From Clostridia bacterium (GTDB lineage Bacteria > Bacillota > Clostridia > Christensenellales > Borkfalkiaceae), in contig JAJQDC010000003.1 of assembly GCA_021202395.1 (NCBI GenBank), positions 8,187 to 51,926 on the forward strand: a stretch of DNA of 43,740 bases. Direction: 5' to 3'. The stretch's first letter is position 1, and each line of letters starts with the position of its first letter. Below the pieces are notes generated by a model that searched no databases, was not told the DNA's origin, and was given only the letters and a program-made list of their open reading frames with translations. The position numbers and the translations under genes are program-made. Positions 1 through 43,740 of this stretch are shown piece by piece.

Positions 1-189
1 GGAGTTTTTAATATTATCCCCTCATCCGTCTGCTATGCAGACACCTTCCCCCATATAAGGGGAAGGCAAGGCGGGGTGCAATGTGCTCCCTTTTCATAAA
101 ATGGGAAGACTATAATAAGGAGTTTTTAATATTATCCCCTCATCCGTCTGCTATGCAGACACCTTCCCCCATACAAGGGGAAGGCAAGG
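1..189. repeat. Tandem direct repeat of short CCCCTCATCC...GGGGAAGGCAAGG elements
   Basis: Bases 1-71 and 119-189 are near-identical direct copies (118-bp period), differing at one position in the loop near 56/174. Each holds two hairpins: GTCTGC-TAT-GCAGAC, and an ACCTTCCCC/GGGGAAGG stem. The 47-bp spacer contains a decayed related piece (GTGCTCCC...TGGGAAG). This is the short form of the longer structured repeat seen at 9668, 24622, 26927 and 43649. It lies downstream of relA, so it would be in or after the 3' UTR. Bases 190-253 look like a decayed remnant (CTTGGCTCC), with no gene. Confidence 0.8.
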
Positions 190-253
190 TGAGCTAATAC
201 TACGTTGTTCCGCTCTTGGCTCCACTTATCAGGATGGCGGTTATAATATAGCA

Positions 254-2389
254 TTAACCGGAAGTGCGGTATACGTCTATAATTCTTTTATCTTTCTTTA
301 AATGGTTTATTAAAAGGTCAAGGTCGGAACGGCGGTTAAGGCGTACGTTTAAGTCTACTACCGCCTGCTTATTTTTATCTAACCTGCCGTTGAGCTGCGT
401 TACGTAAAGGTGCATTGCCGCCACTTCTGCCGTGATAAAAGCCAAAAGACCTGAATCGTCTTCTGCCGTAACGCGCAGACCGACTATAAATTCTGACCCC
501 GTATCAGCCGTCCACTGGGCGGGCTGTATGCGGTCTTCTTCGTAATCGGCAAGGTTGGGGCAGTCTTTACGGTGTATTATAACGCCCCTGCCGCGGGAAA
601 CAAAGCCCACAATATCGTCGCCCGGGACGGGATTGCAGCAGTGCGCAAAGCGGACGGCAAGCCCGCCCATACCGCGGATGGTTACACTGCTTGCACTATT
701 GCCGGCACCGTTTTTATCGGGGAACGAATCTACAGGCTTGGGTACTTCCTTTTTATAGTAATCTATAAGTTTATAAATTACCTGGTTTACGCTTACCGCG
801 CCGTAGCCTACGGAAGCAAACATCTCTTCCTGAGAAGCAAATACAAGCTTTTTAGACAACTTTTCAAACGATTCGTCGGTAAGGATGTCGTTTAAGTTAT
901 ACCCCTTGCGCTTTGCTTCGGCATCGAGCATAGATTTGCCTGTACGGGCATTTTCTTCCTTCATCTCTTTTTTGAAGAATTGCCTTATTTTGCCGCGGGC
1001 AGAACCCGATTTTACATATTTGAGCCAGTCCCACGAAGGACCTTTGCTGTTGGGGGACGTTAAAATTTCTACCACGTCGCCAGTATGCAGCGTGGAATTT
1101 AAGGGTACAATTTTTGAATTTACCTTTGCACCCACACATTTGTTGCCTACTTCGGAATGGATGGCGTAAGCAAAGTCTATAGGCGTAGCCTCTAACGGCA
1201 GTGAAATAACTTTGCCCTTGGGCGTGAAGACGAGCAGCTCGTTTGTGTAAAGGTCTGTCTTTAAACTTTCTACAAATTCTTTGGAACTGCCTGCACTGCC
1301 TTCCCAGTCCATAACGTCCCTTATCCACGAAAGGCGGGCGTCAAAGTTGTTATCGGTACCGCCCTTCTGCTCTTTATAGCGCCAGTGCGCAGCAATGCCG
1401 TATTCTGCCATGTGGTGCATTTCGAAAGTTCTTATCTGAATTTCGAAAATCTGCCCGAAGTCGGTTACTACCGTGGTGTGCAGCGACTGGTACAGATTGC
1501 GCTTGGGGGTGGCGATATAGTCCTTTATGCGCCCGGGGACGGGCTTCCATTTTTTATGGATTTTACCCAATACTTCGTAACATTCTTCGGTAGTGTTTAC
1601 AATAACGCGCACTGCCGAAAGGTCGTAAATCTGGTCTAACGTTTTACCAGAATTTTTCATCTTTTTGTATATGGAGTAAAAGTGTTTGGGTCTGCCGAAC
1701 ACTTCGCCCTTTATGCCGCTTTCATCCAGAATTTCGTTGAGTTCGGTAACGCAGGTATCTATAAGGCTGCGGCGTTCGGCAAGCTTCTGGTGTATGTTTG
1801 TTACCAGGTATTCGTAAGCCGTAGGGTCAAGGTATTTTAGACAGAGATCTTCAAGCTCGCACTTTACCTGGGATATACCCAATCTTCCTGCAAGGGGCGT
1901 GTAAATTTCTAACGTTTCTTTGGCGATGCGCTGCTGGCGCTCGGTAGAAAGGTAATTTAGCGAACGCATGTTGTGCAATCTGTCGGCAAGCTTTATAATA
2001 ATAACGCGCACATCGTTTGCCATTGTCACAAAAATTTTACGGAAATTTTCTATATCTTCTTCTTCGTGCGTCTGGTAATGAATTTTGTCGAGCTTGGTAA
2101 CGCCGTCTACAAGGGTGTAAACTTCTTCGCCGAACTGCTGCACAATATCTTCTTTTGTGGCGGGGGTATCTTCTATTACGTCGTGAAGGAACGCAGCTGC
2201 AACGGTAGGTGCGTCTAACCCCAAATCTATTAAAATTTCTGCCACAGCGCAGGGGTGCGTAAAGTACGGTTCACCCGAAGCGCGCTTTTGGTTGGCGTGC
2301 ATCTGCTCGGCATACTTGTAGGCGCCAAGCAGCAATTCGCGCTCCTTTTCTGCATAATTTTCATAAATTTTGTCAAGAACGTTTTTCAT
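254..2389 (-). CDS. relA: RelA/SpoT-family bifunctional (p)ppGpp synthetase/hydrolase
   Basis: This is the Rel enzyme of the stringent response. It makes (p)ppGpp from GTP/GDP and ATP when amino acids run out, and hydrolyses it again. At 711 residues it has the usual long RSH length. The order is an N-terminal HD hydrolase domain (H45, HD at 69-70 followed by VIED), the synthetase domain (RPKHFYSIYKKM near residue 235, then the DLSAVRVIV stretch), a TGS domain near 390-450 (VFTPKGKVISLP), a helical region with conserved HCC residues near 590, and a C-terminal ACT domain from about 635. Because the HD residues are intact, both activities are expected. The ATG start follows the recJ stop by 15 bp, so the two are probably cotranscribed. 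Adjacency to recJ is common in Clostridia, though the often intervening apt gene is absent. Confidence 0.97.
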   Translation of the reverse strand: MKNVLDKIYENYAEKERELLLGAYKYAEQMHANQKRASGEPYFTHPCAVAEILIDLGLDAPTVAAAFLHDVIEDTPATKEDIVQQFGEEVYTLVDGVTKLDKIHYQTHEEEDIENFRKIFVTMANDVRVIIIKLADRLHNMRSLNYLSTERQQRIAKETLEIYTPLAGRLGISQVKCELEDLCLKYLDPTAYEYLVTNIHQKLAERRSLIDTCVTELNEILDESGIKGEVFGRPKHFYSIYKKMKNSGKTLDQIYDLSAVRVIVNTTEECYEVLGKIHKKWKPVPGRIKDYIATPKRNLYQSLHTTVVTDFGQIFEIQIRTFEMHHMAEYGIAAHWRYKEQKGGTDNNFDARLSWIRDVMDWEGSAGSSKEFVESLKTDLYTNELLVFTPKGKVISLPLEATPIDFAYAIHSEVGNKCVGAKVNSKIVPLNSTLHTGDVVEILTSPNSKGPSWDWLKYVKSGSARGKIRQFFKKEMKEENARTGKSMLDAEAKRKGYNLNDILTDESFEKLSKKLVFASQEEMFASVGYGAVSVNQVIYKLIDYYKKEVPKPVDSFPDKNGAGNSASSVTIRGMGGLAVRFAHCCNPVPGDDIVGFVSRGRGVIIHRKDCPNLADYEEDRIQPAQWTADTGSEFIVGLRVTAEDDSGLLAFITAEVAAMHLYVTQLNGRLDKNKQAVVDLNVRLNRRSDLDLLINHLKKDKRIIDVYRTSG

Positions 2390-2404
2390 ATTTCTACCTG
2401 ATAT

Positions 2405-4714
2405 TTATGCTTTTAAGCTGTTTACCGTTACGTACAACGGTGAATTTTTAAGGTCGGTTTTTATTCCCCTGTACACTACAAGCCCGCCGTTGAATGCTAT
2501 AAGCCCAAGCTGTTCAAAAACTTTTAACGCAAAGGCGAAGTAACTTTTGCTGTACGGGTAGTTTGCGTAAAATACCGCTTCTTCGGCAGAAGAGCCTTCT
2601 ATAACGCCGCTGTTCGCCGAAAGGTAAGAAAAAACTTCCAACAGGCGCTCCCTGGCGGTATCTACCTGTGTAAGCGACGTATAGCCGCAAATATCGGAAC
2701 AGACAATTATGTTTTTACCCGCAAGCGACGGGAAGTTTATGTTAAGCGGCTTGTCAAGAAAGATAATCTTGTTGTAGCCGGAAAAGTCGCAGTCTGCCTG
2801 GGGAGCTACAAGAATAACGTCTGCAAGGTTGCGGGCAGACAGCGTAAACAAGTCTACGCCGTATTTATTTGCGCACTTGTAGCGGGAAACCGTTGAGTAT
2901 TCGCCAGCTATCAGCAGCGTGCCGTAGCCTGCCGTACTGTTTATAAGCATATCGTCTATCTGCTGCCCGCTGCACATCATTACGTTTGCCTTTACGGGCG
3001 GCATTGCCGCATAAAACACTGCGTTTGCAGCTATGTAGTCCTGTGCAGAAGCGCCGCTTTCGGCGGGATATATGACGTCGCGGACAAAGCCTTTTACGTA
3101 CTCCCTGCCGCGGAAACGGGAAATGTTGTATTCAAGCACAAGCTGTTTGCGGGCGGGGCACTGCATGAGCCTGATGTTTTTTGCGCCGCCGAAGTACATA
3201 CAGTCTAACCCGCCGTACCTGAACGACAGGTGGGGCGATGCCGCCTTTAACGGGTGTACTGCACAGCTTGTTACATCCGCCTTGAAAAGCGGCCTGCGGT
3301 TGCCGACGCCGAAAGGTTCCAGCAAGGTAAGCTCTTTAGCTATACGGGCGGAATTTTCTGCGTTCAGTTCGCCGTTTATATATATGGTAGGAATAAAATC
3401 TTCTGCCGTGTAATTTTTATCAAGATATTCGTTAAGGGCTTTTTCAAGGGCGTCAAAACAATCGAAGTCTATATTTACGCCCGCTGCCTGGGAATGTCCG
3501 CCGAATTCTGATATGTAGCCGCTGCATGCTTTTAAGGCGTCAAATATGTTTACCCCTTCTATACTGCGGGCGGAGCCCTTTAAAGTATCGCCGTTTTTTA
3601 CAAAAAGTATAGTAGGTCTGCCGTATTCATCGGCAAGGCGGGCGGCGACAATGCCAGTAAAGCCCGAATTCCAGCTGTCGTCTGACAGCATTATTATTTT
3701 GCCGTATGCCCCGCGGGAAGCAAGCTTTTCTTTGGCGGAAGCGTAAAGCTCGTCGCAGCGCAGCTGCCGCTCCTGGTTGTAGGCGGTTAGCTTAGCCGAT
3801 AAATCAAAAATCTCCTTTTCGTCGGTAGCAGAAAAAAGTTCAAGCGCTGCTGCGGCGTCGCCCATCCTGCCTGCGGCGTTTACCTTGGGGGCAAGCGTGA
3901 ATGCCAGCGTGTGGGCGGTTACCTCTTCCTGAGATTTTGCAATGAAGTTAGAAAAATTTGCCCTTGGGGAGCTGTTTATAAGTTTAAGACCTTCTGCCAC
4001 TATATCCCTGTTTTCGCCAGTGAGCGGAACGCTGTCTGCCACTGTGGCAAGCGCGGCAAAGTCAAGGTAAGAGTAAGCTTTTTCCCCAAGCAAAGCGCAG
4101 CCTACTTTAAAGGCAACGCCCGCACCGCAAAGATTGTCGTACGGGTAATCGTCTTTGAATTTGGGGTTTATACATATGCAGCCGGGGATGTCTGCAGGCA
4201 GCTCGTGGTGGTCGGTTACGATTACTTCGCAGCCGCACTCCTTTAAATATTCCACTTCTTCGGCACAGCTGATGCCGCAGTCTACGGTAATTACCAGCTG
4301 GGGGAAAAACTCTTCTAATATGTCGTCTACCGCCGCTTTGGTAAGCCCGTAGCCGCCCTTACGCTCGGGGACGTATGCAGCTGCACGCACGCCGAAGTCG
4401 TTTAACACACCCTTCATTATGGTGGTGGCGCAGATGCCGTCGCAGTCGTAGTCGCCGTAAATAAGCACGTCCCACTCTTCGTCGCGGGCGCGGGTGATAA
4501 GTTCGGCTGCCTGCTGCATGCCGCTCATTTTAAAGGGCGATATAAAGTGGCTGCGCGAGGGGTTTAAAAAGCTTTGTATGCCTTCTTGCGTGGTTACCCC
4601 CCTGCCGTAAAGAATACTTACCGTCTCTTTAGTAAGGTTGCAGCTTTCAGCCAGCCCCTTTATTGTATTAAGTTGTGCTTCCGAAAAGGTGCATTCGGGT
4701 AAGATTCTTTTCAT
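2405..4714 (-). CDS. recJ: Single-stranded-DNA-specific 5'-3' exonuclease RecJ
   Basis: RecJ degrades single-stranded DNA 5' to 3' in RecF-pathway recombination, mismatch repair and base excision repair. The DHH phosphoesterase core is clear: YGDYDCDG at 86-93 supplies metal-binding aspartates, D145 lies in TVDCG, and VTDHH at 166-170 is the family name motif. A DHHA1 domain with the GGHSQAAG motif follows near residue 370, then an OB-fold region. At 769 residues it is longer than the E. coli protein, with an extra C-terminal domain of about 200 residues as in many Firmicutes. The ATG at 4714 has only a weak ribosome-binding site. A strong terminator separates it from secF upstream, so it needs its own promoter or readthrough. 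I saw no convincing promoter in the short gap. Confidence 0.95.
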   Translation of the reverse strand: MKRILPECTFSEAQLNTIKGLAESCNLTKETVSILYGRGVTTQEGIQSFLNPSRSHFISPFKMSGMQQAAELITRARDEEWDVLIYGDYDCDGICATTIMKGVLNDFGVRAAAYVPERKGGYGLTKAAVDDILEEFFPQLVITVDCGISCAEEVEYLKECGCEVIVTDHHELPADIPGCICINPKFKDDYPYDNLCGAGVAFKVGCALLGEKAYSYLDFAALATVADSVPLTGENRDIVAEGLKLINSSPRANFSNFIAKSQEEVTAHTLAFTLAPKVNAAGRMGDAAAALELFSATDEKEIFDLSAKLTAYNQERQLRCDELYASAKEKLASRGAYGKIIMLSDDSWNSGFTGIVAARLADEYGRPTILFVKNGDTLKGSARSIEGVNIFDALKACSGYISEFGGHSQAAGVNIDFDCFDALEKALNEYLDKNYTAEDFIPTIYINGELNAENSARIAKELTLLEPFGVGNRRPLFKADVTSCAVHPLKAASPHLSFRYGGLDCMYFGGAKNIRLMQCPARKQLVLEYNISRFRGREYVKGFVRDVIYPAESGASAQDYIAANAVFYAAMPPVKANVMMCSGQQIDDMLINSTAGYGTLLIAGEYSTVSRYKCANKYGVDLFTLSARNLADVILVAPQADCDFSGYNKIIFLDKPLNINFPSLAGKNIIVCSDICGYTSLTQVDTARERLLEVFSYLSANSGVIEGSSAEEAVFYANYPYSKSYFAFALKVFEQLGLIAFNGGLVVYRGIKTDLKNSPLYVTVNSLKA

Positions 4715-4744
4715 ACAGTTTACCGTTTTATTTTAAAATTGCAA

Positions 4745-4768
4745 AAGGCGAGGGAATACCCTCGCCTT
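4745..4768 (-). terminator. Intrinsic terminator after secF
   Basis: A perfect 10-bp stem (AAGGCGAGGG/CCCTCGCCTT) with a 4-base loop is followed on the minus strand by TTTTGCAATTTT. It lies between the secF stop (4786) and the recJ start (4714). Confidence 0.85.
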
Positions 4769-4785
4769 AAGTGATTGTAACTTAA

Positions 4786-5814
4786 TTATTCCGCAGATTT
4801 TGATTTTGCTTCTGCGGGCGCAGACTTCTTTTTAGACTTTCCTGTACGGATATTCTTTTCCTTCTGCGCGGCGCGGGCGTCTGCCTTTAGCTTGAACCTT
4901 GAATACACCGAGGGGATAAAGAACATTGTACCGTATTCACATACAAGCACGGCAAGAATTGCGGCGATGCAGGGCATAAGCAGGCTGTACGCAGACAGCG
5001 CGCCTATGGCTGCAAATACCATAACAATGGCAATTACCGCAGCAACGACCACGTTCATAGTGGTTATAAGTGAGAAGCTTTCGCAGGCAGATTTGTCTAC
5101 CTGTTCAAACGAAGGCAAAGCCTTGTATTCGTCTGTTTTGAAGTTTTTGCGCATTCTGTCGAACAATACTGCGCAGGAAACCATAGTTAAAAGAACTACG
5201 AACACGCCAAGGGCGAATACCGAAGAACCTACCTGCACGCGGGTTATGGCAAGAAGCGCAAGGTAAAGCGCAAGGTTGTGTACGTCGGCTATAAACGCCG
5301 CACAAGCCATCATAAGCCTGTACCTTATAAGGAAGTAAAGGAACTGAGCCACAACTGCTACGGCAAGAGCTATACCTACCCACATAAGCGTTTCGCCGCC
5401 GCCGACCAGACTTTCGGCTGAAGAGTAGTAAGCGCCGCCAAGGAACCAGTTTGCACTGACCTGAGAGCTTATGGACGTTACTGCGCTTTGTATTGCTTCC
5501 GCATCCTGCGAAGTTGAAAATCTGTATTCAAGCGCGCTGCCGTTTGTTGTGTCGGCATAGGTGTTTGAATAATAGCTTACGCCTGCCGCATCAAACGCAT
5601 CGTCGCAGATGTCCTTAACGTCGTCGGTAGACATTACGTTGTCGTAATAATTTACCGTTACGCTCTGGTAAGATGTATAATCGCCGCCCCAGTTAAAGAA
5701 GCCGTCTGCGCAGAACTGGCAAACCAGCCCTACTGCAAGACCTATTGCAACTACTATGCACGAGATTATTATAAACAGGTGCATTTTAGAGGAGAAAGAA
5801 AAATTCTTTTTCAT
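4786..5814 (-). CDS. secF: Protein translocase subunit SecF (divergent)
   Basis: SecF forms the membrane complex SecDF, which uses the proton gradient to help SecYEG export proteins. The 342-residue protein has an N-terminal membrane segment (about 12-33), a periplasmic-side domain to about 130, and five C-terminal membrane segments. The cytoplasmic-loop signature is partly kept (VLFDRMRKNFK), but the usual SIxDTIVVFDRIRE and RTxxTS motifs are degenerate. The tail is highly charged and lysine-rich. A very strong Shine-Dalgarno sequence (GGGGGAGGTG) precedes the ATG, 3 bp after the secD stop. Assignment rests on membrane layout, the DRMR motif and its place after secD. It would be a weak match on sequence alone. 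Confidence 0.85.
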   Translation of the reverse strand: MKKNFSFSSKMHLFIIISCIVVAIGLAVGLVCQFCADGFFNWGGDYTSYQSVTVNYYDNVMSTDDVKDICDDAFDAAGVSYYSNTYADTTNGSALEYRFSTSQDAEAIQSAVTSISSQVSANWFLGGAYYSSAESLVGGGETLMWVGIALAVAVVAQFLYFLIRYRLMMACAAFIADVHNLALYLALLAITRVQVGSSVFALGVFVVLLTMVSCAVLFDRMRKNFKTDEYKALPSFEQVDKSACESFSLITTMNVVVAAVIAIVMVFAAIGALSAYSLLMPCIAAILAVLVCEYGTMFFIPSVYSRFKLKADARAAQKEKNIRTGKSKKKSAPAEAKSKSAE

Positions 5815-5817
5815 TTC

Positions 5818-7410
5818 TTACACCTCCCCCGAAGATTTTTTAAGCTGTTCGGCGCGTTCATATTCTTCTTCCATCTCTTCGAAAGATTTTGCTTTTACGC
5901 CGAAGAACCTGCGTTTATCTGATTCGCTTCTTGCGAAGGACATTGTTACGTACCACATAAACCTGCCGAACCAGTGCAGGCAATATGAAGCGATAGAACA
6001 TATTATAAGGATTACGCCGCAGGCAGAAGCTTCGCCTACCGCTATAAACGTAAGCAGTATGCCGACTATAAGAAGCACAAGGTGAAGGTCAAGTATGCCT
6101 GCAACAGTCTTTTTGTAACCGGTTTTTACGGAATTCTGTACCGTTCTGCCCACTGAAACTTCCTTTTTGATAGCTTCGTAAGACCAGTAGTTGCTGCCCG
6201 CAAAAACGGCAAGGCACAACAGCAGGGTAAACAGACCTGTTGCCGAAAGCTGCGTTTCAAGGAAGAACATGGCAACTATGGGTACAAGCAGGAATGCCAC
6301 CATCATAAGGGTGAGCACAAGACCGAGTTTTTTGTAACGGATGATTGAGTACGCCGCTATACCTATTAATATAACGAGCACCGCTATAGCCGTTAAAATG
6401 GCTGTGTTGCTGCCGTATGCCGAAGTACCTGAAGTTACTTCGTTAAAGCTGTATTCTGTAGAGAGCGTATCGCCCGATATAACGGAATTTAAAAGCGCTG
6501 CGTAGTTTTTAGCCGTCTGGTAATCGTCTACCTGGATATAGAACGTAGAATCGTCTATAGTGCTTTCGCAGGTAAGGTTTATGACGTTGGTTGTGCCCAC
6601 GTAGAACCTTATATACGTATCTTCGGAATTGGCTACCTTTTGCGATATTTTATAAAGCCTGTCTTCCCCTTCGGAAGTGAGCTTTATTTTGATGGCGTAA
6701 GAACCGCCGCTTGAATAAGCCGTTATACTTTTGAAGTAATCGGATACGTTGGCACGCACGTTTAACAGCGTACCCGTAGAGCCGTAATCTTCGTCAAGCC
6801 TGCCTATACCGTCTATTGTAGAATCGGTATTCCTGAGCGTAAGTTCGCCGCCGAGCGAAAGATAACTTATAGTTGTAGAAGCAACGGAAAGATCGCTTGT
6901 GTACGAATCGTTGTCGTTGCCGGCATATGCCGCATAAGTAAAGTTAGTGGGAACTGCTACTTTGATAGCCACGCCGTCTACTACCGAAACGGAATAAGAG
7001 CTATATTCCATTGAGCCGAAGCGCTTGCTTAAAATTTCTGCGTCGCTCTGGACGTCAGATTTAAGCTGGCTTATAGCTTCTTCTGTGTCTGAAGAAATGT
7101 CTTCAAGGACTTCTGTTTCGATATAATAGCTGCTGCTGAGCTGTGTATATTTGTCTATATACTCAGCGTAATCATCGCTATCGCTGTCAGGCATACTTAA
7201 AGTATACTGTTCCGCCGTTACTACCCCGTCGGGGAGAAGCGTTGTGTACGCATCGCCCGTAAACTCGCTGCCAAGGTGAAGGTTAGAAAGTATGGAATTA
7301 TATCTTTCTACCCCGCCGGGCAGGGGACAGGATATTACGGTAAACCCTAACAGAGTTATTACTATCAGCGTTACTATGACGGTTATTATTGTCGCTTTGA
7401 CTTTGCCCAT
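5818..7410 (-). CDS. secD: Protein translocase subunit SecD (divergent)
   Basis: SecD is the larger half of SecDF and carries the P1 domain that holds emerging preproteins outside the membrane. The 530-residue protein has one N-terminal membrane segment (about 7-28), a large serine- and tyrosine-rich extracytoplasmic domain (about 30-340), then five membrane segments and a charged cytoplasmic tail. In most SecD proteins TM4 carries DxN followed by TT. Here the corresponding stretch reads ILDLHLVLL, keeping the aspartate but losing the asparagine and threonines. The GLDLxGG motif after TM1 is also altered (NLHLGSEF). It is read with secF from a good promoter at 7483-7511. Confidence 0.87.
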   Translation of the reverse strand: MGKVKATIITVIVTLIVITLLGFTVISCPLPGGVERYNSILSNLHLGSEFTGDAYTTLLPDGVVTAEQYTLSMPDSDSDDYAEYIDKYTQLSSSYYIETEVLEDISSDTEEAISQLKSDVQSDAEILSKRFGSMEYSSYSVSVVDGVAIKVAVPTNFTYAAYAGNDNDSYTSDLSVASTTISYLSLGGELTLRNTDSTIDGIGRLDEDYGSTGTLLNVRANVSDYFKSITAYSSGGSYAIKIKLTSEGEDRLYKISQKVANSEDTYIRFYVGTTNVINLTCESTIDDSTFYIQVDDYQTAKNYAALLNSVISGDTLSTEYSFNEVTSGTSAYGSNTAILTAIAVLVILIGIAAYSIIRYKKLGLVLTLMMVAFLLVPIVAMFFLETQLSATGLFTLLLCLAVFAGSNYWSYEAIKKEVSVGRTVQNSVKTGYKKTVAGILDLHLVLLIVGILLTFIAVGEASACGVILIICSIASYCLHWFGRFMWYVTMSFARSESDKRRFFGVKAKSFEEMEEEYERAEQLKKSSGEV

Positions 7411-7430
7411 CTGTAATCTCCTTCTCTTGC

Positions 7431-7449
7431 GTCCGTGAAAGGCACGGAC
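7431..7449 (-). promoter_or_regulatory. Hairpin in the secD 5' leader
   Basis: GTCCGTG/CACGGAC forms a 7-bp stem with a 5-base loop. It lies immediately upstream of the AGGAGA ribosome-binding site of secD and inside the predicted leader (start near 7476). There is no T-run after it, so it is not a terminator. It could protect the mRNA or affect translation. Confidence 0.5.
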
Positions 7450-7482
7450 AACCGAATAGTGCTAAACAAAATTAACTTCTAT

Positions 7483-7511
7483 ATTATATAAAAAAAACTG
7501 CGAGCCGTCAA
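7483..7511 (-). promoter_or_regulatory. Sigma-A promoter of secD-secF
   Basis: On the minus strand the -35 box is TTGACG (7506-7511) and the -10 box is TATAAT (7483-7488), 17 bp apart. It lies between the scfB stop and the secD start, so secDF can be transcribed apart from the SCIFF genes. Confidence 0.8.
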
Positions 7512-7566
7512 TTAATTATGTATTTAAAGAAAAAATTTTACGGCAGGTTTGCAATTTTTTTGCTTA

Positions 7567-8874
7567 TTATTTTAAACCAAGGCGCTTTTTTTGTGCAAGA
7601 ATGTGCATTGCGCACTCTATACGCTTTTTCATCATAGCGCAGGTTATGGGGTAGGGCGTTTGTATGTCGCCCATAAAATTGTAGTTGTTTGCGCTGCATC
7701 CGCCGCTGCAGATAAACTTTGCAAAGCAATCTTCACACCCCTTGCGGGTGAACAGGCAGGAATTTGCAAACGTGCCCCTTACATCTGCGTCAAGCGTGTT
7801 GCTGTAAACGCTGCCCATCAAAAACTTTTTATTGCCCACAAACTGGTGGCAGGGATAAAGGTCGCCGTTGGGCGCTACCGAAAAATATTCGTTGCCCGCG
7901 CCGCAGGCAGATACCCTTTTAGAAAGGCAGGGTCCCCCTTCAAGATCTATATTGAAGTGGAAGAAGTTAAAGCCCTTACCTGCCTTAAGGTAATCAAGGT
8001 AACGTTCGCAAAGCTCTTCGTATTCGGCGCAGATCTGCGGCAGGTGTTCTTCCCTTATCTGCAGATCGGGTATATCCGTTACCACAGGTTCCATAGATAT
8101 GCTGTCGAACCCGCTGTCGGCAAGGAACAGTACGTCTTTGGAAAAGTCAAGATTCTTTGCCGTAAACGTTCCGCGGACGTAGTAATTTTTATCGCCCCGC
8201 GAGCGGACAAAGCGCTGTATGTTGGGGAACACCACGTCAAAGCTGCCCTTACCGTTGACCGTTTTGCGGATGGCATCGTGCACTTCCTTTCTGCCGTCTA
8301 AGCTTAAAACCACGTTTTCCATCTCTTCATTGAAAAACTTTTCGGCATCGGCATTAAGAAGCACGCCGTTGGTTGTGGTGGTAAAAAGAAACTTTTTGCC
8401 GTATTTGTTACCCTGTTCCCTGGCGTAAGCAACGGTTTGCTTTATGGTATCAAGGCACATAAGCGGTTCGCCGCCGAAGAAGTCGGCTTCTAACACCTTG
8501 CGGTTGCCGCTGTTTAATATAAGAAAATCTATAGCTTTTTTTGCCGTTTCAAGGCTCATGAACTCACGCTGTGCGTGGTAAGCGCCTTCGTCGGCAAAGC
8601 AGTAACGGCACCGCAGGTTGCAGTCGTGGCAGATGTGTATGCAGAGCGCTTTTACTTCTGAAGACTTTGCGGGGTAAGTTTTTACTTCTTCGGCATACAG
8701 AAGATTCTGCCCGGTAAGGGTATCTACGTCGGACTTTATTTCTTTCACCTTTTCTGGTGAAATGCCGCCTTCCCCCTTTAAATAAGCCGCTGTCAGGCTG
8801 TCGCACTCGTGCAGGCTGCCGCTGCCCGTGTCGTATATGTAGTTGTAATTTTTGTAACTGAAAACATGTATCAT
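7567..8874 (-). CDS. scfB: Radical SAM SPASM maturase of the SCIFF peptide
   Basis: This enzyme forms thioether (sulfur-to-alpha-carbon) bonds in the six-cysteine SCIFF precursor. The radical SAM cluster motif CNLRCRYC gives C85, C89 and C92, followed by an S-adenosylmethionine-binding GGEP stretch (FFGGEPLMC). The C-terminal SPASM/twitch region is rich in cysteines: CGAGNEYFSVAPNGDLYPC near 335-355, then CxxCFAKFICSGGC and a late ITC. The N-terminal 70 residues, starting IHVFSYKNYNY, are the peptide-recognition part typical of this family. At 435 residues the length is normal. It lies 75 bp downstream of the precursor gene scfA, separated by a hairpin. The gene pair next to secD/yajC/tgt is the usual clostridial location. 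Confidence 0.95.
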   Translation of the reverse strand: MIHVFSYKNYNYIYDTGSGSLHECDSLTAAYLKGEGGISPEKVKEIKSDVDTLTGQNLLYAEEVKTYPAKSSEVKALCIHICHDCNLRCRYCFADEGAYHAQREFMSLETAKKAIDFLILNSGNRKVLEADFFGGEPLMCLDTIKQTVAYAREQGNKYGKKFLFTTTTNGVLLNADAEKFFNEEMENVVLSLDGRKEVHDAIRKTVNGKGSFDVVFPNIQRFVRSRGDKNYYVRGTFTAKNLDFSKDVLFLADSGFDSISMEPVVTDIPDLQIREEHLPQICAEYEELCERYLDYLKAGKGFNFFHFNIDLEGGPCLSKRVSACGAGNEYFSVAPNGDLYPCHQFVGNKKFLMGSVYSNTLDADVRGTFANSCLFTRKGCEDCFAKFICSGGCSANNYNFMGDIQTPYPITCAMMKKRIECAMHILAQKKRLGLK

Positions 8875-8897
8875 ATTTATTGCCGCTATACAGTAAA

Positions 8898-8926
8898 TAA
8901 GGAGCAGTAAAACCGCCTGCTCCTTA
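8898..8926 (-). promoter_or_regulatory. Hairpin between scfA and scfB
   Basis: TAAGGAGCAG/CTGCTCCTTA makes a 10-bp stem with a 9-base loop. Only a short T-rich stretch (ATTTACTG) follows on the minus strand, so it is at best a leaky terminator. It may set precursor-to-enzyme stoichiometry or stabilise the scfA message. The AGGAG in its 5' arm is paired away, and scfB has no other good ribosome-binding site. Confidence 0.6.
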
Positions 8927-8949
8927 CTGAAAATGCGTTGTATAAAACG

Positions 8950-9108
8950 TTACTTTGTTTCTTTATCGGGATTTTGTTCTCTTGTAATTCTTTCGCAGCT
9001 CTGGTTGCCTACCGTGCAGCTTGTTTTGCATGCAGACTGGCAGGTGCTTCTGCATTCACCGCAGCCCGTTACCTTTCTTTCAGAGGGTTTAGCTATTGTT
9101 TTAATCAT
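8950..9108 (-). CDS. scfA: SCIFF six-cysteine ribosomal peptide precursor
   Basis: This 52-codon gene encodes the ribosomally made peptide (six cysteines in forty-five) that scfB modifies. Cysteines fall at C16, C19, C23, C27, C31 and C38. The core GCGECRSTCQSACKTSC followed by TVGNQSCE matches the family pattern closely. The N-terminal leader (residues 1-14) starts MIKTIAKPSERK. The tail after the last cysteine is 14 residues and charged, longer than in the family members I recall. The ATG is preceded by AAGGAG with a 10-base gap, and a TTGATT-17-TATAAT promoter lies just upstream. The biological role of mature SCIFF is not known to me. Placement before its maturase makes the call firm. Confidence 0.97.
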   Translation of the reverse strand: MIKTIAKPSERKVTGCGECRSTCQSACKTSCTVGNQSCERITREQNPDKETK

Positions 9109-9140
9109 AAACTTTTATCTCCTTGAAGTACTTTTTATTT

Positions 9141-9169
9141 ATTATAAAATAAGAAAGACGAAAAATCAA
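9141..9169 (-). promoter_or_regulatory. Sigma-A promoter of scfA-scfB
   Basis: The minus-strand -35 box is TTGATT (9164-9169) and the -10 box TATAAT (9141-9146), 17 bp apart, ending 33 bp before the scfA ATG. Confidence 0.8.
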
Positions 9170-9256
9170 GCAAAAATATAACAGATTTTATTTTTTACTG
9201 TTTTTATCTGGAGAGAAATTTTTATTTATTTTTAGTAAAGTAATAAATTGTTGGAT

Positions 9257-9412
9257 ATAAACGTATTATTTTTAAACATCGCTTCTGCCGCCCAACCTGC
9301 TGGTCGCCAGTCCTGGCGCGCGAGCGAAGCGACACTCTGCGCACCGCATTATATAAAAGCTTCAGATAAATGGGCGCAGATATTGCCACGCGGTAGAGAC
9401 CGCTTTGCGCCG
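9257..9412. repeat. Repeat remnant with REP-like ATTGCCACGCGGTAGAG core
   Basis: The left part (ATAAACGTATTATTTTTAAAC then CTTCTGCCG) and the motif ATTGCCACGCGGTAGAG recur at 34211-34307. The middle contains GCGCACCGCATTATA, also found in the repeats at 9499 and 26765. It looks like nested or decayed repeats and has no coding capacity. Confidence 0.6.
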
Positions 9413-9498
9413 TAATTATTTAAAACCTTTAAATTAAGGTGCGCAAAGTAGCGCTGACGCTCACACGCAATGACGTAAAGGCTACTGCCGTTTTTTCT

Positions 9499-9611
9499 CC
9501 CTTGGCTTCCCCTTCTATGGGGGAAGCTGGCGCGTAGCGACTGCGTGAGCGTAGCGAAACTCTGCGCACCACATTATAAATTGTTCTATAATATGGCGCA
9601 GATGAGGGGAT
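9499..9611 (-). repeat. Structured repeat, reverse orientation (CTTGGCTTCCCC...GATGAGGGGA)
   Basis: The start CTTGGCTTCCCC and the end GATGAGGGGA are the reverse complement of the terminal sequences of the forward elements. Inside are a CTTCCCC/GGGGAAG hairpin and a TCTGCGC...GCGCAGA hairpin with an inner TATA-rich stem. The same element is at 26765-26879. A short motif resembling AAGGTGCGCAAAGT lies just before it (9437) and again at 9755. Confidence 0.7.
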
Positions 9612-9667
9612 ATTCCTGCCTTTCCTTATTTTTCTGCTAATCGGTTTTTTAATGCGGTTTAAAGTAG

Positions 9668-9896
9668 TCCCCTCATCCGCCCGTTGGGCACCTGTCTCAG
9701 CGGCTGTAAGGGCATCAGCCGCTTTTGCGCACATTTATCTGAAACCTTTTACAATAAGGTGCGCAAAGTGTCGCTACGCTCGCGCGGGCATCGTTTGCGC
9801 CTTGCACTATGCGCAAACTCATCTCGCCGCCATAAACAGCGCGTTTGTGCTGTTTAAAGAAATGGCGGCTCGTCCCGTAAAAGGGGAAGGCAAGGG
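9668..9896 (+). repeat. Long structured repeat with an internal insertion
   Basis: It begins TCCCCTCATCC and ends GGGGAAGGCAAGG. It shares with the copies at 24622 and 26927 the GTTTGCGC...GCGCAAAC hairpin and the large CCGCCATA/TATGGCGG hairpin. It is about 65 bp longer than those, because a stretch containing AAGGTGCGCAAAGT, a repeat motif also at 9437, is inserted. Its end lies 2 bp from the stop codon of the gene at 9899. Confidence 0.7.
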
Positions 9897-9898
9897 GT

Positions 9899-10261
9899 TT
9901 ACTTTTTGATATTAACGCCTATTGTGCCGCTGACGGCACCTGCTATGGCGCCGAGCAAAAGCTCTAACACAAACCACCACGTAAAGACAAGCGACGACGC
10001 AATAATGCCGTACAGCAGATATGTAAACAGAATTGCTATCATGCCATACAGCGCACCCTTTATAAGACCGCGCTCCCCGCGGATAAACAACAGCCCGCCA
10101 AAGGCGACTGATAAAATTTTAAGCACCTGGTTTACCGCTTTTATTACCGAAGCCGTACAGGAGACAAAAGACGTTACCAAAGAAAATATAAGCACGCAGG
10201 CAAGCGAAAATATTACCGCCGCAAGCACTGCTTTTGTTATCTGTAAAACATGTTGGACCAT
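9899..10261 (-). CDS. YrzE-like small integral membrane protein (TIGR04086 type)
   Basis: This is a 120-residue hydrophobic protein with about four membrane segments (roughly 8-32, 45-60, 68-88 and 92-112), a short basic RGERG turn and a lysine tail. It resembles the uncharacterised TIGR04086/YrzE membrane family, and in Clostridia that family sits here, between yajC and the SCIFF genes, so position supports the call. The function is unknown. The ATG at 10261 follows a hairpin that contains its GGAGG ribosome-binding site. The stop codon almost touches a dispersed repeat, which would supply its 3' UTR. Confidence 0.8.
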   Translation of the reverse strand: MVQHVLQITKAVLAAVIFSLACVLIFSLVTSFVSCTASVIKAVNQVLKILSVAFGGLLFIRGERGLIKGALYGMIAILFTYLLYGIIASSLVFTWWFVLELLLGAIAGAVSGTIGVNIKK

Positions 10262-10269
10262 AAAAAAGA

Positions 10270-10297
10270 CCTCCGCTAAGGATAACCTATGCGAAGG
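10270..10297 (-). promoter_or_regulatory. Hairpin masking the ribosome-binding site of the YrzE-like gene
   Basis: On the minus strand CCTTCGCATAGG-TTAT-CCTTAGCGGAGG folds with 10 of 12 positions paired. The 3' arm contains the GGAGG ribosome-binding site and is followed by TCTTTTTT just before the ATG. It could therefore act as a leaky terminator after yajC, as a translation block, or both. Confidence 0.55.
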
Positions 10298-10321
10298 GCT
10301 TTATTTTTATTACTTAAGTTT

Positions 10322-10789
10322 TTACTCTTTGTCTGCCGTTTCTTCTGCATTTGCAGGTTCTGCAGCTTCTGCTGTTTTTTCGGTATCTGCATCGGCAGTC
10401 TCTTCAAAAGGCTCTTCTGCACCTTCTGCGGGTTCTTCTGCCTTTTCTTCTTTTTCTGACTTTTTGTCTTTCTTTTCTACCACGGCGTCGGTCTGGTAAA
10501 TAGCCTGCTTATCAAACTTGATATAGCACTTGCCGGAAAGTTCAGTGCCCGTTTCAAGTACAAAGGTATTTTCTTCTTTGTCTACTTCTACTACTATGCC
10601 GCAAATGCCGCCTATTGTTTTTACCTTATTGCCGGGTTTAACGGCATCGATAAGTTCTTCTGCTTCTTTCTGCTTCTTTTTGTTGTTCCTTGAAGATATC
10701 ACAAAGAATACTATTATGATTACTATGAACACCGCAAGAATAACGTAGGTAAGAATAGTGCTTGAATCAGCTAATAAACCTGTCTGCAT
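10322..10789 (-). CDS. yajC: Preprotein translocase accessory subunit YajC
   Basis: YajC associates with SecDF in the membrane. The 155-residue protein has one N-terminal membrane helix (about 12-32), a basic RNNKKKQKE stretch, and the conserved soluble domain (VKPGNKVKTIGGICGIV near 50-66) typical of the family. The rest (about 105-155) is an acidic, glutamate/alanine-rich tail of low complexity, longer than usual (many YajC proteins are 85-110 residues). The ATG has an AGGAGA ribosome-binding site. It lies downstream of tgt and has its own promoter. Confidence 0.93.
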   Translation of the reverse strand: MQTGLLADSSTILTYVILAVFIVIIIVFFVISSRNNKKKQKEAEELIDAVKPGNKVKTIGGICGIVVEVDKEENTFVLETGTELSGKCYIKFDKQAIYQTDAVVEKKDKKSEKEEKAEEPAEGAEEPFEETADADTEKTAEAAEPANAEETADKE

Positions 10790-10824
10790 TATAAATCTCC
10801 TGTTTACTGAATTAGTATATATAA

Positions 10825-10853
10825 AATATAGCCTTTCCGACTGAAATTTGCAA
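10825..10853 (-). promoter_or_regulatory. Likely sigma-A promoter of yajC
   Basis: TTGCAA (10848-10853) and TATATT (10825-10830) on the minus strand are separated by 17 bp, 35 bp before the yajC ATG. Confidence 0.6.
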
Positions 10854-10914
10854 GTGATTTTTACCTTATTTTGTTAAATAAGTGCAACTTTCACTTAACT
10901 TTCAAAAATTTTTT

Positions 10915-12042
<1,128 letters not shown>

Positions 12043-12190
12043 TTAATGTGTTTTTTTGTAATGTTTTACCTTTGGCTTATTGCCATTAAAATATAAGCTG
12101 ACGCATTTAATATAACATAAAAAAAATTTTGTTGCAAGCTGTTACAGGAATAAAAAAATATTTAAGTAATTTTTACCGTGCTAAAAAGAA

Positions 12191-12223
12191 AAACCCATTT
12201 AGTCTTGGTGAAAAAATGGGTTT
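12191..12223 (-). terminator. Intrinsic terminator of the toxin-antitoxin operon
   Basis: AAACCCATTT/AAATGGGTTT (10 bp) is followed on the minus strand by TTTTTCTTTTTAG. It lies 24 bp after the stop codon of the HTH gene and insulates tgt. Confidence 0.85.
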
Positions 12224-12246
12224 ACTTCATATAATAATTTTTAATT

Positions 12247-12543
12247 TTACACAAAATGAATTTGTAGCGTTTTGCCCATGGCTTCTGCCAGACGCTGCAG
12301 GGTTCTTAATGACGGATTAGCACATCCGTTTTCTATCCTGCTTATGTCTGCCTGCGCTATTCCCGTTCTTTCGGAAAGTTCCTTTTGCGTTAAACCGGTT
12401 GAAATTCGGGCTTCTATCATTGTACGTTTCAAAATAAATTCTGGTTCAAGCGTATCATATCCCGCCTTAAAATCAGGATTTTTAAGTTGTTCTTCTAACA
12501 AGCCGTCCATTTTAGTTAATTCACCAATTTCAACGTCATCCAT
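12247..12543 (-). CDS. XRE-family helix-turn-helix regulator of the toxin-antitoxin module
   Basis: The 98-residue protein has a C-terminal Cro/CI-type helix-turn-helix (about 42-95: ARISTGLTQKELSERTGIAQ, then SRIENGCANPSLRTLQRLAE). It probably binds the operon promoter and represses it, as HigA-type proteins do. The N-terminal 40 residues may contact the partner proteins. It is the last gene of the module, and its ATG overlaps the upstream stop (TGATG). A DNA-binding protein here is unsurprising because the middle gene has no recognisable DNA-binding domain. Confidence 0.85.
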   Translation of the reverse strand: MDDVEIGELTKMDGLLEEQLKNPDFKAGYDTLEPEFILKRTMIEARISTGLTQKELSERTGIAQADISRIENGCANPSLRTLQRLAEAMGKTLQIHFV

Positions 12544-12758
12544 CAGTCAACACCTATATTATCCCAATCGATTTCTGAACTGTCCACAAAACCGCTCTTT
12601 TCTGCCGATTCGATACGTTTTTTCTCTTCTTCTGTAACTTTTGTAAAATCAGGATCCCACGCCAACACAAGTTTTTTGACAAATTCGTATGCGAATTGCT
12701 GGTCGCTTTGCGGTAGCACTTCTAATAATTCAGTTGTACGCGTTACTAAATTAGACAT
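12543..12758 (-). CDS. Small antitoxin-like protein of the toxin-antitoxin module
   Basis: This is a 71-residue acidic protein. It is helical for about the first 32 residues and then carries WDPDFTKVTEEEKKRIESAE and a terminal SEIDWDNIGVD. This pattern (LP..DQQ.A..FVKKL, WDPDFTK, IDWD) resembles small proteins encoded beside RelE/ParE toxins in Firmicutes, and I infer that it is the toxin-neutralising antitoxin. Its GGAGGTG ribosome-binding site is good. It is 12 bp downstream of the toxin and overlaps the HTH gene by one base. Confidence 0.75.
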   Translation of the reverse strand: MSNLVTRTTELLEVLPQSDQQFAYEFVKKLVLAWDPDFTKVTEEEKKRIESAEKSGFVDSSEIDWDNIGVD

Positions 12759-12770
12759 AGTTCACCTCCG

Positions 12771-13031
12771 TTATTTATAAATATCGCCCCTGTTGCCTAT
12801 ATCGATTACCAAAAGAATTTTAATATCGCCGCCGTCATCAATTCGGTATATCACCCGCCAACCGCCGACGCGTAGTCTTTTTCTGCCGTCGCTATAGCCC
12901 TGCATTAGTTTAATATCACCTACAGGCGGCTCAAGCGTAAGTCCTTCAATGGCGCTTCTTATTCTTTCTACCGATTTTTTATCAAGATTGTTAAGAAATT
13001 TTAAAGCGTTTTTAGAATACGATATTTTCAT
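12771..13031 (-). CDS. RelE/ParE-family toxin
   Basis: The 86-residue protein has the RelE/ParE fold pattern: N-terminal ISYSKNALKFLNNLDKKSVERI helices, then GDIKLMQGYSDGRKRLRVGGWRVIYRIDD and a C-terminal ILLVIDIGNRGDIYK strand. The basic residues R70-R78 region and the terminal GxRxxIYK-like motif fit an mRNA-cleaving ribosome-dependent toxin. It is the first gene of a three-gene operon with a perfect-consensus promoter. The leader is very short and no ribosome-binding site is visible, so toxin translation may be weak relative to the antitoxin, which has a strong one. Confidence 0.87.
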   Translation of the reverse strand: MKISYSKNALKFLNNLDKKSVERIRSAIEGLTLEPPVGDIKLMQGYSDGRKRLRVGGWRVIYRIDDGGDIKILLVIDIGNRGDIYK

Positions 13032-13056
13032 TTCAAGATGGTCTCTTTTTATTTTT

Positions 13057-13085
13057 ATTATATGTGATTTATCCTATAATGTCAA
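13057..13085 (-). promoter_or_regulatory. Perfect-consensus promoter of the toxin-antitoxin operon
   Basis: TTGACA (13080-13085) and TATAAT (13057-13062) on the minus strand are 17 bp apart. Such a strong promoter suggests control by repression, presumably by the HTH protein. Confidence 0.85.
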
Positions 13086-13113
13086 GAGTTATTAAGTAAA
13101 AACTTTTTATAAT

Positions 13114-14139
13114 TCAAACAAAAAAACATGCATCGCCAAAGGAAAAGAAATGATATTTTTTCTTAACGGCTATGTTATAAAGCTCTAAAGTTTTTTCTCT
13201 GCCGCACATGGCGGAAACAAGCATAATGAGCGTGCTTTCGGGCAGGTGGAAATTTGTTATAAGGGCATCCACGCACTTGAATTTATACGGCGGGTAAATA
13301 AAAATCTCGGTATTGCCGCTGCAGGGTTTTACAAAGCCGTTGTCGTCGGCAACGCTCTCTAACGTTCTAACAGACGTGGTTCCTACCGCTATAACCCTTC
13401 TGCCTTCTTTTTTAGCCCTGTTGATTATATCAGCCGCCTTATCGTCTATTGCATAGTATTCACTGTGCATTTTATGGTCGGTTATAACGTCTTCCTTTAC
13501 GGGGCGGAATGTACCCAGCCCTACGTGAAGGAGCACTTCGGCAATCTCTACCCCCATTCCCTTTATCTTTTCTAAAAGCTCTGGTGTAAAGTGCAGACCT
13601 GCCGTGGGTGCCGCCGCAGAGCCGTCTGTTTTTGCATAGACAGTCTGGTAGCGGTTTTTATCCTGCAGTTTTGTCTTTATATAAGGCGGAAGGGGCATTG
13701 CTCCCACCCTGTCTAATACTTCTTCAAAGACGCCGTCGCATTCAAAGTCAACAATACGTTCGCCGCTTTCGGTTACTTCTGCCACGGTGAGAGAAAGGCT
13801 TTCGTCTACCGTTAAGTGTGTGCCCGGTCTGCATTTTTTACCCGGTTTTACAAGCACTTCCCACCGCAGCTGCGATATACGCTTTAATAGCAGCACTTCT
13901 ACCTTGCCGCCGTTTTGCGTATGGGCGTACAGCCTTGCAGGCAGCACCTTTGTGTTATTTATAACAAGAACGTCGCCTGCGTGCAGGTAATCGGTAATAT
14001 CCCTGAAAATGCGGTGCTCTACCGTATCGGTATCGCGGTGGTAAACAAGCAGCCTTGAGCTATCGCGCGGGGTTGCCGGCGTCTGCGCTATTAATTCTTC
14101 CGGTAATTCGTAATAAAAGTCAGATTTTTTTAATTGCAT
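13114..14139 (-). CDS. queA: S-adenosylmethionine:tRNA ribosyltransferase-isomerase
   Basis: QueA moves the ribosyl part of S-adenosylmethionine onto preQ1 in tRNA to make epoxyqueuosine, the step after Tgt. The 341-residue sequence has the family's N-terminal [24 protein letters not shown], the KVLPARLYA and [10 protein letters not shown] stretches, the [14 protein letters not shown] motif near 178-192, the [10 protein letters not shown] motif, and the C-terminal [17 protein letters not shown]. It starts 2 bp after the ruvB stop, indicating one operon with ruvAB. Downstream lies the inserted toxin-antitoxin module instead of tgt. Confidence 0.97.
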
Positions 14140-14141
14140 AA

Positions 14142-15221
14142 TTATTGGTCGTCTTTATCAAAAACGGACAGCTGTGCCGCCTGTTTTTCTGAAATTTTAT
14201 ATCCTAAATGTTCGTAGCCGCCCTTTAAAATAACCCTGCCGCGCGGCGTGCGTGCAATAAAGCCGAGCTGCAGAAGGTACGGTTCGTAGACGTCTTCTAT
14301 AGTGTTTGCGTCTTCGTTTACGGTGGCGGCAAGCGTTTCTAACCCGACGGGTTTGCCGTCAAACTTTTCTATCATAGCCCGCAATATATTGCGGTCTGTT
14401 TCGTCCAGCCCAAGGTCGTCTATCTCCATACGGTTAAGGGCAAAGCGTGCGTCCTTTACCGTAACGGCGGCGCCGCCGTTTACCGTAGAAAAATCTCTTA
14501 CCCGCTTTAACAGCCTGTTGGCTATACGGGGCGTCCCGCGCGAACGGCGGGAAATTTCTGTAGCGGCATCGTCTTCTACCGTAACGCCGAGCTTGGCTGC
14601 GCTTTTAAGGACTATCAGTTTAAGCTCTTCGGGCGTGTACATGTCAAGGCGGAAGGTGATACCGAAGCGGTTTCTTAAAGGCGTTGATATATTGCCCGCC
14701 TTGGTGGTTGCGCCGATAAGCGTAAACTTTTTAAGCGCAAAGCGTATGTTGCGCGCGCTGGGCCCCTTGCCTACTATAATATCAAGGGCGTAATCTTCCA
14801 TAGCCGAGTACAAAATTTCTTCTACCGTGTGGTTTAAGCGGTGTATCTCGTCTATAAAAAGCACGTCTCCGTCGTTTAAATTGGTAAGAATAGCAGCAAG
14901 GTCGCCGCTGCGCTCTATGGCGGGTGCAGACGTAAGTTTTAACTGCCCGCCCATTTCGTTGGCTATAATGTGGGCGAGCGTGGTTTTACCAAGACCGGGG
15001 GCGCCGTACAGCAAAACGTGCTCCAATGCTTCCCCCCTTTGCTTGGCTGCCGACATATATACAGTTAAATTTTCTTTCAGGCGGGACTGCCCCACATAGT
15101 CTGCAAGAGTTTTGGGGCGCAGTATGTTTTCTTCTACGTCGTATTCGCCCTTGGTACTTGTTACCAGCCTGTTCTCTTCTTCGCCGAATTCTTCGCCGTA
15201 ATCTTCGTCATCGTAATACAT
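14142..15221 (-). CDS. ruvB: Holliday junction branch migration helicase RuvB
   Basis: RuvB is the AAA+ motor that drives branch migration on RuvA-bound Holliday junctions. Walker A is GAPGLGKT at 73-80, Walker B and the adjacent motif [10 protein letters not shown] lie near 121-130, sensor 1 is LIGATTKAG, and the arginine finger lies in [11 protein letters not shown]-terminal winged helix ends [17 protein letters not shown]. At 359 residues it has a slightly extended acidic N terminus. It follows ruvA by 14 bp with an AAGGT ribosome-binding site. Confidence 0.98.
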
Positions 15222-15235
15222 AAAGCTACCTTAAA

Positions 15236-15826
15236 TTACATACTTTTTAATGCTGCACGTATGATATCTTCTAACGTGGCTGCGCCGCCTGCTTTGGCTT
15301 TTTCTACCGCGCGGGAACTTTCTGCACGGGTGAAACCCAACGTCATAAGGGCAACCATAGCGTCTTCGTCGCCGTCGGAAACAGGTACAGCCGCAGCTTG
15401 AGCTTCCCCCTTTTGTAAAGGTAAATCTTCTGACACCTTTTCCCGCAGTTCAAGTATAATGCGCTCCGCCGTTTTTTTACCAAGCCCCTTTATGGTGCTC
15501 AGCCGCTTTACGTCGGAAGAAGCTATTGCGACTGCAAGAGACGAACTGTCCATGCCTGCAAGCACAGCAATGCCGAGTTTGGGACCGACGCCCGATACGG
15601 TGATCAGCTTTAAAAACATATTCTTTTCTTCCAGCGAAGAAAAGCCGAAAAGGCTGACGCCGTCTTCCCTTACCTGAAGGTAGGTGTACAGCTCGCCCTG
15701 CTTTTTGCCCGAAAGGGAATTGAGTGCCGAAGCCGAGCACAATACTTCGTAGCCTATTCCGCCTGTTTCTATAAGCACGCCGTCTGCCGACACCGACATT
15801 ATGTTTCCTTTTATATAACCTATCAT
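15236..15826 (-). CDS. ruvA: Holliday junction DNA-binding subunit RuvA
   Basis: RuvA binds four-way junctions and loads RuvB. The 196-residue protein has the N-terminal OB domain (MIGYIKGNI, GIGYEVLC), tandem helix-hairpin-helix motifs (ITVSGVGPKLGIAVL and LSTIKGLGKKTAERII), a flexible alanine-rich linker, and the C-terminal domain III (DAMVALMTLGFTRAESSRAV) that touches RuvB. It is separated from ruvC by a 243-bp gap holding a repeat, unlike the tight ruvC-ruvA spacing of many relatives. Confidence 0.98.
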   Translation of the reverse strand: MIGYIKGNIMSVSADGVLIETGGIGYEVLCSASALNSLSGKKQGELYTYLQVREDGVSLFGFSSLEEKNMFLKLITVSGVGPKLGIAVLAGMDSSSLAVAIASSDVKRLSTIKGLGKKTAERIILELREKVSEDLPLQKGEAQAAAVPVSDGDEDAMVALMTLGFTRAESSRAVEKAKAGGAATLEDIIRAALKSM

Positions 15827-15909
15827 TTTACATTACCTGTTGATTTTGTTTTGTTATGTGGTTGTAATGATTGCAACTAACGGTGCACTGTACAAGTTAC
15901 TCATACGGT

Positions 15910-16034
15910 TGGAGATCTCTCCATTCCGCTTCGCTCCAGTCGAGATGACAGGCGGCGATGCCGCCTGTACAACCCGAAGGGTTGCCATTGCAAGCGGAGC
16001 AAGCAACACTCTGCCACCGCTCACGCGCAATGAC
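15910..16034. repeat. REP-like repeat between ruvA and ruvC
   Basis: It contains GGAGATCTCTCCATTCCGC and TCGCTCCAGTCGAGATGACA on one side and CAAGCGGAGCAAGC and CGCGCAATGAC on the other. Reverse-complement forms of these (GTCATCTCGACTGGAGCG, GTCATTGCGCG) are common interspersed repeats in many bacterial genomes. A GGCGGC-GAT-GCCGCC hairpin is inside. This repeat fills most of the ruvA-ruvC gap and has no gene. Confidence 0.7.
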
Positions 16035-16069
16035 ATAAACTATTCTGGCGTTTACAAGTACTATTATTT

Positions 16070-16567
16070 TTACTTTATGCCGAACATTTTGCCGAAGCGG
16101 GATGTGTGGGCGTGGCACAATGCTACTGCCAATGCGTCTGCAGCGTCGTCGGGGCGGGGTATTTTATCTAACTTTAAAAGGCTTGTTACAACGTGCATCA
16201 TCTGCACCTTGTCTGCCCTGCCGTAGCCCGTAAGCGCCTGTTTGATTTGCATGGGCGTATATTCGTACAGCCTGCCGCAGTATTTTATGCAGGTCAACAA
16301 AATTACACCGCGCGCATGCGCTACGGGGATACCCGTTGTAATATTCTTTGCAAAGAACAGCTCTTCTACCGAAATTTCCTGCGGCTTGAACTTGTTGAGT
16401 ATTTTGTTTACGCCTTCTTCTAACATGGCAAGGCGGACGGGCAGCGTTTCGTCTTTAGGGGTGCGCACCACGCCGTAATCTACCGCTGCGCTGTCGCCTG
16501 CGGGGCGCTTTTCTATTATGCCGTAGCCCATGGTGGCAAGACCGGGGTCTATACCTAAAATTATCAT
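16070..16567 (-). CDS. ruvC: Holliday junction resolvase RuvC
   Basis: RuvC cuts Holliday junctions symmetrically. The 165-residue RNase H-like fold shows the first acidic residue in ILGIDPGLATMGYG (D7), the second in SVEELFFAKN (about E68), and the C-terminal acidic pair in RPDDAADALAVALCHAH. The length is standard. It has its own promoter and lies back-to-back with argH. Confidence 0.97.
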   Translation of the reverse strand: MIILGIDPGLATMGYGIIEKRPAGDSAAVDYGVVRTPKDETLPVRLAMLEEGVNKILNKFKPQEISVEELFFAKNITTGIPVAHARGVILLTCIKYCGRLYEYTPMQIKQALTGYGRADKVQMMHVVTSLLKLDKIPRPDDAADALAVALCHAHTSRFGKMFGIK

Positions 16568-16594
16568 AAATATGACCTTGATTTCAAATTTAAC

Positions 16595-16623
16595 TTGATT
16601 AATTTATAAAAATCTATTATAAT
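16595..16623 (+). promoter_or_regulatory. Sigma-A promoter of argH
   Basis: TTGATT (16595-16600) and TATAAT (16618-16623), 17 bp apart, lie 65 bp before the argH ATG. They interleave with the divergent ruvC promoter region, so the two promoters may interfere. No clear ARG-box palindrome was identified. Confidence 0.65.
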
Positions 16624-16636
16624 CTATTATAGAATT

Positions 16637-16665
16637 ATTTTAGATTAAATTTAGCAATAAGTCAA
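16637..16665 (-). promoter_or_regulatory. Sigma-A promoter of ruvC
   Basis: On the minus strand TTGACT (16660-16665) and TAAAAT (16637-16642) are 17 bp apart, 70 bp before the ruvC start. An alternative TATAAT hexamer lies further downstream in the AT-rich gap. Confidence 0.6.
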
Positions 16666-16687
16666 ATTAATTATAAGGTGAAATAAT

Positions 16688-18067
16688 ATGAAACTATGGG
16701 AAGGAAGATTTTCTGCTCCTACCGCTAAGGACGCAGATCTTTTTAACGATTCTTTGCCGTTTGACAAAAAACTATGGAAAGCCGATATAACCGCTTCGGT
16801 AGCGCACGCAAGGATGCTTGGCAAGTGCGGCATTATCTCTGCCGACGAAAGCGTGCTTATCTGCGGCGGGCTTGAAGCTATTTACAACGATATAGATAAC
16901 GGAAAGCTTGAAATAACGGGTGCGGAAGATATACATTCTTTTGTAGAAAACGAGCTTGTATCGCGCATCGGCGACGCAGGCAAAAAGCTGCACACCGCCC
17001 GCTCACGCAACGACCAGGTAGCCACCGACTTCCGCCTGTATGTAAGAAGCTCTATAGATTCCGTTACAGAGAGTCTTACCGAACTTTGCGAAGTGCTTTT
17101 GACCAATGCAGAATACGGGCTTAAATACATAATGCCCGGTTACACCCATCTGCGCAAGGCGCAGCCCATTTGCCTGGGGCACTTTTTTACCGCCTATGCA
17201 GAGATGTTTTTGCGGGATATAGACAGGTTTTACTCTTCAAGAAAGCGCATGAACGTAATGCCGCTTGGCAGCGGTGCGCTTGCAGGGACGTCTTACCCTA
17301 TAGACAGGGATATGACCGCCACCCTTTTAGATTTTGACAAGCCCTGCGACAACTCGCTTGACGGCGTGTCTGACCGTGATTTTGTTGCCGAATACTGCTT
17401 TAACGCCAGCATGGTGATGAGCCACCTTTCGCGCCTGTGTGAAGACATTATACTTTATTCTACCGAAGAGTTTGGTTACTTTGAAATTTCTGATGAGTAT
17501 TCAACAGGCTCTTCTATAATGCCGCAGAAGAAGAACCCCGACATACCAGAACTTATGCGCGGCAAAACGGGCAGGATATACGGGCACCTTATGGCTATAC
17601 TTACCACCCTTAAGGGCATACCGCTTGCATACAACAAAGATTTGCAGGAAGACAAAGAAGGATTTTTTGACTGCGAAGAACAGCTTATAAACTGCATTAA
17701 AATTATGGCTGAGCTGTTAGACAACATTACGTTCAGGACCAACAGGATGAAAAAGGCTGCAGAAAGCGAGTTTGCATGCGCGACGGACGTAGCCGACTAC
17801 CTTGCCAAAAAGGGCGTACCATTCCGCACGGCGCACGGCGTTACGGGCAAAATTGTGCGCTGGTGCATAGAACAGGGCCGCACGCTGCAGAACATGACTA
17901 TAGAAGAATACCAGAGTTTTGACGAGCGGTTTGACATAGACATCTGCGAAACGGTAAAAGGCAAAACGTGTGCCGAAGCAAGAACTTCATTCGGCGGGGC
18001 GTCGCCGAAGTGCGTTAAAGAAAATATACGCTCTATAAAAAAACGGCTTGCCAAATGCAACACTTAA
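16688..18067 (+). CDS. argH: Argininosuccinate lyase
   Basis: ArgH cleaves argininosuccinate to arginine and fumarate, the last step of arginine synthesis. The 459-residue protein belongs to the fumarase/aspartase superfamily. LWEGRFSAPTAKDADLFNDS opens it, HTARSRNDQVATDFRLY is near 99-115, GYTHLRKAQP carries the catalytic histidine region, and the GSSIMPQKKNPD signature with the catalytic serine loop is near 273-284. It stands alone with its own promoter and terminator. argG is not adjacent in this window. Confidence 0.98.
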   Translation: MKLWEGRFSAPTAKDADLFNDSLPFDKKLWKADITASVAHARMLGKCGIISADESVLICGGLEAIYNDIDNGKLEITGAEDIHSFVENELVSRIGDAGKKLHTARSRNDQVATDFRLYVRSSIDSVTESLTELCEVLLTNAEYGLKYIMPGYTHLRKAQPICLGHFFTAYAEMFLRDIDRFYSSRKRMNVMPLGSGALAGTSYPIDRDMTATLLDFDKPCDNSLDGVSDRDFVAEYCFNASMVMSHLSRLCEDIILYSTEEFGYFEISDEYSTGSSIMPQKKNPDIPELMRGKTGRIYGHLMAILTTLKGIPLAYNKDLQEDKEGFFDCEEQLINCIKIMAELLDNITFRTNRMKKAAESEFACATDVADYLAKKGVPFRTAHGVTGKIVRWCIEQGRTLQNMTIEEYQSFDERFDIDICETVKGKTCAEARTSFGGASPKCVKENIRSIKKRLAKCNT

Positions 18068-18081
18068 AAACAAAATTTAAG

Positions 18082-18110
18082 GCGGCGGGGCACACCCGCC
18101 GCTTTTATTA
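18082..18110 (+). terminator. Intrinsic terminator of argH
   Basis: GCGGCGGG/CCCGCCGC (8 bp) is followed by TTTTATTATA, 15 bp after the argH stop. Confidence 0.85.
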
Positions 18111-18143
18111 TAAATAATTTTATTTTAAGAGCAAGCATAAAAC

Positions 18144-18162
18144 GCCGTATCGGAAATACGGC
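18144..18162 (-). terminator. Intrinsic terminator of the YdbC-like gene
   Basis: GCCGTAT/ATACGGC (7 bp, 5-base loop) is followed on the minus strand by GTTTTATG. It lies 24 bp after the YdbC-like stop codon and faces the argH terminator. Confidence 0.65.
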
Positions 18163-18185
18163 TGTAAAAATTTTATTGCGTTAAA

Positions 18186-18422
18186 TTAAAGATCTTCTAT
18201 AGAATTTAAAGCGTCTTTAAGAGCTTTTGCTTCTTCGTCGGTCAAGGTCAAGCCCTTTAAAAGCCTTACTTCGCCATCTATATGCCTCCACTGGCGAAGG
18301 TCGTATTTAGCGGCGCTGCCGTTGTAAGATACCTTGTTAAGTTCCTTTGTTGTGGATCCGTTTTCGCTGAGCGTTGCGATATGCTCAACGACTTCGTAGT
18401 TAAAAGTATTTTCTTCTTTCAT
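18186..18422 (-). CDS. PC4/YdbC-family ssDNA-binding domain protein
   Basis: The protein has 78 residues from the ATG at 18422, which is preceded by AGGAG with a 7-base gap. The open frame continues upstream to 18527 into the carbonic anhydrase gene, but that extension has no ribosome-binding site. The sequence (NKVSYNGSAAKYDLRQWR then LLKGLTLTDEEAKALKDAL) fits the YdbC/PC4 family of small proteins that resemble transcriptional coactivator PC4 and bind single-stranded nucleic acid. Its cellular role is not established. It follows carbonic anhydrase by 31 bp. Confidence 0.85.
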   Translation of the reverse strand: MKEENTFNYEVVEHIATLSENGSTTKELNKVSYNGSAAKYDLRQWRHIDGEVRLLKGLTLTDEEAKALKDALNSIEDL

Positions 18423-18453
18423 CTTTTTGCTCCTGTGAAATTTATTTTTATTT

Positions 18454-19026
18454 TCAGATATCCAGAAATTCAACCATACCGTCTTCAAGGCGGTAGATGC
18501 CGCCCGCAACGCATAAACCGCTATCAACGTTCTGGCTTAAAGCGTTTTTAATGACTTCTACGCTGTGCACAACGTTCTTTTTTACGGCGGCATTATAGTC
18601 GGCTTCCTGACCGATAACTTTTGCAATCTCTTCTGTAATAAAGCGGACATAGCCGTGCTGCTGCCCCTGCATGGCGGCACCTACCGCACCGCAGTTAGTG
18701 TGCCCCAATACAAGTATAAGTCTGCAGCCAAGGTGCTCTGCGGCATACTGTACACTGCCGAGCACGGTATTATCTATAACATTGCCGGCATTGCGGATGA
18801 CAAACAGCTCGCCTATCCCTGCCGAAAAAATAGCTTCGGGTATAACGCGGGAATCGGAACAGGTGATTACAACCGCATACGGGTGCTGCCCGCACTGCAA
18901 AGTTTTTGCTCTTATTTCCCGTGATACGTCGCCAGAAGGCGCACTTGAATTTATGTATTTTTTGTTGCCGCTTACAAGTTTTTGCTTAGCCTGCTGTGCA
19001 GTAATTACGGCATATGTAGCACCCAA
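18454..19026 (-). CDS. Beta-class carbonic anhydrase
   Basis: This zinc enzyme interconverts CO2 and bicarbonate, supplying bicarbonate for carboxylations. The 190-residue protein has the beta-class set: C56, D58 and R60 in CSDSR, and H109 and C112 in GHTNCGA, giving the Cys-His-Cys zinc site and Asp-Arg dyad. The start is a TTG at 19026 behind a GGGGGG-type ribosome-binding site. No in-frame ATG exists nearby. It lies 25 bp after the nitroreductase gene and is likely cotranscribed with it and with the YdbC-like gene. Confidence 0.94.
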   Translation of the reverse strand: MGATYAVITAQQAKQKLVSGNKKYINSSAPSGDVSREIRAKTLQCGQHPYAVVITCSDSRVIPEAIFSAGIGELFVIRNAGNVIDNTVLGSVQYAAEHLGCRLILVLGHTNCGAVGAAMQGQQHGYVRFITEEIAKVIGQEADYNAAVKKNVVHSVEVIKNALSQNVDSGLCVAGGIYRLEDGMVEFLDI

Positions 19027-19051
19027 TTTGCTTTACCCCCCTGCTTTTACA

Positions 19052-19573
19052 TTACCACCTTTCATAGTGGACTTTTGAACTGTCGTATAAATCTCTTTCT
19101 TCCCCCACACCGTTTAACGGGTAGCCGAAGGCGATAACCGAATGTGGAATGATATAATCTGGTAAATTAAACAGCTTTGCCTGGTTTTTTACCCTGTCTG
19201 CCTGCGGCCATGTGCCAAGCCACACGCTGCCGAGCCCCATATCGTGCGCCGCCAGAGACATATTTTGTATGGCTATGGAGCAGTCTATTACCCAGTAATC
19301 GGGGGCGGGCTTAAAGCTGTTTTGCAGGTTGCCGCACACAAGCACCGCCATGGGCGCGCTGCGAAGGGGCTGTGCAGGCTTGCCGTTTGCATCCGCCATT
19401 TTGTTCAGCACAGATTTATCGGTTACTACTATAAACTCCCACTCCCTTGCGTTTACGCAGCAAGGTCCGCTCATTGCGGCTTTAAGAATTTTATCTGTCT
19501 TTTCCTGTTCTACGGGTTTGCCGCTGAACTGCCTTACGCTGCGGCGTGAATATATTGCCTGTAAAGTTTCCAT
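19052..19573 (-). CDS. Nitroreductase-family flavoprotein
   Basis: The 173-residue FMN-dependent oxidoreductase opens YSRRSVRQFSGKPVEQEKTDKI, with the RRSxRxF FMN-phosphate motif. It continues with SGPCCVNAREWEFIVV and carries MSLAAHDMGLGSVWLG near 106-121. It ends with the family's IAFGYPL. The substrate cannot be predicted. Two adjacent cysteines (CC at 38-39) in the flavin region are unusual but seen in anaerobe relatives. It is first in a probable operon with carbonic anhydrase. Confidence 0.92.
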   Translation of the reverse strand: METLQAIYSRRSVRQFSGKPVEQEKTDKILKAAMSGPCCVNAREWEFIVVTDKSVLNKMADANGKPAQPLRSAPMAVLVCGNLQNSFKPAPDYWVIDCSIAIQNMSLAAHDMGLGSVWLGTWPQADRVKNQAKLFNLPDYIIPHSVIAFGYPLNGVGEERDLYDSSKVHYERW

Positions 19574-19600
19574 AAATCACCATATATATTTATGTAATTT

Positions 19601-19629
19601 ATTATACCACTTACATAGCAACAATGCAA
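19601..19629 (-). promoter_or_regulatory. Promoter of the nitroreductase operon
   Basis: The -10 box TATAAT (19601-19606, minus) has an extended TGG just upstream. A TTGCAT -35 (19624-19629) lies 17 bp away. Confidence 0.65.
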
Positions 19630-19688
19630 CTGAATGACATATATTTTGCAGCCGCCAAGGCAAAATACGTACCGCCCCTTATAAAAAA

Positions 19689-19710
19689 GGCAGCGGGTTG
19701 CACCGCTGCC
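19689..19710 (-). terminator. Intrinsic terminator of the sigma-factor cluster
   Basis: GGCAGCGG/CCGCTGCC (8 bp, 6-base loop) is followed by TTTTTTAT on the minus strand, directly after the stop at 19716. Confidence 0.85.
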
Positions 19711-19715
19711 GCAAT

Positions 19716-20090
19716 TTATATTTTATTATCTTTTATCTTTAAAAGGACTTCTACCGCGCCGTCGCGGAAAGACACGTTACCGCCGCTGATGGTCTTTACT
19801 ATATAAAGCCCCCTGCCGCGTTCGGCAAACACGTCGGGAACGGACTGCGGTTCTATTGCCCCCGCAGTATGCGGCGACGAAACGGTAATTATAATATTTT
19901 TTCCGCTGATTTTACCGCAGAAATCTGCACGCTCGCCAAGGTGCACAAGCACGTTTGATATAAGCTCGCAGGATACAAGGCGGCTGTCAAAAATATCGTC
20001 TTCACCCACGTTAGACTGCCTTAAAAAATCTGAAAAAGCCTTAAGGCTGTCGTTCATATCTTTTAAATTGTCAACGCTGAAAGTAATCAT
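19716..20090 (-). CDS. RsbW/SpoIIAB-like histidine-kinase-type ATPase (anti-sigma candidate)
   Basis: The 124-residue GHKL-fold protein is cotranscribed with a sigma factor. The N-box is kept (SCELISNVLVH, with the E-x3-N spacing) and so is the GRGLYIVKTI glycine box. The usual D-x-G-x-G box is replaced by SSPHTAGAI, so ATP binding may be altered. By family and position it is a candidate anti-sigma factor/kinase. Its ATG overlaps the sigma stop by 4 bp (ATGA), indicating translational coupling. A second, differently degenerate relative lies upstream of the sigma gene. Confidence 0.8.
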   Translation of the reverse strand: MITFSVDNLKDMNDSLKAFSDFLRQSNVGEDDIFDSRLVSCELISNVLVHLGERADFCGKISGKNIIITVSSPHTAGAIEPQSVPDVFAERGRGLYIVKTISGGNVSFRDGAVEVLLKIKDNKI

Positions 20091-20815
20091 TGCGACAATG
20101 CGTCCTTTAATTTTTCTATAATTTTACGCTCGGCGCGGGACACAAACATCTGGCTTACGCCAAGCTGCCTGCCCACTTCTGCCTGAGACTTGCCCTGCAC
20201 AAAGCGCAGATTTACCACCTGCTGTTCTATGGGATCAAGTTTTTTAATCTCTTCTTTAAGAGCCTGGGCGTCGTCTAACTTTTCGTACATGTTTTCGGGG
20301 TCGGGTATAACGTCGTATAAAAGCCCGTCGCTGTCTTCGCCCTGTACGGTTGCATCAAGGCTTACGGGGGTATGGCATTCCATAGCCTCCATAACGCTTT
20401 CTTCCGATTCCCCGAGCGCCGCCGCTATCTGGTGCACGGTGGGCTTTGCGCCGTTTTCTTTATAATAGTCGTTGGTGTACGCTTTTATTTTTGAATTGAG
20501 CGTGTATATCCTGCGGGGGAGCCTTACCGAACGGGAATAATCGCGGAAGTAGTTTTTTATCATGCCCGTGATTGTGGGGGTTATGTACGTGGTAAAGCGG
20601 TTGCCCATATCGGGGTCAAATTTTTCTACGCCGAAAATAAGGGCTTCTGAAGCGACCTGAAGCAGATCGTCATATTCCACCCCCCTGCCGGCAAACTTTT
20701 TTGCAAGTATTTCGGCAATGTATAAATAATTTTCCACGAGCTTGTTGCGTATTTTTACGTCGCCCGTTTTGCGGTACTCGCGGAAAAGTTCTTCTGCCTG
20801 TTCGTTAGTCATCAT
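20087..20815 (-). CDS. SigB/SigF-type RNA polymerase sigma factor
   Basis: The 242-residue sigma-70 family protein belongs to the group 3 (SigB/SigF/SigG) type. Region 2 shows the GVEYDDLLQVASEALIFGVE and FDPDMGNRFTTYITPTITG stretches and the promoter-melting RDYSRSVRLPRR motif. Region 3 covers GAKPTVHQIAAALGESEESV, and region 4 is a helix-turn-helix (QGKSQAEVGRQLGVSQMFVS). The order STAS protein, ATPase-like protein, sigma, ATPase-like protein resembles sporulation spoIIA or stress sigB operons. Promoter targets and whether it acts in sporulation or stress cannot be told here. The start overlaps the upstream gene by 4 bp. Confidence 0.93.
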   Translation of the reverse strand: MMTNEQAEELFREYRKTGDVKIRNKLVENYLYIAEILAKKFAGRGVEYDDLLQVASEALIFGVEKFDPDMGNRFTTYITPTITGMIKNYFRDYSRSVRLPRRIYTLNSKIKAYTNDYYKENGAKPTVHQIAAALGESEESVMEAMECHTPVSLDATVQGEDSDGLLYDVIPDPENMYEKLDDAQALKEEIKKLDPIEQQVVNLRFVQGKSQAEVGRQLGVSQMFVSRAERKIIEKLKDALSQ

Positions 20816-21162
20816 AATTCTAAGGTTACCGAACTTATTACGTTGCCGCTCTTTTTAAAAGAACAGCTTGTTACAAGAGCACCTATAAGCGCAAGCGAAA
20901 GTTCGTTGTCGCCTTCTGCAAGCGCACTGCCCCCTTCGCCCGTTACGCATGCCTTTACTCCGCCGTTTACGCAAAGGCTTGCCTTCATATGCTTAAAGCC
21001 GTTGTTTTTTAATATAAGCGCGCTTTCGCTTACGCACACTTTAAAGTCTTCGGCTGCGTCTACATCTTTTTCTGCAATGGTGCATACGGCGCCCGCCGCA
21101 AGGCGCAATGCGGTAAAATATTTATCGTCTGCCAGATCGAACTCTATTACCAAATCGTTCAT
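20812..21162 (-). CDS. Degenerate RsbW-like protein upstream of the sigma factor
   Basis: The 116-residue protein has the general RsbW layout: an N-terminal strand (LVIEFDLADDKYF), an ALRLAAGAV helix, and VCVSESALIL at the N-box position. The N-box asparagine four residues after the glutamate is missing (isoleucine instead), and the glycine boxes are reduced to TGEGGS, so it is unlikely to be a normal kinase. It may be a binding-only regulator. It lies between the STAS gene (one-base overlap) and the sigma gene (4-bp overlap). The family call is tentative. Confidence 0.55.
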   Translation of the reverse strand: MNDLVIEFDLADDKYFTALRLAAGAVCTIAEKDVDAAEDFKVCVSESALILKNNGFKHMKASLCVNGGVKACVTGEGGSALAEGDNELSLALIGALVTSCSFKKSGNVISSVTLEL

Positions 21163-21467
21163 CAGTCTATCTCCATAATGGTGTCAAGGGCGCAAACGTG
21201 GAATACCCTTTTTACGTTCTTTTGCACGTTCTTTAAAGAAAGTTTATAGCCGCTCTCTTTAACGTGCTTGAATATTTTTACAAACGTGCCCAGGGCGGTG
21301 CTGTCTATAAAGGTGAGCGCTGTACAGTCAAACTCTATATCCTTTTTGTCGTGGCTGTATATGGCGTTTACCTGGGCATAAAAATCTTCTGAAGAAGAGG
21401 AATCTATTTCGCCGTATAAAGCAATTACAAGCTTTTCTTCGGCAGATATAAGTTTTACGTTTTGCAT
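21162..21467 (-). CDS. STAS-domain anti-anti-sigma factor (RsbV/SpoIIAA type)
   Basis: The 101-residue single STAS domain has the FIDSTALG motif, with S56 as the expected phosphorylation site preceded by D55. Members of this family free a sigma factor by binding its anti-sigma kinase, and are switched off when that kinase phosphorylates the serine. It is first in the four-gene cluster. An AAAGGAG ribosome-binding site precedes the ATG. Confidence 0.92.
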   Translation of the reverse strand: MQNVKLISAEEKLVIALYGEIDSSSSEDFYAQVNAIYSHDKKDIEFDCTALTFIDSTALGTFVKIFKHVKESGYKLSLKNVQKNVKRVFHVCALDTIMEID

Positions 21468-21518
21468 TGTAGTTAAAATTCTCCTTTGCGTTCTATAATT
21501 ATTTATAAACCTTGCCGC

Positions 21519-21552
21519 GCCGCAAAAAACGCTCTTGTAAATTTTTTGCGGC
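21519..21552 (-). promoter_or_regulatory. Long hairpin in the leader of the sigma cluster
   Basis: GCCGCAAAAAA/TTTTTTGCGGC forms a perfect 11-bp stem with a 12-base loop. It lies between the predicted transcription start (near 21568) and the STAS gene. There is no T-run after it on the minus strand, so it is more likely a stabilising or regulatory leader structure than a terminator. Confidence 0.55.
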
Positions 21553-21574
21553 TGAATATATGTATCTTTTTATC

Positions 21575-21603
21575 ATTTTACATTATTTTGTGTTAATTGT
21601 CAA
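21575..21603 (-). promoter_or_regulatory. Sigma-A promoter of the sigma cluster
   Basis: On the minus strand TTGACA (21598-21603) and TAAAAT (21575-21580) are 17 bp apart. The housekeeping-type boxes mean the cluster is not obviously autoregulated from this promoter. It is divergent from the gltA promoter. Confidence 0.75.
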
Positions 21604-21640
21604 CGGTTGCGGGCGGCTGCGGCTACAAACGGTTTTTCCT

Positions 21641-21669
21641 TTGACATTTTACCTTTTTTGTGTTAAAAT
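21641..21669 (+). promoter_or_regulatory. Sigma-A promoter of gltA
   Basis: TTGACA (21641-21646) and TAAAAT (21664-21669) are 17 bp apart, ending 40 bp before the gltA start. The divergent sigma-cluster promoter lies 40 bp away. Confidence 0.8.
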
Positions 21670-21709
21670 GCAAGTAATTACCTTTAAATAACCTTATCGG
21701 AGCAAGATT

Positions 21710-23089
21710 TTGGATTTTAATGAAGCCAACCTTTTAGTCAAATATTCGCATAAATTATACGAACTTGCCGAAAAATCTGCCCTTACGAAAAAGATAGACC
21801 CTTCGCTGTACGACAAGTACGACGTTAAGCGCGGTTTAAGGGAGAGCAACGGCAAAGGCGTATTGTGCGGCCTTACCGAAATTTCTGAAGTTACTTCCTG
21901 GGATGAATCCGGCGGGGTAAGAAAAGAGATTCCGGGTATTTTGTGCTACCAGGGTATTAACGTTAAAGACATTATCAGCAACTGCGTAAAAGAAGACCGC
22001 TTCGGCTTTGAAGAGACGGCTTACCTTTTGCTGTTCGGCAAACTGCCCACCAAGCAGGAATATACCGAATTTTTTGAAATGCTCTCTGAATTCAGGGTAC
22101 TGCCGCGCAACTTTGTGCGCGATATTATTATGAAACAGCCCGGCAAGGATATTATGAATATGCTGTCGCGGTGCGTTTTGAACCTTTACAGTTACGACCC
22201 CGACCCCGATAACATATCGCCTTCTAACGTTTTAAGGCAGTGCCTGCAGCTTATGGCGCAGTTCCCCATGCTGGCAAGTTATTCTTACAGGGCGTACCGC
22301 TACTACAACACCAACGACGGTTCGCTGATTATCCATAAACCCGTACCCGAATACTCTACCGCACAGAACATTTTACACCTTTTGCGCAAAGACAGCTCTT
22401 TTACTAACCTTGAGGCAAAGGTGCTTGACATAAGCCTTATACTGCACGCAGACCACGGCGGCGGCAACAACTCTACCTTTACAACGCACGTTGTATCTTC
22501 TTCCGGTACAGACACCTACTCTTCTATAGCGGCTTCTTTAGGTTCGCTTAAAGGCCCCAAACACGGCGGTGCAAACATAAAAGTTATGCAGATGTTCCAG
22601 AACATTAAAGAAAACGTGCCCGACTGGTCAAGGGCAAGCATAACCGATTATATGAATAAAATGTTGAACAAAGAAGTGTTTGACCGCACGGGATTGATTT
22701 ACGGCATGGGGCACGCAGTGTACACCGTATCTGACCCCAGGGCAGAAGTGCTTAAACTTTATGCAGGCAAGCTTGCCGTAGAAAAGGGGCGCGAGAAGGA
22801 ATTTGAACTTTACGAAACGGTTGCAGACGTTGCATCCCAGCTGATACGTGAGCAGAAAAAACTTTCTAAACCCGTATGCACCAACGTTGACTTCTATTCC
22901 GGCTTTGTGTATTCTATGCTTAACCTGCCCACCGATTTATATACGCCGATATTTGCCATTTCGCGTATTGCGGGCTGGAGCGCGCACCGCATGGAAGAGC
23001 TTATAAACGGCAACAGGATAATACGTCCTTCTTACCGCTGTGTGAAAGACAATTCTGATTATGTTCCCATGGACGAAAGAGAAGATTAA
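21710..23089 (+). CDS. gltA: Citrate/2-methylcitrate synthase
   Basis: This enzyme condenses oxaloacetate with acetyl-CoA. The catalytic set is visible: histidine in GPKHGGAN near 281-288, histidine in GMGHAVY near 331-337, and aspartate in NVDFYSG near 391-397. HADHGGGNNSTFTTHV lies near 243-258. At 459 residues it is longer than the 370-430 common elsewhere but typical of the clostridial branch. The start is a TTG at 21710 behind a GGAG site. No neighbouring aconitase or isocitrate dehydrogenase is present. The precise acyl-CoA preference is not provable from sequence. Confidence 0.93.
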   Translation: MDFNEANLLVKYSHKLYELAEKSALTKKIDPSLYDKYDVKRGLRESNGKGVLCGLTEISEVTSWDESGGVRKEIPGILCYQGINVKDIISNCVKEDRFGFEETAYLLLFGKLPTKQEYTEFFEMLSEFRVLPRNFVRDIIMKQPGKDIMNMLSRCVLNLYSYDPDPDNISPSNVLRQCLQLMAQFPMLASYSYRAYRYYNTNDGSLIIHKPVPEYSTAQNILHLLRKDSSFTNLEAKVLDISLILHADHGGGNNSTFTTHVVSSSGTDTYSSIAASLGSLKGPKHGGANIKVMQMFQNIKENVPDWSRASITDYMNKMLNKEVFDRTGLIYGMGHAVYTVSDPRAEVLKLYAGKLAVEKGREKEFELYETVADVASQLIREQKKLSKPVCTNVDFYSGFVYSMLNLPTDLYTPIFAISRIAGWSAHRMEELINGNRIIRPSYRCVKDNSDYVPMDERED

Positions 23090-23116
23090 GACGAAAGTAA
23101 GATTGAATTTATTTTA

Positions 23117-23142
23117 AAACCGCCGATTGCAATCGGCGGTTT
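23117..23142. terminator. Bidirectional terminator between gltA and hemW
   Basis: AAACCGCCGATT-GC-AATCGGCGGTTT is a perfect 12-bp palindrome in a convergent gap. T-rich sequence follows on both strands, TTTAACTTT on plus and TTTTAAAATAAATT on minus, so it can end both gltA and hemW. Confidence 0.85.
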
Positions 23143-23160
23143 AACTTTAGTGTAATATTT

Positions 23161-24282
23161 TCAGCTCTGTAAAAATTCCATTATGATACTGTTCTGTACA
23201 AACAGATATTCGTCTTTAATCTTTATAAAATTACCGTTAGTTTGAAGATACTGCCCCACCTTTTTTAAAACTGAGTCAAATTCCTTATAAAAATCTGTAG
23301 CAAAGTCAAGGTTGAATTTTACCGTGTCAAGCCCCTGCGCAGTGCGCAGAGCAAGCATTATAGTTTCAAATTTACGCCCTTCAAGATCTATCTCTTCGGA
23401 ATTTACAACGGGAAGGTGTTCTGTAAAAATACACTTGAAGTATTCATCCAGATCAAACGTATTGGTGAACCTTACGTTGTTTATACAGGACGACGCCGAA
23501 ACTCCGAAGCCGATATATTCGCCCCTGTGCCAGTAATTAAGGTTATGGCGGCTCTCTTTGCCCGCTTTGCAGAAGTTGGATACTTCGTAGCGGCTGAAAC
23601 CGAGCTGCTTTAACCGGTTGTACCCTGCGTCGTACAGGGCGGCTACTTCGTCGCTGTCGGGCAGCTCGCCGTTAAGATACTGCGTGTAAATGGGCGTGCC
23701 GTCTTCGGGCGTGAGTGCGTACATAGATATATGGCTTGCACCGCTGTTTACCGCTAAATCTATTGTGGCAATTACGTCTGCCGCAGTCTGGTTTTTAAGC
23801 CCGATCATTACGTCGGCATTAAAGTTGCATCCCTTTAAAAGTTTTGCGCAGTCAATATAGTCCTGCGTGTTGTGTATACGCCCGATATCCTGCAGCTGGC
23901 TGTCTGACGCAGACTGCAAACCGACTGAAAAGCGGTTTATACCCACCTTTTTATATAAAGAAATTTTATCTGCGTTTACAGTGCCGGGGTTGAGCTCTAT
24001 AGTAATTTCGGCATCTTTGGTAAGGTTGAAGTTCTTTTTGGCGGACGCAACGAGCATTGCTATATAACTTTCGTCCACTACCGACGGCGTGCCGCCGCCG
24101 ATGTAAAGGGTATTAAAAGTGTAATCTTTAAGTTCCTGCTTGCGGAAAGACATTTCGCGGTACACACACGCCATGTAACTTTCGGCAAGGTCTATTTTAT
24201 CGGGGAATGACGTAAAATCGCAGTAAGAACATTTATGTACGCAAAAAGGAATGTGTACGTATATACCTGCGTGTTTTTCCAT
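23161..24282 (-). CDS. hemW: Radical SAM heme chaperone HemW
   Basis: HemW is related to coproporphyrinogen dehydrogenase but acts in heme delivery rather than synthesis. The 373-residue protein has the cluster motif CVHKCSYC (C14, C18, C21), IGGGTPSV near 62-69, the ELNPGT stretch, GINRFSVGLQS near 129-139, and a C-terminal HemN-type domain. The extra cysteine of true HemN (CxxxCxxCxC) is replaced by CDF, supporting HemW over HemN. hemW next to lepA is common in bacteria. It abuts the alkyltransferase gene with no gap. Confidence 0.93.
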   Translation of the reverse strand: MEKHAGIYVHIPFCVHKCSYCDFTSFPDKIDLAESYMACVYREMSFRKQELKDYTFNTLYIGGGTPSVVDESYIAMLVASAKKNFNLTKDAEITIELNPGTVNADKISLYKKVGINRFSVGLQSASDSQLQDIGRIHNTQDYIDCAKLLKGCNFNADVMIGLKNQTAADVIATIDLAVNSGASHISMYALTPEDGTPIYTQYLNGELPDSDEVAALYDAGYNRLKQLGFSRYEVSNFCKAGKESRHNLNYWHRGEYIGFGVSASSCINNVRFTNTFDLDEYFKCIFTEHLPVVNSEEIDLEGRKFETIMLALRTAQGLDTVKFNLDFATDFYKEFDSVLKKVGQYLQTNGNFIKIKDEYLFVQNSIIMEFLQS

Positions 24283-24588
24283 TTAATTGCCCTCCCATCT
24301 GAATTTTTTAAGGTCTACTTTGTAATCAGTAACATGCACGCCTTCGGCTTGAAGCATCTGCATCTGTACGTTTTGCCCGCCGAAGGCGAAACCCGGTGCA
24401 AGCGAACCGTCGGCAAATACCACCCTGTGGCAGGGGATAACGCCAAAGGCGGGGTTGCGGTGAAGCGCCCACCCGACCTGCCTTGCGCTGTGCGGGCAGC
24501 CTATGGCAGCCGCCACCTGGCCGTAGGTTACTACTTTACCCTGCGGCACCGTTTTTACGTATTCGTATACCTTTTGGTTGAAGTTCAT
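24283..24588 (-). CDS. MGMT-family O6-alkylguanine DNA alkyltransferase-like protein
   Basis: The protein has 101 residues from the ATG at 24588, or 114 from an ATG at 24627. The shorter form is preferred because it begins at the usual domain edge (NFNQKVYEYVKTVPQGKVVTY), and the extra 39 bases run into a repeat. The catalytic PCHR motif is intact (C53 in the short form), with a GQVAAAIGCPHSARQVGWAL recognition region. It has only the DNA-binding/active-site domain, lacking the N-terminal domain of Ogt/Ada. The cysteine makes alkyl transfer plausible, unlike the cysteine-free ATL proteins. It sits between lepA and hemW. Confidence 0.88.
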   Translation of the reverse strand: MNFNQKVYEYVKTVPQGKVVTYGQVAAAIGCPHSARQVGWALHRNPAFGVIPCHRVVFADGSLAPGFAFGGQNVQMQMLQAEGVHVTDYKVDLKKFRWEGN

Positions 24589-24621
24589 TTTTTGATTACC
24601 AAGGAATTTTGAGATAAGCTC

Positions 24622-24785
24622 CGTCATCCGTCTGCTACGCAGCTCTCAACGGCGGCAAGGACAACCGCTGTTTCGGGCACCGTTTGCGCCTTGCACTATG
24701 CGCAAACTCATCTCACCGCCATAAACAGCGCATAAGTGCTGTTTAAAGATATGGCGGTTCGTCCCATAAAAGGGGAAGGCAAGGG
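24622..24785 (+). repeat. Long structured repeat between lepA and the alkyltransferase gene
   Basis: This 164-bp copy begins CGTCATCCGTCTGCTACG and ends GGGGAAGGCAAGG. It carries a GCGGCAAGGACAACCGC hairpin, the GTTTGCGC/GCGCAAAC hairpin and the CCGCCATA-AACAGC.../GCTGTT...TATGGCGG compound hairpin. It almost fills the gap, ending 3 bp from the lepA stop codon. Its other end overlaps the first bases of the longer alkyltransferase reading frame. Confidence 0.85.
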
Positions 24786-24788
24786 TGG

Positions 24789-26597
24789 TTAATCTTTATT
24801 GGTCTTTAAAATTTGCATAAAGACTTCGGAAGGTACTTCTACCGTGCCGATGGTACGCATTCTCTTTTTGCCTTCTTTCTGCTTTTCAAGAAGTTTTTTC
24901 TTGCGGGTTACGTCGCCGCCGTAGCACTTTGCCAATACGTCTTTACGAAGCGCCTTAACCGTTTCCCTTGCGATAATTTTACCGCCGATTGCCGCCTGTA
25001 CGGGTACTTCAAACAGCTGCCTGGGGATGGCTTCCTTAAGATTTTCGCAGAGCGTTCTGCCGCGGGTGTAAGCGGAATCTTCGTGCACTATCATAGAGAG
25101 CGCATCGCAGACGTCGCCGTTTAACATAATATCAAGCTTTACAAGCTTGCTCTGGCGGTAACCGGTAAGCTCGTAGTCAAAACTGGCATAGCCGCGGGTA
25201 CGAGATTTTATGGAATCGAAAAAGTCAAATATAATTTCGTTGAGCGGCATTTCGTAGATGAGCTGTACGCAGTTAGCTTCTAAATAGTTCATTTCGCAGA
25301 ACGTACCGCGCTTATCGCGGCAAAGGTCCATTATAGCGCCAAGATATTCGGGCGGGGAATAGATATCTACCTTTACGATAGGCTCTTCCATATGCTCAAT
25401 TTCTGACTGCGGCGGCAGGTGCGAAGGGTTGTCTACAAACAGCTCTGAACCGTCGGTTTTTACCACTTTGTAACTTACCGAAGGGGCGGTTGTAATAATA
25501 TCAAGGTTGAACTCCCGCTCTATACGCTCCTGTATAATTTCCATATGCAGCAGCCCGAGAAAGCCGCATCGGAAGCCGAAGCCGAGAGCAACCGAGTTAT
25601 CTGCTTCAAAAACAAGGGACGCGTCGTTGAGCTGCAGTTTTATCAAAGCTTCTTTAAGGTCGCCGAACTTGCTGCCGTCTAACGGGTAAATACCGCAGAA
25701 GACTACGGGCTGAGCCTTTTTGTAACCGGGCAGCGGTTCCGCTGCGGGAACGTCTGCATTTGTTACGGTGTCGCCCACGGCAACATCCTGTATGCTCTTT
25801 ATAGACGCCGCAATGTAGCCTACTTCGCCTGCAGCCAGACCGTCTTTTACCTTAAGCTGCGGAGCAAATATGCCCGTTTCGGTAACGTCGTAAACCTTAT
25901 CTGACTGGAAGGTCTTTATTCTGTCGCCCACCTTTACCTTGCCGTCTTTAAGGCGGACAAACAGAATAACACCCTTATAGTTGTCGTAATAGCTGTCAAA
26001 TATAAGCGCCTTTAAAGGGGCGTCTTCGTCTCCGTCGGGGGAAGGAAAGTACTTTACTATATCTTCCAAAATCTCTTTGATATTTATTCCTTCTTTGGCG
26101 GAAACAAGGGGTGCGTATGATGCGTCTAACCCTATTACGTCTTCTATCTCTTTTTTAGCTTCTTCGGGGCGGGCAGAAGGTAAATCTATTTTATTTATTA
26201 CGGGCAGAATCTCAAGGTCGTTTTCCAGCGCAAGGTAAACGTTTGCAAGAGTCTGTGCTTCTATCCCCTGGGAAGCATCCACCACAAGAACGGCGCCTTC
26301 GCAGGCGGCAAGGGAGCGGGATACTTCGTAAGTGAAGTCTACATGCCCCGGGGTGTCTATAAGGTTGAATACATACTCGTTGCCGTCGTCTGCCTTGTAG
26401 TACATTCTTACTGGGGTAAGCTTTATTGTAATGCCCCTTTCCCGCTCTATATCCATAGAGTCGAGAAGCTGCTCTTCCATATCCCTTTCTGACACCTGGC
26501 CGGTGAGTTCCATAATTCTGTCGGCAAGGGTACTTTTACCGTGGTCTATGTGGGCTATTATGCAGAAATTGCGTATAAATTTGCTTGGTTTTTTCAT
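24789..26597 (-). CDS. lepA: Translation elongation factor 4 (LepA GTPase)
   Basis: LepA is a ribosome-bound GTPase related to EF-G. The 602-residue protein has the G1 motif AHIDHGKST near 15-23, RGITI in switch [17 protein letters not shown] and the SAKEG motif. The characteristic LepA C-terminal domain follows, with [23 protein letters not shown] near the end. The length is standard. It has its own promoter and is likely the first gene of a lepA-alkyltransferase-hemW unit, although a structured repeat separates it from the next gene. Confidence 0.98.
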
Positions 26598-26628
26598 CTT
26601 TTACCAGAATATATTTTTATTACTATTT

Positions 26629-26657
26629 ATTATAAATAATTGCCGCAAAATTGGCAA
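26629..26657 (-). promoter_or_regulatory. Sigma-A promoter of lepA
   Basis: On the minus strand TTGCCA (26652-26657) and TATAAT (26629-26634) are 17 bp apart, ending 31 bp before the lepA ATG. Confidence 0.7.
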
Positions 26658-26764
26658 CAAAAACATTGTGAACTTTTTAATAAGATAATAAGTTTTTTTT
26701 GAGAAACGTTGTCTCACTCTTGGCTCCCTTATTAGTAAACATTGATTAATTCTGTATTTCTTTT

Positions 26765-26879
26765 CCTTGGCTTCCCCCCCCTGCGGGGGAAGCTGGCGGC
26801 AGAGGCCGACTGTGTGAGCGCAGCGAAACTCTGCGCACCGCATTATAAATTGTTCTATAATATGGCGCAGATGAGGGGA
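26765..26879 (-). repeat. Structured repeat, reverse orientation
   Basis: It has the same layout as 9499-9611: CCTTGGCTTCCCC start, CTTCCCC/GGGGAAG hairpin, the shared GCGAAACTCTGCGCACC and ATTATAAATTGTTCTATAAT stretches, and a GATGAGGGGA end. A short decayed relative (CTCTTGGCTCCC) precedes it at 26716-26731. Confidence 0.8.
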
Positions 26880-26926
26880 TAATTTGGTTGTTTTACAATA
26901 TTTTTATTAAAATAAGGTAGAAAATG

Positions 26927-27095
26927 TCCCCTCATCCGTCCCTACGGGACACCTGTCTCAACCGCGGTAAGGACAACCGCTGTTTCGGGCACCGTTTGCA
27001 CCTTGCACTATGCGCAAACTCATCTCACCGCCATAAACAGCGCATAAGTGCTGTTTAAAGATATGGCGGCTCGTCCCATAATAGGGGAAGGCAAG
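26927..27095 (+). repeat. Long structured repeat, forward orientation
   Basis: This copy is near-identical over most of its length to 24622-24785. It starts TCCCCTCATCCGTCCCTACG with a GTCCC/GGGAC hairpin and ends AGGGGAAGGCAAG. With 26765-26879 it forms a facing pair separated by 47 bp. From 27096 to 27234 I see no gene; a fragment (ACGCTATTATTTTTAAATAAC) resembles the left end of the repeats at 9257 and 34211. Confidence 0.85.
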
Positions 27096-27234
27096 ATTTG
27101 TAAAGTTGAATTAATCATCGATTACTATTAGGGGGGGCTTTTATTGCGGTACATTTTTATTTAAGAACAAACGCTATTATTTTTAAATAACTTGTGTGCC
27201 GCGGCGGATATTAATAAAGCAAAACATAAAATCA

Positions 27235-27259
27235 CCCCGAAAGGGGAAAACTTTCGGGG
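27235..27259 (-). terminator. Intrinsic terminator after the MreB-like gene
   Basis: CCCCGAAAG/CTTTCGGGG (9 bp, 7-base loop) is followed by GTGATTTTATGTTTTG on the minus strand, 60 bp after the stop codon. Confidence 0.75.
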
Positions 27260-27319
27260 ATAAATTTAAATTGGTGCGGGAATATGCCGCAATTAATTAA
27301 AGTACTATGCCGTAAATAA

Positions 27320-28330
27320 TCAGTCGGAAGTAGTTACTTTACCCTTGTACGTTTCGCTGGATAGAATTGCTCCGCCGCCTATTACCGCAGCCAGCTGCGG
27401 CTCTTCGGCAAGGTTGACTGGGATAGAGAGCTTTTCTGAAAGATAGCCTGCAATGCCGTCTGTTTTGCAAAGCCCGCCCGAAAGATATATGCCCGTGTGC
27501 ATAACCGAAGATGCCACTTCGGCAGGGAGCTTTGATATTATAAGCAGAATGTATTCTGAAATTTTATCTATATAAAGATTTAAAACATCGCGGATCTGCT
27601 CGGTTGTAACCGCCATAGAAGAAGGTATTCCCGTAAGCACGTCGCGCCCGTCTATCACCGCCATTTTGTTGTCGCCTTCTAAAAAGCTTGCTACGGCGTT
27701 TTTAAGCCTTTCGGCGGTGAGTGCGCCTATACGTGTATTGTAATTTTCTGCAAGCAGGTCCATAAGGTGTACGTCTATATTGCCGCCGCCAAGGTTAAGG
27801 CTCATACCAGAAATTATGCCGTCTAAAGAAACAGCCGCAATGTTGGTAAGGCCGTAGCCGATATCTACCGAAAATACAGGTGTAGATTCGCTGAGCGGTA
27901 TACCTGCACCCAGCACAGCCGCAAACGGCGTCTGGGTAAAGCTCACCTTGCCAATCCCGCAGTAATCGGCAATGTGCAGATACTTTTCTTTAAGCTGGGC
28001 TTTGCTGCCGCAAGGTAAAATAAACAGCACTTCGGTGCGGCGCGCCCTGCTGCGGGTTACGCTTATTTTTTCAAGAAAGAACGCAAGAAGGGGTGCGACA
28101 AGATTTTCATGGACGATGTCGCCGTCTACCACGGGGTTGATGATATGCGTGTTGCGGGCAGCCTTACCAGAAAGCGCCCTTGCCTTGTCGCCAAGGAATT
28201 TTACCGCATACCCGTCTTCGTCGGGAATTTTTTCCACCGCGGCGCAGGTAGCTTCTGAAAGCACGACGCCGCATCCCTCCATATAAATTTTGGTTACCCA
28301 AGAACCTAAATCGATTGCAAGTTTAATCAT
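27320..28330 (-). CDS. MreB-like actin-family protein (divergent)
   Basis: The 336-residue actin-fold protein resembles MreB, the filament that guides cell-wall synthesis. The phosphate 1 motif is LAIDLGSWVTKIY instead of the usual DLGTANT. Phosphate 2 is VDIGYGLTNIAAVSLDGI, followed by the MreB-like GGGNIDVHLMDLLAENYNTRIGALTAERLK. The adenosine motif is IYLSGGLCKTDGIAGYLSEKL, and the end AEEPQLAAVIGGGAIL is again MreB-like. It is divergent enough that it could be a paralogue rather than the main MreB. mreC and mreD are not adjacent. It overlaps maf by 4 bp, an arrangement that echoes maf-mreB clusters. Confidence 0.8.
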   Translation of the reverse strand: MIKLAIDLGSWVTKIYMEGCGVVLSEATCAAVEKIPDEDGYAVKFLGDKARALSGKAARNTHIINPVVDGDIVHENLVAPLLAFFLEKISVTRSRARRTEVLFILPCGSKAQLKEKYLHIADYCGIGKVSFTQTPFAAVLGAGIPLSESTPVFSVDIGYGLTNIAAVSLDGIISGMSLNLGGGNIDVHLMDLLAENYNTRIGALTAERLKNAVASFLEGDNKMAVIDGRDVLTGIPSSMAVTTEQIRDVLNLYIDKISEYILLIISKLPAEVASSVMHTGIYLSGGLCKTDGIAGYLSEKLSIPVNLAEEPQLAAVIGGGAILSSETYKGKVTTSD

Positions 28331-28884
28331 AAGTCTGAAACAATTTCTTTTAACATATTGCTTACAAGTATTACGGGCAGCCCCACTACGTTGGTATAGC
28401 TGCCGTAGTACTGCTTTACTATGCCGCCGTCTTGTATGCCGTAGCTGCCCGCTTTATCCATAGGGGAGCCGCCTGCGACATAATCTTTTATAAACCCGTC
28501 GGCCAATACGTTAAATTTAACCTCTGTCTTTTCGTATCGTACAATTTTTTTGTACTTGTTTTTTATGCACACACCCGTTATTACGCAGTGCGTTTTGCCT
28601 GATAATTTTTTAAGCATACCGCAGGCGTCGGTTTCGCCCTTGGGTTTGCCCAATATTTCGCCGTTAAAAACCACTATCGTATCGCAGCCGATTACCGTAC
28701 TGCCCGAATGGCGTGAAAATACGTCTTCGCATTTGCCTTCTGCAAGAGCGCAGGCGATATCTTCGGGGAAGAGAGATATATTTACTTCTTCGCCGCACCG
28801 TGCGGGTTCAACTATAAATTCCGGGACTATCTGCGACAACAGCGCCTTCCGGCGGGGGGAGCCGCTTGCAAGTATTAACTGCAT
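28327..28884 (-). CDS. maf: Maf-family nucleoside triphosphate pyrophosphatase
   Basis: Maf hydrolyses non-canonical or modified nucleoside triphosphates (often dTTP/UTP type) to monophosphates. The 185-residue protein has SGSPRRKALLSQ at the N terminus, the catalytic GCDTIVVFNGEILGKPKG near 65-82, the KTHCVITGV stretch, and DKAGSYGIQDGG near 142-153. Overlap with the MreB-like gene indicates coupling. Confidence 0.96.
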   Translation of the reverse strand: MQLILASGSPRRKALLSQIVPEFIVEPARCGEEVNISLFPEDIACALAEGKCEDVFSRHSGSTVIGCDTIVVFNGEILGKPKGETDACGMLKKLSGKTHCVITGVCIKNKYKKIVRYEKTEVKFNVLADGFIKDYVAGGSPMDKAGSYGIQDGGIVKQYYGSYTNVVGLPVILVSNMLKEIVSDL

Positions 28885-28902
28885 AACTCACCTTACGGTA
28901 TA

Positions 28903-28936
28903 GGCAACGCTGTATAACCGCTTGCGCGCCGTTGCC
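28903..28936 (-). promoter_or_regulatory. Stem-loop in the maf leader
   Basis: GGCAACG/CGTTGCC makes a 7-bp outer stem around a 20-base interior that can form a second small stem. It lies between the ppx terminator and the maf ribosome-binding site (AAGGTGAG). A regulatory role is only inferred. Confidence 0.4.
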
Positions 28937-28962
28937 TTTTACTTACACGCAAACGGTTAAAA

Positions 28963-28979
28963 TGCCGCACGCGGCGGCA
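28963..28979 (-). terminator. Probable intrinsic terminator after ppx/gppA
   Basis: TGCCGC/GCGGCA (6 bp, 5-base loop) is followed by TTTTAACCG on the minus strand, 7 bp after the stop at 28986. The short T-run suggests partial termination. Confidence 0.55.
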
Positions 28980-28985
28980 CTTTTT

Positions 28986-30500
28986 TTATAAAATTTCAAG
29001 ATTCTTGTGGAATGATTTTTTGAATTCGGCAGCGGCGGTCATTGCATCCCTTATTTCAAGGGCGGCATCCCCTTCCACTTCTGTTTTCATGATAACAGAA
29101 TCGCCAAGTATGTCGCAGTTGATACCCTTTATGGTGCCCGACATGCTTCTGTCAAGACTTTCGGCTATGCGGAGCATTACGCCAAGGCGCTTTACAATTT
29201 CTATATCTTCGTCGCGCAGGATGTCTTTAAACCTTGCCCAGTCGGCGGGGTTAATATCTTCCTTCTTGTGGCAGCACGCAACAAAAGCGGCAAGCACGAT
29301 TTCGCGGTGCGTTACGCCGTACAGCGTTGCGTTAAGTATCATATACCAGCTGTGGCGCTGGTGGTTATAAAATTTAATGCGCATGCCGCAGTCGTGCAAA
29401 GTGGCTGCAACCTTAAGCACCTTAAGGTATTGCCTGGGGAATTTATGCAGAACGCGGAGCTGTTTAAAGAGCTGTATAGAAAGGTTTACCACATGCTCTA
29501 CGTGATGTTCGTCGCAGCCGTACCACTTTACGAGCGTGGTCAAAGAATAGGTGAGCACGTCGGAAACGGGTTTTTCTATAGTGGAAGGAAGCGCCTGGTT
29601 GAACATGATACCTTCGCGTAAACCGGCACCCGATATAGTGAAGCTTTCCATTGCCATATAGGACGTAAATGCTTTTATTACGGCAAGCGCCGCGGGAAGG
29701 ATATCTGCACGCTCGGCAGAAAGCCCCTTGATCTTCTTCTTTTTGTCTAAATCAAGAACCTTTATCATATCGTAAAGGGGAAGAAAATCTTCGGTTAACA
29801 TATTGTAGTTATGAACGGTGTCTAAGGGGTACTTATGCACCATCTTGTTTATTTTAAACAGGTTGCGGAAGGAACCGCCCACACCTATCATGTGGACTTC
29901 GGGATCTACTTCGGCAAGCCAGTCTATTGCCTTTAACTGTTCGGTAAAGAACTCTTCTATCTTGTTAGCCTGCTCTTCGGGCTTTAAACCGTCCTGCCCG
30001 AACATATCTGTAAGCGTTACCGCACCAAAGGGCAGCGTTACGTAGTTGAGCATATTGCGGCGGTTGTAGTAGACTATTTTTGTGGAGCCGCCGCCGATTT
30101 CTAAGATAAGCCCCTTGGGGATATCCATAGTGTTTATAACGCCGCGGTAAACGTAAGTAGCCTCTTCTTCGGCTGTTAAAACTTTTATTTTTAAGCCGCA
30201 GTTGGCTTGTATTTCATCTAAGAAACTTCGCTGGTTTTTTGCCTTGCGCACCGCTTCGGTAGCTACGGTTATTATACGGTTTACGCCGCTTGCGTCGCAA
30301 AGCTTGCGGAACATTTTAAGCGTTCTTATAGTTTCTGCCACGCGCTGGGGCTTTAAAAAGCCGTCCCTTTCCATATCCTGGCCAAGGCGGACGCTTTCTT
30401 TAAGTTCGTCTACGACCATAAAATACCCATCTTCAAAAAGGTTAACGATGACGAGCCTTGCTGAATTTGAACCTAAATCGATGATGCCTATTTTTTCCAA
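28986..30500 (-). CDS. ppx: Ppx/GppA-family phosphatase with HD domain
   Basis: Family members degrade inorganic polyphosphate or convert pppGpp to ppGpp. This protein has 504 residues from the TTG start at 30500, which has an AGGGAG ribosome-binding site nine bases away. The frame opens further to an ATG at 30575, but that extension (RRRFYILRHTYRRN) lacks a ribosome-binding site and falls in leader hairpins. KIGIIDLGSNSARLVIV carries the phosphate-binding loop, GLILEIGGGSTKIV the second, and VGGSFRNL follows. The C-terminal part has an HD-type domain (TLHDCGMRIKFYNHQRHS near 395-412). Polyphosphatase versus pppGpp phosphatase cannot be settled from sequence. Confidence 0.93.
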   Translation of the reverse strand: MEKIGIIDLGSNSARLVIVNLFEDGYFMVVDELKESVRLGQDMERDGFLKPQRVAETIRTLKMFRKLCDASGVNRIITVATEAVRKAKNQRSFLDEIQANCGLKIKVLTAEEEATYVYRGVINTMDIPKGLILEIGGGSTKIVYYNRRNMLNYVTLPFGAVTLTDMFGQDGLKPEEQANKIEEFFTEQLKAIDWLAEVDPEVHMIGVGGSFRNLFKINKMVHKYPLDTVHNYNMLTEDFLPLYDMIKVLDLDKKKKIKGLSAERADILPAALAVIKAFTSYMAMESFTISGAGLREGIMFNQALPSTIEKPVSDVLTYSLTTLVKWYGCDEHHVEHVVNLSIQLFKQLRVLHKFPRQYLKVLKVAATLHDCGMRIKFYNHQRHSWYMILNATLYGVTHREIVLAAFVACCHKKEDINPADWARFKDILRDEDIEIVKRLGVMLRIAESLDRSMSGTIKGINCDILGDSVIMKTEVEGDAALEIRDAMTAAAEFKKSFHKNLEIL

Positions 30501-30519
30501 AATTATATACTCCCTGCAG

Positions 30520-30574
30520 TTGCGGCGGTATGTATGCCGCAAAATGTAAAATCGCCTGCGTAAACTTTTACGCA
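30520..30574 (-). promoter_or_regulatory. Two hairpins in the ppx leader
   Basis: TTGCGGC/GCCGCAA (30520-30542) and TGCGTAAA/TTTACGCA (30557-30574) form consecutive stems in a leader of about 135 bases. The first ends only 8 bp upstream of the ribosome-binding site. No T-run follows either stem. Confidence 0.5.
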
Positions 30575-30641
30575 AAGCAACAAAGACGAACGCTGTTTTT
30601 ATGAAGTTTTAAACATAATAACAGCACCCCAATGTATTGAA

Positions 30642-30670
30642 ATTATAGCATAATTCCAAATTTTTGTACA
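30642..30670 (-). promoter_or_regulatory. Extended -10 promoter of ppx/gppA
   Basis: TATAAT (30642-30647, minus) is preceded by TGC, an extended -10. The -35 TGTACA (30665-30670), 17 bp away, is imperfect. Confidence 0.65.
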
Positions 30671-30710
30671 TACGATTTAAAAATTTTTATGCAGAATACA
30701 CATATAAATT

Positions 30711-31523
30711 TTAGCGTTTGGGTGCATTTAAATCTTTTATGCGCTTTAAATATACGGGGCAGACAAAATCGGGGGCTATTTCTTTAAGCGGTTCAAGCAC
30801 AAAATCGCGGTTAATATAGTCGGGGTGGGGTATGGTAAGAGCGTCGGAATTTATAACTTCCCTGCCGTAAAAAATAATATCTATGTCTAAAGTGCGGTCG
30901 CCCCACTTTACTCCCCTTACCCTGCCGCCGTCATTTTCTATACGGTTAATTTCGGCAAGCAAAGCAAGCGGTTCAAGGTAAGTTTCTATCTTTACGCAGG
31001 CATTTAAAAAGTTGCCCTTTGCGGCGGTGCCGTATGGTGCGTTTTCTAAATAGGAAGAAACGGCTTTTACCTGTATGCCGCGGGTTAGCGAAAGTTCTTT
31101 TACAGCATAGTCAAGGTAGCCCTTTCTGTTGCCAAGGTTGGAACCTATAGAAAGGTACGCCGTCTGCCGCTTTAAGGTAACGCTTACCGAAACAGACTTG
31201 AAGTCTGCCTTTACGGGGGCGTCAGGCTTTTCTACAAGCAGGGTTACTTCCTGTGCGGAAGGAAAGTTATCCATTATATCGTATGCGCAGCGGTAGGCAA
31301 GCGTTTCTATAAGGTTAAAGGTGTTGCCTTGCGCTATTGCCGTTATGCGCTTGCAGAGCGTGGAATAGTTTACCGTCTGCGTAACGTCGTCCTCGGCGGC
31401 GGCAAGGCGGAAGTCGGTTACAACGTCTGCAGAAAACACAAAGCGCTGCTCTTCTTTCTTTTCAAAATCGTTGACGCCGTGGCAGGCTTTTACCGTAAGT
31501 TTTTTAACGCTGACCACATTCAT
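30711..31523 (-). CDS. folB/folK: Fused dihydroneopterin aldolase and HPPK (FolB-FolK)
   Basis: Two consecutive folate-pathway enzymes are in one 270-residue chain. Residues 1-118 are FolB ([35 protein letters not shown]), which cleaves dihydroneopterin. Residues 122-270 are FolK (AYLSIGSNLGNRKGYLDYAV, then WGDRTLDIDIIFYG and IPHPDYINRDFVLEPL), which pyrophosphorylates the pterin product. Such fusions are known in Firmicutes. It is the last gene of the folate operon and overlaps folP by 20 bp. No terminator is obvious downstream. Confidence 0.96.
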   Translation of the reverse strand: MNVVSVKKLTVKACHGVNDFEKKEEQRFVFSADVVTDFRLAAAEDDVTQTVNYSTLCKRITAIAQGNTFNLIETLAYRCAYDIMDNFPSAQEVTLLVEKPDAPVKADFKSVSVSVTLKRQTAYLSIGSNLGNRKGYLDYAVKELSLTRGIQVKAVSSYLENAPYGTAAKGNFLNACVKIETYLEPLALLAEINRIENDGGRVRGVKWGDRTLDIDIIFYGREVINSDALTIPHPDYINRDFVLEPLKEIAPDFVCPVYLKRIKDLNAPKR

Positions 31524-32292
31524 ACTCTGCCTCCTTTATAGCCTGCACATTTTCTTTTACGTCGTGCACACGCACAAACATTATACCTTTTTTTACCGCA
31601 AGGCGGGTGCTTTGCAACGTGGGTTCAAGCCTGTCGTTAACGTCGCCGCCGAAAAGCGATTTGCGGCTGGTGCCCAAAAGCAGCGGATAGCCCAGCACGG
31701 AAAGCCTGTCGTAGCCCTGCAAAAGTTCAAGATTCTGCTGGCGGTCTTTGGCAAAACCGATGCCGCCGTCTAAACAGATTTTATTTTTATCTATGCCGCA
31801 ATCTGTTGCAAGGTCTGCGGCATTCTGCAGAAATTTTAAAATTGGTGCCCATATATCCCCCGACAAACGCTCTTTTGCGTTGTGCATGATGCAGACGGAA
31901 GCGCCGTATTCTGCCACTACCTTTGCCATATCTTTATCGTGCGTCAAGCCCCATACGTCGTTAATCATATCGGCTCCGCCGTCTAATGCGGCGCGTGCGG
32001 CAAAGGAAAAATATGTGTCTACAGAAACGGGTATATCAAAACGTTTTTTAATTTCCCGTACAGGTTTTGCAAAGCGTTCAATCTCTTCTTCTGCAGAAAT
32101 TTCTTTGTAACCGGGGCGGGTAGACTGGGCGCCGATATCAAGAATTTCCGCCCCTTCTTTTACAGCCTTTTCCGTCGCAAAAAGGGCACTGTCTGCCGTA
32201 GCGCGGCTGCCCGCCCAGAAGCTGTTGGGCGTTAAGTTTATTATAGCCATTACGTGGGTGCCGCCCGTAAAAGTTTTATTGCCGATAATCAT
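31504..32292 (-). CDS. folP: Dihydropteroate synthase
   Basis: FolP joins the pterin pyrophosphate to p-aminobenzoate and is the sulfonamide target. The 262-residue TIM barrel shows [16 protein letters not shown] near 15-30 (the usual NVTPDSFSDG pterin loop, here slightly altered), [13 protein letters not shown] near 55-67, INDVWG, and [13 protein letters not shown] near 200-212. It overlaps folE by 4 bp (ATGA) and folBK by 20 bp. Confidence 0.96.
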
Positions 32293-32834
32293 TTTAAAAG
32301 AGCAAACACCTCCGCTATCTTTTGCTGCGGGAAGTCGCCCTGGGTGGCGTAAGTTACCGTTTTGCTGCCAGGTTTTTTTACGCCCCTGCAGGTCATGCAG
32401 GTGTGTTCGGCTTCGCAGATAACCATTACACCCTTGGGCGAAAGGTAATCGTAAACGGCTTGGGCAATCTGGCTGGTAAGCTGTTCCTGCAGCTGCAGCC
32501 TGTGGGAATAAACTTCTACCGTGCGTGCAAGCTTAGACAGCCCCGTTACCTTGCCGTCAGGAATGTAAGCTATTGCTATTTTGCCGAAGAACGGCATAAG
32601 GTGGTGTTCGCACACAGAAGAAAAGGCTATATCTTTTTCTATTACTATATCGCCCGAACTTACGTTAAAGGTTTTTGCAAGATGCTCCTGCGCCGTTTTG
32701 CCTTGCCCGCTGAGAAGTTCTTCGTACATGTCTGCCACGCGGGCAGGGGTATCTTTAAGCCCGTCGCGGGTTGGATCTTCGCCTACGGCGGCAAGAAAAT
32801 CTGCCACCGCATTTATTGCCTTTTGCCTATCCAT
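32289..32834 (-). CDS. folE: GTP cyclohydrolase I
   Basis: FolE converts GTP to dihydroneopterin triphosphate, the first step of folate synthesis. The 181-residue protein keeps the zinc ligands (cysteine in [11 protein letters not shown] and cysteine in [12 protein letters not shown]) and the active-site histidines, with [15 protein letters not shown] and [13 protein letters not shown]. The zinc-dependent type IA enzyme is indicated. It overlaps both operon neighbours. Confidence 0.97.
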
Positions 32835-34024
32835 TCTTCAGCCTCCTTTAAAACGGTAAACGAACCGCATACCACTACTACGCCGCTTTTTGCCGCAGAC
32901 AGAGCTGCGCTTACCGACTGCGCCGCAGTTACGCCAGTAAAAAACTTTTTACATTCGCCGTAAATTTCGCCGCACGGCTTTGCCCTGTAGCTTGGCGGGG
33001 ATACGGCTATTACTTTGGCATTTACGCCGCTTAAATGCCGCAGACAGCCGCTAATATCTTTGTCTGACAAGCAGCCGTAAATAATGGTGATGTCTGCATC
33101 GCTGTAATATTTTTTAAGATAATCTGCAAGCGGAACAAAACCTGATGGGTTGTGCGCTCCGTCCAATATATAAGTTTTGACAGAATTTATAATCTGTATC
33201 CTGCCTGCAAGGGTTGCATTTTTTAAACCCTGCGCTATAAATTCATCCTGTATGCCAAGCAGTTTGCATACTTTTATAGCGGCAGCCGCATTGTACGGCT
33301 GCACGTTGCCGTGCATAGAAATTTCGTATTCTTTACCGCCGCACAGGAATTTACAGCCGTTTTTATCTTCAGTTAAAATTTGCACATCATCGGCAATTAC
33401 CCCGCCAATATCCCTTAAATAACGCAGTACTTCGGGCGGCTGCAGCCCGTTTATTACCGCAGGGCAATTTTTTATTATACCAGCCTTTTGTTCTGCTATT
33501 TTAAGCACCGTATTGCCTAAGATGGCGGTGTGTTCAAGCGAAATGGAATTCACTACGGCGACTTCTTTTTTGGCTATTGCGTTGGTGGAATCACAGAGGC
33601 CGCCCAGCCCGCACTCCACCACGGCATATTCGCACCCTTCGCCGAAAAACATTAAAAGGGCGGCTGCCGTTTCAAGCTCGAACGAAGTAGGTTTATCTTC
33701 CATACCCCGCGCCGCGCAAAGCGTTTTTGCAAGGTACTCTTCGGTAAGGTCTGCCGACTTTACGCCGTTTACCATAAACTGCTCTTCGTAAGAAAAGACT
33801 GCGGGTGAAGTGAAAGTACCCACACTTTTGCCAGCGGCGATCAGCACCGACGTTATGTAGGCGCACACAGAACCCTTGCCGTTGGTGCCCGCCACGTGGA
33901 CTATTTTAAGTTTATTGTCGGGCGAGCCAAGCCTGTTTAACAGCTCGCGCTCCCTTTCAAGACCGTACTTGCTGCCCTTTTGCTGCAGGGTACGCACGTA
34001 CTGCGTTGCGGGATAGTTACTCAA
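32813..34024 (-). CDS. folC: Folylpolyglutamate/dihydrofolate synthase
   Basis: FolC adds glutamate to dihydropteroate and extends polyglutamate chains. The 403-residue protein has the Mur-ligase-like ATP loop [17 protein letters not shown] near 43-59, [23 protein letters not shown], and [11 protein letters not shown] near 286-296. The start is a TTG at 34024 with an AAAGGGGG ribosome-binding site ten bases upstream. It is first in the operon, directly under control of the upstream riboswitch-terminator region. Confidence 0.96.
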
Positions 34025-34053
34025 TTTAAAAAAGCCCCCTTTAAGGCGCCCTT

Positions 34054-34080
34054 AAAAAACAAAAAGCGCTGTAAAAGCGC
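34054..34080 (-). terminator. Terminator in the folate operon leader (riboswitch expression platform)
   Basis: On the minus strand GCGCT-TTTAC-AGCGC is followed by TTTTTGTTTTTT. It sits between the aptamer and the folC ribosome-binding site, where an attenuator belongs. A second short palindrome (TTAAGG/CCTTAA) lies just downstream, next to the ribosome-binding site. Confidence 0.7.
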
Positions 34081-34092
34081 CCGTTGGTTTAT

Positions 34093-34175
34093 GGACGCGC
34101 ACAGCCACCGCAGGCAAAATAGCCTTTCGTTTGGAAGACGTCCTGAATCCGCCAACACTTAACGCGACTGCACTT
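34093..34175 (-). ncRNA. Tetrahydrofolate (THF-I) riboswitch aptamer
   Basis: Read on the minus strand, this leader contains the conserved THF-aptamer segments in order: TCGCGTTAAGTGT, GGACGTC, AAACGAAAGG and GCGGTGG. The closing helix GTGCAGTC/GGCTGTGC pairs throughout (with G-U pairs), and the long-range pseudoknot GGACG/CGTCC is intact. These elements match the pattern I know for THF riboswitches upstream of folT and folE in Firmicutes. It precedes a terminator and the folC-folE-folP-folBK operon, so folate excess would be expected to lower expression. The assignment is by eye, not by covariance model. Confidence 0.83.
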
Positions 34176-34210
34176 GTTTTATTTTTATGTGGTGAAAAAG
34201 TATATTATCA

Positions 34211-34307
34211 TAAACGTTATTATTTTTAAACAACGTTTCTGCCGACATAGTTGGTCGTCCGCCAGTTCTGGCGAGATTGCCACGCGGTAGAGCCCGCTCG
34301 CAATGAC
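34211..34307. repeat. REP-like repeat upstream of the folate operon
   Basis: It shares ACGTTATTATTTTTAAACAAC-like and TTCTGCCG segments and ATTGCCACGCGGTAGAG with 9257-9412. Its reverse complement starts GTCATTGCGAGCGGGCTC, a widespread bacterial interspersed repeat. There is no coding sequence. Confidence 0.65.
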
Positions 34308-34334
34308 GAATTGTGTTCGGGCGTTTATAATATA

Positions 34335-34364
34335 TTGTAAATAATTTTTATTTACTTGTATAGT
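34335..34364 (+). promoter_or_regulatory. Possible promoter of the DUF421 gene
   Basis: TTGTAA (34335-34340) and TATAGT (34359-34364) are 18 bp apart, 64 bp before the ATG. Both boxes are imperfect. Confidence 0.45.
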
Positions 34365-34428
34365 ATATCACCAAATGGCGGGGTTTGCAAGAATATTTAA
34401 CGGTATTTTAGATGATACTTAAATATAT

Positions 34429-35100
34429 ATGGCTCTTATTTTCATACGTACGGCAATTATATTTATCACTCTGCTTTTTGTAATGCGGCTGATGGGCAAA
34501 AGCCAGATCGGCGAGATGCAGCCCTTTGAATTTGTTATTACTCTTTTGATTGCAGAGCTTGCATGTATACCAATGGCTGATACTACCATCCCCCTTTTAT
34601 ACGGAATTGTTGCCATTGTGGCTATTTTTATTCTGCATCAGGTTGTTATGCTGCTTGATATGAAGTGCAGCCCCGTAAAGGCTGTTATCTGCGGCAGACC
34701 GTCGCTGGTGATTACTAAAGACGGACTGGATGAATACCAGCTTAAAAAGAATAATTTAGACGTTTCTGACCTGATAGAAAGCATGCGTGCGGCGGGGTAC
34801 TTTAACCTTGACGACGTTTACTACGGTTTATATGAAGCCAACGGCAGTTTTTCTGCTCTGCCGAAAGAGAACGTTACCCCGTCGCTTGCCGTTACGCTTA
34901 TAGACGGCGGTAAGATAAATAAGCACAACCTGCAGGTGTGCAAAATTACTTATAGCGACGTGGAAAATTTTTTGAAGGAGCAGAACGTTAAACTTAAAAA
35001 AGTGCTTGTTATGACGGTAGACGGCAACGGAAGGGTTTACTTTCAACAGCGCGGAAAAGCGTATAAAATATTGCAGATGAAACTTGGTGAAACATGGTAA
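34429..35100 (+). CDS. YetF/DUF421-family membrane protein
   Basis: The 223-residue protein has three N-terminal membrane segments (about 4-20, 35-50, 58-78), with the conserved RLMGKSQIGEMQPFEFVITL between the first two. A soluble C-terminal domain follows (PSLVITKDGLDEYQLKKNNL and LIESMRAAGYFNLDDVYYGL). This matches the YetF family of spore-forming Firmicutes, whose biochemical role is unclear. The 7-bp overlap with the DUF4363 gene and the recurrent pairing of the two families suggest a complex. The ATG has no strong ribosome-binding site. Confidence 0.9.
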   Translation: MALIFIRTAIIFITLLFVMRLMGKSQIGEMQPFEFVITLLIAELACIPMADTTIPLLYGIVAIVAIFILHQVVMLLDMKCSPVKAVICGRPSLVITKDGLDEYQLKKNNLDVSDLIESMRAAGYFNLDDVYYGLYEANGSFSALPKENVTPSLAVTLIDGGKINKHNLQVCKITYSDVENFLKEQNVKLKKVLVMTVDGNGRVYFQQRGKAYKILQMKLGETW

Positions 35101-35471
35101 GGTCTGTATGGATAACGGCTGCCGCTCTGGCACTGTGCGTTGCGCTGTTTGTATTTACCGATTTTTATATCAAAAAGCAGCTTGATGAATTCAATATTGC
35201 GGTTACGGCGCTGTATGAAAAGACGGAAGAAGGCAACGTTACCACTGCCGACGGAGAAGCTGTACGCATAATGTGGCGGAATAAAAAGAGCAGGCTGCAG
35301 GCGTTTGTTCCGCACAACGATATTTCTTATATAGATTACTGGCTTAATGAAGCGTGTTCTTTTATTAAAACGGGTAAATACGACCTTGCGCTTGGCAACC
35401 TTGAAGTAGTTAAAGAGATTGCAATAAACCTGCCCGCCGGCTATGCAATAAAAATTGAGAATATTTTTTAG
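35094..35471 (+). CDS. DUF4363-family membrane-anchored protein
   Basis: The 125-residue protein has one N-terminal membrane segment (about 5-27) and a helical soluble domain outside or along the membrane (FYIKKQLDEFNIAVTALYEK, and WLNEACSFIKTGKYDLALGN). It resembles DUF4363 proteins, which are typically encoded right after YetF/DUF421 genes. The function is unknown. It overlaps the upstream gene by 7 bp. Confidence 0.85.
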   Translation: MVRSVWITAAALALCVALFVFTDFYIKKQLDEFNIAVTALYEKTEEGNVTTADGEAVRIMWRNKKSRLQAFVPHNDISYIDYWLNEACSFIKTGKYDLALGNLEVVKEIAINLPAGYAIKIENIF

Positions 35472-35509
35472 GGCGGTGGTAAAAATTAAAACACACGTTT
35501 AAATTCGTG

Positions 35510-35538
35510 TTGACAATAATGTTTTTTTATGATATAAT
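35510..35538 (+). promoter_or_regulatory. Perfect-consensus sense promoter of the small convergent locus
   Basis: TTGACA (35510-35515) and TATAAT (35533-35538) are 17 bp apart. Transcription should start near 35545, exactly at the left inverted-repeat arm. Confidence 0.88.
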
Positions 35539-35544
35539 TTTTTT

Positions 35545-35580
35545 AAGCAATAAGGGCATACCTTGGAGCGGTTAACCTTC
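35545..35580 (+). repeat. Left arm of long imperfect inverted repeat
   Basis: This 36-base arm is complementary, with small bulges, to 35782-35819. The conserved blocks are AAGCA, AAGGGCATA, CCTT, CGGTTA and CCTTC. It forms the 5' end of the sense RNA. Confidence 0.85.
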
Positions 35581-35633
35581 TTAAAAGGGGATAGAATGCG
35601 ATAAGTTTATTCCTAAAAGGAGGTACATTTTTT

Positions 35634-35741
35634 ATGAGTATCGATATTATTATTGCTCTGCTCAACCATTTGATTGAGCTTGGAATTGTATCATCGTACA
35701 CTATTTATGGCAACAGAATTGTCATTAACATAAAAAAATAA
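35634..35741 (+). CDS. 35-residue peptide, candidate type I toxin
   Basis: The frame starts at an ATG behind a near-perfect AAAAGGAGG site (8-10 base gap) and encodes MSIDIIIALLNHLIELGIVS followed by a 15-residue tail ending NIKK. The first 19 residues form a hydrophobic/amphipathic helix, with a polar middle and a basic end, a composition seen in small membrane-active toxins. I do not recognise a named family. The case for a gene rests on the strong promoter, strong ribosome-binding site, terminators, and a convergent antisense promoter. The stop codon lies inside the antisense terminator stem. It could alternatively be a regulatory or structural RNA with an incidental ORF. Confidence 0.65.
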   Translation: MSIDIIIALLNHLIELGIVSSYTIYGNRIVINIKK

Positions 35742-35771
35742 CCGCCCATTTACGAAGCCGACGGTTATTTT
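35732..35771 (-). terminator. Intrinsic terminator of the antisense RNA
   Basis: AAAATAACCG/CGGTTATTTT (10 bp) is followed by seven T residues on the minus strand. It overlaps the stop codon of the 35-residue ORF, so antisense transcription would end just inside the coding region. Confidence 0.8.
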
Positions 35772-35815
35772 GAAAATTACTGAAGGCTAACCGTTTAAGG
35801 TTATGCCCTTTTTGT
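35732..35815 (-). ncRNA. Predicted antisense RNA (candidate type I antitoxin)
   Basis: It is defined by a perfect promoter at 35822-35850 and the terminator at 35732-35771, giving a transcript of about 84 bases. It is fully complementary to the 3' UTR and last codons of the small-ORF mRNA. Because of the inverted repeat, its own 5' end is nearly the same sequence as the mRNA 5' end, so both compete for the mRNA 3' end. Its existence is inferred from promoter and terminator only. Confidence 0.65.
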
Positions 35816-35819
35816 GCTT
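35782..35819 (+). terminator. Right inverted-repeat arm and sense terminator
   Basis: GGCTAACC-GTTTAA-GGTTATGCC forms a hairpin with one bulge, followed by CTTTTTGTGCTTTT, ending the sense transcript. The same bases can instead pair with the mRNA 5' end (35545-35580) or with the antisense RNA. Confidence 0.8.
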
Positions 35820-35821
35820 TT

Positions 35822-35850
35822 ATTATACTACATAAAATTTGAAATGTCAA
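35822..35850 (-). promoter_or_regulatory. Perfect-consensus antisense promoter
   Basis: On the minus strand TTGACA (35845-35850) and TATAAT (35822-35827) are 17 bp apart. It is convergent with the sense promoter 300 bp away and points into the small locus. It directs no other gene. Confidence 0.88.
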
Positions 35851-35914
35851 TATTTATAAACAAAAATTTTATATTCCCTTATAAGAGTTAAGTTTTGCGA
35901 GCGTGCAATCTGAT

Positions 35915-36673
35915 TTAAAATATTTTTGTGCCATAATCTACACTTTCTAACGTAAGGCCTTTGGCGGGCATTGTTCTGCCAACCAAAGAGCGGTCGGGGT
36001 TTTCGAGCGAGCGGGTTATATCCTGTAAAGAAATTTTACCTTCGCCAAGGTACAACAGTGTGCCGGCAATGGTGCGTACCATATTATATAAAAAGCCGCT
36101 TCCGCAAACGGTTACCGTTATATCTGCACTCCCCCTGCTCTCGCTTAAATTTACGATGCAGGAATAGATTGTACGCACTGTGGTTTTTACCGAAGAGCGG
36201 CTTGCACAGTAAGCCTTAAAATCGTGTTCACCGCAATATATTCCCGCACCAATGCTCATTTTTTGTACGTCCGGCATGCGGGGAATATTTACCGAATAGC
36301 GCTCTTTAAGCGGGTTGCGCATGCGGGATACATACATACGGTATGCGTAAGTTTTTTGCTTTGCGCTATGGTTGGCGTCAAAACCCGAAGGGGCGGCTGC
36401 CGAATTAAGCACAGATATGCCGTCAGGTAAAACCGTATTCAATGCAAGCGCGATATTCTGCGGCGGTATGGTAAGGTCTGCATCAAAGTGGCATACCTGC
36501 CCTGCGGCATGCACGCCTGCATCCGTCCTGCCGCTTGCCGTAATATTCACTTCGCAGCCGAAGACATTTTTTACCGCGTCCTGCAGCAGCTGCTGAACCG
36601 TAACCGCATTATTCTGTATCTGCCAGCCGCCGTAGTTTGTACCGTCGTATGCGACCTTTAAAACGTATCTCAT
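35915..36673 (-). CDS. truA: tRNA pseudouridine(38-40) synthase TruA
   Basis: TruA makes pseudouridine at positions 38-40 of tRNA anticodon arms. The 252-residue protein has YDGTNYGGWQIQ at the N terminus, the catalytic D51 in ASGRTDAGVHA, KTYAYRMYV, and GSGFLYNMVRTIAGTLLYLGEG near 199-220. It lies 1 bp after ecfT, and the ecfA-ecfT-truA order is conserved in Firmicutes. No terminator is obvious after it. Confidence 0.97.
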   Translation of the reverse strand: MRYVLKVAYDGTNYGGWQIQNNAVTVQQLLQDAVKNVFGCEVNITASGRTDAGVHAAGQVCHFDADLTIPPQNIALALNTVLPDGISVLNSAAAPSGFDANHSAKQKTYAYRMYVSRMRNPLKERYSVNIPRMPDVQKMSIGAGIYCGEHDFKAYCASRSSVKTTVRTIYSCIVNLSESRGSADITVTVCGSGFLYNMVRTIAGTLLYLGEGKISLQDITRSLENPDRSLVGRTMPAKGLTLESVDYGTKIF

Positions 36674-36674
36674 A

Positions 36675-37529
36675 TTAAGCTATCACTATATATTCGTAAA
36701 TTTCGGGGAATATCTGAGAACCGTAGATGTTAAACAGCACTACCCCCGTTATTAATGCGGCAAGCGCCAGCGCGCCGACAAGATCGCGCCAGGTGAATTT
36801 AAGTTTTTTATACTTTGTGCGGTTTTTGCTGCCCGAATAGCAGCGGGCGTCCATTGCGTCGCCAAGTTCTTCTGCCCGCCTGAATGCACTTATTAAAAGC
36901 GGTATAAGAATGGGCACTATAGCCTTTATACGCTTGAATATATTGCCGCTTTCAAAGTCTGCACCCCTTGCCTTTTGTGCGGATATAATACGGTTTGTTT
37001 CGTCTATAAGTATGGGTATAAACCGCAGCGCTATAGACATTATAAGCGCAAGTTCATGCACGGGGAAGTGTATTACCTTTAAAGGCGAAAGCAGACTTTC
37101 TATGCCGTCGGCAAGCCGTACGGGCGTTGTAGTAAGCGTGAGCACCGCAGAAGCCATTACCAGCAAAAACAGCCTTAACAAAAGGAATATTGTGTAAACT
37201 ATCGCTTCGCGGTAAATTTTAATTATGCCCCACTGCGCTATAAGGTGGTCGCCGCCGTGGAAAAACAGGTTGAGTATCGACGTCAATATAAGTATAAATA
37301 TTATACCTTTTACCGAACGGAGTACTTTGCCGAACGGCACCCTTGCGGCAATAACTATTATCATGAGCGCAAGTGCGCATAAAAGCATGCCGTAAAACGT
37401 ATCCGATATAAATATTGCTACTATAAAACCTATTAAAAATAGCAGTTTTGTACGGGGGTCCATTTTGTGGACGAATGATTCCGAAGGGTAATATTGCCCG
37501 AAGGTTACGTCGTTAAGCATTGGCTTCAC
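36675..37529 (-). CDS. ecfT: ECF transporter transmembrane subunit EcfT
   Basis: EcfT is the shared membrane scaffold of group II energy-coupling-factor vitamin transporters, linking the ATPases to exchangeable substrate-binding S components. The 284-residue protein has about six membrane segments. It has the coupling-helix motifs SAQKARGADFESG near 185-197 and DAMDARCYSGS near 225-235, corresponding to the two Ala-Arg-Gly-type ATPase-contact motifs. No S component is encoded in this window. It overlaps the fused ATPase gene by 17 bp. Confidence 0.95.
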   Translation of the reverse strand: MKPMLNDVTFGQYYPSESFVHKMDPRTKLLFLIGFIVAIFISDTFYGMLLCALALMIIVIAARVPFGKVLRSVKGIIFILILTSILNLFFHGGDHLIAQWGIIKIYREAIVYTIFLLLRLFLLVMASAVLTLTTTPVRLADGIESLLSPLKVIHFPVHELALIMSIALRFIPILIDETNRIISAQKARGADFESGNIFKRIKAIVPILIPLLISAFRRAEELGDAMDARCYSGSKNRTKYKKLKFTWRDLVGALALAALITGVVLFNIYGSQIFPEIYEYIVIA

Positions 37530-39390
37530 CCCCGTTAAACAGCTTTATTACCTTGGCAGAAAAATCTTCTACAGTAAAATCGGAGCCTACATATATGCCA
37601 TCCGATGCAAGTTTTTGCGTAACCTTTGCAGTAAGCGGAATATCAAGACCAAGCTCTTCAAGCTTGTTGCCGTCGGCAAAAAGTTCGCCAGGTGCCGCCA
37701 CGTAAACGGCTTCGCCCTGGGATATTACCGCGGCGCGCGTGCAGTTGTCGGCAATCTCGTCCATATCGTGCGACACTATTATTACCGTGCTGCACCACTC
37801 TGCATATATTTTATGGAGCAGTTCCATAATTTCCTGCTTGCCAAGGGGGTCTAACCCTGCGGCAGGCTCGTCAAGTATAAGTATGTGCGGTTTACCTACG
37901 ATTACGCCCGCTATTGCAACGCGGCGCTTTTGCCCGCCCGACAGGTCGAACGGCGATTTTTCTTTTACTTCGTTATAGTCAAGCCCGACCATTTCAAGTG
38001 CGTTTTTAACGCTCTCTTCTACCTGTTCTTTGGGCATATCCTTGTGGAAATTCTTTAAAGAAAAGGCTACGTCTTCAAACACAGTTTCGGCAAACAGCTG
38101 GTATTCGGGGTACTGGAATACCATACCGACACTTTCACGCAGTTCCCTGAAGGGGCACTTTTTATCGGCAAGGTTGAATTTGCCCACAGTAATCTGCGGC
38201 TGCGGCGGGGGAGTCTGCCCCTTTTTTACCTTGGGCGGATGATAATGCTTTTCTGCCTGCGGAAGTTTTATAAGTGCGTTAAGGTGCTGCACCAGGGTTG
38301 ATTTACCGCTGCCGGTGTGCCCTATTATGCCGAAGAATTCCCCTTGGGATATGTGCAGATTAATGCCCTTTAACGCCTTTGTTGCAAAGGGCGATTTAGC
38401 CGAGTAGGTAAACGTTAAATCGCGTATATCTATGTCCCATTCGTGGGAGCTTTCAACTTCTTTTACGGGGTCTGCCGCTATGCTGTTACATTTTATATTG
38501 TGCTTTTGCGCCGCCGCAAAAATTTCATCGGCAAGTTCTTCGGGGTGAAGGCAGTTGTCTACTTCTATACCCGCCTTTTGCAGGTTTTTGCATATGATGC
38601 CTATCCTGGGCAGGGTAAGGTTGTACGCTTCTAACCTGTCGGCGTGCATAAAAATATCCTGCGGGGTACCCTGCATTACAATTTCGCCCCTGTTTAAAAC
38701 TATAGTCCTGTCGGCAAGAAGGGCTTCTTCCATAAAGTGGGTGATAAGAATTACCGTTAAGCCTTCTTCCTTATTAAGGCGGGTTACTACACTCATTACT
38801 TCCTTTCTGCCTTTGGGGTCAAGCATGGCGGTAGATTCGTCTAAAATTATAATTTCTGGCTTTAACGCAAGAACGCCTGCTATGGCTATGCGCTGCTTCT
38901 GCCCGCCCGAAAGGCGTGATGTGGTGCCCGTGCGGTACTTTTGCATACCTACGGCGTCAAGGGCAAAGTCTATACGCCTGCCTATTTCTTCACGCTCTAT
39001 ACCGACGTTTTCGGGACCGAAAGCCACGTCGTCTTCTATTATGGAAGCTACCGTCTGGTTGTCCGGGTTCTGGAATACTATGCCTGCATGTTTGCGGACT
39101 TCTACCGAATTTTTACCTTCGGCAACGTCTAAACCGAGTACGGTAATTTTGCCGCTGTCTGCCGTTAAAAGCCCGTTTGTAAGGCGGGCTACGGTAGATT
39201 TGCCGCTGCCGTTGTGCCCTATTACGGCAAGGAACTCACCGCGCTTTACGGTAAAAGAAAGGTTGTTTACCGCGGGGGACGGCTGTTCGTTATAAGAAAA
39301 AGTAACGCCATCAAAAATAACTGCGTCGTTATCGGTATCCTGTTTGTTGTACGTCTGCGCATCTGTCGCAGCGTTGTTGTTTGTATCCAT
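37513..39390 (-). CDS. ecfA: Fused tandem ECF transporter ATPase (EcfA1-EcfA2)
   Basis: The 625-residue chain holds two complete ABC ATPase domains. The first (about 22-280) has Walker A GHNGSGKST at 58-66, signature LSGGQKQRIA and Walker B IIILDESTAMLD, as in EcfA1. The second (about 320-590) has GHTGSGKST, LSGGQKRRVA and ILILDEPAAGLD, as in EcfA2. A linker of about 40 residues joins them, and the second domain has a lysine/proline insertion (PPKVKKGQTPPPQPQ) before the FNLADKKCPF stretch. Most Firmicutes encode these as two genes. ATP hydrolysis powers vitamin uptake with EcfT and S components. Confidence 0.95.
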   Translation of the reverse strand: MDTNNNAATDAQTYNKQDTDNDAVIFDGVTFSYNEQPSPAVNNLSFTVKRGEFLAVIGHNGSGKSTVARLTNGLLTADSGKITVLGLDVAEGKNSVEVRKHAGIVFQNPDNQTVASIIEDDVAFGPENVGIEREEIGRRIDFALDAVGMQKYRTGTTSRLSGGQKQRIAIAGVLALKPEIIILDESTAMLDPKGRKEVMSVVTRLNKEEGLTVILITHFMEEALLADRTIVLNRGEIVMQGTPQDIFMHADRLEAYNLTLPRIGIICKNLQKAGIEVDNCLHPEELADEIFAAAQKHNIKCNSIAADPVKEVESSHEWDIDIRDLTFTYSAKSPFATKALKGINLHISQGEFFGIIGHTGSGKSTLVQHLNALIKLPQAEKHYHPPKVKKGQTPPPQPQITVGKFNLADKKCPFRELRESVGMVFQYPEYQLFAETVFEDVAFSLKNFHKDMPKEQVEESVKNALEMVGLDYNEVKEKSPFDLSGGQKRRVAIAGVIVGKPHILILDEPAAGLDPLGKQEIMELLHKIYAEWCSTVIIVSHDMDEIADNCTRAAVISQGEAVYVAAPGELFADGNKLEELGLDIPLTAKVTQKLASDGIYVGSDFTVEDFSAKVIKLFNGGEANA

Positions 39391-39419
39391 TAATTATAAA
39401 CCTTTAATTGATATGCCTA

Positions 39420-39448
39420 ATTATAGCAGACCGAACGGGCTTTAACAA
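39420..39448 (-). promoter_or_regulatory. Extended -10 promoter of the ecfA-ecfT-truA operon
   Basis: On the minus strand TTGTTA (39443-39448) and TATAAT (39420-39425), with TGC before the -10, are 17 bp apart, 29 bp before the ecfA ATG. Confidence 0.72.
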
Positions 39449-39569
39449 CAAATTAAAGGTAAAAATTTAAATTGTTCACGTAAATTTCTAAATTTTAACT
39501 TTTGATGCTTTATAAAAAATAATGTTATACGCACCTTGGCGTTTTTGTACGGACGGCAAGAATTTAATG

Positions 39570-39679
39570 TGTGGTAATGTGCTCCCTACCCCACGGGGAA
39601 GGCAAGGTGTGGTAAATACGTCGTCCTGGTCTTGGCTCCCTTATTAGGGGAGCTGTCAACGAAGTTGACTGAGGGGTTC
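39570..39679. repeat. Cluster of short CTCCC/GGGGA repeat remnants
   Basis: GTGCTCCCTACCCCACGGGGAAGGCAAGG resembles the piece at 81-115 and the forward repeat ends. A compact CTTGGCTCCC-TTATTA-GGGGAG hairpin with a GTCAAC-GAA-GTTGAC hairpin and GAGGGG end follows, as in the reverse-orientation repeats. The rest of the 39,450-39,820 gap shows no gene. Confidence 0.65.
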
Positions 39680-39826
39680 ACCTTATTATACGGTAATAAA
39701 CCCTTTCCACCGCAAGCGGTTCTCCTGCCATTCTGTGCTACAGCCGTTTACAATATGGTAATAATTACTTTAACCTTATATATAAATTAATTACTTTAAA
39801 TGTTGCTATTTTTTTTAATAATGGTA

Positions 39827-39855
39827 TTGACATTTTAAAGCAGTTGGGTTATAAT
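39827..39855 (+). promoter_or_regulatory. Perfect-consensus promoter of nifJ
   Basis: TTGACA (39827-39832) and TATAAT (39850-39855) are 17 bp apart, with a leader of about 60 bases before the ATG. This fits a highly expressed central-metabolism gene. Confidence 0.85.
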
Positions 39856-39924
39856 AATTTTGTGTGATAGTAACACATTCTTTCATTTTGAAACAATTTA
39901 TTTATTTAAACGGAGGTTTATTTG

Positions 39925-42900
39925 ATGAAAAAGTTGACTATCGACGGTAATACCGCCGCCAGCCACGTTGCGTATGCCTTTTCTGAGGTAGCAGCAATCT
40001 ACCCCATCACCCCTTCTTCCCCTATGGCAGAAGTAGCAGATGAATGGGCAACCGCAGGCAGAACCAATATGTGGGGACAGAAAGTTAAAATTTCTGAAAT
40101 GCAGTCGGAAGGCGGCGCAGCAGGCGCAGTTCACGGCTCGCTTTGCGCAGGTGCGCTTACCACCACCTACACCGCGTCGCAGGGACTTCTTTTGATGATC
40201 CCCAACATGTACAAGATTTCAGGCGAACTTATGCCCATGGTTATGCACGTATCCGCACGTGCCCTTGCAGCACATTCGCTTAACATCTTCGGCGACCATG
40301 CAGACGTTATGGCTTGCCGCCAGACAGGTTTTGCAATGCTTTGCGATTCTTCTGTACAGGAAGTTATGGACCTTGCTTTAGTTGCACACCTTTCTACACT
40401 TAAAGCTAAAGTTCCTTTTATCAACTTCTTTGACGGCTTCAGGACTTCGCACGAAGTTGCTAAAATTGACGTCTGGGATGAAGCTGACGACTACGCAGAA
40501 ATCAGAGCTATATGCGACGAAGTTGGCACCGCTGCCGATATAGCAGACTTTAAATCAAGGGCATTGAACCCCGAACATCCTATACAGAAAGGTACCGCAC
40601 AGAACGGCGATACATACTTCCAGAACAGGGAAACTGCCAACAGCTACTACCAGGCTACCCCTGCCATTGTTCAGAAGATGATGGACGTAGTTTCTGCTAA
40701 GTGCGGCAGGAAGTACCACCTGTTTGACTACGTTGGTGCACCCGACGCAGAAGAAGTTATCGTAGCTATGGGCTCGGCTTGCGAAACCATAGAAGAAAGC
40801 ATCAACAAATTAAACACAATGGGCAAGAAATACGGCCTTGTTAAAGTACGCCTTTACAGACCTTTCGTAGCAGACGCATTTGTTGCAGCCCTTCCCAAGA
40901 CAGCTAAAAAGATTGCCGTGCTTGACAGGACTAAGGAACCGGGCAGCCTTGGCGAACCCCTTTACCTTGACGTTTGCTCAGCTCTGTTTGAAAAGGGCTT
41001 AACCCCTACGGTAGTAGGCGGCAGATACGGCTTAGGTTCAAAGGAATTTACCCCTTCTATGGTACTTGCAGTTTACAAGAACTTAGAACAGAAAGCACCC
41101 AAGAACCACTTCACCATCGGTATATACGAAGACGTTACCAACACGTCGCTTGACTTCAGCGAAAAGTTTGACGCCGCACCCGCAGGCTCAACATCTTGTA
41201 TGTTCTACGGCTTAGGCTCAGACGGTACCGTTGGCGCAAACAAGAACTCCATCAAGATCATAGGCGACCATACAGACAAGCATGCACAGGCATACTTCTA
41301 CTATGACTCTAAGAAATCGGGCGGCATCACCGTTTCTCACCTTCGTTTCGGCGATACCCCTATCCAGTCGGAATATCTTATTGACTCGGCTGACTTTGTA
41401 CAGTGCTCTAACCCTTCTTACGTAACCCGTTACGATATGACAAGCGCTATAAAAGAAGGCGGCACGTTCCTTATCAATACAAATGCAACCACGGTTGAAG
41501 CTCTTGAAGAATTCCTGCCCGCAAAAGTTAAGCAGGATATCGCTAAAAAGCACATCAACCTTTACGTTATAGACGCTATTAAGATTGCAGGCGGCCTTGG
41601 CCTTAAGGGCAGGACAAACACCATTTTACAGTCTGCTTTCTTCCGCGTTAACCCCCAGATAATGCCTTATGACAAAGCCGTAGAATACATGAAGTATATG
41701 GCTAAGAAGTCTTTCGGCAGAAAGGGCGACGCAGTTGTTCAGATGAACTACAACGCTATAGACAGCGCTGCAGGCGACAACCTTGTTAAAATTGACGTAC
41801 CCGCTTCATGGGCTAACGCTACCACGGGCGCAGAAATGATTAAGGGCGCTGACAACGAATACTATCAGGAAATAATCAAGCCCATTATGTATATGAAGGG
41901 CGATACTCTTAAATCATCTCAGTTCAACGCAGACGGCCACGTTCCCACAGGTACTACCAAGTACGAAAAACGCGGTGTTGCAGTTACCGTACCTGAAATT
42001 GACCAGTCTAAGTGCATACAGTGCGGCACCTGCTCGTTTGTATGCCCCCACGCTTGCCTTCGCCCCGCACTTGTTGCCGACGGCGCAGACAAACCCGCTA
42101 CATTGGAACTCAAGAAAGCTACAGGCATCCCCGGCTACGGCTACAAGATGCAGGTATCTCCCCTTGACTGTATGGGTTGCGGCGTGTGCGCTACCGTTTG
42201 CCCTGTAAAGGATGGCGGCGCTATAAAGATGATACCCCTTGCAGATTCACTTGCAAAGGGCGAAGCTGAAAACTGGGAATACGCAGTTAACCTGCCCGCA
42301 GTTGATACTTCTAAATTCAAGAAAGAAACCGTTAAGGGCTGCCAGTTCTGCACACCTTTGTTTGAGTTCTCAGGTGCGTGCGCAGGCTGCGGCGAAACGC
42401 CTTACGTTAAAGTTATAACCCAGCTCTTCGGCGAAGACATGGTTATTGCAAACGCAACGGGCTGTTCATCCATTTACGGCGGTTCTTCACCTACATGCCC
42501 CTACACTACCAATAAAGAAGGCAAAGGTCCCGCTTGGGCTAACTCTCTGTTTGAAGACAACGCAGAATTCGGCTACGGCATGAACCTTGCATACAGCGCA
42601 AGAAGAAATACCCTTAAGACAAAGGTTGAAAAACTTGCAGAAGTATGGGCAAGCGAAGAAGGCAAAGCTGCATGCGCTAAGTGGATAGAGACATTTAACG
42701 ACAGAGAGCCTTCTAAGGTTGCAAGCGCAGAACTTCTTAAACTGCTTGAAGGCTGCCATGAATGCGGCTGCGAAGCTGACGGCTTGGTAAAAGAAATTCT
42801 TGCAGACAAAGACTGCTTATCTAAGAAGTCAATCTGGATCTTCGGCGGCGACGGCTGGGCATACGACATCGGTTACGGCGGTCTTGACCACGTACTTGCA

Positions 42901-43458
42901 AGCGGCGAAGACGTTAACGTGCTTGTACTTGATACCGAAGTTTATTCCAACACCGGCGGCCAGGCATCCAAGTCTACCAACATCGGTGCAGTTGCCAAGT
43001 TCGCTTCTGCAGGTAAGAGAGTTAAGAAAAAGGATCTTGGCATGATAGCTAAGAGCTACGGTTACATTTACGTAGCACAGTGCGCTATGGGTTCTAACCC
43101 CGCACAGCTGCTTAAAGCACTTACCGAAGCTGAAGCTTACCACGGACCTTCACTTATAATCTGCTACGCACCTTGCATCAACCATGGTATTAACATGACA
43201 AAGAGCCAGCTTGAAGAAAAGGCGGCTGTTGACTGCGGCTACTGGCAGCTTTACAGGTACAACCCCGATGGCGAAGTATTCACCCTTGACAGCAAGGATC
43301 CCACAGGCGACTACCAGGCATTCCTTGCAGGCGAAACACGTTATGCTTCCCTTGTAAAAACACAGGGCGCCGACGTTGCTAACGAGCTGTTCAAGAAGAC
43401 AGAAGAAAGCGCTAAGGAAAGACTTGCAGGCTATAAGAAACTTGCAGGCAAAGAATAA
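39925..43458 (+). CDS. nifJ: Pyruvate:ferredoxin (flavodoxin) oxidoreductase
   Basis: This enzyme oxidises pyruvate with CoA to acetyl-CoA and CO2, passing electrons to ferredoxin or flavodoxin, the central step of anaerobic fermentation. The 1177-residue single chain has all domains. The N-terminal YPITPSSPMAE stretch is followed by the CoA domain and the transketolase-like domain II. Two [4Fe-4S] ferredoxin motifs lie near residues 692-704 (CIQCGTCSFVC) and 747-757 (CMGCGVCATVC). CAGCGETPY near 817-825 ligates the proximal cluster. The thiamine diphosphate site is GGDGWAYDIGYGG near 974-986 with EVYSNTGGQ near 1003-1011. The ATG at 39925 is eight bases after GGAGG; a TTG one codon earlier is too close. 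Codon use is strongly biased, as expected for high expression. Confidence 0.98.
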   Translation: MKKLTIDGNTAASHVAYAFSEVAAIYPITPSSPMAEVADEWATAGRTNMWGQKVKISEMQSEGGAAGAVHGSLCAGALTTTYTASQGLLLMIPNMYKISGELMPMVMHVSARALAAHSLNIFGDHADVMACRQTGFAMLCDSSVQEVMDLALVAHLSTLKAKVPFINFFDGFRTSHEVAKIDVWDEADDYAEIRAICDEVGTAADIADFKSRALNPEHPIQKGTAQNGDTYFQNRETANSYYQATPAIVQKMMDVVSAKCGRKYHLFDYVGAPDAEEVIVAMGSACETIEESINKLNTMGKKYGLVKVRLYRPFVADAFVAALPKTAKKIAVLDRTKEPGSLGEPLYLDVCSALFEKGLTPTVVGGRYGLGSKEFTPSMVLAVYKNLEQKAPKNHFTIGIYEDVTNTSLDFSEKFDAAPAGSTSCMFYGLGSDGTVGANKNSIKIIGDHTDKHAQAYFYYDSKKSGGITVSHLRFGDTPIQSEYLIDSADFVQCSNPSYVTRYDMTSAIKEGGTFLINTNATTVEALEEFLPAKVKQDIAKKHINLYVIDAIKIAGGLGLKGRTNTILQSAFFRVNPQIMPYDKAVEYMKYMAKKSFGRKGDAVVQMNYNAIDSAAGDNLVKIDVPASWANATTGAEMIKGADNEYYQEIIKPIMYMKGDTLKSSQFNADGHVPTGTTKYEKRGVAVTVPEIDQSKCIQCGTCSFVCPHACLRPALVADGADKPATLELKKATGIPGYGYKMQVSPLDCMGCGVCATVCPVKDGGAIKMIPLADSLAKGEAENWEYAVNLPAVDTSKFKKETVKGCQFCTPLFEFSGACAGCGETPYVKVITQLFGEDMVIANATGCSSIYGGSSPTCPYTTNKEGKGPAWANSLFEDNAEFGYGMNLAYSARRNTLKTKVEKLAEVWASEEGKAACAKWIETFNDREPSKVASAELLKLLEGCHECGCEADGLVKEILADKDCLSKKSIWIFGGDGWAYDIGYGGLDHVLASGEDVNVLVLDTEVYSNTGGQASKSTNIGAVAKFASAGKRVKKKDLGMIAKSYGYIYVAQCAMGSNPAQLLKALTEAEAYHGPSLIICYAPCINHGINMTKSQLEEKAAVDCGYWQLYRYNPDGEVFTLDSKDPTGDYQAFLAGETRYASLVKTQGADVANELFKKTEESAKERLAGYKKLAGKE

Positions 43459-43480
43459 TTCAGTATATAACTTCCGTTTT

Positions 43481-43510
43481 ATGCGGGGCACACGAATGTG
43501 TGCCCCGCAT
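43481..43510 (+). terminator. GC-rich hairpin after nifJ
   Basis: ATGCGGGGCACAC-GAAT-GTGTGCCCCGCAT is a perfect 13-bp stem 22 bp after the stop. No T-run follows, so it may act as a 3' stabiliser or a pause site before the next hairpin. Confidence 0.6.
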
Positions 43511-43526
43511 AGTATTTACGGCAAGT

Positions 43527-43574
43527 TTCAAACAAAACGCCCACGCAAAATTTTGCGTGGGCGTTTTGTTTGAA
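43527..43574. terminator. 48-bp perfect palindrome, probable bidirectional terminator
   Basis: Bases 43527-43550 are the exact reverse complement of 43551-43574. The A- and T-rich tracts (AACAAAAC, GTTTTGTTTG) make the hairpin followed by TTTTGTTTG on either strand. Confidence 0.75.
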
Positions 43575-43648
43575 TTAAGTTATAATGCAAGTATAGACTG
43601 TGATTGGGTATTGTGGAATAAGTTTTTTTTATAAGGAAAGCCAGATTA

Positions 43649-43740
43649 TCCCCTCATCCGTCCCTACGGGACACCTGTCTCAACGGCGGTAAGGACAACC
43701 GCTGTTTCGGGCACCGTTTGCGCCTTGCACTATGCGCAAA
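43649..43740 (+). repeat. Long structured repeat, cut by the window end
   Basis: It begins TCCCCTCATCCGTCCCTACG and continues as in 26927-27095 through the GCGGTAAGGACAACCGC and GTTTGCGC...GCGCAAA segments to the last base. The rest lies outside the window. Confidence 0.85.

Follow-up and report, generated by a model that had tools for sequence, protein, structure and literature searches.

The window analyzed here, a 43,740-nt stretch of DNA from a Clostridia bacterium, contains an operon whose four genes probably encode a partner switch that is split between two GHKL proteins. The operon lies on the minus strand and runs from a STAS anti-sigma antagonist to a pseudo-GHKL protein (X), a sigma factor and a second, RsbW-like GHKL protein (W). 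In the reading that we favor, X would bind the sigma factor and the STAS protein, and W would act as the STAS kinase. Division of labor of this kind is itself already known; the novelty is a split partner switch within one operon that is widespread in Clostridia. Indeed, the split cassette is spread over 22 families of this class and is not a single-locus oddity. If correctly interpreted, it constitutes a natural dissection of a two-function regulator, with the binding surface in one protein and catalysis in the other.

A preliminary description of this locus had listed a STAS protein, an ATPase-like protein, a sigma factor and another ATPase-like protein coupled by overlaps of 1–4 bp. These coordinates are correct, and the successive overlaps measure 1, 4, and 4 bp. 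The STAS antagonist (RsbV/SpoIIAA-like, 101 aa; 21162..21467, minus strand) was recognized by the Pfam STAS model (61.6 bits) and by TIGR00377 (67 bits). It is followed by X (116 aa; 20812..21162, minus strand), which lacks an ATP site and is predicted to bind sigma and STAS; X was assigned from its structural model, its match to the RsbW fold and three invariant residues (R20, D39, and E46). The sigma factor is probably of the SigB/SigF/SigG family (242 aa; 20087..20815, minus strand; TIGR02980), and W (124 aa; 19716..20090, minus strand) was assigned to the RsbW-like GHKL proteins from its model, its match to the SpoIIAB fold, its similarity to HATPase_c_2 and the alignment of the genus. Directly 3′ of W, a hairpin with an 8-bp stem (7 G-C pairs) and a TTTTTT tail resembles an intrinsic terminator (19689..19710, minus strand). 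The best reading is that STAS, X, sigma, and W form one operon.

The promoter of this operon is less clear. A site upstream of the STAS gene (21575..21603, minus strand) presents 11 matches out of 12 to a housekeeping-type promoter (TTGACA, spacing of 17, TAAAAT), but this candidate is only suggestive since promoter-like sites were equally frequent in shuffled sequences (four found vs. 3.8 expected). We searched by eye for a SigB-type promoter 5′ of the operon and saw the housekeeping-type site instead; we therefore make no claim that the sigma factor is autoregulated. To estimate selection on the coding sequences, 75 distinct loci were compared in 92 pairs, of which the 25 closest were used; pairs with dS outside 0.1–2 were excluded from the medians. 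The sigma and STAS genes had a median dN/dS of 0.050 and 0.062, respectively, and the values for X and W were 0.107 and 0.109. These low ratios indicate that both degenerate proteins, X and W, are maintained by purifying selection.

Structural models built with AlphaFold from 30 sequences of the genus were confident for X (mean pLDDT of 94.6) and for W (86.7). The GHKL fold of both proteins, on which the preliminary description hinged, was recovered: X was closest to RsbW (6m37; Z = 16.7, rmsd of 1.7 over 104 residues) and W to SpoIIAB (1til; Z = 14.4, rmsd of 2.5 over 119 residues), whereas other, more distant GHKL domains reached Z-scores of only 8 to 9 against these two models. The top Foldseek match of X was UsfX, the anti-SigF protein of Mycobacterium tuberculosis. 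Aligning the profiles of X and W with one another also gave the register that was expected (probability 79, E = 1.6e-5). Profiles were required for such comparisons, as searches of solved structures with the single sequences of X and W returned nothing useful. The X of the window had no match in Pfam or NCBIfam, and 19 of 27 of its relatives matched HATPase_c_2 at an E-value of up to 1 (best value 4.7e-10). For W, the same comparison yielded E = 3.7e-4 and 20.9 bits, which is below the cut-off of 27.4, and all 20 members of a wide set of W proteins matched this model at an E-value of up to 1.

The two proteins have lost different parts of the GHKL domain. As noted in the preliminary description, X lacks the N-box asparagine, with a hydrophobic residue found four positions after the glutamate, and presents no true glycine boxes in the alignment of the genus. 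Across the order, neither the N-box asparagine nor the aspartate of the G1 box was found in any X (0/27 for both) and an intact ATP site in X was never seen. In contrast, exactly three residues were invariant in all 27 sequences: R20, D39, and E46. In SpoIIAB, Arg20 touches both SigF and SpoIIAA. The three residues of X align with Arg23, Asp42, and Glu49 of RsbW (HMMER) with equal spacing of 19 and 7, and these RsbW residues are described as contacting Asp23, Arg84/Arg87, and the phosphorylated Ser56 of RsbV (PMC7340262). The same trend was observed on a broader scale: the ATP site was broken in the X of 117 out of 129 SigB-like loci, and each of these 117 proteins retained the arginine, the aspartate and the glutamate. 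Overall, X is predicted to hold the sigma factor and the STAS protein, and it would probably neither bind ATP nor act as a kinase.

W presents the mirror image. It had been described as keeping the N-box and the GRGL box and lacking DxGxG, and the alignment of the genus agrees: Glu42 and Asn46 of the N-box (ELxxN) and the GRG at positions 92–94 are retained in the W of the window, and DxGxG is absent. Six residues were invariant in 20 W sequences (E42, L43, N46, G92, R93, and G94; 20/20), and these correspond to the catalytic and phosphate-binding parts of the domain. Over the SigB-like loci, the glutamate and the asparagine were found in 99 of 99 W proteins and the G2 box in 98 of 99, the remaining sequence being incomplete. 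The partner-contact residues were much less frequent (arginine in 13/99 and aspartate in 30/99), with the contact aspartate found at 22 of 50 loci in the family of the window. A split of binding and kinase roles is well supported by these patterns, the catalytic residues being retained in W and the partner-contact residues in X.

The sigma factor scored best against TIGR02980 (SigBFG) among all models, with 209 bits for a cut-off of 234. Its identification as SigF was ruled out by the NCBIfam equivalog model (157.8 bits for a cut-off of 321), and the SigG and SigB equivalogs were likewise ruled out, both models being far below their NCBIfam cut-offs. In a sigma tree built from 69 of 138 loci with a quick method, the sigma factors of spoIIA operons formed a separate side (support 93). 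We also looked in the sigma factor for a counterpart of Asp148 of SigF, an acidic residue that clashes at the contact site, and no conserved one was found at the same column; a neighboring residue, Glu139, is nearly invariant. The predicted contact between X and sigma is not confirmed by this alignment. The STAS protein presents the motifs GEID (positions 19–22) and IDST (54–57), the latter containing the presumed phospho-acceptor Ser56, and I54, D55, S56, and T57 were invariant in 30 out of 30 sequences of the genus. In the STAS proteins of one other family (f38; L212, L243, and L244), GEID is kept and the phospho-site pattern DS[ST] was not matched in a plain text search.

X was present in 32 of the 37 genomes of the same genus. 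Loci were obtained for 30 of these 32 genomes, and all of them have kept the four-gene order (30/30), a conservation that the preliminary description had proposed to examine. The five genomes without X are all incomplete or fragmented drafts; in three of them (G001, G010, and G017), a search with the sigma factor found the spoIIA operon and no cassette. Four of these five drafts encode a PP2C phosphatase of the size of the candidate discussed below, and the missing X would fit assembly gaps. X was found in 53 of 297 genomes of the order, and with a wider profile, 142 of the 391 genomes of the class proved to contain X or relatives of RsbW. These searches ruled out that the pair is peculiar to a single genus. 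We then surveyed neighborhoods in about 60 of the 142 matching genomes, a non-random choice made up of the best-scoring genomes plus an additional one or two from each family. In total, the neighborhoods of 138 loci from 45 families were examined; nine families were set aside as spoIIA, and one locus (L232) was dropped because it ends with its contig and lacks a sigma gene.

The presence of W appears to follow the state of X. Among the 24 families where a STAS gene accompanies an X with a broken ATP site, W adjoins the sigma gene in 22. In contrast, W was found in none of the nine families whose upstream protein has a canonical ATP site (0/9; Fisher's exact test of 22/24 vs. 0/9, p = 1.4e-6, uncorrected for descent). 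W was also missing from the three families with a broken X and no STAS gene (0/3). However, the sigma tree requires only three to four changes to explain this distribution and a test of independent pairs had no power. These comparisons suggest that W tracks the loss of the ATP site of X, a strong pattern built on few evolutionary events. The nine families with a single canonical RsbW, a situation that had been expected to speak against a functional pair, represent an alternative state without W and do not refute the pairing.

When a broken X and a STAS gene lacked an adjacent W, a W-like protein was encoded elsewhere in all five genomes searched (four clear cases and one weak); in f63 and f78, for instance, W lies at a distance from X. 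No W-like protein was found in the six genomes with a broken X and no STAS gene (0/6). In the 12 genomes with a canonical X, the search recovered mostly RsbW itself, with a single extra W-like protein in total. At several loci of f4 and f23 (L154 and L156–L162) and at one locus of f34 (L211), X and sigma stand together as a minimal pair with no STAS or W gene adjoining.

Several features suggest how the cassette might operate. X would keep the sigma factor inactive and would also dock the STAS antagonist. W, which is likely still a kinase in most relatives, would phosphorylate the serine of STAS and thereby keep the antagonist off X. A stress-responsive PP2C phosphatase would strip this phosphate, and the unphosphorylated STAS protein would then bind X and release sigma. 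We infer all the binding and phosphorylation steps of this scheme from the observed gene order, modeled folds, residue conservation, selection and co-occurrence. Besides SpoIIE, the genome encodes one other PP2C protein, a PAS-PP2C of about 400 aa located outside the cassette, which would be the best candidate for the phosphatase. A PP2C of this size was found in 19 of the 20 X-carrying family members tested and in none of three genomes from genera without X.

The preliminary description had suggested that the pair splits binding and kinase roles. The residue split and the co-occurrence of W and X argue for such a division, but the kinase half is taken, for the family of the window, from relatives with an intact site, and this role is uncertain there. 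Indeed, the G1 box (DxGxG) was found in none of the 50 W loci of this family (f1) and in none of the three loci of f29 and f2, whereas its aspartate and glycine were present at 45 of 46 loci outside these three families, the exception being an incomplete sequence. These counts are based on alignment columns, and the 50 loci of f1 come from 48 genomes (L118 repeats L015, and L167 repeats L119). The remainder of the ATP site (E, N, and GRG) is intact in the family of the window. It is the loss of the G1 box that renders the activity of W uncertain in this family: W might be a changed kinase, it might bind another ligand, or SpoIIAB might have taken over its role. We still consider it probable, as part of the split-switch reading, that W descends from the kinase that phosphorylates STAS. 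The repeated loss of the G1 box alone raises a clear biochemical question.

Among the alternatives, the one that we regard as somewhat unlikely, though deserving serious attention, is that W became a pseudo-kinase in the family of the window, serving another ligand or docking only, and that STAS is phosphorylated by the SpoIIAB of the nearby spoIIA operon. The uniform loss of G1 (50/50) with full retention of E, N, and GRG under purifying selection would fit this reading, as would the fact that Ser56 of STAS is still invariant throughout the genus (30/30). In addition, SpoIIAB was detected above the curated cut-off in 49 of the 50 genomes of this family with X. However, the remaining genome (G025) has X and W with no SpoIIAB match. 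More generally, SpoIIAB was found in 52 of 54 genomes from families with a W lacking G1 relative to seven of 17 genomes from other families of the order, but this association decides nothing because nearly all the former genomes belong to one clade. The loss of the box in f29 and f2 also makes a changed but working kinase equally imaginable. As a separate observation, the locus of G025 (L031) is the only one of the 30 loci of the genus with a wide gap between sigma and W (334 bp), and G025 is the sole genome of the family with X where SpoIIAB was not found. It is also conceivable, but improbable in our view, that W in this family still functions as a regulator but has ceased to read ATP and binds another nucleotide or phosphate compound: the adenine-recognizing G1 box is gone and the Mg/phosphate half (Glu42, Asn46, and GRG) is intact, leaving room for a different ligand. 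If true, the sigma factor would respond to a different metabolite.

Alternatively, X and W might form one mixed dimer, as the preliminary description also envisaged, in which X would provide the contact surface and W the catalytic site, since dimers of the SpoIIAB type grip one sigma factor between their two protomers. The first helix and strand of RsbW are described as mediating its dimerization (PMC7340262), and RsbW3 of Mycobacterium smegmatis is proposed to inactivate RsbW1 by forming a heterodimer with it (PMC7693655). The genes of X and W flank the sigma gene, each overlapping it by 4 bp. Nevertheless, pairs of X and sigma exist without any W in f4, f23, and f34, and the remote position of W in f63 and f78 indicates that X does not always need an adjacent W; we consider the mixed dimer unlikely. 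Finally, the operon might be a decaying and functionless duplicate of spoIIA or sigB. Parts of the ATP site are lost in both GHKL proteins and W scores below the Pfam cut-off, as would be expected from decay. However, the median dN/dS of 0.05 to 0.11 in all four genes refutes this scenario, which we consider extremely improbable: the order is intact at all 30 loci of the genus and the retained residues are the functional ones. We therefore retain the split partner switch as the preferred reading.

The cassette resembles several characterized systems. In Bacillus subtilis, the sigB operon presents in the same order a STAS antagonist, a GHKL anti-sigma factor and a SigB-type sigma factor, but RsbW combines there the anti-sigma and kinase functions that two proteins would share here. 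To our knowledge, no second GHKL gene is found 3′ of sigma in the B. subtilis operon. X is nearest to B. subtilis RsbW both by sequence profile and by fold. The spoIIA operon (SpoIIAA, SpoIIAB, and SigF) likewise matches the first three genes of the cassette in order, although SpoIIAB retains its whole ATP site (6/6 sequences), unlike X. UsfX of M. tuberculosis is like X in that it keeps the arginine, aspartate and glutamate, and the alignment places an arginine at the position of its N-box asparagine. X scored higher against RsbW (69.7 bits) than against UsfX (42 bits), which suggests that the Clostridia lost the ATP site of X independently of UsfX.

The closest functional parallel is the SigF switch of M. 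smegmatis (RsbW1, RsbW2, RsbW3, RsfA, and RsfB), where a non-kinase anti-sigma factor is likewise accompanied by a separate GHKL kinase: RsbW1 is described as an anti-sigma factor without kinase activity and RsbW2 as a kinase that does not bind sigma (PMC7693655). According to the same account, these genes occupy separate loci, in contrast to the single operon of the Clostridia, and RsbW2 is reported with the N, G1, and G2 boxes, whereas the W of the window lacks G1. The sigB operon of Clostridioides difficile offers another comparison. It is described as transcribed from a housekeeping promoter and served by a separate PP2C phosphatase, RsbZ (PMC10210984). The cassette would share with it a clostridial partner switch with a housekeeping-type promoter, the latter being only suggestive in our case, but the single RsbW of C. 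difficile is reported to be both kinase and anti-sigma factor (PMC10210984), in contrast to the two proteins of the cassette. Our search of the open-licence literature found no paper that describes such a four-gene operon in Clostridia.

The cassette, which recurs in many families of Clostridia from the gut and of others, predicts the control of a SigB-like sigma factor in many uncultured Clostridia. A plain annotation as "RsbW kinase" would be misleading for either GHKL gene. The genome also contains a canonical spoIIA operon (SpoIIAA, SpoIIAB, and SigF; L001, G000:C10:2570-4051) about 24 kb away and outside the window, and SpoIIE is encoded elsewhere (L163). With a complete spoIIA operon and SpoIIE, the organism may sporulate despite a draft genome of 1.83 Mb. 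In f31, no SpoIIAB was detected above the cut-off in three genomes (G111, G130, and G090), each of which presented 16 to 22 weaker matches to the SpoIIAB model; these probably represent many GHKL proteins, with histidine kinases and proteins resembling RsbW among them. Finally, the window encodes a radical SAM protein of 435 aa whose C-terminus is rich in cysteines (7567-8874, minus strand); this protein is reminiscent of maturases of cysteine-rich peptides.
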